Shown piece by piece: positions 1 to 39,959 of a stretch of DNA of 39,959 nt (position 1 is the first letter of the stretch; every line of letters begins with the position of its first letter). The notes under the pieces are model-generated. The model saw only the letters and a program-made list of their open reading frames with translations. It was not told the origin of the DNA and searched no databases. A program made the position numbers and the translations under genes. Source of the DNA: Candidatus Vogelbacteria bacterium RIFOXYB1_FULL_42_16 (GTDB lineage: Bacteria; Patescibacteriota; Minisyncoccia; Phycocordibacterales; XYD1-FULL-46-19); NCBI GenBank assembly GCA_001823055.1, contig MHTH01000010.1:7316-47274 (forward strand), read 5' to 3'.

Positions 1-10
1 TATCCAAGTA

Positions 11-241
11 ATGCAACAGCTTAGTGTTTTCCTGCCTTATATCCAAGTTATTCTCTCCGTGCTATTAGTCGGAGCGATCCTCTTGCAACAAAGTGACGCC
101 GGTCTCGGTTCGGCTTTTGGTGGTTCCCGCAACGCCAACCCCTTTTCCACCAAACGCGGTTTGGAAAAAAATCTTTTCATTGTTACAATCATTCTCGCTA
201 TTTTATTCATCGCTTCGACTATTCTCGCGCTTTTTCTTTAG
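11..241 (+). CDS. secG: Preprotein translocase subunit SecG
   Basis: 76 aa, two hydrophobic helices, SecG-like loop 'LLQQSDAGLGSAFGGS' and hydrophobic C-terminus. Confidence 0.9.
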   Translation: MQQLSVFLPYIQVILSVLLVGAILLQQSDAGLGSAFGGSRNANPFSTKRGLEKNLFIVTIILAILFIASTILALFL

Positions 242-302
242 TTTTTCGACGACCAAAAAAGTCTGCTAAATAGTCAGCCAATTTTTTCTCTAAAATTCTA
301 TC

Positions 303-2105
303 GTGATAGAAAAACTCATCTATTATTTTTCTTGGGCAAAAGCTCGATTTTTGGCTACTTACCATTTTCTTGGCCTACCCAATCGTTTGGAATTCAAAAC
401 TGCGATCGTCTCTTTTAGCCCGCGCAGTCGACTGATTTTAGGCGTCATCGCCGTCATCTTTGCTATTAGCACCGCGGTCTTGTTTTGGCGTTTAAATGAT
501 TTGATCGTCGTTGATATTGCCGTCCCAGGTGGCTCTCTGACCGAAGGCATTATTGGTTCGCCTCGTTTTATTAATCCACTCTTGGCGATTTCCGATGCCG
601 ACCGCGATTTGTCCGTCTTGGTTTATTCCGGCCTAATGCGCATCGGCACAGAAAACCGTCTAATCCCAGATCTCGCCGAAAGTTATAGCGTCAGCGCCGA
701 CGGCTTGACTTATCATTTCAAATTAAAGGAAGAAATTTATTGGCACGATAACGAAAAAATCGATGCTGATGATGTTGTTTTCACCATCAAAAAAGCCACC
801 GATCCACAAATAAAAAGTCCCAAGCGGGCCGACTGGGACGGAGTGGGGATAGTTAAAATCAACGACCGAGAAATAGAATTCAAACTTAAAAAACCCTATG
901 CCAACTTTTTAGACAACACGACTATGGGGATTTTACCAGAACATTTGTGGTCAAAAATTCCGGCCGAATCATTCCCGCTTAGCGATTTAAATATCAAACC
1001 AGTTGGTTCCGGACCTTTTCAATTTGATAGTCTTAAAAAAGATGATTTGGGTATGGCCCAAACTTATAATCTGACTGCTTTCAAATATTTTGCTTTGGGC
1101 AAATCGCGTTTGGACAGTCTGACGATCAAATCTTATCCCAACAGCGACGAATTATATGCCGATTATCTGCTCGGCAAAATCGAGAGCTTGGGAGCAATTG
1201 CCCCCGATCGCGCCCAAAAGATGAACTCTGCTCAAGTGATGAAAATTCCCCTGCCGAGAATTTTTGGCGTCTTTCTCAATCAAAATCAAGCTAAAGTTTT
1301 TACCAGCAAAGAAGTCCGCCAAGCCTTAGACCTAGCCACCGACAAAAAAGCTATCATTGATAAAGTGCTTTTTGGATTTGGTCAAACTGTTGAAAACGCC
1401 CTACCCCCAAGTTCCTTTGGTTTTACTCTGGAAACCAGTAATAGTCTCTATGATCCCAATAAAGCAAAAGAAATTTTAGCCAAAGCTGGTTGGAAATCGG
1501 GAATAAATGGGGTCTTGGAAAAAAGAATTTATATCAATAAAAAAGATACCCGGCTGGAAACTTTATCTTTTACTATTTTGACTTCCGATGTGCCAGAACT
1601 AAAAGCTGTGGCGGAACAAGTCAAAGAACAATGGTCAAAGATCGGCGCCAAAGTTGAAGTAAAAATTTTTGAAGCCAGCGACTTAAATGATAATTTTATT
1701 CGTCCGCGCAAATATGACGCTCTCTTGTTTGGTGAAGTGTTAGGTCGTCACCCCGACCCCTTTCCTTTTTGGCATTCTTCACAAAGACTGGATCCCGGCT
1801 TGAATATCGCTCAATATACCAATCTCACCGCCGATAAATTATTGGAAGAGATCCGCCAAGCGACGGACGAAAAAACACAGTTGGCCAAATATCGACTCTT
1901 CCAAAAAGAAATCGCCAATGATCAGCCAGCCGTTTTTATTTATTCGCCTTACTATTTATATGTCTTACCAAAAAGTATCGGTGGGACTACTTTTTCAACC
2001 ATTTCTATTCCGGCCGAACGTTTTTCTTCCGTTCACAAATGGTATTCTAAAACCGATCGAATTTGGCGCTTTCTCGCCCAACAAAAAAACATTATCAACA
2101 AATAA
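303..2105 (+). CDS. Peptide/nickel-type ABC transporter substrate-binding protein (SBP_bac_5), N-terminally membrane anchored
   Basis: 600 aa; 'LVYSGLMRIGTENRLIPDLAESYSVSADGLTYHFKLKEEIYWHDNEKIDADDVVFTI' is typical of family 5 SBPs; GTG start. Confidence 0.88.
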   Translation: MIEKLIYYFSWAKARFLATYHFLGLPNRLEFKTAIVSFSPRSRLILGVIAVIFAISTAVLFWRLNDLIVVDIAVPGGSLTEGIIGSPRFINPLLAISDADRDLSVLVYSGLMRIGTENRLIPDLAESYSVSADGLTYHFKLKEEIYWHDNEKIDADDVVFTIKKATDPQIKSPKRADWDGVGIVKINDREIEFKLKKPYANFLDNTTMGILPEHLWSKIPAESFPLSDLNIKPVGSGPFQFDSLKKDDLGMAQTYNLTAFKYFALGKSRLDSLTIKSYPNSDELYADYLLGKIESLGAIAPDRAQKMNSAQVMKIPLPRIFGVFLNQNQAKVFTSKEVRQALDLATDKKAIIDKVLFGFGQTVENALPPSSFGFTLETSNSLYDPNKAKEILAKAGWKSGINGVLEKRIYINKKDTRLETLSFTILTSDVPELKAVAEQVKEQWSKIGAKVEVKIFEASDLNDNFIRPRKYDALLFGEVLGRHPDPFPFWHSSQRLDPGLNIAQYTNLTADKLLEEIRQATDEKTQLAKYRLFQKEIANDQPAVFIYSPYYLYVLPKSIGGTTFSTISIPAERFSSVHKWYSKTDRIWRFLAQQKNIINK

Positions 2106-2114
2106 TTAGCAAAA

Positions 2115-4148
2115 ATGATACCGCTCAATCAGCCCAATCAACCGCACCGCCAAAGTGGCGCGGATAATAATCGTCAGCGTCCATCTCGCCGGCGCCATTT
2201 CGTCGCCTCCGGCAATGAAGCCCCAACTTTTTCGGTCAACAGATTGGCTCGACATAAAAATAATTTTCCGCCCGCCAATCGGCCAATGCCAAACAATAGG
2301 CTGGCACCAAACGAAATCAAACAGAACAGCCAGTCGACCACTGAAACCACCAGACGACCAGCGGTCAAAATTCGCGCCCAAGCAGGAGCATCTAGACCGA
2401 GAAAAAGATTGACGGCCGATTCCGCTTACTCCAAAGACTCAAGCACTAAACCGAGAGAAAAAATCCCCGATATTAATTCCGATGTGATCCGAATTATTCC
2501 GCTTGGTGGGGTGGAAGAAATTGGCAAAAATATGACCGCTGTGGAAATCGGCGATGATATTGTTATCGTTGATGCCGGTTTGGCTTTTCCGGGTGAAGAT
2601 GCTCCCGGTGTTGATTATATTATTCCCGATACTACTTATTTGGAAGAACATCGACAAAAAATTCGCGCGGTGATTGTTACTCATGGCCACCTGGATCATA
2701 TTGGCGGTATTCCCTACCTGATGGAAAAAATCGGCAATCCGCCGATCTACACTTCACTTTTGACCGCCGTTATGATCAAAAAACGACAAGAAGAATTCCC
2801 TCATCTGCCCAAATTAAATATCCAAGTGATCAGTCCGGGTGAAAAATTAAAAGCCGGCCAAATGACTTTTCGCTTTTTTGCTACTTCTCATACTATTCCC
2901 GACTCGGTTGGCGTTATTCAAGAGACAGCTTATGGCAACATTATCTATACCGGTGATATTCGTCTGGAGCATAAAAATGGTCAACTGGCCGATTTTGAAA
3001 TCAAAACTTATGGCAATATCGGTAAAGAAAACAATTTGGTCTTAATGGCCGATTCAACCAATGTGGAAAAACCCGGCTTTTCTTTTCCCGAAAAAGAAGT
3101 CCAACAAAATGTCAAAGATATTGTCAGTCGCGCCAAAGGCCGAGTGATTATTGGCACTTTTGCTTCTCTCTTTGAGCGCATTATCTATATTATTATGGCT
3201 TGCGAAGAATTGGGCAAAAAAGTGGCCATTGAGGGCCGAGCGATGAAAACCAATATCGAAATCGCTAAAGAATTGGGTCTGCTCAAAGTCAAACGCGGAA
3301 CAATTATTTCTTCCGATGAATTGTCCTTGCATCCAGAAAATCAAATCGTGATTTTAGCTACCGGCGCCCAAGGTGACGAATTTGCCGCCCTGATGCGGAT
3401 GTCGCAAAAAGAACATAAACTGGTCAAGATTAAAAAAGGCGACACGGTGTTACTCTCTTCTTCGGTTATCCCCGGCAATGAGAAAAGCGTCCAGAAATTA
3501 AAAGATAATCTTTCGCGTCAAGGTGCCAAAATCGTTCACTACGGCGTGGCTAATGTTCATTCGAGCGGTCACTCCTACCAAGGTGAGGTGGAATGGATTC
3601 ACAAAATGATTCGTCCGCGTTTTTTTATTCCCGTTCACGGCAACCACTATATGTTACGAGTTCACGCCGAAGTCGCTATGGGTGTCGGCTTGCCGGAAAA
3701 AAATATTGTCGTGCCGGACAATGGTTCGATTATCGAAATTTCTGACCAAGGACGCAAAATTGGCGCCCTCAAACAAAACGCTGGTTCTCGAGTAGTGATG
3801 GTGGACGGTCTCGGCACCAACAACATCCAGGAAGTAGTCATCCGCGATCGTCAAATGTTGGCTCAAGATGGAATGTTTGTCATCATCGCCATAGTAGATG
3901 TCAAGAATGGCAAAATCCGCAAATCACCGGATATCATCTCGCGCGGTTTCGTTTATTTGAAAGAGTCACAAGAATTACTGCGCGCCGTTCGTCAAACGGC
4001 CAAAAAAACGATCGAGGATGCCACTGCTAAAATGCACCCGATCAATTTGGATTATGTTAAAAACTCCGTCCGCGAAGAGCTAGGTAAATACCTCTTTCAA
4101 AAAACTCACAAACGCCCGATAATTCTGCCCGTGTTAATCGAGGTGTAG
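2115..4148 (+). CDS. rnj: Ribonuclease J (metallo-beta-lactamase/beta-CASP) with long basic N-terminal extension
   Basis: 'GGVEEIGKNMTAVEIGDDIVIVDAG' and 'VTHGHLDHIGGIPYL' motifs; ~120 aa Arg/Pro/Asn/Gln-rich N-terminal extension. Confidence 0.93.
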   Translation: MIPLNQPNQPHRQSGADNNRQRPSRRRHFVASGNEAPTFSVNRLARHKNNFPPANRPMPNNRLAPNEIKQNSQSTTETTRRPAVKIRAQAGASRPRKRLTADSAYSKDSSTKPREKIPDINSDVIRIIPLGGVEEIGKNMTAVEIGDDIVIVDAGLAFPGEDAPGVDYIIPDTTYLEEHRQKIRAVIVTHGHLDHIGGIPYLMEKIGNPPIYTSLLTAVMIKKRQEEFPHLPKLNIQVISPGEKLKAGQMTFRFFATSHTIPDSVGVIQETAYGNIIYTGDIRLEHKNGQLADFEIKTYGNIGKENNLVLMADSTNVEKPGFSFPEKEVQQNVKDIVSRAKGRVIIGTFASLFERIIYIIMACEELGKKVAIEGRAMKTNIEIAKELGLLKVKRGTIISSDELSLHPENQIVILATGAQGDEFAALMRMSQKEHKLVKIKKGDTVLLSSSVIPGNEKSVQKLKDNLSRQGAKIVHYGVANVHSSGHSYQGEVEWIHKMIRPRFFIPVHGNHYMLRVHAEVAMGVGLPEKNIVVPDNGSIIEISDQGRKIGALKQNAGSRVVMVDGLGTNNIQEVVIRDRQMLAQDGMFVIIAIVDVKNGKIRKSPDIISRGFVYLKESQELLRAVRQTAKKTIEDATAKMHPINLDYVKNSVREELGKYLFQKTHKRPIILPVLIEV

Positions 4149-4171
4149 GGTAGTAGTAAGTAGTAGAGTAG

Positions 4172-4289
4172 TTCACCCTATTGAGTTTAAATTAAGAGCC
4201 ATTCTTTTCTAAAAAAGAATGGCTCTTAATTTAAACAACTAATAAATAGTGAAAAAACCTATTTATTAGTTGTTACTCTATAGGGTAAA
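4172..4289. mobile_element. MITE-like inverted-repeat element A
   Basis: Terminal inverted repeats ttcaccctattgagt (4172-4186) / RC of 4275-4289 tttaccctatagagt (13/15); inner perfect 24-bp stem (4185-4208/4213-4236) and 16-bp stem (4234-4249/4259-4274); AGTAG abuts both ends (4167-4171, 4290-4294). Confidence 0.55.
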
Positions 4290-4302
4290 AGTAGTAAGTA
4301 AA

Positions 4303-4337
4303 TCTCCCGCATTTTCGCTTCGCGAAAATGCGGGAGA
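4303..4337. repeat. Perfect 16-bp stem-loop (tctcccgcattttcgc-ttc-gcgaaaatgcgggaga)
   Basis: Direct reading of inverted repeat. Confidence 0.85.
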
Positions 4338-4393
4338 AATTTTTAAGTTTGTAATAAAATTATCAACACCCGGTGTTTGATAAAATAAAGTCT

Positions 4394-4432
4394 AAAAAAA
4401 AGGGGGGAAGTTGGACTTCCCCCCCTTTTTTT
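4394..4432. terminator. Bidirectional intrinsic terminator
   Basis: A8-GGGGGGAAG-ttgga-CTTCCCCCCC-T7 hairpin. Confidence 0.85.
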
Positions 4433-4434
4433 AT

Positions 4435-4632
4435 TTATCCCTCTCTCTTAGCGTACTCTCGTGCCCTTAAATCCTTTTCAGTTTGATGAAGCCACCCATC
4501 AATAGAATTGATAAGACCATACATAGCAGTAGCATCATCTTCAATAGCTCTAGTGGCCTCTTGGAGTTCTGCCAAAATTCCTTTTACTCTTTCAACTTTT
4601 GTCGCTGTTGTCTCTGGTCCTGTTTCAGACAT
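4435..4632 (-). CDS. Small hypothetical protein (65 aa), helical
   Basis: ORF between a terminator and a possible promoter; soluble composition; no recognised family. Confidence 0.55.
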   Translation of the reverse strand: MSETGPETTATKVERVKGILAELQEATRAIEDDATAMYGLINSIDGWLHQTEKDLRAREYAKREG

Positions 4633-4741
4633 ATTTTTATTTAATTAATTTATAATCCCTTAATAATACCCCCCCCCCGAGGCAAATTGACAAGAGGATA
4701 AGTTTTTTGAGGTTTTGGCTAAATTGCAGTAAAATTAACAG

Positions 4742-5554
4742 ATGGAAATTGAAACAAGAATCGCAATTTTTAAGGGTCGGGAAATCAGAAAGGTTATTCA
4801 TAAGAACGAGTGGTGGTTTGTGATTGTTGATATTATTGAAGTTTTAACTGATTCTGTTCAGCCTGACGGATATGTTAAAGACATGAGGCGACGCGATCCA
4901 GAACTAGCCAAAGGGTGGGGGCAAATTGCCACCCCCCTTCCTATTCAGACTACTGGAGGTCTACAGATGTTAAATTGCGCCAATACCGAAGGCATATTTC
5001 GTATAGTTCAATCAATTCCTTCGCCCAAAGCTGAGCCACTTAAGCGTTGGCTGGCCAAAGTTGGCTATGAGCGAGTCCAAGAAATCGAAGATCCTGAGTT
5101 GGCCACTAAACGGACGAGGATGCTTTACAAGCTCAAAGGCTACCCTGATAGCTGGATTGAAAAAAGAATGAGAGGCATCGCTATTCGCGAAGAATTGACT
5201 GACGAATGGCAAAAACGGGGTGCCAGAGAAGACAAAGATTATGAAATCTTAACCGCTGAAATCTCCAAAGCCACTTTTGGTGTCACTCCCAGCGAATACA
5301 AAAAACTGAAAGGTCTCAAGCGACAAAATCTGCGTGACCATATGAATGATTTTGAGCTAATTTTTAATATGCTCGGTGAAAGATCTACAACCGAAATTCA
5401 TCGGACGGAAAATTCAAAAGGCGTACCAAAATTAAAGTCCGATGCCAATCGAGGTGGTAGAGTAGCTGGTAATGCCCGGAAAGAATTAGAAAAAGAGTTG
5501 GGGCGATCGGTTGTTTCCAAAAATAATTTCAAAAAAATGAGAGGAAAATCGTAG
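4742..5554 (+). CDS. BRO-N/antirepressor-type domain protein (DinD-like C-terminal region)
   Basis: 'IAIFKGREIRKVIHKNEWWFVIVDIIEVLTDS' BRO-N signature; C-terminal 'LKGLKRQNLRDHMNDFELIFNMLGERSTTEI' resembles DinD/BRO-associated region. Confidence 0.75.
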   Translation: MEIETRIAIFKGREIRKVIHKNEWWFVIVDIIEVLTDSVQPDGYVKDMRRRDPELAKGWGQIATPLPIQTTGGLQMLNCANTEGIFRIVQSIPSPKAEPLKRWLAKVGYERVQEIEDPELATKRTRMLYKLKGYPDSWIEKRMRGIAIREELTDEWQKRGAREDKDYEILTAEISKATFGVTPSEYKKLKGLKRQNLRDHMNDFELIFNMLGERSTTEIHRTENSKGVPKLKSDANRGGRVAGNARKELEKELGRSVVSKNNFKKMRGKS

Positions 5555-5623
5555 GTATCACTAGACCCTAGATCTGAGGCATTGATATTTTTTAAAATAA
5601 CCAATACAAGTTATAATAAACTG

Positions 5624-6784
5624 ATGCGCAAACTTATTTATCTCGTCAGTTTTTTGTTAGCAGTAGTGGCCGCTCTGCCGGCCTATGTCGAATCTTCTTT
5701 TTTGCAAACTTTAGTCGGCACAAAATCAGTCGGTTCGATTTTCGCCATTAGTTCCTTGCTCACCATCGCCACTTTTTCTTTTCTACCAACACAATTAAAA
5801 AATTGGGGCTTGCGTCGGCCATTGATAATTTTTTCTTTTTTTGCCATTGTGGCGACCGTTCAACTTGCCGTCAGCCCTAGTGGTTATGCCACCCTATTGG
5901 CTTTCGTCGTCTTCTATTCTGCCGGCATGATTATCCGCTACCTTTTGGATGTCCTTCTCGAACAATATAGCGACGATCGGAGCACTGGCTCGACTCGCGG
6001 TCTTTATATGACCGCCTACAATCTAGCTTGGCTTTGTTCGCCTTTTTTAGTCGGCCGAATTTTAGAAATCTATCCCGAACGCTACAGTTTGATTTTTTTT
6101 CTGACTTTACCGGCCATGCTCTTGGCTTTGATTATCACCATTGTCGCCCTAAAAGAAAAAGACCGGAAAGAATTTCGTCTATCTTCTCCACTCCAAGCCA
6201 TCAAAAAACTTTGGCGCAGTAGTAATAAAAATGATGCCGATGTAAAAAAAATCTTGGCCATTGATTTTTTATTACATTTTTTCTATGCCATCATGGTCGT
6301 CTATAGCCCGATTTATTTGCACGAAGTCATCGGTTTGACTTGGTCGCAAATCGGTATCATTTTTACTTTTATGCTTTTACCCTTTGTTTTATTTGAATTG
6401 CCTTTGGGTCGTCTAGCCGACAAATATCTAGGTGAAAAAGAATTATTGATTGCCAGTATTATTCTATCGGCGATTGCCACTGCTTCGATTCCTCTCGTCT
6501 CCGGCCAGAGTTTGATCGTCTGGGGACTGATTTTGTTCTTGACTCGCACCGGCGCCGCCGGCATTGAAATCATGAAGGAAACCTATCTCTTCAAAAAAAT
6601 TGACAGTCAAAATGCCGACATTATCGCCGTTTCGCGCAACAACGTCCCCTTGGCTTATTTAATCGGTCCGCTTTTTGCCACTGTTTTTTTGGCTTTTCTA
6701 CCACTAAAATTTATTTTTCTGGCCGTCGCTCTCGCCACCTTGTCCAGCCTCTTTTTCGCCAACAGCCTAAGAGACACTCGTTAA
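5624..6784 (+). CDS. Major facilitator superfamily transporter
   Basis: ~386 aa polytopic protein with MFS-like loops (e.g. 'LGRLADKYLGEKELLI'); start placed at MRKLIYLV downstream of a TATAAT. Confidence 0.85.
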   Translation: MRKLIYLVSFLLAVVAALPAYVESSFLQTLVGTKSVGSIFAISSLLTIATFSFLPTQLKNWGLRRPLIIFSFFAIVATVQLAVSPSGYATLLAFVVFYSAGMIIRYLLDVLLEQYSDDRSTGSTRGLYMTAYNLAWLCSPFLVGRILEIYPERYSLIFFLTLPAMLLALIITIVALKEKDRKEFRLSSPLQAIKKLWRSSNKNDADVKKILAIDFLLHFFYAIMVVYSPIYLHEVIGLTWSQIGIIFTFMLLPFVLFELPLGRLADKYLGEKELLIASIILSAIATASIPLVSGQSLIVWGLILFLTRTGAAGIEIMKETYLFKKIDSQNADIIAVSRNNVPLAYLIGPLFATVFLAFLPLKFIFLAVALATLSSLFFANSLRDTR

Positions 6785-9697
6785 ATTTCGCCACTGGCAA
6801 AATTCACACTCGAGGTCAGTACAAGTCTTGGTTAGGATTTTTCCCGACCAAACATCATCAATCAGATTTTGGATTTCTTTTTTGACCCTCTCGATGTCAG
6901 CCGATTCGATGGGAATCTGAATCGTTGGACAACGCCCCTTACTATCGGGTTTGACAAAAACTAGCGCTGGTTCAATAGTTTTGCCTCGATAAAAATGACT
7001 ACCAGTCATTAAAATTTTGTAAAAAACCAATTGACGAAAATAACCGCCGTTGTCATTTTTGGTCTCACCCTTTATAGCGCCAACACTCATCGCCTCTTTG
7101 GTTTTATAATCAAAGACTAAAACTTTGTCCGCCGTTTCGACCAGAGCATCCATTTTGCCATGCAATTTCAATTCGATTGGTCGATCCAGATATTTAGTCT
7201 GGAAAAAAGTTTCCACCCATTTTTCCGACGATACCTGACCCTTGGTTGAAAAATGCTCTTCAAGCGCCGTGGCCACTTTGGGCGCGTTTAGTAGAAGTTC
7301 GTCCAAAATCATTTCCTTTTCTGACCGAGGTAAAAGCGAGTGGACAAAATAGTCTTGAACACCTTTTTTCAAATTGGCCGTGATGCTAGCGACATTTTTA
7401 TCGAGTTCAGACCAGACCAGCGAAATGGCTTCATGCATAGCATTGCCTTTTTCGGCACTACTGGCCGGCGGTTCCGGCAACTTCAAAATACTTTTATAAA
7501 AAAACTTGCTAGGACAATCGCAAAAATGATTGAGAGCCGTGACCGACAAACCCTTTTCCAATAAAGTATTTTTGGCATATTCGATCAGCTCCGTTTGATT
7601 TTTAATCTCTGCAGACCAGTTGGAATTTTGAGTGGAGAAATCAGTCAAGGCCGGAAGTTCAATCCGCGAAATGTTAGTCGAATCCAACTCGGCGATAAAA
7701 CGCAAGGGAGTCAAAGTTCGCTTTAAATTATCCTCCAAACTAAAAATAATTGTCGCGTGATCTTTAGCTCGAGTCAAAGCAACATAAAAAAGCCGGCGCG
7801 CATCGCTAACTTCATCGCCCTCTTCTTTTTCCACCGGCAAAATAAAATAATTGCCTCGATGCTTGGACATCCAAGATTCTTCCGTCGCATAAGGTAAAAA
7901 AACTTGATCATATTCTAAACCTTTCGAACCGTGAGCGGTCATAATCCGCACTTGGGCATCAGAAGCACCAGCGGAAATTTTTAAACTTCTGGTTTCCGCC
8001 GTCTGACGATAAGCCAGCAATTCAGCGATCAAAGCTCGCGGATCCTCAATCATTTTTTGTTGGGCTAAATCTTGGGCCAAAGCCACAATCGATCGCCAAA
8101 CTTCGACCGCTAGAGGATTTTTAGTTGCCAATTTGGTTAGGCCGGATTTCTCGCCGGCATTAATCACAAATTCAATCGCTCCCGCTTCGGTCAAATTTTT
8201 TCTTAATTCAGCCAAGACTGGTATTTTTTGCGTCACTTCGCCCATTTGACCACTCCGAATTTGTCGAATCAGTAAAGTCGAGTCATGGAAATCTAAAGCC
8301 CATAAACCAGCTGTCAAAGTTTGGGCCAGAGCTTCGATTTGAGACGGATCAGCGAGAAACTCCAGCAGTTGAAAATAAAGCCGACCAAGTGGATGAGAGA
8401 AAATATCTGTCCCGCGTTCGGCCGTGGCCGAAAGGCCGTTATGTTCCAACAAAGATAGCGCTCGCTCCACATCACGATTGGTACGAGTAATAATCGCGAT
8501 CGTTTTTTGCTGATCTTGAGTCAAGATATTCTTCACCGCTTGAACTAAATATTGTTCGCCTGCTTCGGTGTTGCCGGCGGTCACAATATCGATCGGTCTA
8601 GGCGCCTCTGCCTTGGCTGATTTTAATTTAATCCGTAGATTGAGGTGCTCGCCTTCACCATAATTTTTTTCAATCATACCAAAACTGGCATCCAAAATAC
8701 CCTGTTGAGAACGATAATTGGCGATCAAAGAAATAACTTTCATCGTCGGCCACAGATGTTGAAATTTTAGAAAATTCTGCACCGAGGCACCTTGGAAACG
8801 ATAAATCGCCTGTTTTTCATCACCGACCACAAAGAGATTTGGCTCATCAAAAAAATCAGCGATCTTTTTGATTAAAAGATTTTGGGCATCATTAGTGTCC
8901 TGATGTTCGTCGACCAACAGATAAAGATATTTTTCTTGCAGTAAACGCAAAAGTAATTCGTCTTTTTCTAATGTTTCCAACAATTCAAAAATTAAATCAT
9001 CAAAATCAATTTTTCGTTCAGTGCGTTTTTTGTCTTCGTAAGCTTGGTAAACTTCGGCCAGCAAAATTGTTCGTTCCGCTTTTTCAATGCGTTTGAGCGC
9101 TTCGGCTTTCAATTGTCCCTTGGTCGCCCCACGCGAAGAAATGGCTGATTCATCCTGTTTGATAAATTCGATTTGCTCGGTGGCATTTTTTCGAACCAAC
9201 GTTGGCGTCCAGGCTTCTTTGCGATAATCGCTGATAGTTTTAATAATTTTACCAACATAAAAATCCGGATCGCCAAGCGGTCTTAGTTTATTAAATTTCT
9301 TTTCTGCTAAAATTTCTCGGATCAGCGACTCGGCCTCGACTTCAGTCAATTGCTTCGCTCGCGACAAATGCGAAAAATGATCCTGCCATTCGGCAATAAC
9401 CGCTGACGCAAAACCGTGATAGGTATAGACCGCCACTTCATCGGCACGGGAACCGATAAATTGTCGCAGTTTGAGACGCATGGCTTTTTGACCGGCTTCA
9501 GTAAAAGTTAACGCTAAAATACCATTAGGCGGAGTATCAGTCTGTTGCAAGATATTGGCGATCCGCAGGGTCAAAATTTGGGTCTTGCCCGTCCCCGGTC
9601 CGGCAATGACCATCACCGGCCCCTCAATAGTATCCACCGCCTCCTTTTGCGCCGGATTGAGCCCTTTGTAGGCCTTGATAAATTCTGGGGTCATCAT
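6767..9697 (-). CDS. UvrD/PcrA-type superfamily 1 helicase with C-terminal PD-(D/E)XK (RecB-like) nuclease domain
   Basis: Walker A 'GPGTGKTQ', 'LLVDEHQDTND', 'GDEKQAIYRFQGA', 'TAHGSKGLEYDQVFLP'; nuclease 'VLVFDYKTKE'; Cys motif 'DCPSKFFY...CTDLECEFC'. Confidence 0.92.
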   Translation of the reverse strand: MMTPEFIKAYKGLNPAQKEAVDTIEGPVMVIAGPGTGKTQILTLRIANILQQTDTPPNGILALTFTEAGQKAMRLKLRQFIGSRADEVAVYTYHGFASAVIAEWQDHFSHLSRAKQLTEVEAESLIREILAEKKFNKLRPLGDPDFYVGKIIKTISDYRKEAWTPTLVRKNATEQIEFIKQDESAISSRGATKGQLKAEALKRIEKAERTILLAEVYQAYEDKKRTERKIDFDDLIFELLETLEKDELLLRLLQEKYLYLLVDEHQDTNDAQNLLIKKIADFFDEPNLFVVGDEKQAIYRFQGASVQNFLKFQHLWPTMKVISLIANYRSQQGILDASFGMIEKNYGEGEHLNLRIKLKSAKAEAPRPIDIVTAGNTEAGEQYLVQAVKNILTQDQQKTIAIITRTNRDVERALSLLEHNGLSATAERGTDIFSHPLGRLYFQLLEFLADPSQIEALAQTLTAGLWALDFHDSTLLIRQIRSGQMGEVTQKIPVLAELRKNLTEAGAIEFVINAGEKSGLTKLATKNPLAVEVWRSIVALAQDLAQQKMIEDPRALIAELLAYRQTAETRSLKISAGASDAQVRIMTAHGSKGLEYDQVFLPYATEESWMSKHRGNYFILPVEKEEGDEVSDARRLFYVALTRAKDHATIIFSLEDNLKRTLTPLRFIAELDSTNISRIELPALTDFSTQNSNWSAEIKNQTELIEYAKNTLLEKGLSVTALNHFCDCPSKFFYKSILKLPEPPASSAEKGNAMHEAISLVWSELDKNVASITANLKKGVQDYFVHSLLPRSEKEMILDELLLNAPKVATALEEHFSTKGQVSSEKWVETFFQTKYLDRPIELKLHGKMDALVETADKVLVFDYKTKEAMSVGAIKGETKNDNGGYFRQLVFYKILMTGSHFYRGKTIEPALVFVKPDSKGRCPTIQIPIESADIERVKKEIQNLIDDVWSGKILTKTCTDLECEFCQWRNLTSVS

Positions 9698-9732
9698 TGC
9701 TAACGATTATAGCACATGTTAAAATGCCGGAT

Positions 9733-10185
9733 ATGTCACTCCACGAGCAAATCAAAAATGAGATAAAAGAAGCGCTGAAAGCCCGCGATGAAGTGCGCTT
9801 GGCGACGGTTCGAGGGATGAGTGCCTCTTTGACCAACGAGTTGGTGACCAAAAAAATGAAGCCAACCGAAATACTGACCGATGACGACGTTTTAATAGTC
9901 ATTAAAAGATTGGTCAAACAACGCCAAGATTCAATCGAACAATTTCGCGCCGGCAATCGTGAAGATTTGGCCAGTGCCGAGGAAGCCGAGTTAAACATCT
10001 TAAAAACCTATTTGCCGGCCCAGATGAGCGAGGAGCAAATTCGTGCCATGGCCGAAAGTAAAAAAGCCGAACTCGGGATCACCGACAAAACCAAAATTGG
10101 CATCCTAACTGGCGCGGTCATGAAAGCCACCGGTGGCCAAGCCGACGGCAATGTCGTTAAACAGATCGTCGAGAGTTTGTTCTAA
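9733..10185 (+). CDS. YqeY-like / GatB-Yqey domain protein
   Basis: 'MSLHEQIKNEIKEALKARDEVRLATVRGMSASLTN...LPAQMSEEQIRAM' matches the GatB/Yqey family. Confidence 0.9.
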   Translation: MSLHEQIKNEIKEALKARDEVRLATVRGMSASLTNELVTKKMKPTEILTDDDVLIVIKRLVKQRQDSIEQFRAGNREDLASAEEAELNILKTYLPAQMSEEQIRAMAESKKAELGITDKTKIGILTGAVMKATGGQADGNVVKQIVESLF

Positions 10186-11081
10186 ATCAGACCCCCTTGG
10201 CGGAAAATTTCTTCGGCCGATTGATCGTCTAAAATTATTTTTTTCAACATCATCAAGACAGGGAAATTTTTAGCCCTGTTGCCTAGACGTCCTAATAAAA
10301 GCGGGAGTGAGACCAGCCCCTCGCTCGATCGATCGATTTTTTCTTGACGTGCCAATTGCCAGCCAACATAAAAATTAGCTGAATTTTTCGATAAAGCGGT
10401 GGCAAGAAAATCACCCAAACCGGCCGGTCCCAACAAAGTTATGGTCTTGCCACCAAACATTTTACCGATAGCTAAAATCTCGCCTTGGGCTTCGGTTAGA
10501 TAAAGCGCGCGCGCGTTACTGCCCCAACCCAAAGCTTCTCCCATACCGGCGCCCAGCGCGTAAATATTTTTCAAAACTCCGGCCAAAGAAGCACCAATCA
10601 AATCGGTCGAAAAACTGATTTTTATTTTTGAACCAGCAAAAAGCTCGGCCACCGCGGACATTTTTCGACCCTTGCCGACCAAGACGCCGGCTCCAGGCCG
10701 ACCACCAGCGATTTCTTCTGCCACCAGCGGACCGGCCAAAGCCCCGACTAAACCCTTATGAATGATTTTAGACACAAATTCGAGCGCCGTTCGGCCAGTA
10801 CCTTCCTCCAAGCCCTTGGCTAAAGTGATCAAAATATGATCGGCTCGCAAATAGGGGGAGAGACAAAAGATCGCCTCTTTCAAGCCAGCCGTCGGCAAAC
10901 ACAGAAAAATCGCCTGGGCACCAGTCATGATTTCCGGCAAAGACAAATCTTCACCAGACAAACCCAGTAATTTTTTTTCATTTTTATCCCAATAGAAAAC
11001 TTCGGCTTTTTGGGCAATTACCCCGCCGAGAGCCAAACCGATTTCACCGGCGCCAATGATCGCGACTCGTTCAATCTTCAT
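10182..11081 (-). CDS. gpsA: NAD(P)-dependent glycerol-3-phosphate dehydrogenase
   Basis: N-terminal Rossmann 'VAIIGAGEIGLALGGVIAQ', 'LAGPLVAEEIAGGRP', 'LKNIYALGAGMGEALGWGSNARAL', 'GPAGLGDFLAT'. Confidence 0.9.
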   Translation of the reverse strand: MKIERVAIIGAGEIGLALGGVIAQKAEVFYWDKNEKKLLGLSGEDLSLPEIMTGAQAIFLCLPTAGLKEAIFCLSPYLRADHILITLAKGLEEGTGRTALEFVSKIIHKGLVGALAGPLVAEEIAGGRPGAGVLVGKGRKMSAVAELFAGSKIKISFSTDLIGASLAGVLKNIYALGAGMGEALGWGSNARALYLTEAQGEILAIGKMFGGKTITLLGPAGLGDFLATALSKNSANFYVGWQLARQEKIDRSSEGLVSLPLLLGRLGNRAKNFPVLMMLKKIILDDQSAEEIFRQGGLI

Positions 11082-11120
11082 ATCTGGATATTTTAACACA
11101 AAAATGATAGAGTAGTAGGA

Positions 11121-11492
11121 ATGTTCAAAAAAATCTCAACTTTTTTCGATCGCATGGAAGATCGAACTCGTGGCTATTTAAGTCGTTATCCCAATCTTTA
11201 CGCCATCATTGCCGGCACTGGCCTAATCTTGTTTTGGCGCGGAATTTGGGAGGGTAGTATCGGTTTAATGTCCAATTTCATGTCAACCGTCATTGGCGCC
11301 ATTATTCTCTTGTCGACAGGTGTCCTTGTCTCCTATTTTATCGGCGATAAAATCTTGATTTCCGGTATCAAGGGCGAGAAAAAAATCATCGAAAAAACTA
11401 GAGAAGAAATCGAGGACGACGACGTCCAATTAAAAAATATCGACAAAAAAATCGACGACTTACGCTCGTTGATCGAAAAATTGTCAAAATAA
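11121..11492 (+). CDS. Hypothetical membrane protein with C-terminal coiled coil
   Basis: Two hydrophobic segments followed by charged helix 'EKTREEIEDDDVQLKNIDKKIDDLRSLIEKL'. Confidence 0.75.
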   Translation: MFKKISTFFDRMEDRTRGYLSRYPNLYAIIAGTGLILFWRGIWEGSIGLMSNFMSTVIGAIILLSTGVLVSYFIGDKILISGIKGEKKIIEKTREEIEDDDVQLKNIDKKIDDLRSLIEKLSK

Positions 11493-11516
11493 GAACTTTT
11501 GTGCTAAAAATATATT

Positions 11517-11599
11517 AGAAAGGAGGTGATTTCTCAAGGACGATGACAGGCAACGGTTCATTCCCCCAGAGCGCGCAAGCGCGCTCTGGGGGAATTTTT
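11517..11599 (+). ncRNA. Candidate small RNA starting with a 16S anti-SD complement and ending in an intrinsic terminator
   Basis: AGAAAGGAGGTGAT (11517-11530) downstream of a -10-like tgtgctaaaaata; strong hairpin 11561-11594 followed by T tract. Confidence 0.45.
11561..11599 (+). terminator. Intrinsic terminator
   Basis: ttcccccagagcgcg-caag-cgcgctctgggggaa then ttttt. Confidence 0.85.
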
Positions 11600-11735
11600 C
11601 CTACACACCAATGGTACCATTGTTTTTTGCGTCCAAAATCAGTTTAACTTTGTAAATATATTTTAGAGTTCTAATTACCAAGCAAGATTTAAATTTTTAA
11701 AAAACTTAGACGCGATGGCACCATTGGTGTGCAGG
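11600..11735. repeat. Pair of long inverted repeats (MITE-like or paired operators)
   Basis: cctacacaccaatggtaccattg (11600-11622) vs RC of 11713-11735 cctgcacaccaatggtgccatcg, 20/23 identical; non-coding AT-rich interior. Confidence 0.6.
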
Positions 11736-11779
11736 TTTTGTCTTTAAAAATTCAAAAAATGTGTTAATATGGCCACAAT

Positions 11780-11853
11780 TGCCGGATCATCTAATGGTAG
11801 GATAGCGGACTCTGAATCCGTTCATCTTGGTTCGAATCCAAGTCCGGCAGCCA
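11780..11853 (+). tRNA. tRNA-Gln(CTG), CCA encoded
   Basis: Cloverleaf tgccgga...tccggca-g-cca, anticodon loop ctCTGaa, T-loop ggttcgaatcc. Confidence 0.93.
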
Positions 11854-11860
11854 ACTTCAA

Positions 11861-11889
11861 AAAACCCGCTTTAAAGCGGATTTTTTGAT
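11861..11889. terminator. Bidirectional terminator between tRNA-Gln and ftsX
   Basis: aaaaaaCCCGCTTTAAAGCGGattttttg. Confidence 0.75.
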
Positions 11890-11900
11890 AGGAAGAAATC

Positions 11901-12818
11901 TTACAAACTAGCATATCTCCGTACTGCCAGATAGCTGGCCATAAAACCTAGGCCAACACCGGAAACCAACAGCGTGAGAAAAATTGAAGCAAAATTGCCA
12001 GATAAATAAGACAACAAATCCACCCCACCAAAAGCGTTGTAACTGACATTTTTTATCCAAGCCACACTGGGATAAAGAAAGAAAAGCGCCACTAAAGTGC
12101 CGAGAAAACCGGAAATAATCCCCTCGATCAAAAACGGACCTTTGACATAGATATTGCCCGCTCCGACCAGACGCATCACCGACACTTCCTCGCGAGAGGT
12201 GTAAATGGCTAAAGAAATAGTATTGAAAGTGGCAAAAACCGCCAAACAAATGAGAACGGTGCTGGCGACCAAACCAATTCTTTTAACGATGCCAATAATT
12301 TTATTGAGTCGGCTAACAATATCGCGCTTGAAACTGACTTGATCAATAATATCGCGATTGACAGACAAACTTTGATTGTCATTTTCTAGAAAATAAACGA
12401 TGCTCTCATAACGATTGGGATCGATAGCCGTAATATTCAACCGAGCGCCAAAAGGATTGCCGACTTCGTCCAGAGACTGCAAAAGTAGAGCATTGTCTTG
12501 GTGACGCTCACGAAAACTTTTGTATTCATCTTCACGCGACACATAAACCACCTTTTTAACATCCGGCAATAGCGACAAAGATTTTTTTACCGCGGTAATG
12601 TCGTCGACGGCCGTTTCCGGTTTAAAAGAAACACTGATGTCAACTTTGTTTTTCACTTCCGCGACCACCCCATTCAAAAAAGCCGACGAGACCATGAGAC
12701 CGCCGATCACATACAAAGAAACGGCAATCGCTAAAACCGAAGCCAGAGAAACAAGACCGTTACGCCAGAAATTGATAAAGCCGGATTTAACAATGCGTTT
12801 AAAATTGATCCAGATCAT
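11901..12818 (-). CDS. ftsX: Cell division protein FtsX (permease-like)
   Basis: Four TM segments, 'SREEVSVMRLVGAGNIYVKGPFLIEGIISGFLGTLVAL', directly coupled to ftsE. Confidence 0.92.
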   Translation of the reverse strand: MIWINFKRIVKSGFINFWRNGLVSLASVLAIAVSLYVIGGLMVSSAFLNGVVAEVKNKVDISVSFKPETAVDDITAVKKSLSLLPDVKKVVYVSREDEYKSFRERHQDNALLLQSLDEVGNPFGARLNITAIDPNRYESIVYFLENDNQSLSVNRDIIDQVSFKRDIVSRLNKIIGIVKRIGLVASTVLICLAVFATFNTISLAIYTSREEVSVMRLVGAGNIYVKGPFLIEGIISGFLGTLVALFFLYPSVAWIKNVSYNAFGGVDLLSYLSGNFASIFLTLLVSGVGLGFMASYLAVRRYASL

Positions 12819-13492
12819 ACTTTTTTAGCTCTTTTTTCATCACTAATAATTTTACCATTCTCCATTTTGATAATGCGGTGGCCAGTTTTTTCCACCACTT
12901 TAGGATTGTGAGTGGTTAAAATAATCGTCGTCCCCAAATCGTTTATTTTTTTGAAAATTTCAATGATTTCTTCGGCATTTTCCGGATCCAAATTGCCAGT
13001 CGGTTCATCGGCAATCAACAAGTCTGGCCGATTGATAATCGCTCGAGCAATGGCGACTCGTTGACGTTCCCCACCGGATAATTCGTGTGGAAAATGCCAG
13101 AGACGATCACCCAGGCCGACAATATCCAAAACATGGGGCACATCGCTTTTGATTTCTTCTTCGTCCCGACCAGCCACTTCCATAGCAAAGGCAATATTCT
13201 CATAAGCAGTTTTATTGGGCAACAAGCGATAATCTTGAAAAACGCTACCTACTCGCCGACGAATTTTAGGGATAGCGTATTTATTTAAAGAATGAATATC
13301 TTGCGATTCAAAAAAGACCTTGCCTTTGGTGGGACGATCTTCAGCTAAAATCATCCTCAAGAGAGTGGTTTTACCAGCGCCAGAATGGCCAACAATCGTG
13401 ACCATTTCTCCTGGCTCGACCACAAAAGAAACACTGTCTAGGGCCACATTTTCTGGACCATAGGCCTTGGTGACTTTATCAAAATAAATCAT
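12815..13492 (-). CDS. ftsE: Cell division ATP-binding protein FtsE
   Basis: Walker A 'GHSGAGKTT', signature 'LSGGERQRVAIARAI', 'LIADEPTGNLDP'. Confidence 0.95.
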   Translation of the reverse strand: MIYFDKVTKAYGPENVALDSVSFVVEPGEMVTIVGHSGAGKTTLLRMILAEDRPTKGKVFFESQDIHSLNKYAIPKIRRRVGSVFQDYRLLPNKTAYENIAFAMEVAGRDEEEIKSDVPHVLDIVGLGDRLWHFPHELSGGERQRVAIARAIINRPDLLIADEPTGNLDPENAEEIIEIFKKINDLGTTIILTTHNPKVVEKTGHRIIKMENGKIISDEKRAKKV

Positions 13493-13534
13493 AGCTTGAT
13501 TATAACAAAAACTGTTCTCGATACCAAACGAAAC

Positions 13535-14413
13535 TTAAGCCAAGTCTTTTTCCGCTTCCAAAAACAGGTCTAGCTCACCATCGAGCACCGCTTCGACATC
13601 GCTAGTCTCAACCTCGGTGCGATGATCTTTGACCATTTTGTAAGGGTGGAGAACGTAGGAACGGATTTGACTGCCCCATTCAATATCAGTAGTTTTACTA
13701 ACATACATCCCCTGCTCACGTTTTAACCTTTCGTCTTCCAACCGGCGATAAAGTTTGCCCCGCAAAATCGCCAGGGCCTGTTCGCGATTTTGCTGTTGAC
13801 TGCGTTCGGAATCACAATGAACGGTGAGATTGGTCGGCAAGTGAGTAATCCGTACCGCCGTCTCACGCTTGTTCACATTTTGACCACCCGGACCGCTCGA
13901 ACGAGCAAAATCAATTTTTAAATCTTCCGGCGGAATTTCAAACTCTTCGGTTTTGGCTAGTTTGGGGATCACTTCTACCAGCGAAAAAGAAGTATGACGC
14001 AATTTTTTAGCATTAAAGGGCGAGATGCGCACCAACCGATGAACACCCGATTCATTTTTCAACAAACCATAAGCGCCCTTCCCTGCCAATTCAAAAGTTA
14101 GATTGCGATAACCACCATGATCATTTTGATTGGCGTGGATTAAAATTAACTCAAATTTTTTTTTGACCGCTAGCTTACGGTACATTTCATACAAGATCGC
14201 CGAAAAATCCTCAGCATCATCACCGCCAGCGCCGGAAAAAATCGTAATGATCGCCGAGCCCTTATCGTACTTACCCACTCCCTCTAAATCGGCTTTAAGT
14301 TGATGGAGGTCTTTAATTTTTTGTTGCGCCAAATCTTTATCTTGCCAAAAATCCGGCTGGGTCATTTCGATTTCCAGAATATCGATTTGCTGTTGAATCT
14401 CGTCTTTGGTCAT
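13535..14413 (-). CDS. prfB: Peptide chain release factor 2, shortened domain 1
   Basis: SPF anticodon-mimic ('RISPFNAKKLRHTSF') and 'SSGPGGQNVNKRETAVRI' GGQ motif; 292 aa. Confidence 0.9.
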   Translation of the reverse strand: MTKDEIQQQIDILEIEMTQPDFWQDKDLAQQKIKDLHQLKADLEGVGKYDKGSAIITIFSGAGGDDAEDFSAILYEMYRKLAVKKKFELILIHANQNDHGGYRNLTFELAGKGAYGLLKNESGVHRLVRISPFNAKKLRHTSFSLVEVIPKLAKTEEFEIPPEDLKIDFARSSGPGGQNVNKRETAVRITHLPTNLTVHCDSERSQQQNREQALAILRGKLYRRLEDERLKREQGMYVSKTTDIEWGSQIRSYVLHPYKMVKDHRTEVETSDVEAVLDGELDLFLEAEKDLA

Positions 14414-14414
14414 G

Positions 14415-14487
14415 AGCCACCTCCCGGGATTGAACCGGGGACCTATGCGTTACGAATGCATCGCTCTACCAACTGAGCTAAGGTGGC
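14415..14487 (-). tRNA. tRNA-Thr(CGT), CCA not encoded
   Basis: RC gccacct...aggtggc-t; anticodon loop ttCGTaa. Confidence 0.9.
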
Positions 14488-14507
14488 TAACAGACCAAAG
14501 ATATCAC

Positions 14508-14698
14508 AAAAAAAGACCGTTGAAAACGGTTTTTTATAAGAGCCGCTGAGCAGGAATCACTGCTCGGCTTCGATTAACTCAGCCTGCGCTTTAGAAACCC
14601 ACGGTTTCTAACACTCCGCCAGCTGGCGAAGCTGTTTTCCTCCACGGGAGACCAAATGTTCTCCCGACCCCACTCTTCCGTTCAATCCTACTCAACGG
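14508..14698 (-). ncRNA. Candidate structured non-coding RNA with paired ends and terminal intrinsic terminator
   Basis: 12-bp helix between 14687-14698 and 14543-14554 (two G.U on minus strand only), inner hairpins including ttagaaacc-gtg-ggtttctaa and cgggaga...tctcccg, terminator accgtt-ttc-aacggt-c-T7. Confidence 0.55.
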
Positions 14699-14731
14699 AA
14701 AAAGATGACACATTTGTGCCATCTTTTTTTG

Positions 14732-14804
14732 AGCCGCTGAGCAGGATTGAACTGCTGACCTCGTCATTACCAATGACGTGCTCTACCAACTGAGCTACAA
14801 CGGC
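14732..14804 (-). tRNA. tRNA-Thr(GGT), CCA not encoded
   Basis: RC gccgttg...cagcggc-t; anticodon stem/loop cgtca-ttGGTaa-tgacg. Confidence 0.93.
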
Positions 14805-14860
14805 TTTTTCAGCCACAGCAAATTTACCATAACTTTCTTATATTTTCAACTAGAAAAAAA

Positions 14861-15157
14861 TTAGTCGCTGTTGGTCAAATCGGCCAAATGTTCGTTGGCA
14901 GTTTTTGTCATCACTTCATCCAAATTCACCCCCAATTTTTCACGCAAAAAACGAACGATGGTCTCGTCGTCACTAGCACTGATTATCGCTTCCAATTCCG
15001 CTTTTTCTCCCGCCGGCAAAGATTCCAAAATATCCAAAGTCGCCCGACGTAAAATCTGTTCTTCCAAGCGCAATAAGATTTTTTCTTGTTCTTCGACTGA
15101 CAAATCGGCAATACCGAGCTTTTCTTTTATCAAATCGGCTAATATTTGTTTACTCAT
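14861..15157 (-). CDS. Conserved-looking small hypothetical protein (98 aa; possibly DUF5663-like)
   Basis: 'LADLIKEKLGIADLSVEEQEKILLRLEEQILRRATLDILESLP' amphipathic helical protein; family name from memory only. Confidence 0.65.
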   Translation of the reverse strand: MSKQILADLIKEKLGIADLSVEEQEKILLRLEEQILRRATLDILESLPAGEKAELEAIISASDDETIVRFLREKLGVNLDEVMTKTANEHLADLTNSD

Positions 15158-15164
15158 AATTTTA

Positions 15165-15326
15165 TTAGGCCGTTTTAGCTAAATTCATTTGTCTTAAAAC
15201 ATTCTTCAATCGATCAACCACGAGGCCAGAATGTTTAGCCTCCCTCACTTCCAATTTTTTACCAGCTTCTTCAATTTTATTTAGAACGACTTGCAAACCC
15301 TCACCTTCAATTTTAATTTGTTCCAT
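15165..15326 (-). CDS. Small hypothetical protein (53 aa) upstream of the 98-aa ORF
   Basis: MEQIKIEGEGLQVVLNKIEEAGKKLEVREAKHSGLVVDRLKNVLRQMNLAKTA*, preceded by GTTAAAAT; below the ORF-track length cutoff. Confidence 0.55.
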   Translation of the reverse strand: MEQIKIEGEGLQVVLNKIEEAGKKLEVREAKHSGLVVDRLKNVLRQMNLAKTA

Positions 15327-15468
15327 ATTGATAAAAATTTTAACGGCTGATTGAGTAAATTATAAACCTAATCAAATCTTTTGCCTATCGACAACAGGAG
15401 TAAAGCGTTTCTTTTTAAAAATTTAGGAAACAAAATCTATTTTTTTACTAGATTGGCTATACGTAAAT

Positions 15469-15496
15469 TGCCCCACCTCGCGAGGTGGGGCAATTA
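15469..15496. terminator. Stem-loop attgccccacctcg/cgaggtggggcaat
   Basis: Perfect inverted repeat just downstream of tRNA-Asp (minus). Confidence 0.65.
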
Positions 15497-15499
15497 ATG

Positions 15500-15575
15500 C
15501 GCGGGCGACCGGACTCGAACCGGCAACCTCTCCCGTGACAGGGGAGTGCTACTAACCAAATTGAGCTACGCCCGC
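15500..15575 (-). tRNA. tRNA-Asp(GTC), CCA not encoded
   Basis: RC gcgggcg...cgcccgc-g; anticodon stem/loop ctccc-ctGTCac-gggag. Confidence 0.93.
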
Positions 15576-15616
15576 AATTCGTCCATTCTACACAAAAATC
15601 AATCTCTTTCAATTGA

Positions 15617-15693
15617 TGGTGCTGATGATTGGACTTGAACCAATGACCTGGCGCTTATGAAACGCCCGCTCTAACCAACTGAGCTACATCAGC
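15617..15693 (-). tRNA. tRNA with CAT anticodon (elongator Met, or Ile2 if lysidinylated), CCA encoded
   Basis: RC gctgatg...catcagc-a-cca; loop ttCATaa. Confidence 0.92.
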
Positions 15694-15697
15694 AAAT

Positions 15698-16372
15698 TTA
15701 TATCTTTTTTATAACATCAATTGACCCTAAAATCTCATATTGCAAATTCGAACCCTTATTAACCACCAATCTTAATATTCCATAATAAGATTCATAATTG
15801 CCATAGACCTTCTTAGGCGTAGTTTTTACATAATATGTATTACCAAATTGATTTAATGGTAAGTCTAGCAAAAAAGACCAGAATTTCAAGACCTTATTTA
15901 TTCTAGGTTTATGAATTTCGTTTATTTGTACGGTCGGTTTAAATAACTCTTTCGACACCCCATGAACCTCTCTAAAAAACTTATACATGATCCTTATCAT
16001 CTCAGGATCAGAATTGACAAATATAGTCCTACTCCCGTTTTTACTTCCTTCTCCCCAATACAGAGACGTACCAATCATCATCAAGTCTCTCTGTGAAATT
16101 TTACCCATCTTTTTTCTAGCTTGTTCCCTCTGATCGTTTACATTTTTTTCTTTCTTCTTACGATTCATTTCTGCACCCTTCATCCTCCCAGCCAATCCAG
16201 CTTTAGTGACTTTTTCAGTTAAAAAATTTACTTGGTCCAAACCCAACAAGATATCTCTACACCACAAGCTAACAGTGCTTTTAGAAACACCCAATTTTGT
16301 AGAAATCGCACCAAGACTTTCTCCCATCTTTCTCATCTCTCTTGCCTTATTTTTTTCTAAATACTTTGACAT
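15698..16372 (-). CDS. HTH plus LAGLIDADG-like endonuclease-type protein
   Basis: N-terminal 'KAREMRKMGESLGAISTKLGVSKSTVSLWCRDI' HTH; 'LMMIGTSLYWGEGSKNGSRTIFVNSDPEMIRIMYKFF' resembles LAGLIDADG-type repeats; lies between two tRNA genes. Confidence 0.6.
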   Translation of the reverse strand: MSKYLEKNKAREMRKMGESLGAISTKLGVSKSTVSLWCRDILLGLDQVNFLTEKVTKAGLAGRMKGAEMNRKKKEKNVNDQREQARKKMGKISQRDLMMIGTSLYWGEGSKNGSRTIFVNSDPEMIRIMYKFFREVHGVSKELFKPTVQINEIHKPRINKVLKFWSFLLDLPLNQFGNTYYVKTTPKKVYGNYESYYGILRLVVNKGSNLQYEILGSIDVIKKI

Positions 16373-16439
16373 TCATATATTATACATTATCACTAGTTCG
16401 ATTGTAAATAACAAATTGACGTAATCCTGCTCTAAGTGA

Positions 16440-16475
16440 AAAAAAGGCCTAGTTTAGCTAAACTAGGCCTTTTTT
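16440..16475. terminator. Intrinsic terminator downstream of tRNA-fMet
   Basis: aaaaaaggcctagttta-gc-taaactaggcctttttt. Confidence 0.9.
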
Positions 16476-16482
16476 CTTTACG

Positions 16483-16557
16483 TGGTTGCGGAGGCGGGAA
16501 TCGAACCCGCTACCTTCAGGTTATGAGCCTGACGAGCTACCAGTGCTCTACCCCGCG
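16483..16557 (-). tRNA. Initiator tRNA-fMet(CAT), CCA encoded
   Basis: C1.A72 mismatch, A11:U24, loop ctCATaa with cgcgggg acceptor; anticodon stem tcagg/cctga. Confidence 0.92.
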
Positions 16558-16582
16558 ATTAGTTACCAGTATACTACGAATG

Positions 16583-17203
16583 TCAAATGAAATCAAATTC
16601 ACGGAAGACTTTCTCAAACAGGCCAATCACCCGTTTGGCTTCATGATGGCTCAATTCAAAACCGGCTTCATGAGCAATTCGATTGCGAACTTTGTGCGCC
16701 TCCCAAGCTTCATCTAAAGTAATAAAATCCGAACGTTCGATTTGGCGTAATTTCTCACCCAAATTTTCGCCCTCAAACGGCAAAGTGTCAACCAATTCTT
16801 CGAGCATTTTGTCGGCTTCAATAATCGCCAATTTCCACTCGGCCGGCGCTTCCGAGTGAACATGAGACAAGATCTTTTCCCAACGAGCATTCTTTTTTTC
16901 TTCAATGGCCGTTCCCGCTTCAGCGATAGCATTAAAAATATCTTCTCTTTCTTCACGACGCAAATCAAAAAATTTAGACAAAAAGAAAGAGACGCCGACC
17001 AACAAAAAAAGAGAAATAATTGTGGAGATAATCTTAAACCACAACGGCAAGTTAAAAAGCATGCCGGAATCGGCCGACAACAATAAACCTAAAATCCCAG
17101 ATTCACCGAAAAACATTCGGTAAATCAAACCAAAAAAATATTCCAAATTTAAAAAATTCGGTTGCGGTAAATTGGGTGGAGATTGAACAACTTGTTCGAG
17201 CAT
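16583..17203 (-). CDS. Membrane-anchored protein with C-terminal HEPN-like motif
   Basis: TM segment 'IISTIISLFLLVGVSFFLSKFF', C-terminal 'AHKVRNRIAHEAGFELSHHEAKRVIGLFEKVF' with R-x4-H. Confidence 0.65.
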   Translation of the reverse strand: MLEQVVQSPPNLPQPNFLNLEYFFGLIYRMFFGESGILGLLLSADSGMLFNLPLWFKIISTIISLFLLVGVSFFLSKFFDLRREEREDIFNAIAEAGTAIEEKKNARWEKILSHVHSEAPAEWKLAIIEADKMLEELVDTLPFEGENLGEKLRQIERSDFITLDEAWEAHKVRNRIAHEAGFELSHHEAKRVIGLFEKVFREFDFI

Positions 17204-17373
17204 TTACCCTATTGAATAAATTTTAAATTCAGCGACCATATTTGATAATCCCATTATACAGCAAATTATTTCAAAACATGAAATCTACATTGCTACAACA
17301 AAATTTAAAATTAAAATTGTTTAGTTGATAAAATATTAAAATTAACTAAACAATTTTTATTCAACAGGGTGAA
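17203..17373. mobile_element. MITE-like inverted-repeat element B (same end motif as element A)
   Basis: atttaccctattgaataaa (17202-17220) vs RC of 17356-17374 attcaccctgttgaataaa, 17/19; inner perfect 14-bp stem 17313-17326/17344-17357. Confidence 0.55.
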
Positions 17374-17377
17374 TATT

Positions 17378-18793
17378 TTAGCGAACGATCTCTCTCCCTA
17401 AAGCAAAGAGTAAATCTTCACTCCAGTGCGGGCCGGTAATCTGCAAACCAAAAGGCAAACCGGTTCCATTTTTACCAGTCGGGACTGACAGAGCTGGCAC
17501 ACCGGCCAAATTGACTGGCACGGTAAAAATATCTTCCAAATACATTTGAAGTGGATCACTGGTATTCTGACCAAGGGGAAAAGCTACCGATGGTGCGGTC
17601 GGCGTAATCAACACATCAACCTTGGCAAAAGCTTTCCGATAATCTTCAGCGATCAATCGGCGCAAGGCGTCAGCTTTGCCATAATAAGCATCATAATAAC
17701 CAGCCGATAAAACATAGGTTCCGAGCATGATGCGACGTTTGACCTCCTGACCAAAACCAGCACCCCGTGACAGAAAATAATCTTCGATCATGTCCTGACC
17801 ATCCACATGACAACCATAGCGCACGCCGTCAAAACGAGCCAAGTTGGTCGAGGCTTCAGCTGGCATCAAAATATAGTAGCAAGCCAGAGAATAATGCAGA
17901 TTGGGCATCTCGATCGGGAAAATTTCGTGACCCTGTTTTTTGAGTAGTTCAACTGTCTCATCGAAATTTTTTCGCACTTCTTCGGTCACTCCGGCACCCA
18001 GTAAATCATAAGGCACGCCAATTTTAAATTTAGCGGGAATTTTTGACGTCGCTAGATCATCGGTACTAGTCGAATCAAATTTATCTTGTCCACGAATAGT
18101 TTTAAAGATCAGTTCGGCATCATCAATTGTCTTGGCAATCGGTCCGATTTGATCCAAAGACGAAGCCATGGCCATCGCGCCATAACGACTAACAGCGCTG
18201 TAGGTTGGTTTCAACCCCACTGCCCCACAATAAGAAGCTGGCTGACGAATCGAACCGCCAGTGTCCGTGCCCAAAGCCACCAAAGCCAAATCACCACCCA
18301 CGGCGGAGGCTGAACCGCCGGACGAACCACCTGACACTCTTGATAAATCATGAGGATTTTTTGTCGGGCCATAAGCGGAATTTTCAGTTGAACCACCCAT
18401 AGCAAATTCATCCATATTGGTTCGACCTAAAAAAATCACTCCGCCTTGTTTTAATTTGGCGATCACCGTGGCATCGTAAGTAGCATGATAGGTCGTCAAC
18501 ATTTTTGAAGCCGATGAACAAATCCGGCCAGCAATTAAAATATTGTCTTTAATTGCCATAGGAATACCCGCCAGAGGTCCAGACAATTCACCCGCTTTTA
18601 TTTTTCGATCGACTTCATCGGCTTGAGCCAAAGCATCGGTAAAAACTTCCAGATAAGCATTGAGATCAGCGTTGCGCGTCGAGATTTTTTCTAAATAAGC
18701 TTCAGTCAAATCATGCGCACTAAACTGACCAGACCGGATCGCCTCGCCCGCTTTTTTAATATCTAATTCTGCTAAGTTAATTATCTTCGCCAT
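17378..18793 (-). CDS. gatA: Glutamyl-tRNA(Gln)/aspartyl-tRNA(Asn) amidotransferase subunit A
   Basis: Amidase signature 'GGSSGGSASAVGGDLALVALGTDTGGSIRQPASYCGAVGLKPTYSAVSRYG'. Confidence 0.95.
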   Translation of the reverse strand: MAKIINLAELDIKKAGEAIRSGQFSAHDLTEAYLEKISTRNADLNAYLEVFTDALAQADEVDRKIKAGELSGPLAGIPMAIKDNILIAGRICSSASKMLTTYHATYDATVIAKLKQGGVIFLGRTNMDEFAMGGSTENSAYGPTKNPHDLSRVSGGSSGGSASAVGGDLALVALGTDTGGSIRQPASYCGAVGLKPTYSAVSRYGAMAMASSLDQIGPIAKTIDDAELIFKTIRGQDKFDSTSTDDLATSKIPAKFKIGVPYDLLGAGVTEEVRKNFDETVELLKKQGHEIFPIEMPNLHYSLACYYILMPAEASTNLARFDGVRYGCHVDGQDMIEDYFLSRGAGFGQEVKRRIMLGTYVLSAGYYDAYYGKADALRRLIAEDYRKAFAKVDVLITPTAPSVAFPLGQNTSDPLQMYLEDIFTVPVNLAGVPALSVPTGKNGTGLPFGLQITGPHWSEDLLFALGREIVR

Positions 18794-19082
18794 GATCTAA
18801 AATTTGTTTGACGACAAAAAAATTATCGTCTGATTTGGGCGCTTCAGCTAAAATTTTTGCCGTATTGGCACCAGCCATGAAGGCATCATTATCTTCGCGC
18901 ATGACATTGGTCAGATAATGATCATCGGCAGAAAGTTTGCGATCAGCGACCGGCGCATTTTTTAATTCAGAAATATAGCCGAGAATCGATTCGAAATCTC
19001 GTTGAAATTTTTGTTTTTCTTCTTGACTTAAAGCAATACGGGACAGCTCGGCTAATTTGTCGATTTCTTGCTCGGTAAACAT
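18777..19082 (-). CDS. gatC: Glutamyl-tRNA(Gln)/aspartyl-tRNA(Asn) amidotransferase subunit C
   Basis: 'EIDKLAELSRIALSQEEKQKFQRDFESILGYISELKNAPV', overlaps gatA start. Confidence 0.9.
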   Translation of the reverse strand: MFTEQEIDKLAELSRIALSQEEKQKFQRDFESILGYISELKNAPVADRKLSADDHYLTNVMREDNDAFMAGANTAKILAEAPKSDDNFFVVKQILDHGEDN

Positions 19083-19121
19083 AAAGGCATCATAGCATAA
19101 GCCATAAAACTCGACCAGACA

Positions 19122-21146
<2,025 letters not shown>

Positions 21147-21167
21147 TTATAACACAAAAAAACGATT

Positions 21168-21761
21168 TTATGGCTTCCAAATCACTATCTGACTGACCGT
21201 CCGACCCAAAGAGATATTATTACAATTAGCACTAAAGCCACGGGAAACAATATAGGTATTGACATTGTCGGAACCACTAGGTTTTTCGAAAACAATCGAG
21301 ACAATAGCGCAAGCCGGCTGATCTTCCACAGTCATATCATAGTGGAAACGATACTCTTTAGCATTAGTATTATCAAGATCCAAATTAAACATTCCAAAGA
21401 TATTCGCAACTGGGGAGGGGTCACTAATCGTCTGGGTAGAATTATTAGGATCAAAAATAACCAATTGAGAGTCATTACAATTGATATTTTTCGCCTCTAA
21501 ATTTTTACCAAAGGCGTTATAATCATTAATCAGACTGACATATTTATAGTTGGTTGCACCCCACATATTACCACACAGTCGCCCAGCATCTGCCGCGTAG
21601 TAAGCCACGCGAGACATTTTACCCATAGAAGACAATTGGATTTGTTTGGCAATAATCGCTGACAAATAAAAACCAATCGACAAAATAATACTGGCCACCA
21701 GTAAAGCGTAGAGCATGACAAAAGCGCGGTTTAATTTTTTTGGATTATTCAAAAGGTTCAT
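21168..21761 (-). CDS. PilX-like minor pilin/pilus-associated protein
   Basis: N-terminal hydrophobic helix 'AFVMLYALLVASIILSIGFYLSAIIAKQ', clustered with pseudopilins. Confidence 0.65.
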   Translation of the reverse strand: MNLLNNPKKLNRAFVMLYALLVASIILSIGFYLSAIIAKQIQLSSMGKMSRVAYYAADAGRLCGNMWGATNYKYVSLINDYNAFGKNLEAKNINCNDSQLVIFDPNNSTQTISDPSPVANIFGMFNLDLDNTNAKEYRFHYDMTVEDQPACAIVSIVFEKPSGSDNVNTYIVSRGFSANCNNISLGRTVSQIVIWKP

Positions 21762-22353
21762 AATAGATGATTGACGATTGAGCGGTTTTGGAAACGCCTC
21801 GATATGACCAAGTGACCTGCGAAGTGATTTTTAAACCAATGAAAGCTTCGCCCTTGACATCAGGATCAGCGATCGTATTGGCCAGATCTGGATCATTGAC
21901 CGAGACGAGATTAAACCAAATTTTGCGGGAAAAAATTGTTTTAGCATCTCCCTCTCCCTTATTAATAATCGAAACATATTTTTTAGGACTATCGTCTGTG
22001 ATATACAAAGCTGGATCAGTACTTTCTTCAATCGTGATCTTGTTTTGTTTGATATCGATAATGCAATAATTATCCACGGTTCCACAACGATCTTGCATCG
22101 AGCCATCCACTATTTCTTTTTGAAAATAAGGCAGGGCCATTTCTAGACCTTCTTGAGATAAAAAGGTGGCGACCACTTGATTGCGAGCAAAATGACTGTC
22201 GCTGATGGCCGAGGCCAACATGGCCAATGGTCCAAGAATAGCGATCAATAAAATGACAATCGCCACCAGAGCTTCAATGATAGTAAAACCTCTCGCCAGA
22301 GATAATTTTGATCGGTTAGTCTTTTTTTGTTTGTTAAAAATTGGATAAAACAT
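21745..22353 (-). CDS. Prepilin N-methylation domain protein (PilV-like)
   Basis: 'ARGFTIIEALVAIVILLIAILGPLAML' prepilin cleavage motif. Confidence 0.8.
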   Translation of the reverse strand: MFYPIFNKQKKTNRSKLSLARGFTIIEALVAIVILLIAILGPLAMLASAISDSHFARNQVVATFLSQEGLEMALPYFQKEIVDGSMQDRCGTVDNYCIIDIKQNKITIEESTDPALYITDDSPKKYVSIINKGEGDAKTIFSRKIWFNLVSVNDPDLANTIADPDVKGEAFIGLKITSQVTWSYRGVSKTAQSSIIYYEPFE

Positions 22354-22366
22354 ATTTTACTGATTT

Positions 22367-22915
22367 TTATTTGGTGACAATCAACTGTCGTGGAAAAACC
22401 GTAGTTTGAATATCAATATCAGTGGTTGTTTGACGAAAAGCCACCTGACTATGGATCCGAATAGTTAAGAGATCTACTTTAACCGCTGGCCTTTCTGTCT
22501 GGACAGACTGCTGTTCAAATTCTAATGACATAATCTTGACCTTATCCGAAGTAAGTTTTTTGTAATTATTTTGATCGCCAACACTTTCTTCGATGGCTCC
22601 ATCAGACAACCGATAAAAATAATCAATCGCCCCAATTTTCAAAGACAAGACGTCATTGTTGATCTGAATATCTGTTCCCTCTCTAACATTAATCGCCAAG
22701 CGATTGAGAACATAATTGATATTTTCTGTGATTTGATTGACCTGTTGAGCCTTGCGGTAGGCATCCAAAGCCACCACAAAAGTACCAGTGATCGTAAAAG
22801 CCACAATTAAAAATATTCCTACCGCCACAATCATCTCCACCAGAGTAAATCCGGAAGATCTTGTTGCTGAACAATTTTTGACGATATTATTTTTTTTTCT
22901 AATCATGATGGACAA
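22367..22915 (-). CDS. Prepilin N-methylation domain protein (PilW-like)
   Basis: 'SSGFTLVEMIVAVGIFLIVAFTITGTFVVAL'. Confidence 0.8.
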   Translation of the reverse strand: MSIMIRKKNNIVKNCSATRSSGFTLVEMIVAVGIFLIVAFTITGTFVVALDAYRKAQQVNQITENINYVLNRLAINVREGTDIQINNDVLSLKIGAIDYFYRLSDGAIEESVGDQNNYKKLTSDKVKIMSLEFEQQSVQTERPAVKVDLLTIRIHSQVAFRQTTTDIDIQTTVFPRQLIVTK

Positions 22916-23562
22916 TTTGGATCAACATAAATTTGACCATTAAAATTAACTACCACGTAGCGACAAGCGGAATCATCTTTGGTTGATATTTTTATTCTAG
23001 ATTTATCAGAATTCAATGCAACCCATCCACTGGAAGAATTATAGGGACAATAATAAATTTCTCCTCTCGGTCTTCGAAAATAGAGACGAAAAGGCAAATT
23101 TGTCGCAATTGTTCCGCAAGTTGGATGGCAAATGTCATAACCAGAAAATTTAAAATTCTTTCCCAAGGAATAATTTTCGATTGAATCTCCACTTACAGCT
23201 GGAGCAGGAGACGGAGACGGACCATCGGGAAAGTTTTCGCTGACTTTTTTCAAACTAAAAAGATTGGATTCGGGAGAGACAACGGCTGGAAATTCAAGAG
23301 CGTAACCAAAAATATCTGTATCAGCACTGCCACCAGTATTGCCCACTAAAGTGTTCATAGCATAAAGTTGAGCGCCACGAATTTGTAAGGCGACTTCTTG
23401 AGCCATCAAATCCAGCGAGGTCTTGGAACGAAAACCGGGCAGATTGGCCAAAACAATACCAGTAACAATTGTAAAAATCGCAATGACTACGATCATTTCA
23501 AATAAAGTAAACCCCGACACCAAAACTGGTCTTGATATTTTTTTAAAAGAAGAAAAAAACAT
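22903..23562 (-). CDS. Prepilin N-methylation domain protein (GspH/FimT-like)
   Basis: 'VSGFTLFEMIVVIAIFTIVTGIVLANLP'. Confidence 0.82.
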   Translation of the reverse strand: MFFSSFKKISRPVLVSGFTLFEMIVVIAIFTIVTGIVLANLPGFRSKTSLDLMAQEVALQIRGAQLYAMNTLVGNTGGSADTDIFGYALEFPAVVSPESNLFSLKKVSENFPDGPSPSPAPAVSGDSIENYSLGKNFKFSGYDICHPTCGTIATNLPFRLYFRRPRGEIYYCPYNSSSGWVALNSDKSRIKISTKDDSACRYVVVNFNGQIYVDPNCPS

Positions 23563-24310
23563 TTAATTGAAATAGGATTGTTAGCCAGGCACCCAGCAAA
23601 AGAAACGGAGCGAAAGGCACTTCACTTTTCATTGTATAACGCTTGAATAGTTTGAGCAATTTACTGACGCGCCCAAAAGCGATTAAAGTTAGTCCGATAA
23701 TTGCTCCCAACCAAAAAGCTAGGCATAGTGCCGTCACCCCAGCTGACGCCCCGAGCAGAAGTCCCAATGAGAGAACCAATTTGGCGTCACCAAAACCCAG
23801 CCACCGGCCATCAGAGAAATACCATAACGCCCAAAAGATGAGAAAAAAAGCCAAGCCAGTCAAAACTGATTCAATTAGACTCGGACCAAAAAATAAAACG
23901 CGTAAAACTGCTAAACCAAATAAAAAATAATTGGCACGATCAGGAATGATTTGATGTTTCCAATCATAAGCGATAATAAAAACCGATGCTCCGGCCACCA
24001 GCCAATAAAAAATAATTAGGCTGATCGTCGGCGCCAGCGACCAAAAGATTAAAGCAAACAAAAAACCAGTCGATGATTCGACAATTGGATACTGCCAAGA
24101 AACCCGACTGCGACAGCCAACACATTTTCCTTTTTGCCATAAAAAACTGACAATCGGAACCAATTCAGACCATCGTAATTTTTTACCGCAAGACAAACAA
24201 CCAGACCGACCACCCAAAGAGCGACCAGTATTATAGCGTAAAATCAGGACATTCAAGAAACTGCCAATGATAGCGCCGAGGAGAAAGCTAACGATCAGAC
24301 CAAGCAACAT
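23543..24310 (-). CDS. pilD: Prepilin peptidase
   Basis: CxxC...CxxC pair ('CLSCGKK','CVGCRSR'), catalytic Asp contexts 'AYDWKHQIIPDRANY' and 'GFGDAKLVLSLGLLLG'. Confidence 0.92.
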   Translation of the reverse strand: MLLGLIVSFLLGAIIGSFLNVLILRYNTGRSLGGRSGCLSCGKKLRWSELVPIVSFLWQKGKCVGCRSRVSWQYPIVESSTGFLFALIFWSLAPTISLIIFYWLVAGASVFIIAYDWKHQIIPDRANYFLFGLAVLRVLFFGPSLIESVLTGLAFFLIFWALWYFSDGRWLGFGDAKLVLSLGLLLGASAGVTALCLAFWLGAIIGLTLIAFGRVSKLLKLFKRYTMKSEVPFAPFLLLGAWLTILFQLNVFFFF

Positions 24311-24313
24311 ATT

Positions 24314-25798
24314 TTATTGATAAAAACCGTCATTAAAATCAAGGATGAAGGAGCCACTCGGGTTTGATTCGCCATTGACGGTAGTGGAAATAGTCCAATC
24401 TCTGTTGTTCAACAATGAATCATTACCATCAAAAATACAAGCATCAACAAAACATAATTTGTATTTTTGCCCACCAGTGACAGAAACAGAAAGATTATTA
24501 CCTGAAACTTGTTCGGCATTCTGAGTTGTGGGACAAGAATCAGTACTAGAAACAATCGCGCCAAAACTGCCACTACAAGCCCCACTAGCAACATCATTCA
24601 AATCTAAACCTAAAGTCATAGTAGCGCTATCACCGCTCACATTGGCAGTGAAAGCCGTGCTGGCATAAGGATAAGGCGAGGAAGGATTGCGAGAAAAAAC
24701 GATTTTGTTTGATCCGGCTAGTGGTGTGGTGATAGAAATAGAATTTGTTTGGCTTGAACAACTCACCCCAGCATTTTTATCCGCATTCATCGTCAAAGAA
24801 CAGGAATCACCGGTCTCACCGGCACAATCTCCAGTCCAGTCGCCAGCAGTTTTTAATAGAGGAACATTCAGATCAGTCAGATAAGTCCAACTACAGGTAC
24901 CAGATGAGCAAGATCGACTTAATAAATTATCAGTTATTACCGCATCGGCGCAATTATTGGTGACTGTTAAAGTTTTAGTCGGAAGGTCTTCAGGTGGTGG
25001 AATAATATCTATCTGTGAACAACCAACCGTAACAGTCTTATTACTATCCATAACACAAGAATAAGTGGCCGAACCATTATTAGTCGGGCCACAACCACTC
25101 CAACAAGTGGTCAGATTGGTGTTAAATTGTGATTTAGCGGTCAAGGTAACATTAACGCCATCACCAAAAGAAGCCGAGGTGACGTAAGGAAAACTAACCC
25201 CAACTGGTTCAGAAATGACGCCAGCAGGAATCAATCTTCCGCCGTCTAAAGTATTGACAGTCAAAGTGTAATTTGTGGCAGTAACTGGATTGGTCGACAA
25301 GCCAGCCATGCTGATCCAGCCCAAGTTTAGATCACCCCAAGCAAAACCAGAAAAGAATCCGGTCGAACCATCCCAAGTGACTGCCTGCATTTTAATCCAG
25401 CCATCCCAATCACCACGCTGGTTATTGTCTTTCAATGTTCCACTACAACCACTGGTAAAAACTGAACAAGCTCGTGCCCAACCAGTAACATTACCACCAG
25501 TCATGGGCATACTGACAAAAGCTTGATCAGGTGTAGCCGGAGGGTTATCACCGGGATTAAAATTGATCCAACCCACTGCATCACTCCAAGCAAAACCGGA
25601 AAACTTGCCGGTCGAATCGATAATAACATTGCAAGAGGGACAACTTGTGGTTTTGGCACTAATCCAGCCGATATTATCGCTCCACATCCAACCATTTAGA
25701 GTTGATCCAGTTTCAGCAAAAATAGCTGGCGTCGGCAAAATAGCCACTAGAGCCAGAACCGCCAATATTCCCACCAATAAAAATATATTTTTTTTCAT
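24314..25798 (-). CDS. Secreted Cys-rich protein with W-S-D-x-x-G-W-I repeats
   Basis: Signal peptide then 'GWMWSDNIGWISAK', 'GFAWSDAVGWINF', 'GFAWGDLNLGWISM' repeats; many Cys; sits between pilD and pilin genes. Confidence 0.75.
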   Translation of the reverse strand: MKKNIFLLVGILAVLALVAILPTPAIFAETGSTLNGWMWSDNIGWISAKTTSCPSCNVIIDSTGKFSGFAWSDAVGWINFNPGDNPPATPDQAFVSMPMTGGNVTGWARACSVFTSGCSGTLKDNNQRGDWDGWIKMQAVTWDGSTGFFSGFAWGDLNLGWISMAGLSTNPVTATNYTLTVNTLDGGRLIPAGVISEPVGVSFPYVTSASFGDGVNVTLTAKSQFNTNLTTCWSGCGPTNNGSATYSCVMDSNKTVTVGCSQIDIIPPPEDLPTKTLTVTNNCADAVITDNLLSRSCSSGTCSWTYLTDLNVPLLKTAGDWTGDCAGETGDSCSLTMNADKNAGVSCSSQTNSISITTPLAGSNKIVFSRNPSSPYPYASTAFTANVSGDSATMTLGLDLNDVASGACSGSFGAIVSSTDSCPTTQNAEQVSGNNLSVSVTGGQKYKLCFVDACIFDGNDSLLNNRDWTISTTVNGESNPSGSFILDFNDGFYQ

Positions 25799-25870
25799 CC
25801 AATTAAAAATTACTTATTTTATTAAGTTTACCACAAACAAAGTCGTCAAGCCCTACAAATACAGTGGATA

Positions 25871-25902
25871 AAACAAAAAACCGCCTACGGGCGGTTTTTT
25901 GT
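25871..25902. terminator. Intrinsic terminator downstream of the pilin gene
   Basis: aaaaaaccgcc-tac-gggcggtttttt. Confidence 0.85.
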
Positions 25903-25939
25903 GGTGAGGAAGGTGTCACCTTGACATAGTATCAATTCC

Positions 25940-26449
25940 CTACGGACAGGCAGTTGCAGTAGGATTTGAGGCTGCTAACGTATAAGCTTTTGATTTTCCA
26001 ACACTATCAACACACCAAGCTGATCCAGAAGGAAGAGTAGCATACGCAGCATAAGCGTCATTACCAGCACTTTTCACAATTAAAATACCAGCCTTACTTG
26101 CGACAGTAGTATTGACATTGACAGCAGCGGTGCAGCTTGCACCTTGTTGAGCTCTTACATCACCATCAAGGGTATTTAGAGAAGAATCAGCTAACCCACC
26201 GGTACAAGCTGGGGCTGTACCGCCAGTGGCAGGTCCAGGAGTAATAAAAGTGGCTGGATAAATAGAACCATCAAACAGAGTTTCTGCAATCGTTCTAACT
26301 TGAGTAATAGAAGCCTGAACACGGGCATCTTTCGCTTTTGTCCGAGCACTATTCAAACTCGTCAACACAATACCCGACAAGATACCGATGATGGCGATGA
26401 CCACCAAGAGTTCGATTAGGGTAAAACCTCGATTTAAACTTTTCTTCAT
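25940..26449 (-). CDS. Type IV major-pilin-like protein (GspG/PilA-type)
   Basis: 'RGFTLIELLVVIAIIGILSGIVLTSLNSARTKAKDAR'. Confidence 0.88.
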   Translation of the reverse strand: MKKSLNRGFTLIELLVVIAIIGILSGIVLTSLNSARTKAKDARVQASITQVRTIAETLFDGSIYPATFITPGPATGGTAPACTGGLADSSLNTLDGDVRAQQGASCTAAVNVNTTVASKAGILIVKSAGNDAYAAYATLPSGSAWCVDSVGKSKAYTLAASNPTATACP

Positions 26450-26466
26450 AATTATTAAAAATTATC

Positions 26467-26580
26467 TATTAATGACTATTAATTTTTCCAGCCACTCCTT
26501 GGACTCACTTAAGGAGTGGCTGGAGGTGGTAGAGACGGCCATTTGGAGGCCTATTTTTCGACTTATTAATGACTAGGTTA
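26467..26580 (-). promoter_or_regulatory. Pilin upstream region: hairpin flanked by 12-nt direct repeats
   Basis: tattaatgacta at 26467-26478 and 26564-26575; 14-bp stem tccagccactcctt/aaggagtggctgga; TATAAT (minus) just upstream. Confidence 0.5.
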
Positions 26581-26750
26581 ATTATATCCCGATACTAGGT
26601 AAAATAAAGGGGGGTTGTGGATAAACGACAAATCTAGCTTCGCTAGATTTGTCGAGCTTTTAGCTTTTAGATCATAGCTTTTAGGACGACCCACACAACC
26701 GATCTAAGGGGGTATTTCTCTAAAAGCTAAAACCTATCACCTACCAGCTA

Positions 26751-27956
26751 TTAAAAGCCTGAGGCCAGATTATAAATCGGGACCAAAACAGAAGTCAGGA
26801 GCACAGCCACACCAACACCCAAAACCACAATCAAAGCTGGTTCGATCAAACTGACTAAATTGTCGATCTGGCCATCTACTTCCCGACTATAAAACTTGGC
26901 CATGGTGCCCAGAACAAAACCGATCTTACCGGATTCTTCTCCGACGCGGATCATTTGGACCATAATTTTCGGAATTTCCGGATAATTGGATAAAACATCG
27001 GAAGTGTTGTTGCCTCCTTTGACACCCTCGGCGCTCCGCATCATAATCGAGCGGTAGACTTGATTGCCGACCACATCGGCCGACACTTCCAATGCACGCA
27101 CCATCGGGATACCGGAGGTAATCATCGTATTCAAATTGTCGGCAATGCGCGAAAGATAAAGTTTGCGAAATAGATCACCAACATAAGGAATAGACAATTT
27201 GAAACGATCCAGCGACAATTTGCCATCCTCGGTCCGCACATAACGAAGAGCAAAAACCGACAAACCAGCGAGCAACAACAAGATAAACAAACCGTAAGCC
27301 GAAGCAAAATCGCTAAGCCATAAAACAATTTTGGTGTAGATCGGCAACTCTTGACCGGTTTCTTTGATAATGACGCTCAATTTAGGAATAACAAAAGTGA
27401 CCATAATCACCGCCACCACCAAAAAAGATGCGATAACAAAAGCTGGATAAATCAGAGCATTCTTGGCTTTGGTCGACTGAGCATAACTACGATCCAAATA
27501 GTCAGCCAGATAATTGAAAGTTTCCGACAAGTGACCGGACTCTTCACCTGATTTGACCATACTGGTATAAAAATCGGAAAAAATAATTTTATGTCGAGCC
27601 AAAGCGCCGGAAATCGGAGCGCCGGCTTTGATATCGTCGGTGACTTGAGTCAGAGCGTCTTTCAATAGGGGGTTTTCTGATTCTTCCGCCAAGAGACGAA
27701 AAGTAGACAAAACCGAAACTTTAGCTTCAAACAAAGTAGCGATCTGACGAGATAAAATAACGATCTCGGCGCTTTTAACTCGGCGAAAAAGTTTGATATT
27801 GCCAAAAAAACTAGTGTCATTGTCAAAAGGATGGATCGAGACCAAAACCAAATCGCGTCGTTGAAGCGAGCTAATCGCCAAATCTTGATTGGGGGCATCA
27901 ATCACCCCGTCTTGTTCCACGCCACTTTTAGTGACTGCCTTATAAGCAAAAAGCAT
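26751..27956 (-). CDS. pilC: Type II secretion F / PilC inner-membrane platform protein
   Basis: 'RQIATLFEAKVSVLSTFRLLAEE', 'MITSGIPMVRALEVSADVVGNQVYRSIM', 'MVQMIRVGEESGKIGFVLGTMAKFY'. Confidence 0.93.
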   Translation of the reverse strand: MLFAYKAVTKSGVEQDGVIDAPNQDLAISSLQRRDLVLVSIHPFDNDTSFFGNIKLFRRVKSAEIVILSRQIATLFEAKVSVLSTFRLLAEESENPLLKDALTQVTDDIKAGAPISGALARHKIIFSDFYTSMVKSGEESGHLSETFNYLADYLDRSYAQSTKAKNALIYPAFVIASFLVVAVIMVTFVIPKLSVIIKETGQELPIYTKIVLWLSDFASAYGLFILLLLAGLSVFALRYVRTEDGKLSLDRFKLSIPYVGDLFRKLYLSRIADNLNTMITSGIPMVRALEVSADVVGNQVYRSIMMRSAEGVKGGNNTSDVLSNYPEIPKIMVQMIRVGEESGKIGFVLGTMAKFYSREVDGQIDNLVSLIEPALIVVLGVGVAVLLTSVLVPIYNLASGF

Positions 27957-28027
27957 AAATTGATTTTAAAAAATTTCTAATCTAATTTTTTTCTCTTGTT
28001 CCCATACGTCTGACGTCTGGGAAATCA

Positions 28028-29092
28028 TTATAATAACCGCTCCAAACTGCGCGGATCCAAACTGTAACGATAAGCGTCTTCGACGGTAATCTCCCCTCTT
28101 TTGACCAGTTCGGCCAAAGAAGCGTTGAGAGTAACCATACCCTCCTCGGCACTAGTTTCCAAAACCACATCGATTTCTGCCGTCCGGCCTTCGCGAATCA
28201 AGTTTTCGATCGCGCTATTGGTAATCAACAATTCATAAGCCGGAATCAAACCGCCAGAAATCCTCGGCACTAGGCGTTGAGAGAAAATCCCCAACAGAGA
28301 GCCAGCCAATTGCACCCGGATTTGTTTTTGCTGATTGGCAGGGAAAGAATCGATAATACGATCGATGGTTTGCGAAGCGGAATTGGTGTGGAGGGTAGAA
28401 AAGATCAAGTGGCCGGTTTCCGCCGCCGTCACTGCTGTGCTGATCGTATCCGGATCACGCATTTCACCGATCATGCCGACATTAACGTCTTGTCGAAACA
28501 TTGAGCGCAAGCCGACACGGAAATCTTGAGTATCGAAACGAATTTCTCGCTGATCAACAATCGAACGAGCATTGGTGAACAGATACTCTACCGGATCTTC
28601 AATGGTTAGAATATGTTCGGCTCGCTCCTGATTGATTTTCTCGATCATTGCCGCCAAGGTAGTCGATTTGCCCTGACCCATCGGACCGACGACCAAGAAA
28701 AAGCCCTGCTTTTTTTCAGTAAAATCTTTTAATTTAGCCGGCAAATTTAAATCTTCAATTGTTTTGATTTGTCTCGGAATCAAACGCAAAGCCAAACTGA
28801 CAGTGCCCTTTTGGAAAAAAGCGTTACCGCGAAAACGGATATTGGCATCGGGACTGAAAGAAAAATCGATCTCCTTGGTCGCTAAAAAAATCTTTTTATT
28901 AGCTTCATTTAAAACCGCCAGCGCCAAGCCCAGGGTCTGATCAGCGGTCAATTTTGGTTTTTTCACCACCGGAATAAGCGAGCCGGCCACCCGAATCGTC
29001 GGATGAGCATCGACGCTCAAATGTAAATCTGAAGCTCCTTCTTGAGCGACAATGGCGATCAATTCTTCGAGTTCTTTTTGATAATCAGACAT
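28028..29092 (-). CDS. pilT: Twitching motility retraction ATPase PilT
   Basis: 'EGASDLHLSVDAHPTIRVAGSLIPV', Walker A 'GPMGQGKST', 'GEMRDPDTISTAVTAAETGHLIFSTLHTNSASQTIDRIIDSFP'. Confidence 0.92.
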   Translation of the reverse strand: MSDYQKELEELIAIVAQEGASDLHLSVDAHPTIRVAGSLIPVVKKPKLTADQTLGLALAVLNEANKKIFLATKEIDFSFSPDANIRFRGNAFFQKGTVSLALRLIPRQIKTIEDLNLPAKLKDFTEKKQGFFLVVGPMGQGKSTTLAAMIEKINQERAEHILTIEDPVEYLFTNARSIVDQREIRFDTQDFRVGLRSMFRQDVNVGMIGEMRDPDTISTAVTAAETGHLIFSTLHTNSASQTIDRIIDSFPANQQKQIRVQLAGSLLGIFSQRLVPRISGGLIPAYELLITNSAIENLIREGRTAEIDVVLETSAEEGMVTLNASLAELVKRGEITVEDAYRYSLDPRSLERLL

Positions 29093-29498
29093 TATTTATT
29101 GATTTATTGGATTTTTTATTGGCGACTATTTCTTCGACTTTAGAAACTACTTCGGTCGGCGTGGCATTGGCTTTAATAATATAGCCATCGGCGCCGACGG
29201 CCAAACCTTTTTCAATATCTTCGTGTTGGCCTAAATTGGATAAAACGATAATCGTGCTATCACCGGCCAAACCTTTTTTCTTTAACTCTTCGATCAATTG
29301 GAAACCATCCATTTCCTGCATAATAATATCCACTAAAAAGATGTCCGGTTTGAAATCTTTAGCCAATATATCCAAACAAGCTTTGGCACTGGTCGCCATC
29401 TGAACCGTAAAACCATGCTCACTAAATTTGATCGAATACATATCCGACAAAAATTTATCATCATCGGTAATCAAAATTGAAAGTTTTTCTTCTGCCAT
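29085..29498 (-). CDS. CheY-like single-domain response regulator
   Basis: 'ILITDDDKFLSDMYSIKF', phosphoacceptor 'PDIFLVDIIMQEMDGFQL', 'IVLSNLGQ', '...YIIKANATP'. Confidence 0.9.
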   Translation of the reverse strand: MAEEKLSILITDDDKFLSDMYSIKFSEHGFTVQMATSAKACLDILAKDFKPDIFLVDIIMQEMDGFQLIEELKKKGLAGDSTIIVLSNLGQHEDIEKGLAVGADGYIIKANATPTEVVSKVEEIVANKKSNKSINNV

Positions 29499-29503
29499 GT
29501 TTT

Positions 29504-31135
29504 TTACAATTTATTGACCTCTTCAAAGGAAATCAAACCTTGTGATGCTTTCATAATAGCATCTTCTTTGAGAGTCAAGAAGCCCTTGGCGCGCGCCATG
29601 CGATAAATTTCTGATTCAACCGGATTTTTCAAAATCACACCCTCGATATCGTGATCCATTTTCAAAAACTCAAAAACGCCAATTCGGCCACGCGTGCCAC
29701 TGGGACAAGCGGCGGTGTTTTGTGAATGATACATTTTCTCTACTGCCGGCAAACGAGAACGAAATTCGGCTGGCATATCGGCAAATTGTTTGTCGATCAT
29801 CACTTTCATACTGTCATCGAGCATGGTGCTCTTTTTCGCTTCCGGACAGAGAGTCGGCACTAAGCGTTGACCGATGGCCAACACCAAAGTCGGTGGGATC
29901 AAAAACGGATCCACCCCCATATCAATCAAACGTGGCACCACACCGGCGGCCGTGTTGGTATGAAGAGTGGAAAAAACCAAATGACCGGTCAACGCGGCGT
30001 GGATAGCGATTTTGGCGGTTTCGCGATCGCGGATTTCTCCAACCATAATAATATCCGGATCTTGACGCATAATACTGCGCAGTCCGTTGGCAAAAGTATA
30101 TTCAATGTCCGGCTGAACTTGTGACTGACTGACACCGGCGATATTGTATTCGATTGGATCTTCGAGAGTGACGACATTGTATTTGGCCCGATCGACTTCC
30201 GACAACATAGCATAAAGAGTGGTTGATTTTCCTGAACCAGTCGGACCAGTGAGAAGAATAATGCCATAAGGGCGATTGATCGATTCTCGGACAATTTTGA
30301 TTTGATCCGGCGACATACCCATGCTTTCCAAAGTTAAAAGTTTCTTTTCGGGATCGAGAATACGCATCACGACTTTTTCGCCAAAATAAGTAGGAAAAGT
30401 GGAAACTCGAAAATCAACTCGTCGGCCTTCGATATTGGCGGAAAAACGACCGTCTTGCGGTTTGCGTTTTTCATCCAACTTCATGTTGGTTAAAATTTTC
30501 ACCCGCGCCACAATAGCATCATGCACGGTCTTGGGGATCCGATCCAAACTGGTAAAAAGCAGACCATCCACTCGAAAACGAACATGGACTTTGTCGGCCT
30601 CCGGCTCGATATGGATATCCGAAGCGCCACCAGCAACAGCATTTTGTAAAATAACCGAGACGATTTTAGTGACCGGCGCCTCTTCGACAATTCCGACTTT
30701 TGGCTTATTAATATCATTATCTCTAACGGCAGAAAAACTGGCGACAGTTTTTTCCGCTTCTTGGATGTTTTGACCGAGATCCTCTAAACCACTGGTTCCA
30801 CCAAAATTAGTGGAAAAACCGCCGGCATTATCAACCGAACCTTCGGTATTGGTCGAGGCGACACCATAACTTTTTAAACCTTCCTCAAAAGCTCCCTTGG
30901 TAATACTAAAAATTTTGTAAGGAACATTGTTTTTATTGGTGATAAATTGCAAAGCGTCCAACGCTTCCGGATTGCGAGGATCAACCAAGCCAACCTCCAA
31001 CACCCCTTCCACTACCGCCAGAGGTAAAATCTGAAAATATTCGGCCGAACTACGTGGCACATAACGCAAAACATCGAGCGGTATTTTTACCCCCTTTAAA
31101 TCGCGAGTTGGAATATCTAGAGCGGTCGTGGCCAT
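29504..31135 (-). CDS. pilB: Type IV pilus assembly ATPase PilB
   Basis: 'GPTGSGKSTTLYAML', 'RQDPDIIMVGEIRDRETAKIAIHAALTGHLVFSTLHTN'; start at MATTALDIP avoids overlap with the upstream ORF. Confidence 0.93.
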   Translation of the reverse strand: MATTALDIPTRDLKGVKIPLDVLRYVPRSSAEYFQILPLAVVEGVLEVGLVDPRNPEALDALQFITNKNNVPYKIFSITKGAFEEGLKSYGVASTNTEGSVDNAGGFSTNFGGTSGLEDLGQNIQEAEKTVASFSAVRDNDINKPKVGIVEEAPVTKIVSVILQNAVAGGASDIHIEPEADKVHVRFRVDGLLFTSLDRIPKTVHDAIVARVKILTNMKLDEKRKPQDGRFSANIEGRRVDFRVSTFPTYFGEKVVMRILDPEKKLLTLESMGMSPDQIKIVRESINRPYGIILLTGPTGSGKSTTLYAMLSEVDRAKYNVVTLEDPIEYNIAGVSQSQVQPDIEYTFANGLRSIMRQDPDIIMVGEIRDRETAKIAIHAALTGHLVFSTLHTNTAAGVVPRLIDMGVDPFLIPPTLVLAIGQRLVPTLCPEAKKSTMLDDSMKVMIDKQFADMPAEFRSRLPAVEKMYHSQNTAACPSGTRGRIGVFEFLKMDHDIEGVILKNPVESEIYRMARAKGFLTLKEDAIMKASQGLISFEEVNKL

Positions 31136-31148
31136 GCTTGAATTTTTA

Positions 31149-31670
31149 TTAACGACCCTGACGAGATCGGACAGAATCAATCACTGACGCTTTGGCTCGA
31201 GTTTGGTCCAATCTAGAAGAAACAGTAGAAGTAGATTCAGTCGTAGAAGTAGAGTTATCCCAATTGTTTTCATTAATAAAATCAGGAGCGGGAGTACCAG
31301 TATTGCTCAAAGTAAAAGGCACGTAGGTATAAGTCCCACCCAAACCAACTGGCAAAAAAGGATTGTCTCGGCTAATCGAAGTCGGCGACACGGGCACAGT
31401 GTAATCTTCCAAGACAACAAAGATATTATTATTGACGAACTCTTCTTTAATCCGATCACCCACACCACGCACGCTAGACAATAAATTTAAAAATTGTTCG
31501 GCTTCAGCATCGTTGACTGTCTGTTCGGCTAAAATTTGACCATTGGCACTAGTCGTCGTTAAACCGACAGTCTCGCTTTGACCAGCACCAAAAAAGTAAC
31601 GAGTCAAGAAAAAGGCCACAGCACAAACCGCGACAATCAAAACTATTTTTAAAATCATTTTTGAATTCAT
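31149..31670 (-). CDS. Pilus-locus hypothetical protein, one N-terminal TM (PilP-like position)
   Basis: N-terminal TM; 'SISRDNPFLPV' motif; between pilO-like and pilB genes. Confidence 0.6.
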   Translation of the reverse strand: MNSKMILKIVLIVAVCAVAFFLTRYFFGAGQSETVGLTTTSANGQILAEQTVNDAEAEQFLNLLSSVRGVGDRIKEEFVNNNIFVVLEDYTVPVSPTSISRDNPFLPVGLGGTYTYVPFTLSNTGTPAPDFINENNWDNSTSTTESTSTVSSRLDQTRAKASVIDSVRSRQGR

Positions 31671-31676
31671 AGATGT

Positions 31677-32315
31677 TTATTTTAGCCAATAGGTCTGAAT
31701 CGACACATCATATTTGTAAAAATTCTTGCCGTCAGTCGGCGCTTGGAAACGAATAGTCTTGACATCAATCAGGCGCAAACTCTTTGAGAGATTATCCAAG
31801 AAACCCAAAAATGATTCGTAGGAACCTTCAACCGAGAAACTCATATTGAGGGTTGAAACTTGAGGTTCATTAGAGACATTTTGACCCGCCACCGGCGTTG
31901 GCGCATTCTTATCTTCAGTTTTGGCGCTATCGATCTTTATACCCTTGATCCTCATACCAGATTGACGAGCGATAGAATTAACATCTAAAACCAATTGAAC
32001 ATTGTCAATGCTATCCGGCAGAAAACGATCGAGACGAGCCTGTTGATCGCGAGAGATGGTATTAATCCTCGCCTGAAGTTTTTCTTTGATCTCGTTTAAT
32101 TCTCTGGTAGTTTCCAAACCGGCGACCAAACTTTTCTTTTTAGCCAAAAGATCTTTAATCCCCTGACCTTGACCACTATCACGCTTGACATCATAACCAG
32201 CCAAAAAATATTTTTGACTAAAATCTGGGCCAGCGCCATTGATAATCGGCATCCCAACATAAAAGAAAGCTAGACCGGCCAGCGCTAAAAGAAAAATGGA
32301 AAGAAAAAATTTCAT
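31677..32315 (-). CDS. pilO: PilO-like type IV pilus assembly protein
   Basis: N-terminal TM, coiled coil, ferredoxin-like C-terminal 'MSFSVEGSYESFLGFLDNLSKSLRLIDVKTIRF'. Confidence 0.8.
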   Translation of the reverse strand: MKFFLSIFLLALAGLAFFYVGMPIINGAGPDFSQKYFLAGYDVKRDSGQGQGIKDLLAKKKSLVAGLETTRELNEIKEKLQARINTISRDQQARLDRFLPDSIDNVQLVLDVNSIARQSGMRIKGIKIDSAKTEDKNAPTPVAGQNVSNEPQVSTLNMSFSVEGSYESFLGFLDNLSKSLRLIDVKTIRFQAPTDGKNFYKYDVSIQTYWLK

Positions 32316-32317
32316 AA

Positions 32318-32950
32318 TTATTGGGAGACGACTTTACTAAAACTTAAAATTGTCGGTTCGACCGTGAGATCAAGTTTAAAAATCACATTACCTTTATCAT
32401 CCAAATCGAGATCATAAAAATTGAAACTTTGAATTTTACCTTTGGCCTGTTCACTGCCAAAGACTTGGGCTTGAAAAGCGACATCTTCATAACGACGAGC
32501 GGTGCCTTGGATAACAATTCCTTTCTCACCAAAATCAAACTGGCGATAGCTCATACCTTCGGTCGTCAAAGTATTGAGCACCTGACGGAAAAGAGGCGAG
32601 ATAATAATGTGCTGATTGAGTAAACTGTCACCATTGGCGGTCTTCATTTCCAGACGTTTGGCTCTGGTCAAGGTCTCGACTCCCAAATTTTGACGATCTC
32701 TTTTCAACGATTCAGCTAAACCGCAAGTGCCATTGTCAGCACAAGGTTTGTAAATATCACTTAAAATAATTTGGCGATAAACAAAAGCGCTAGCCACAAA
32801 CACCAGCGAAAGAGCCAAGGTCAAAAAACCCAAGACTCCGAGAAAATTGTAGGCGCCTTGAACTTTCGGCGCCGACTGCCGACTGGCCGTGGTATTAAGC
32901 GGTCCAGTCGTGGAAGGTTTAGGAATGAAAGATGTGAGTTTATTATCCAT
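32318..32950 (-). CDS. PilN-like type IV pilus assembly protein
   Basis: Single TM after a Ser/Pro/Thr-rich cytoplasmic N-terminus; between pilM and pilO. Confidence 0.65.
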   Translation of the reverse strand: MDNKLTSFIPKPSTTGPLNTTASRQSAPKVQGAYNFLGVLGFLTLALSLVFVASAFVYRQIILSDIYKPCADNGTCGLAESLKRDRQNLGVETLTRAKRLEMKTANGDSLLNQHIIISPLFRQVLNTLTTEGMSYRQFDFGEKGIVIQGTARRYEDVAFQAQVFGSEQAKGKIQSFNFYDLDLDDKGNVIFKLDLTVEPTILSFSKVVSQ

Positions 32951-32963
32951 AAAAATTTGTCGT

Positions 32964-34118
32964 TCAAATTTCTTCGAGACCTCGTAAAGCTAAACCGATA
33001 GCGACAGCAAAGGAAGGGCCAGCTTCGGTTAAAACTCCGGAAAGAAAAGCGGGAGCTTCGGTCTTGTTAAACGGCTGACCAAAAGCGACCGGCACACCAA
33101 CTTCTTGTTCCGCGATAGCGAGTAAACCTTTGAGGACGGCGCCACCACCGATCAAAATAAATTTGTCGACGACGCGACGATTCTCCTTTTGATATTTTAT
33201 CACTACATGCTCTGCTTCTGCAAATATATATTCCACTAGTGGACTAATAGCCGACTCAACATTGTCATAATTTTCCGGTTTTTCCACCAAACCGACTTCT
33301 CTTTTGATTTCTTCCGCCTTCTCAAATGGCACTGACAAAGATCGAGAAACAGCCATTGATAAATCTTGGGCGCCTTTGTTAATCGTATGAGAAACTCTGA
33401 TCACGCCCCGATCAATAATCGCCATTTTGGAAGAAGAAGCGCCTAAGTCGATCAGAGCAGTAGCATTTAAATCATTGTGTAAACAAGAACGAATAGAGCT
33501 AAAACTTTCGATTTCCATAATCGGCACTTGCAACTCTAAATCCTTGGCTAAGGTTTGATGATTTTTAATGGCGTCATTATGAATCGCCACTAGAAGAATC
33601 TTGGTCAAGCCTTTGATTGGCTGACCTTCGGGATTATTTTCATTGGCGGTGCGAATATCTGCTGGCGAAGGAATCCGAAGCCAATCCAAAGTCACTTCGG
33701 AAATGGCCACGGGAATATACTTGCGCGCTTCTAGTGGAATAATCGAGGCCAGCTTGTCATCATCCACTTCCGGCAAATCAATATCCACAATCAAACTGGA
33801 GCGTGACGGGATCGACATCACACCGGTTTTGGTGGTGATATTGGCTTCTTTAAACAGATCGGCAACTAATTTTTTAAGATTGTCGAGAGTCAAATTGACC
33901 GCTTGGCCGACCGCCAAACCGCCATAGGGACCGGTCGCCAACTCGCCATAAGTTTCCAAAATCACTCGCCCACGCCGGCGTTTCAGCTGGACGACTTTGA
34001 CTGAAGATAAACCAATATCCAAACCAAAAACACTATCACTTTTTTGGCGAGAAAAAGTTTTGGTTAAATCGCTTAAAAGATTATTAAATAAATCTTTAAA
34101 AAAATCTAAGGCTCGCAT
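32964..34118 (-). CDS. pilM: Type IV pilus assembly ATPase-like protein PilM
   Basis: 'FGLDIGLSSVKVVQLKRRRGRVILETYGE', 'TALIDLGASSSKMAIIDRGVIRVSHTINKGAQDLS'. Confidence 0.92.
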   Translation of the reverse strand: MRALDFFKDLFNNLLSDLTKTFSRQKSDSVFGLDIGLSSVKVVQLKRRRGRVILETYGELATGPYGGLAVGQAVNLTLDNLKKLVADLFKEANITTKTGVMSIPSRSSLIVDIDLPEVDDDKLASIIPLEARKYIPVAISEVTLDWLRIPSPADIRTANENNPEGQPIKGLTKILLVAIHNDAIKNHQTLAKDLELQVPIMEIESFSSIRSCLHNDLNATALIDLGASSSKMAIIDRGVIRVSHTINKGAQDLSMAVSRSLSVPFEKAEEIKREVGLVEKPENYDNVESAISPLVEYIFAEAEHVVIKYQKENRRVVDKFILIGGGAVLKGLLAIAEQEVGVPVAFGQPFNKTEAPAFLSGVLTEAGPSFAVAIGLALRGLEEI

Positions 34119-34149
34119 TTTTAAACTTGCTATAATTATATCACAACCA
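34119..34149. promoter_or_regulatory. Compact divergent promoter, overlapping -10 hexamers on both strands
   Basis: TATAATTATA at 34131-34140 reads TATAAT on + and TATAAT on - between comFC and pilM. Confidence 0.6.
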
Positions 34150-34860
34150 ATGAATAACCAAGAAAAATCAAGACGAATTATCCACAGTATTTTTAAAACC
34201 GGTGTCAAAATTGGGAAAGCCCTATTGCAATTCTTTTTCCCTATTTATTGTCTCAAGTGCCGACGAGAAGGAAAATTTCTCTGTGCCGAGTGTGCCGACG
34301 ATCTGCCATCGGCTGATACCTATTCTCTACCCGATTGGATTTTAGCTAGTTTTGATTATAAAAACGAAACCGTCAGCCAATTAGTCTGGCGGTTAAAATA
34401 TGCCAAGCAGACTGCCGTGGCCACAGAGATGGTCCAAATCTGGCATTCCAGAATAATAATTTGGCAAAAATTGGCCGAAATCGATCGGCGTCAAAAAATC
34501 TTGGCTATCCCCACCCCACTCCATTGGTCGAAAAAAATGCGTCGCGGTTTTAACCAAGCGGAAATTTTGGCCCAAAATTTGATCAAGCTGGAACCAGATC
34601 GTTGGGAAGAACAAAAAAATCTGCTCAAAAAAATTAAAAACACCAAGGCCCAAGTCAAAACCAAAGACCGAACCGAGCGCTTAGAAAATCTGGCCGACGC
34701 TTTTGTCCTCAAGAAAAACGCCGGCCAGATGGTGCGAGGCCGAACGATTTTACTGATCGATGATGTGGTGACCACCGGCGCCACTTTGACCGAACTGCGC
34801 CGGCTCCTACTCGGAGCCGGCGCCAAAAAAGTTTTAGCCATCACTTTCGCCCATGGGTAA
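34150..34860 (+). CDS. comFC: ComF family phosphoribosyltransferase-like competence protein
   Basis: Zinc motif 'CLKCRREGKFLCAEC', PRPP motif 'ILLIDDVVTTGATLTE'. Confidence 0.92.
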   Translation: MNNQEKSRRIIHSIFKTGVKIGKALLQFFFPIYCLKCRREGKFLCAECADDLPSADTYSLPDWILASFDYKNETVSQLVWRLKYAKQTAVATEMVQIWHSRIIIWQKLAEIDRRQKILAIPTPLHWSKKMRRGFNQAEILAQNLIKLEPDRWEEQKNLLKKIKNTKAQVKTKDRTERLENLADAFVLKKNAGQMVRGRTILLIDDVVTTGATLTELRRLLLGAGAKKVLAITFAHG

Positions 34861-34889
34861 TGATAACTATTTCATTTCTCTCCTATCAC

Positions 34890-35162
34890 TTAATTATCTT
34901 GGTCTTTGTGAAAATAAGAACCAGAGCCAAAAATCCAACGAGTGATAGCCAGATTAAAGTAATGTCCGGCGTGAATGAAAAAAGCGGAAACACCCAAAAA
35001 AGCGATTAGGTAACCCAGCTCTTCAGCTACGATTCGGCCAGTGACAATCCATACGCCAAGGCCAGTGAGAAAAAAACCGAGTAATATACCGCTAATATCG
35101 AGAAAAGTGAAGAAAAATCGCTTGAAAACAATTGTGATTGGAATTAGTAAGTTATTTTTCAT
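34890..35162 (-). CDS. Small hypothetical membrane protein
   Basis: 90 aa, two TM segments, upstream region shared with metal cluster. Confidence 0.65.
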   Translation of the reverse strand: MKNNLLIPITIVFKRFFFTFLDISGILLGFFLTGLGVWIVTGRIVAEELGYLIAFLGVSAFFIHAGHYFNLAITRWIFGSGSYFHKDQDN

Positions 35163-35181
35163 TGTTGAGAGGCTTAATTAA

Positions 35182-35427
35182 TTAACGACAACAGCCATGA
35201 TCTGAATGATTTTTATCTTCTCCATCGGAATTCTTATGTGTTTTTTTCATCATCAAGAAATGGATGATCATCATGATTGCCATCCCGCCAAAAATAAACC
35301 AAATCGGAGTTTCTAAAATTTGACCGCCAGCACCAAACAGAATAATGAAAAGAAATGGTAGAGCGCAACAAAGCATCATCAGCCACATTAATCGTGAAAA
35401 GTTTTTGTTTTCATCATGATTAGGCAT
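35182..35427 (-). CDS. Small membrane protein with C-terminal His/Cys tail (DUF2933-like)
   Basis: Two TM; tail 'KNHSDHGCCR'. Confidence 0.65.
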   Translation of the reverse strand: MPNHDENKNFSRLMWLMMLCCALPFLFIILFGAGGQILETPIWFIFGGMAIMMIIHFLMMKKTHKNSDGEDKNHSDHGCCR

Positions 35428-35447
35428 ATTTTTTATTTCTTAGCAAA

Positions 35448-35720
35448 TTATTTTGTTTCGCGGATCAAGCTGGAATTATGCATCCAAACATAATACCAGG
35501 CAAAGATCCAAGCAAAGACGAACATATAGACCGCGCCTAAAATGATACTACCTAAACTAATCCAAACAAAGCCGGGCAGCGTTTCAAACAAGCGATGATG
35601 CAGTTCTATCCCCAATGACGATCTCAGAGGCAAAAAACCGCCCACAAGACAAACCAGATAAGCTACTTCTGCCCCGAGCACACATTTCCAACCATATAAT
35701 TTCAGAGATAATTTATCCAT
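35448..35720 (-). CDS. Small membrane protein (possibly DUF5676-like)
   Basis: Two TM segments in a metal-handling cluster; family suggestion from memory. Confidence 0.6.
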   Translation of the reverse strand: MDKLSLKLYGWKCVLGAEVAYLVCLVGGFLPLRSSLGIELHHRLFETLPGFVWISLGSIILGAVYMFVFAWIFAWYYVWMHNSSLIRETK

Positions 35721-35754
35721 AATTTTATAATTAATTATATAGTCTAATAAATTT

Positions 35755-36006
35755 TTAAGAGTTCAAATCTTTTTTCTTTTCTTCGAATTCTTTTTTATCA
35801 ATTTCGCCTTTGGCATATCGTTCCTTCAAGATATCGAACACTTTTGACTCGGCTTTCGAATTTCGGCCACTGATTTCACGCACCAACCAAACGATCAAAA
35901 CAATCAACAGAATCCAGAAGGCGATCATCATAATTCCGCCTCCAAACCACCCCATCATACTGCCAACACCCCAGCCATTGTAACCATTGTATAATCCATA
36001 CATCAT
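35755..36006 (-). CDS. SHOCT domain membrane protein
   Basis: TM plus 'DILKERYAKGEIDKKEFEEKKKDL' SHOCT signature. Confidence 0.9.
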   Translation of the reverse strand: MMYGLYNGYNGWGVGSMMGWFGGGIMMIAFWILLIVLIVWLVREISGRNSKAESKVFDILKERYAKGEIDKKEFEEKKKDLNS

Positions 36007-36050
36007 GATAATTTTTGATTAAATAGTTTAGTAATTTTTTAGTCTCGACC

Positions 36051-38294
36051 TTAAACAATTTTTTTTCTTTTGAGCAAAAGCGAATTGACGACCACGGAAA
36101 TCGAACTAGTGGCCATCGCTACCGACGCAAAAATCGGATTTAACAACAACTTAAAAACAGGGTAGAGCACGCCCATCGCTACCGGAATCAAGACAATATT
36201 ATAACTAAAAGCCCAAAATAGATTAAGACGAATAGTGCGCATAGTCTTTTTTGACAAGACAATCGCCATGGCCACCGATTTCAAATCTTTATTGATGAGC
36301 GTAATATCCGCAGCTTCAATGGCCACATCAGTGCCACTACCCATGGCAATACCGACATCGGCGGCAGCTAACGCCGGCGCGTCGTTAATACCATCACCGA
36401 CCATCGCTACCACCTTGCCCTCGGCTTGAATTTTTCTCACTTCCGCTTCCTTCTGATCAGGCAAAACTTCGGCCAGAACCCTGGTAATACCCAAACTTTG
36501 GCCGATCGCTTTAGCCGTTCGCTGGTTATCACCAGTAATCATGACTACTTCCAGGCCTAATTTTTGTAAAGCAATCAACCCCTCGCGCGCGCTATCTTTA
36601 ACGATATCAGCCACGGCAATTAGGCCAACCAATTTATTTTCCAGACCGATCATCATGACTGTTTTGCCAGCATCTTCCAATTTAGCGATTTGATCATCAA
36701 CTAAAGTGAGGCTAATCCCTTCCTTGTTCATCAACCTTTTATTGCCAAAAACTATTCTCTGGTTATCAACCATCCCTTCAACGCCATGCCCGGGAATGGC
36801 CTGAAATTTTTCGACTTTAAATAAAACGAGGTTCTGACTTTCAGCCTCTTTCACGATAGCTTCAGCTAATGAATGTTCCGAACCTTTTTCAATTGACCCA
36901 GCCAATTTTAATAATGTATCTTTGTCCATTGAACCAAAAGCGGTAATGTCTGTAACTTCCGGTTTTCCTTTAGTGAGAGTGCCAGTCTTGTCAAAAATAA
37001 TGGTCTTTATTTTATGAGCGGTTTCCAAACTCTCGGCATCTTTGATTAAAATGCCATGTTCCGCGCCCTTGCCGGTACCCACCATAATGGCCGTCGGGGT
37101 AGCCAGACCCATGGCGCAAGGGCAAGCGATAATCAAAACAGCGACCGTATTGAGCAAAGCAAATAATAACGTCGGCGCCGGGCCAAAAACATACCAAACG
37201 GCAAAAGTCAGAAAAGCCAGCATAATCACCACTGGCACAAAATAAGAAGAAATCATATCGGCCAAACGTTGAATCGGCGCCTTACTGCCTTGAGCCTCTT
37301 GAACTAATTTAATAATTTGAGCCAACATCGTTTCTTGACCAATCTTGGTCGCCCGAAAAGTGAAGGTGCCGGTTTTATTGATCGTGGCACCAACCACCGT
37401 ATCGCCACTGATTTTTTCCACCGGCATACTTTCGCCCGTGACCATTGATTCATCAATTGACGATTCTCCCTCAACAATAATACCATCGACTGGAATTTTT
37501 TCACCCGGCCGAACCCGAATAATATCACCAATAACTACTTCGTTTATCGACAGATCTATCTCCTGACCAGCCCGCAACACTCGAGCAGTTTTAGCTTGCA
37601 AACCAATCAATTTTTTTATCGCTTCCGAAGTGCCAGCCTTAGCTTTAGCTTCAAAATAGCGACCCAATAAAATAAGACCGATGATAACCGCCGCCGTATC
37701 AAAATAAGGCATTGGTTCAATGCCGACTTTTATCATCAGTTGGGGCAACAAAGTTACTACCGTCGAATAAATATAAGCCACTGTAGTACCGATAACCACC
37801 AAGGTGTCCATATTGGCGGTTCGATGCTTAATAGCCGAAATAGTGGCTCGATAGAAACCAAAACCGGCCCAAAATTGAACAGGAGTGGCTAATAATAATT
37901 GAACGAAAAAGTTTTGCAAAATCACCGGAGACGTCTTGATCAAGCCAGGAAAACTGCCCCACAAAATCAGACCACCTAAAATTAAACTGACCACGACCTT
38001 GAATCGCAGGTCATGAAGCTCTTGTTGTTTTTCTTTTTGTTCATCATCTTCCGTTTTAATTTCTTCAGTGATAAGGGCTTGATAGCCAACATTAGATACC
38101 GCCGAACTTAATTGCTCATCGGTTACTTTGATTGGATCATAAATGACCGTCGCTTTTTCAGTTGCCAAATTGACTGTCGCTTGAGTCACACCATCCATTT
38201 TTTTCAACGAATCTTCGATCACCATGACGCAGGAAGCGCAATGCATTCCCTTGATAGAAAAAGTCTTTTTATTTTGGTTCATATTATTTGACAA
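36051..38294 (-). CDS. copA: Copper-translocating P1B-type ATPase
   Basis: HMA '[15 protein letters not shown]', '[13 protein letters not shown]', '[15 protein letters not shown]', '[34 protein letters not shown]'. Confidence 0.95.
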
Positions 38295-38643
38295 TTATTT
38301 TTCCGTGATACATATTCATCCCACAGGTATAAGTAAATTCACCACTTTTCTCTGGTTTAAGCTCAATCGTCACTTTTTGATTAAGCGGTAAATGACGGCG
38401 AATCTTGAAATCGCCAAGCACTACTTCCTCCAAACAACTCGTTGGATCGCGACGGGTAAAATTAAGTTTGGTCGTTTTACCCTTCGAGATGGATATAATT
38501 TCTGGCGAATAACCACCATCGACGACAATATCAACCGAATCAGAGACGGACACGGCTTGCCCTTTTTTAGTAAGAAAAAACCAATAGGTAAAAATGATAC
38601 CCAAAAAACTGACAACGATGACAATTATTTTATCTGCATCCAT
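38284..38643 (-). CDS. Membrane-anchored cupredoxin-like domain protein
   Basis: N-terminal TM; '[52 protein letters not shown]'. Confidence 0.82.
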
Positions 38644-38661
38644 AATTTTTAATTAGATTTT

Positions 38662-39957
38662 TTAATCTTCAACGCTGATTTTAACCAATTTCGACCCCAT
38701 ACTGCAAGTGATGTCAATATCACCAGTTTCCGTGGGGATAAAAGTATTTTTACTGATCGTGCCATCCATCGGAATGGTAATGTTGTATTTCGGTATCACC
38801 CAGATTGACATACAGCCACCAAGCGGTGTCTTATTATCAATCGTTAATTCAATCGGCACGCCTTTTTTTGCCGTCAAGAGACGGGGGTTGATTCCTTTTT
38901 CTTGAGAGACTTCGATCGCCAATTTCTGGACTTTAGGGCAATCGGCAATAGTCGAATCACAAGCGGGAATAGACGCGGCGGTCGAGGTTTCGATTTTTAC
39001 TCCTTCCACTCTAGCCGTATTTAATACCACCGTAAACTCCGAACCACGCGTCATCATACCCATACTGCAATTAAAAGGAATGGTGCCGGTTTGGGTGGGA
39101 GTGAAAGTGATAGTGGTAATCCCTTGAGGCAATAGATATTTGCTTAACCCCAGAGATGGCATCACTAACACCCGACCGCAACCAGCCGCTTGACTGCCAT
39201 CAATCTGCCATTCGACAGGCACCCCTGCCACCACCGTAAATTTGTTAGGAGTATAGTTGTAACCGTTGACCGTCATCTTAACAATTTGTTTACCATCAAC
39301 AATCGGCGCATTCGAAGAAGGTGGCAATTCAATCCTGTTAGATAACAAAGTAAAAGCTGAAGCAATGTTGAAGTTATAACCAGCCAAAGTTAAACCATTA
39401 TTGATGTTGAAGATTGCTAACAAAACAATCAGAACCCCGGCGAATTTCAGAAAATATTTTTGCCATTCGCCTTTAGCAAAACTGGAAATAGTGCTAAGTG
39501 AAAGTAAAGCGGGTAATGTTCCCAAGGAAAAAACCAACATCGTTAGAGCGCCAATCTTCCAATCGCCATTAGCTAAAACATAGAGTTGTAAAGCTTGAGT
39601 GAACCCACAAGGCAAAAAGAAAGTTAGGGCGCCCAGAGTAAATGGTGCCCCTTTACTGTTTTTTGCACCAAGATCATGAATTCTATGACTAATAAATTTT
39701 GGCATTCTGGGATTGAAGCGCCGTAAACCGGGAAAAAGATGGAGTAGTTGAAAGCCCAACATCAACATCACTCCGCTAACCAAGATCATGAGGTAACCAT
39801 TAGTTCTAGGGGAGAGAGTGAGGACTGATCCGAGGGCGCCGACAAGGGCGCCGAAAGCAGTATAGCCGACAATTCGCCCGACATTGAAGTAAAGATGAGG
39901 CTTAAATTTTTGCAGACCGGAAAGGTTGGGGTGTGTTTCGTTATATCTTCCGGCCAC
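38662..39957 (-). CDS. UreH/SafE-like (sulfite exporter TauE/SafE-type) membrane protein with two tandem cupredoxin-like domains; truncated at window edge
   Basis: 'GRIVGYTAFGALVGALGSVL...LPCGFTQALQLYVLANGDWKIGALTMLVFSLGTLPAL' then two cupredoxin-like repeats with 'CSMGMMT' and 'CSMGSK'. Confidence 0.82.
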   Translation of the reverse strand: MAGRYNETHPNLSGLQKFKPHLYFNVGRIVGYTAFGALVGALGSVLTLSPRTNGYLMILVSGVMLMLGFQLLHLFPGLRRFNPRMPKFISHRIHDLGAKNSKGAPFTLGALTFFLPCGFTQALQLYVLANGDWKIGALTMLVFSLGTLPALLSLSTISSFAKGEWQKYFLKFAGVLIVLLAIFNINNGLTLAGYNFNIASAFTLLSNRIELPPSSNAPIVDGKQIVKMTVNGYNYTPNKFTVVAGVPVEWQIDGSQAAGCGRVLVMPSLGLSKYLLPQGITTITFTPTQTGTIPFNCSMGMMTRGSEFTVVLNTARVEGVKIETSTAASIPACDSTIADCPKVQKLAIEVSQEKGINPRLLTAKKGVPIELTIDNKTPLGGCMSIWVIPKYNITIPMDGTISKNTFIPTETGDIDITCSMGSKLVKISVED

Positions 39958-39959
39958 GG

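Follow-up and report, generated by a model that had tools for sequence, protein, structure and literature searches.

A structured segment between two tRNA-Thr genes belongs to an apparently undescribed family of tiny, probable insertion elements without genes in Patescibacteria

What is the strongly folded segment that lies between two tRNA-Thr genes of Candidatus Vogelbacteria bacterium RIFOXYB1_FULL_42_16, a member of the Patescibacteria, whose genomes are very small? It occupies positions 14508-14698 of the window, by which we mean the whole 39,959-nt stretch of DNA that was analysed, and the initial annotation had proposed that it encodes a structured minus-strand RNA of ~190 nt. The helices and hairpins described there are all present in the sequence, and those of the minus strand at 14540-14698 are real. 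Folded alone, the minus strand of 14540-14698 reaches −65.6 kcal/mol (z = −4.06, 0 of 200 shuffles as good), with a 13-bp closing helix around three hairpins (cgggaga/tctcccg, cttcgcc/ggcggag, and ttagaaacc/ggtttctaa), whereas the plus strand takes another fold, at only −52.6, in keeping with the strand preference that had been claimed. DNA parameters give z = −4.02 for the same segment, with the closing helix not formed. When both flanking terminators are included, the minimum-energy fold takes other pairings and leaves the closing helix unused. The terminator that had been reported is real (14516-14530), and no promoter was found for the element. No plausible CDS lies within 14508-14698, as had been stated, which rules out a small protein.

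Known RNA families were ruled out by cmscan at both thresholds for the window. Only tRNAs scored above the gathering threshold, and the best subthreshold matches (18.2 and 15.3 bits) fell far under their cut-offs, which bears out the earlier failure to place the segment among 6S, SRP, RNase P, tmRNA, or T-box RNAs. Other cores of the family described below had no Rfam match at the gathering threshold either. What had been missed is the origin of the closing helix, both arms of which copy the 3' end of the adjacent tRNA-Thr(GGT) gene. The parts of the window copy are as follows, in the order in which they are read on the minus strand.

14731..14804, minus strand: the target gene, tRNA-Thr(GGT) (ARAGORN, Rfam tRNA).
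14731-14746, minus strand: D1, the copy of the duplicated gene end that forms the last ~16 nt of tRNA-Thr(GGT) (repeats).
14699..14728, minus strand: bidirectional terminator-like hairpin aaaaagatggcacaaatgtgtcatcttttt between D1 and A' (inverted repeat I2).
14680..14698, minus strand: A', an inverted copy of the T-loop, T-stem, and acceptor 3' side of tRNA-Thr(GGT), forming the 5' arm of the closing helix, with two G.U pairs (repeat I1).
14556..14679, minus strand: conserved core of the element (covariance model R1 match of 2.1e-14 in its own genome; blastn relatives in the family).
14645..14666, minus strand: hairpin HP1 (CGGGAGA...TCTCCCG), preceded by a near-invariant GGGGTC (covariation, three-way test).
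14635..14645, minus strand: near-invariant unpaired GUGGAGGAAAA after HP1 (alignment A1).
14612..14634, minus strand: optional middle hairpin, present in only some copies.
14591..14611, minus strand: hairpin HP2 (UUAGAAACC GUG GGUUUCUAA), with the conserved loop region CCGUGGG (covariation).
14540..14555, minus strand: D2, a direct copy of the tRNA-Thr(GGT) 3' end, 16/16 nt identical to it (repeat D2), forming the 3' arm of the closing helix.
14508..14531, minus strand: terminator after D2.

Positions 14680-14698 form an 89% inverted repeat of 14734-14752 over 19 nt, and 14540-14555 repeat the tRNA end directly, so the closing helix consists of two copies of the neighbouring gene end. The tRNA itself holds the third copy, and the core lies between A' and D2. 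Elsewhere in the window, between two tRNA-Met genes (15698-16372, minus strand), a 224-aa HTH-like protein with a YWGEGSK motif has only weak Pfam HTH matches and is perhaps homing-type or tRNA-linked.

Relatives of the core occur in 11 of the 16 genomes of the window genome's family, with up to 9 copies. A core pattern had at least 116 matches among the species genomes of GTDB, almost all of them in Patescibacteria and mostly in Parcubacteria/Paceibacteria among the matches listed; two matches (L108, L133) look like chance, and one in a Bacteriovorax bin (L033) is probably mis-binned. With a covariance model, the family was found in 34 of 380 Patescibacteria genomes sampled over the phylum, in many families and with 1 to 8 copies each under stricter filters. 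The distribution is thus patchy, multi-copy, and phylum-wide. Phage origin was rejected, with no match in phage records and none for the core pattern in the IMG/VR contigs scanned. The segment remains, as first proposed, structured, minus-strand-specific, and outside the known Rfam classes. Rather than being a noncoding RNA gene that stands alone at this locus, it is a member of a dispersed family, whose copies appear to be tiny insertion elements without genes. That family is apparently undescribed: no description was found in the literature searched, although such absence is no proof that none exists. Two further arrangements were seen among the copies. Behind one tRNA (L191, on G058:C2), the D-A'-core unit forms a tandem array whose last unit is cut right after GGGGGTC, and other REP-like hairpins are nested in the HP2 region of some copies (cccgcccgcaacgcctgagcttgcgatggcgggcggg in L012, L026, and L023; gaagtactcctgtggt in L031, L111, and L123).

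The compensatory base changes expected of a structured noncoding RNA are present in HP1 and HP2. Across 107 distinct cores, 94.6% of pair cells hold standard pairs compared with 82.6% after shuffling, and HP1 and HP2 pairs carry 221 double changes compared with 63 (0 of 500 shuffles); the cores are related to one another, which the shuffles do not take out, so that these pair-count controls overstate independence. The two main hairpins covary strongly among homologues, whereas the closing helix is kept only in part. G.T pairs outnumber A.C pairs on the element strand (41 vs 13), which indicates that this is probably the strand that folds, as RNA or as single-stranded DNA alike. In a three-way test, the hexamer before GGGGTC also covaries with the 5' strand of HP1 (0 of 2,000 shuffles, a control that likewise leaves relatedness in place), which suggests an alternative pairing.

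Of 132 distinct copies, 96 have a tRNA or tmRNA gene on the same strand no more than 100 nt upstream, with 35 kinds represented including tmRNA, and examples at the remaining sites follow rpmG, rplL, rpsI, and fusA. Rare copies (L043, L049) are antisense to their genes, one at a tRNA-Phe end and the other at the murD start, and that strand is the one their arms copy. Most copies share a common plan in which the left part of the gene is followed by D1, the inverted A', the core, and the direct D2. The functional end of the gene is D1, of which A' is an inverted copy and D2 a second direct copy on the far side. In most copies the arms match the copy's own gene, including those of the copies at rpmG, rplL, rpsI, fusA, and the murD 5' end. 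For tRNA sites, A' scored 33.7 on average against its own tRNA and 16.5 against other tRNAs (83% above the 95th control percentile), and D2 scored 32.1 and 16.8 (73% above it), while some copies have no detectable D2 or A'. The preferred tRNA entry point expected of an integrative element that restores the gene end is present: T60, within the T-loop, is the most frequent start of D2 (21 of 93 copies), and G53 the most frequent limit of A' (38 of 93). The direct repeat holding the 3' end of the target gene, likewise expected of such an element, is also present. D2 is ~90% to 98% identical to D1 across the tRNA end. A' matches D1 at ~98% in the T-loop part and at ~52% to 77% over most acceptor positions, and because this acceptor part is so often mismatched, the long closing helix of the window copy is not a constant feature. 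A constant 2×2 internal loop at the insertion point in that helix was rejected as a general trait, being confined to some junction classes.

Comparison of copies and sites points to mobility. In FW305_bin.8, an identical core lies behind tRNA-Gln and tRNA-Lys, whereas the arms differ, each matching its own tRNA. Between two genomes of one genus (G013 and G014), one tRNA-Cys site is filled and the other element-free; the right flank is shared, and past D2 the filled genome continues with the sequence that the element-free genome has behind its tRNA. Three other genomes (G006, G007, G008) have tRNA-Thr(GGT) and tRNA-Thr(CGT) 10 to 53 nt apart with no element, compared with 243 nt in the window. 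In G001, broken tRNA-like fragments lie between its two tRNA-Thr genes (L308). An element-free rpsI site was also sought in G014, in whose assembly no rpsI gene was found. Movement is inferred from shared cores and element-free sites, not from direct observation.

These comparisons bear on the possibility that the segment is a structured host regulatory RNA acting in cis on its tRNA or gene, in which A' would alternate between pairing with D1, which would sequester the tRNA end, and pairing with D2, as an attenuator-like switch of tRNA maturation. The mutually exclusive D1:A' and A':D2 pairings, the covarying hairpins, the three-way covariation of the hexamer with HP1, and the strand bias towards G.T are all in its favour. 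The element nevertheless occurs in only 9% of the sampled genomes and beside other genes each time, the same tRNA is found with and without it within one genus, and L043 and L049 are antisense to their genes. The incomplete match of A' to D1 over most acceptor positions also counts against it. RNA-level D1:A' pairing was rejected as weak: transitions compatible with wobble pairing outnumber incompatible ones (60 vs 41), but there are 96 transversions. Taken together, we consider a regulatory role of this kind unlikely.

If instead the copies are insertions, the question becomes which of the two gene ends is the newcomer. Comparison of D1 with D2 in protein-coding targets gives 59 synonymous and 4 non-synonymous codon differences, counted at hand-collected sites with a recognisable D2, so that decayed D2 copies are under-counted. 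This imbalance suggests that an end brought in from elsewhere takes the place of the resident gene end. Where D1 and D2 differ, G/C third positions are more frequent in D2 (35 vs 14 in D1, P = 0.004); in this respect D2 is on the whole closer to the gene body, D1 being richer in A/T. In an rplL copy (L192), A' is perfect to D1 and not to D2. These patterns are most simply read as the arrival of D1 together with A' and the core, which leaves D2 as the displaced resident end. The fusA copy has identical D1 and D2, and L195, where D1 equals D2 over ~75 nt as plain duplication would give, counts against end swapping. Nor does the tRNA-Cys copy fit simply: its D1 and D2 are near-identical while A' differs and keeps the sister species' version, so that selection or conversion would have had to correct D1 afterwards.

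The same repeats could be a passive by-product of template switching during replication, in which A' would arise by snap-back at the terminator, the core by a switch to another copy, and D2 by a return to the gene end. D1, terminator, and A' do frequently combine into a single long hairpin, which in L021 and L072 is nearly perfect, and the T-loop sequence common to all tRNAs is a possible microhomology. Template switching leaves unexplained, however, the copies in unrelated protein genes, the strong hairpin conservation and invariant core bases, and the synonymous differences between D1 and D2, and it appears improbable to us. Somewhat less probable still is an intron-like element, in which RNA splicing would take out D1-A'-core and join the gene to D2, with both ends functional and A' serving as an internal guide for both exons. 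A' does span the junction as a guide sequence would, covering the last 7 nt of the left part and the start of D, and the close identity of D2 to D1 across the tRNA end, with coding sense kept, would suit splicing. The gene is nevertheless already completed by D1, the core of ~80 to 120 nt has no group I/II match, the antisense copies L043 and L049 could not splice a host transcript, and in L118 D2 lacks the normal end of L33.

The preferred reading, to which we assign a probability of roughly 0.6, is that a non-autonomous, ORF-less insertion element of ~120 to 250 bp that swaps gene ends has inserted at the T-loop of tRNA-Thr(GGT), its folded core probably being the element's recombination site or RNA. 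The mobile unit would be D1-A'-core, entering between tRNA positions 59 and 60, in the T-loop, or at an equivalent site, and bringing its own gene end, so that the resident end is displaced and remains as D2. The folded A'-core-D structure would be the site or RNA read by a recombinase acting in trans, and since recognition would then be based on structure and not on sequence, many different genes could serve as targets.

No integrase is encoded by the element, the copies seen being ~0.2 kb, and no recombinase was linked to the family; Phage_integrase gave 1 to 2 matches in 15/15 genomes tested, with or without elements, so a Xer-like recombinase does not discriminate between them. Y1 transposase is absent from six copy-bearing genomes (G012, G014, G009, G229, G058, G104), and an IS200/IS605 or REP origin was rejected on that ground. 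Reverse transcriptase is present in 19/34 genomes with elements and 115/346 without (Fisher P = 0.013), a weak association, and none is found in G013, which has 9 copies, or in G058 and G104. A reverse-transcriptase-driven element (group II, DGR, retron) was therefore rejected as well.

Behind other tRNAs in the same genomes lie quite different cores on the same plan, tRNA-D1-A'(GGANTCGAA)-core-D2, for example TCGAAAGACTTTTCGTTACC...CGAAAAGTACCCGCCCCCGTAGGGGGAGA, and those scanned have no Rfam match. Such loci lie downstream of tRNAs and tmRNA (L284, L266, L030, L068, L217, L205, L145, L077, L253). In the window's own genome, the rpsI 3' end is duplicated with synonymous changes around a different insert of ~65 nt (L299, G000:C1 ~18734-19114). 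With these different cores and the rpsI duplication in mind, the type-1 core described here may be one of several core families. More tentatively, and with doubt outweighing confidence, a structure-recognised, target-complementary unit guided by A' could move as folded RNA or single-stranded DNA and swap essential-gene ends across Patescibacteria, with several unrelated core families built on one plan, and would then be a new kind of mobile element.

Several known systems share part of this plan. Integron gene cassettes with their attC sites are small and use a recombinase in trans acting on a folded single strand whose structure is more conserved than its sequence. The element would resemble them in its small size, its folded single strand, and a recombinase supplied in trans. 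An attC identity was nevertheless rejected: the window copy lacks the paired RYYYAAC...GTTRRRY boxes, with GCTGAGC in place of GTTRRRY (reading of 14540-14555 and 14680-14698), has no cassette ORF, and takes its arms from the target gene. The guide-exon pairing of group I/II introns has a possible counterpart in A', which bridges the insertion point and might pair on both sides of it; the element differs in having no Rfam match, in being very short, in leaving the gene complete without splicing, and in that some copies are antisense. Like REP/MITE and IS200/IS605-derived palindromic elements, it is short, hairpin-rich, dispersed, and non-coding, but its ends are not fixed, being copied from each target, and several copy-bearing genomes lack the Y1 transposase. 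In the integrative elements of streptococci, tyrosine integrases act at the 3' ends of tRNAs, rplL, rpsI, and rpmG, and rarely at 5' ends, leaving direct repeats of 12 to 54 bp of the gene end (PMC4701971). The kinds of target gene, the restored gene end, the direct repeats with the gene 3' end, and the rare 5'-end insertions are shared with these ICEs and IMEs and their att-only derivatives (PMC4701971). The present element, however, is ~0.2 kb, encodes no integrase, places one core behind 35 tRNA/tmRNA kinds and several protein genes, and carries, next to a covarying core, the target end once more in inverted form.

A gene-less element of ~0.2 kb that sits behind tRNA, tmRNA, and ribosomal protein genes, usually with copies of the gene end found there, would represent a novel form of parasitism in which essential genes are exploited but not killed. 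Definite, testable predictions follow from its inverted arm and from the exchange of gene ends that differ synonymously. More generally, a strong covarying structure between genes is not necessarily a host noncoding RNA gene.
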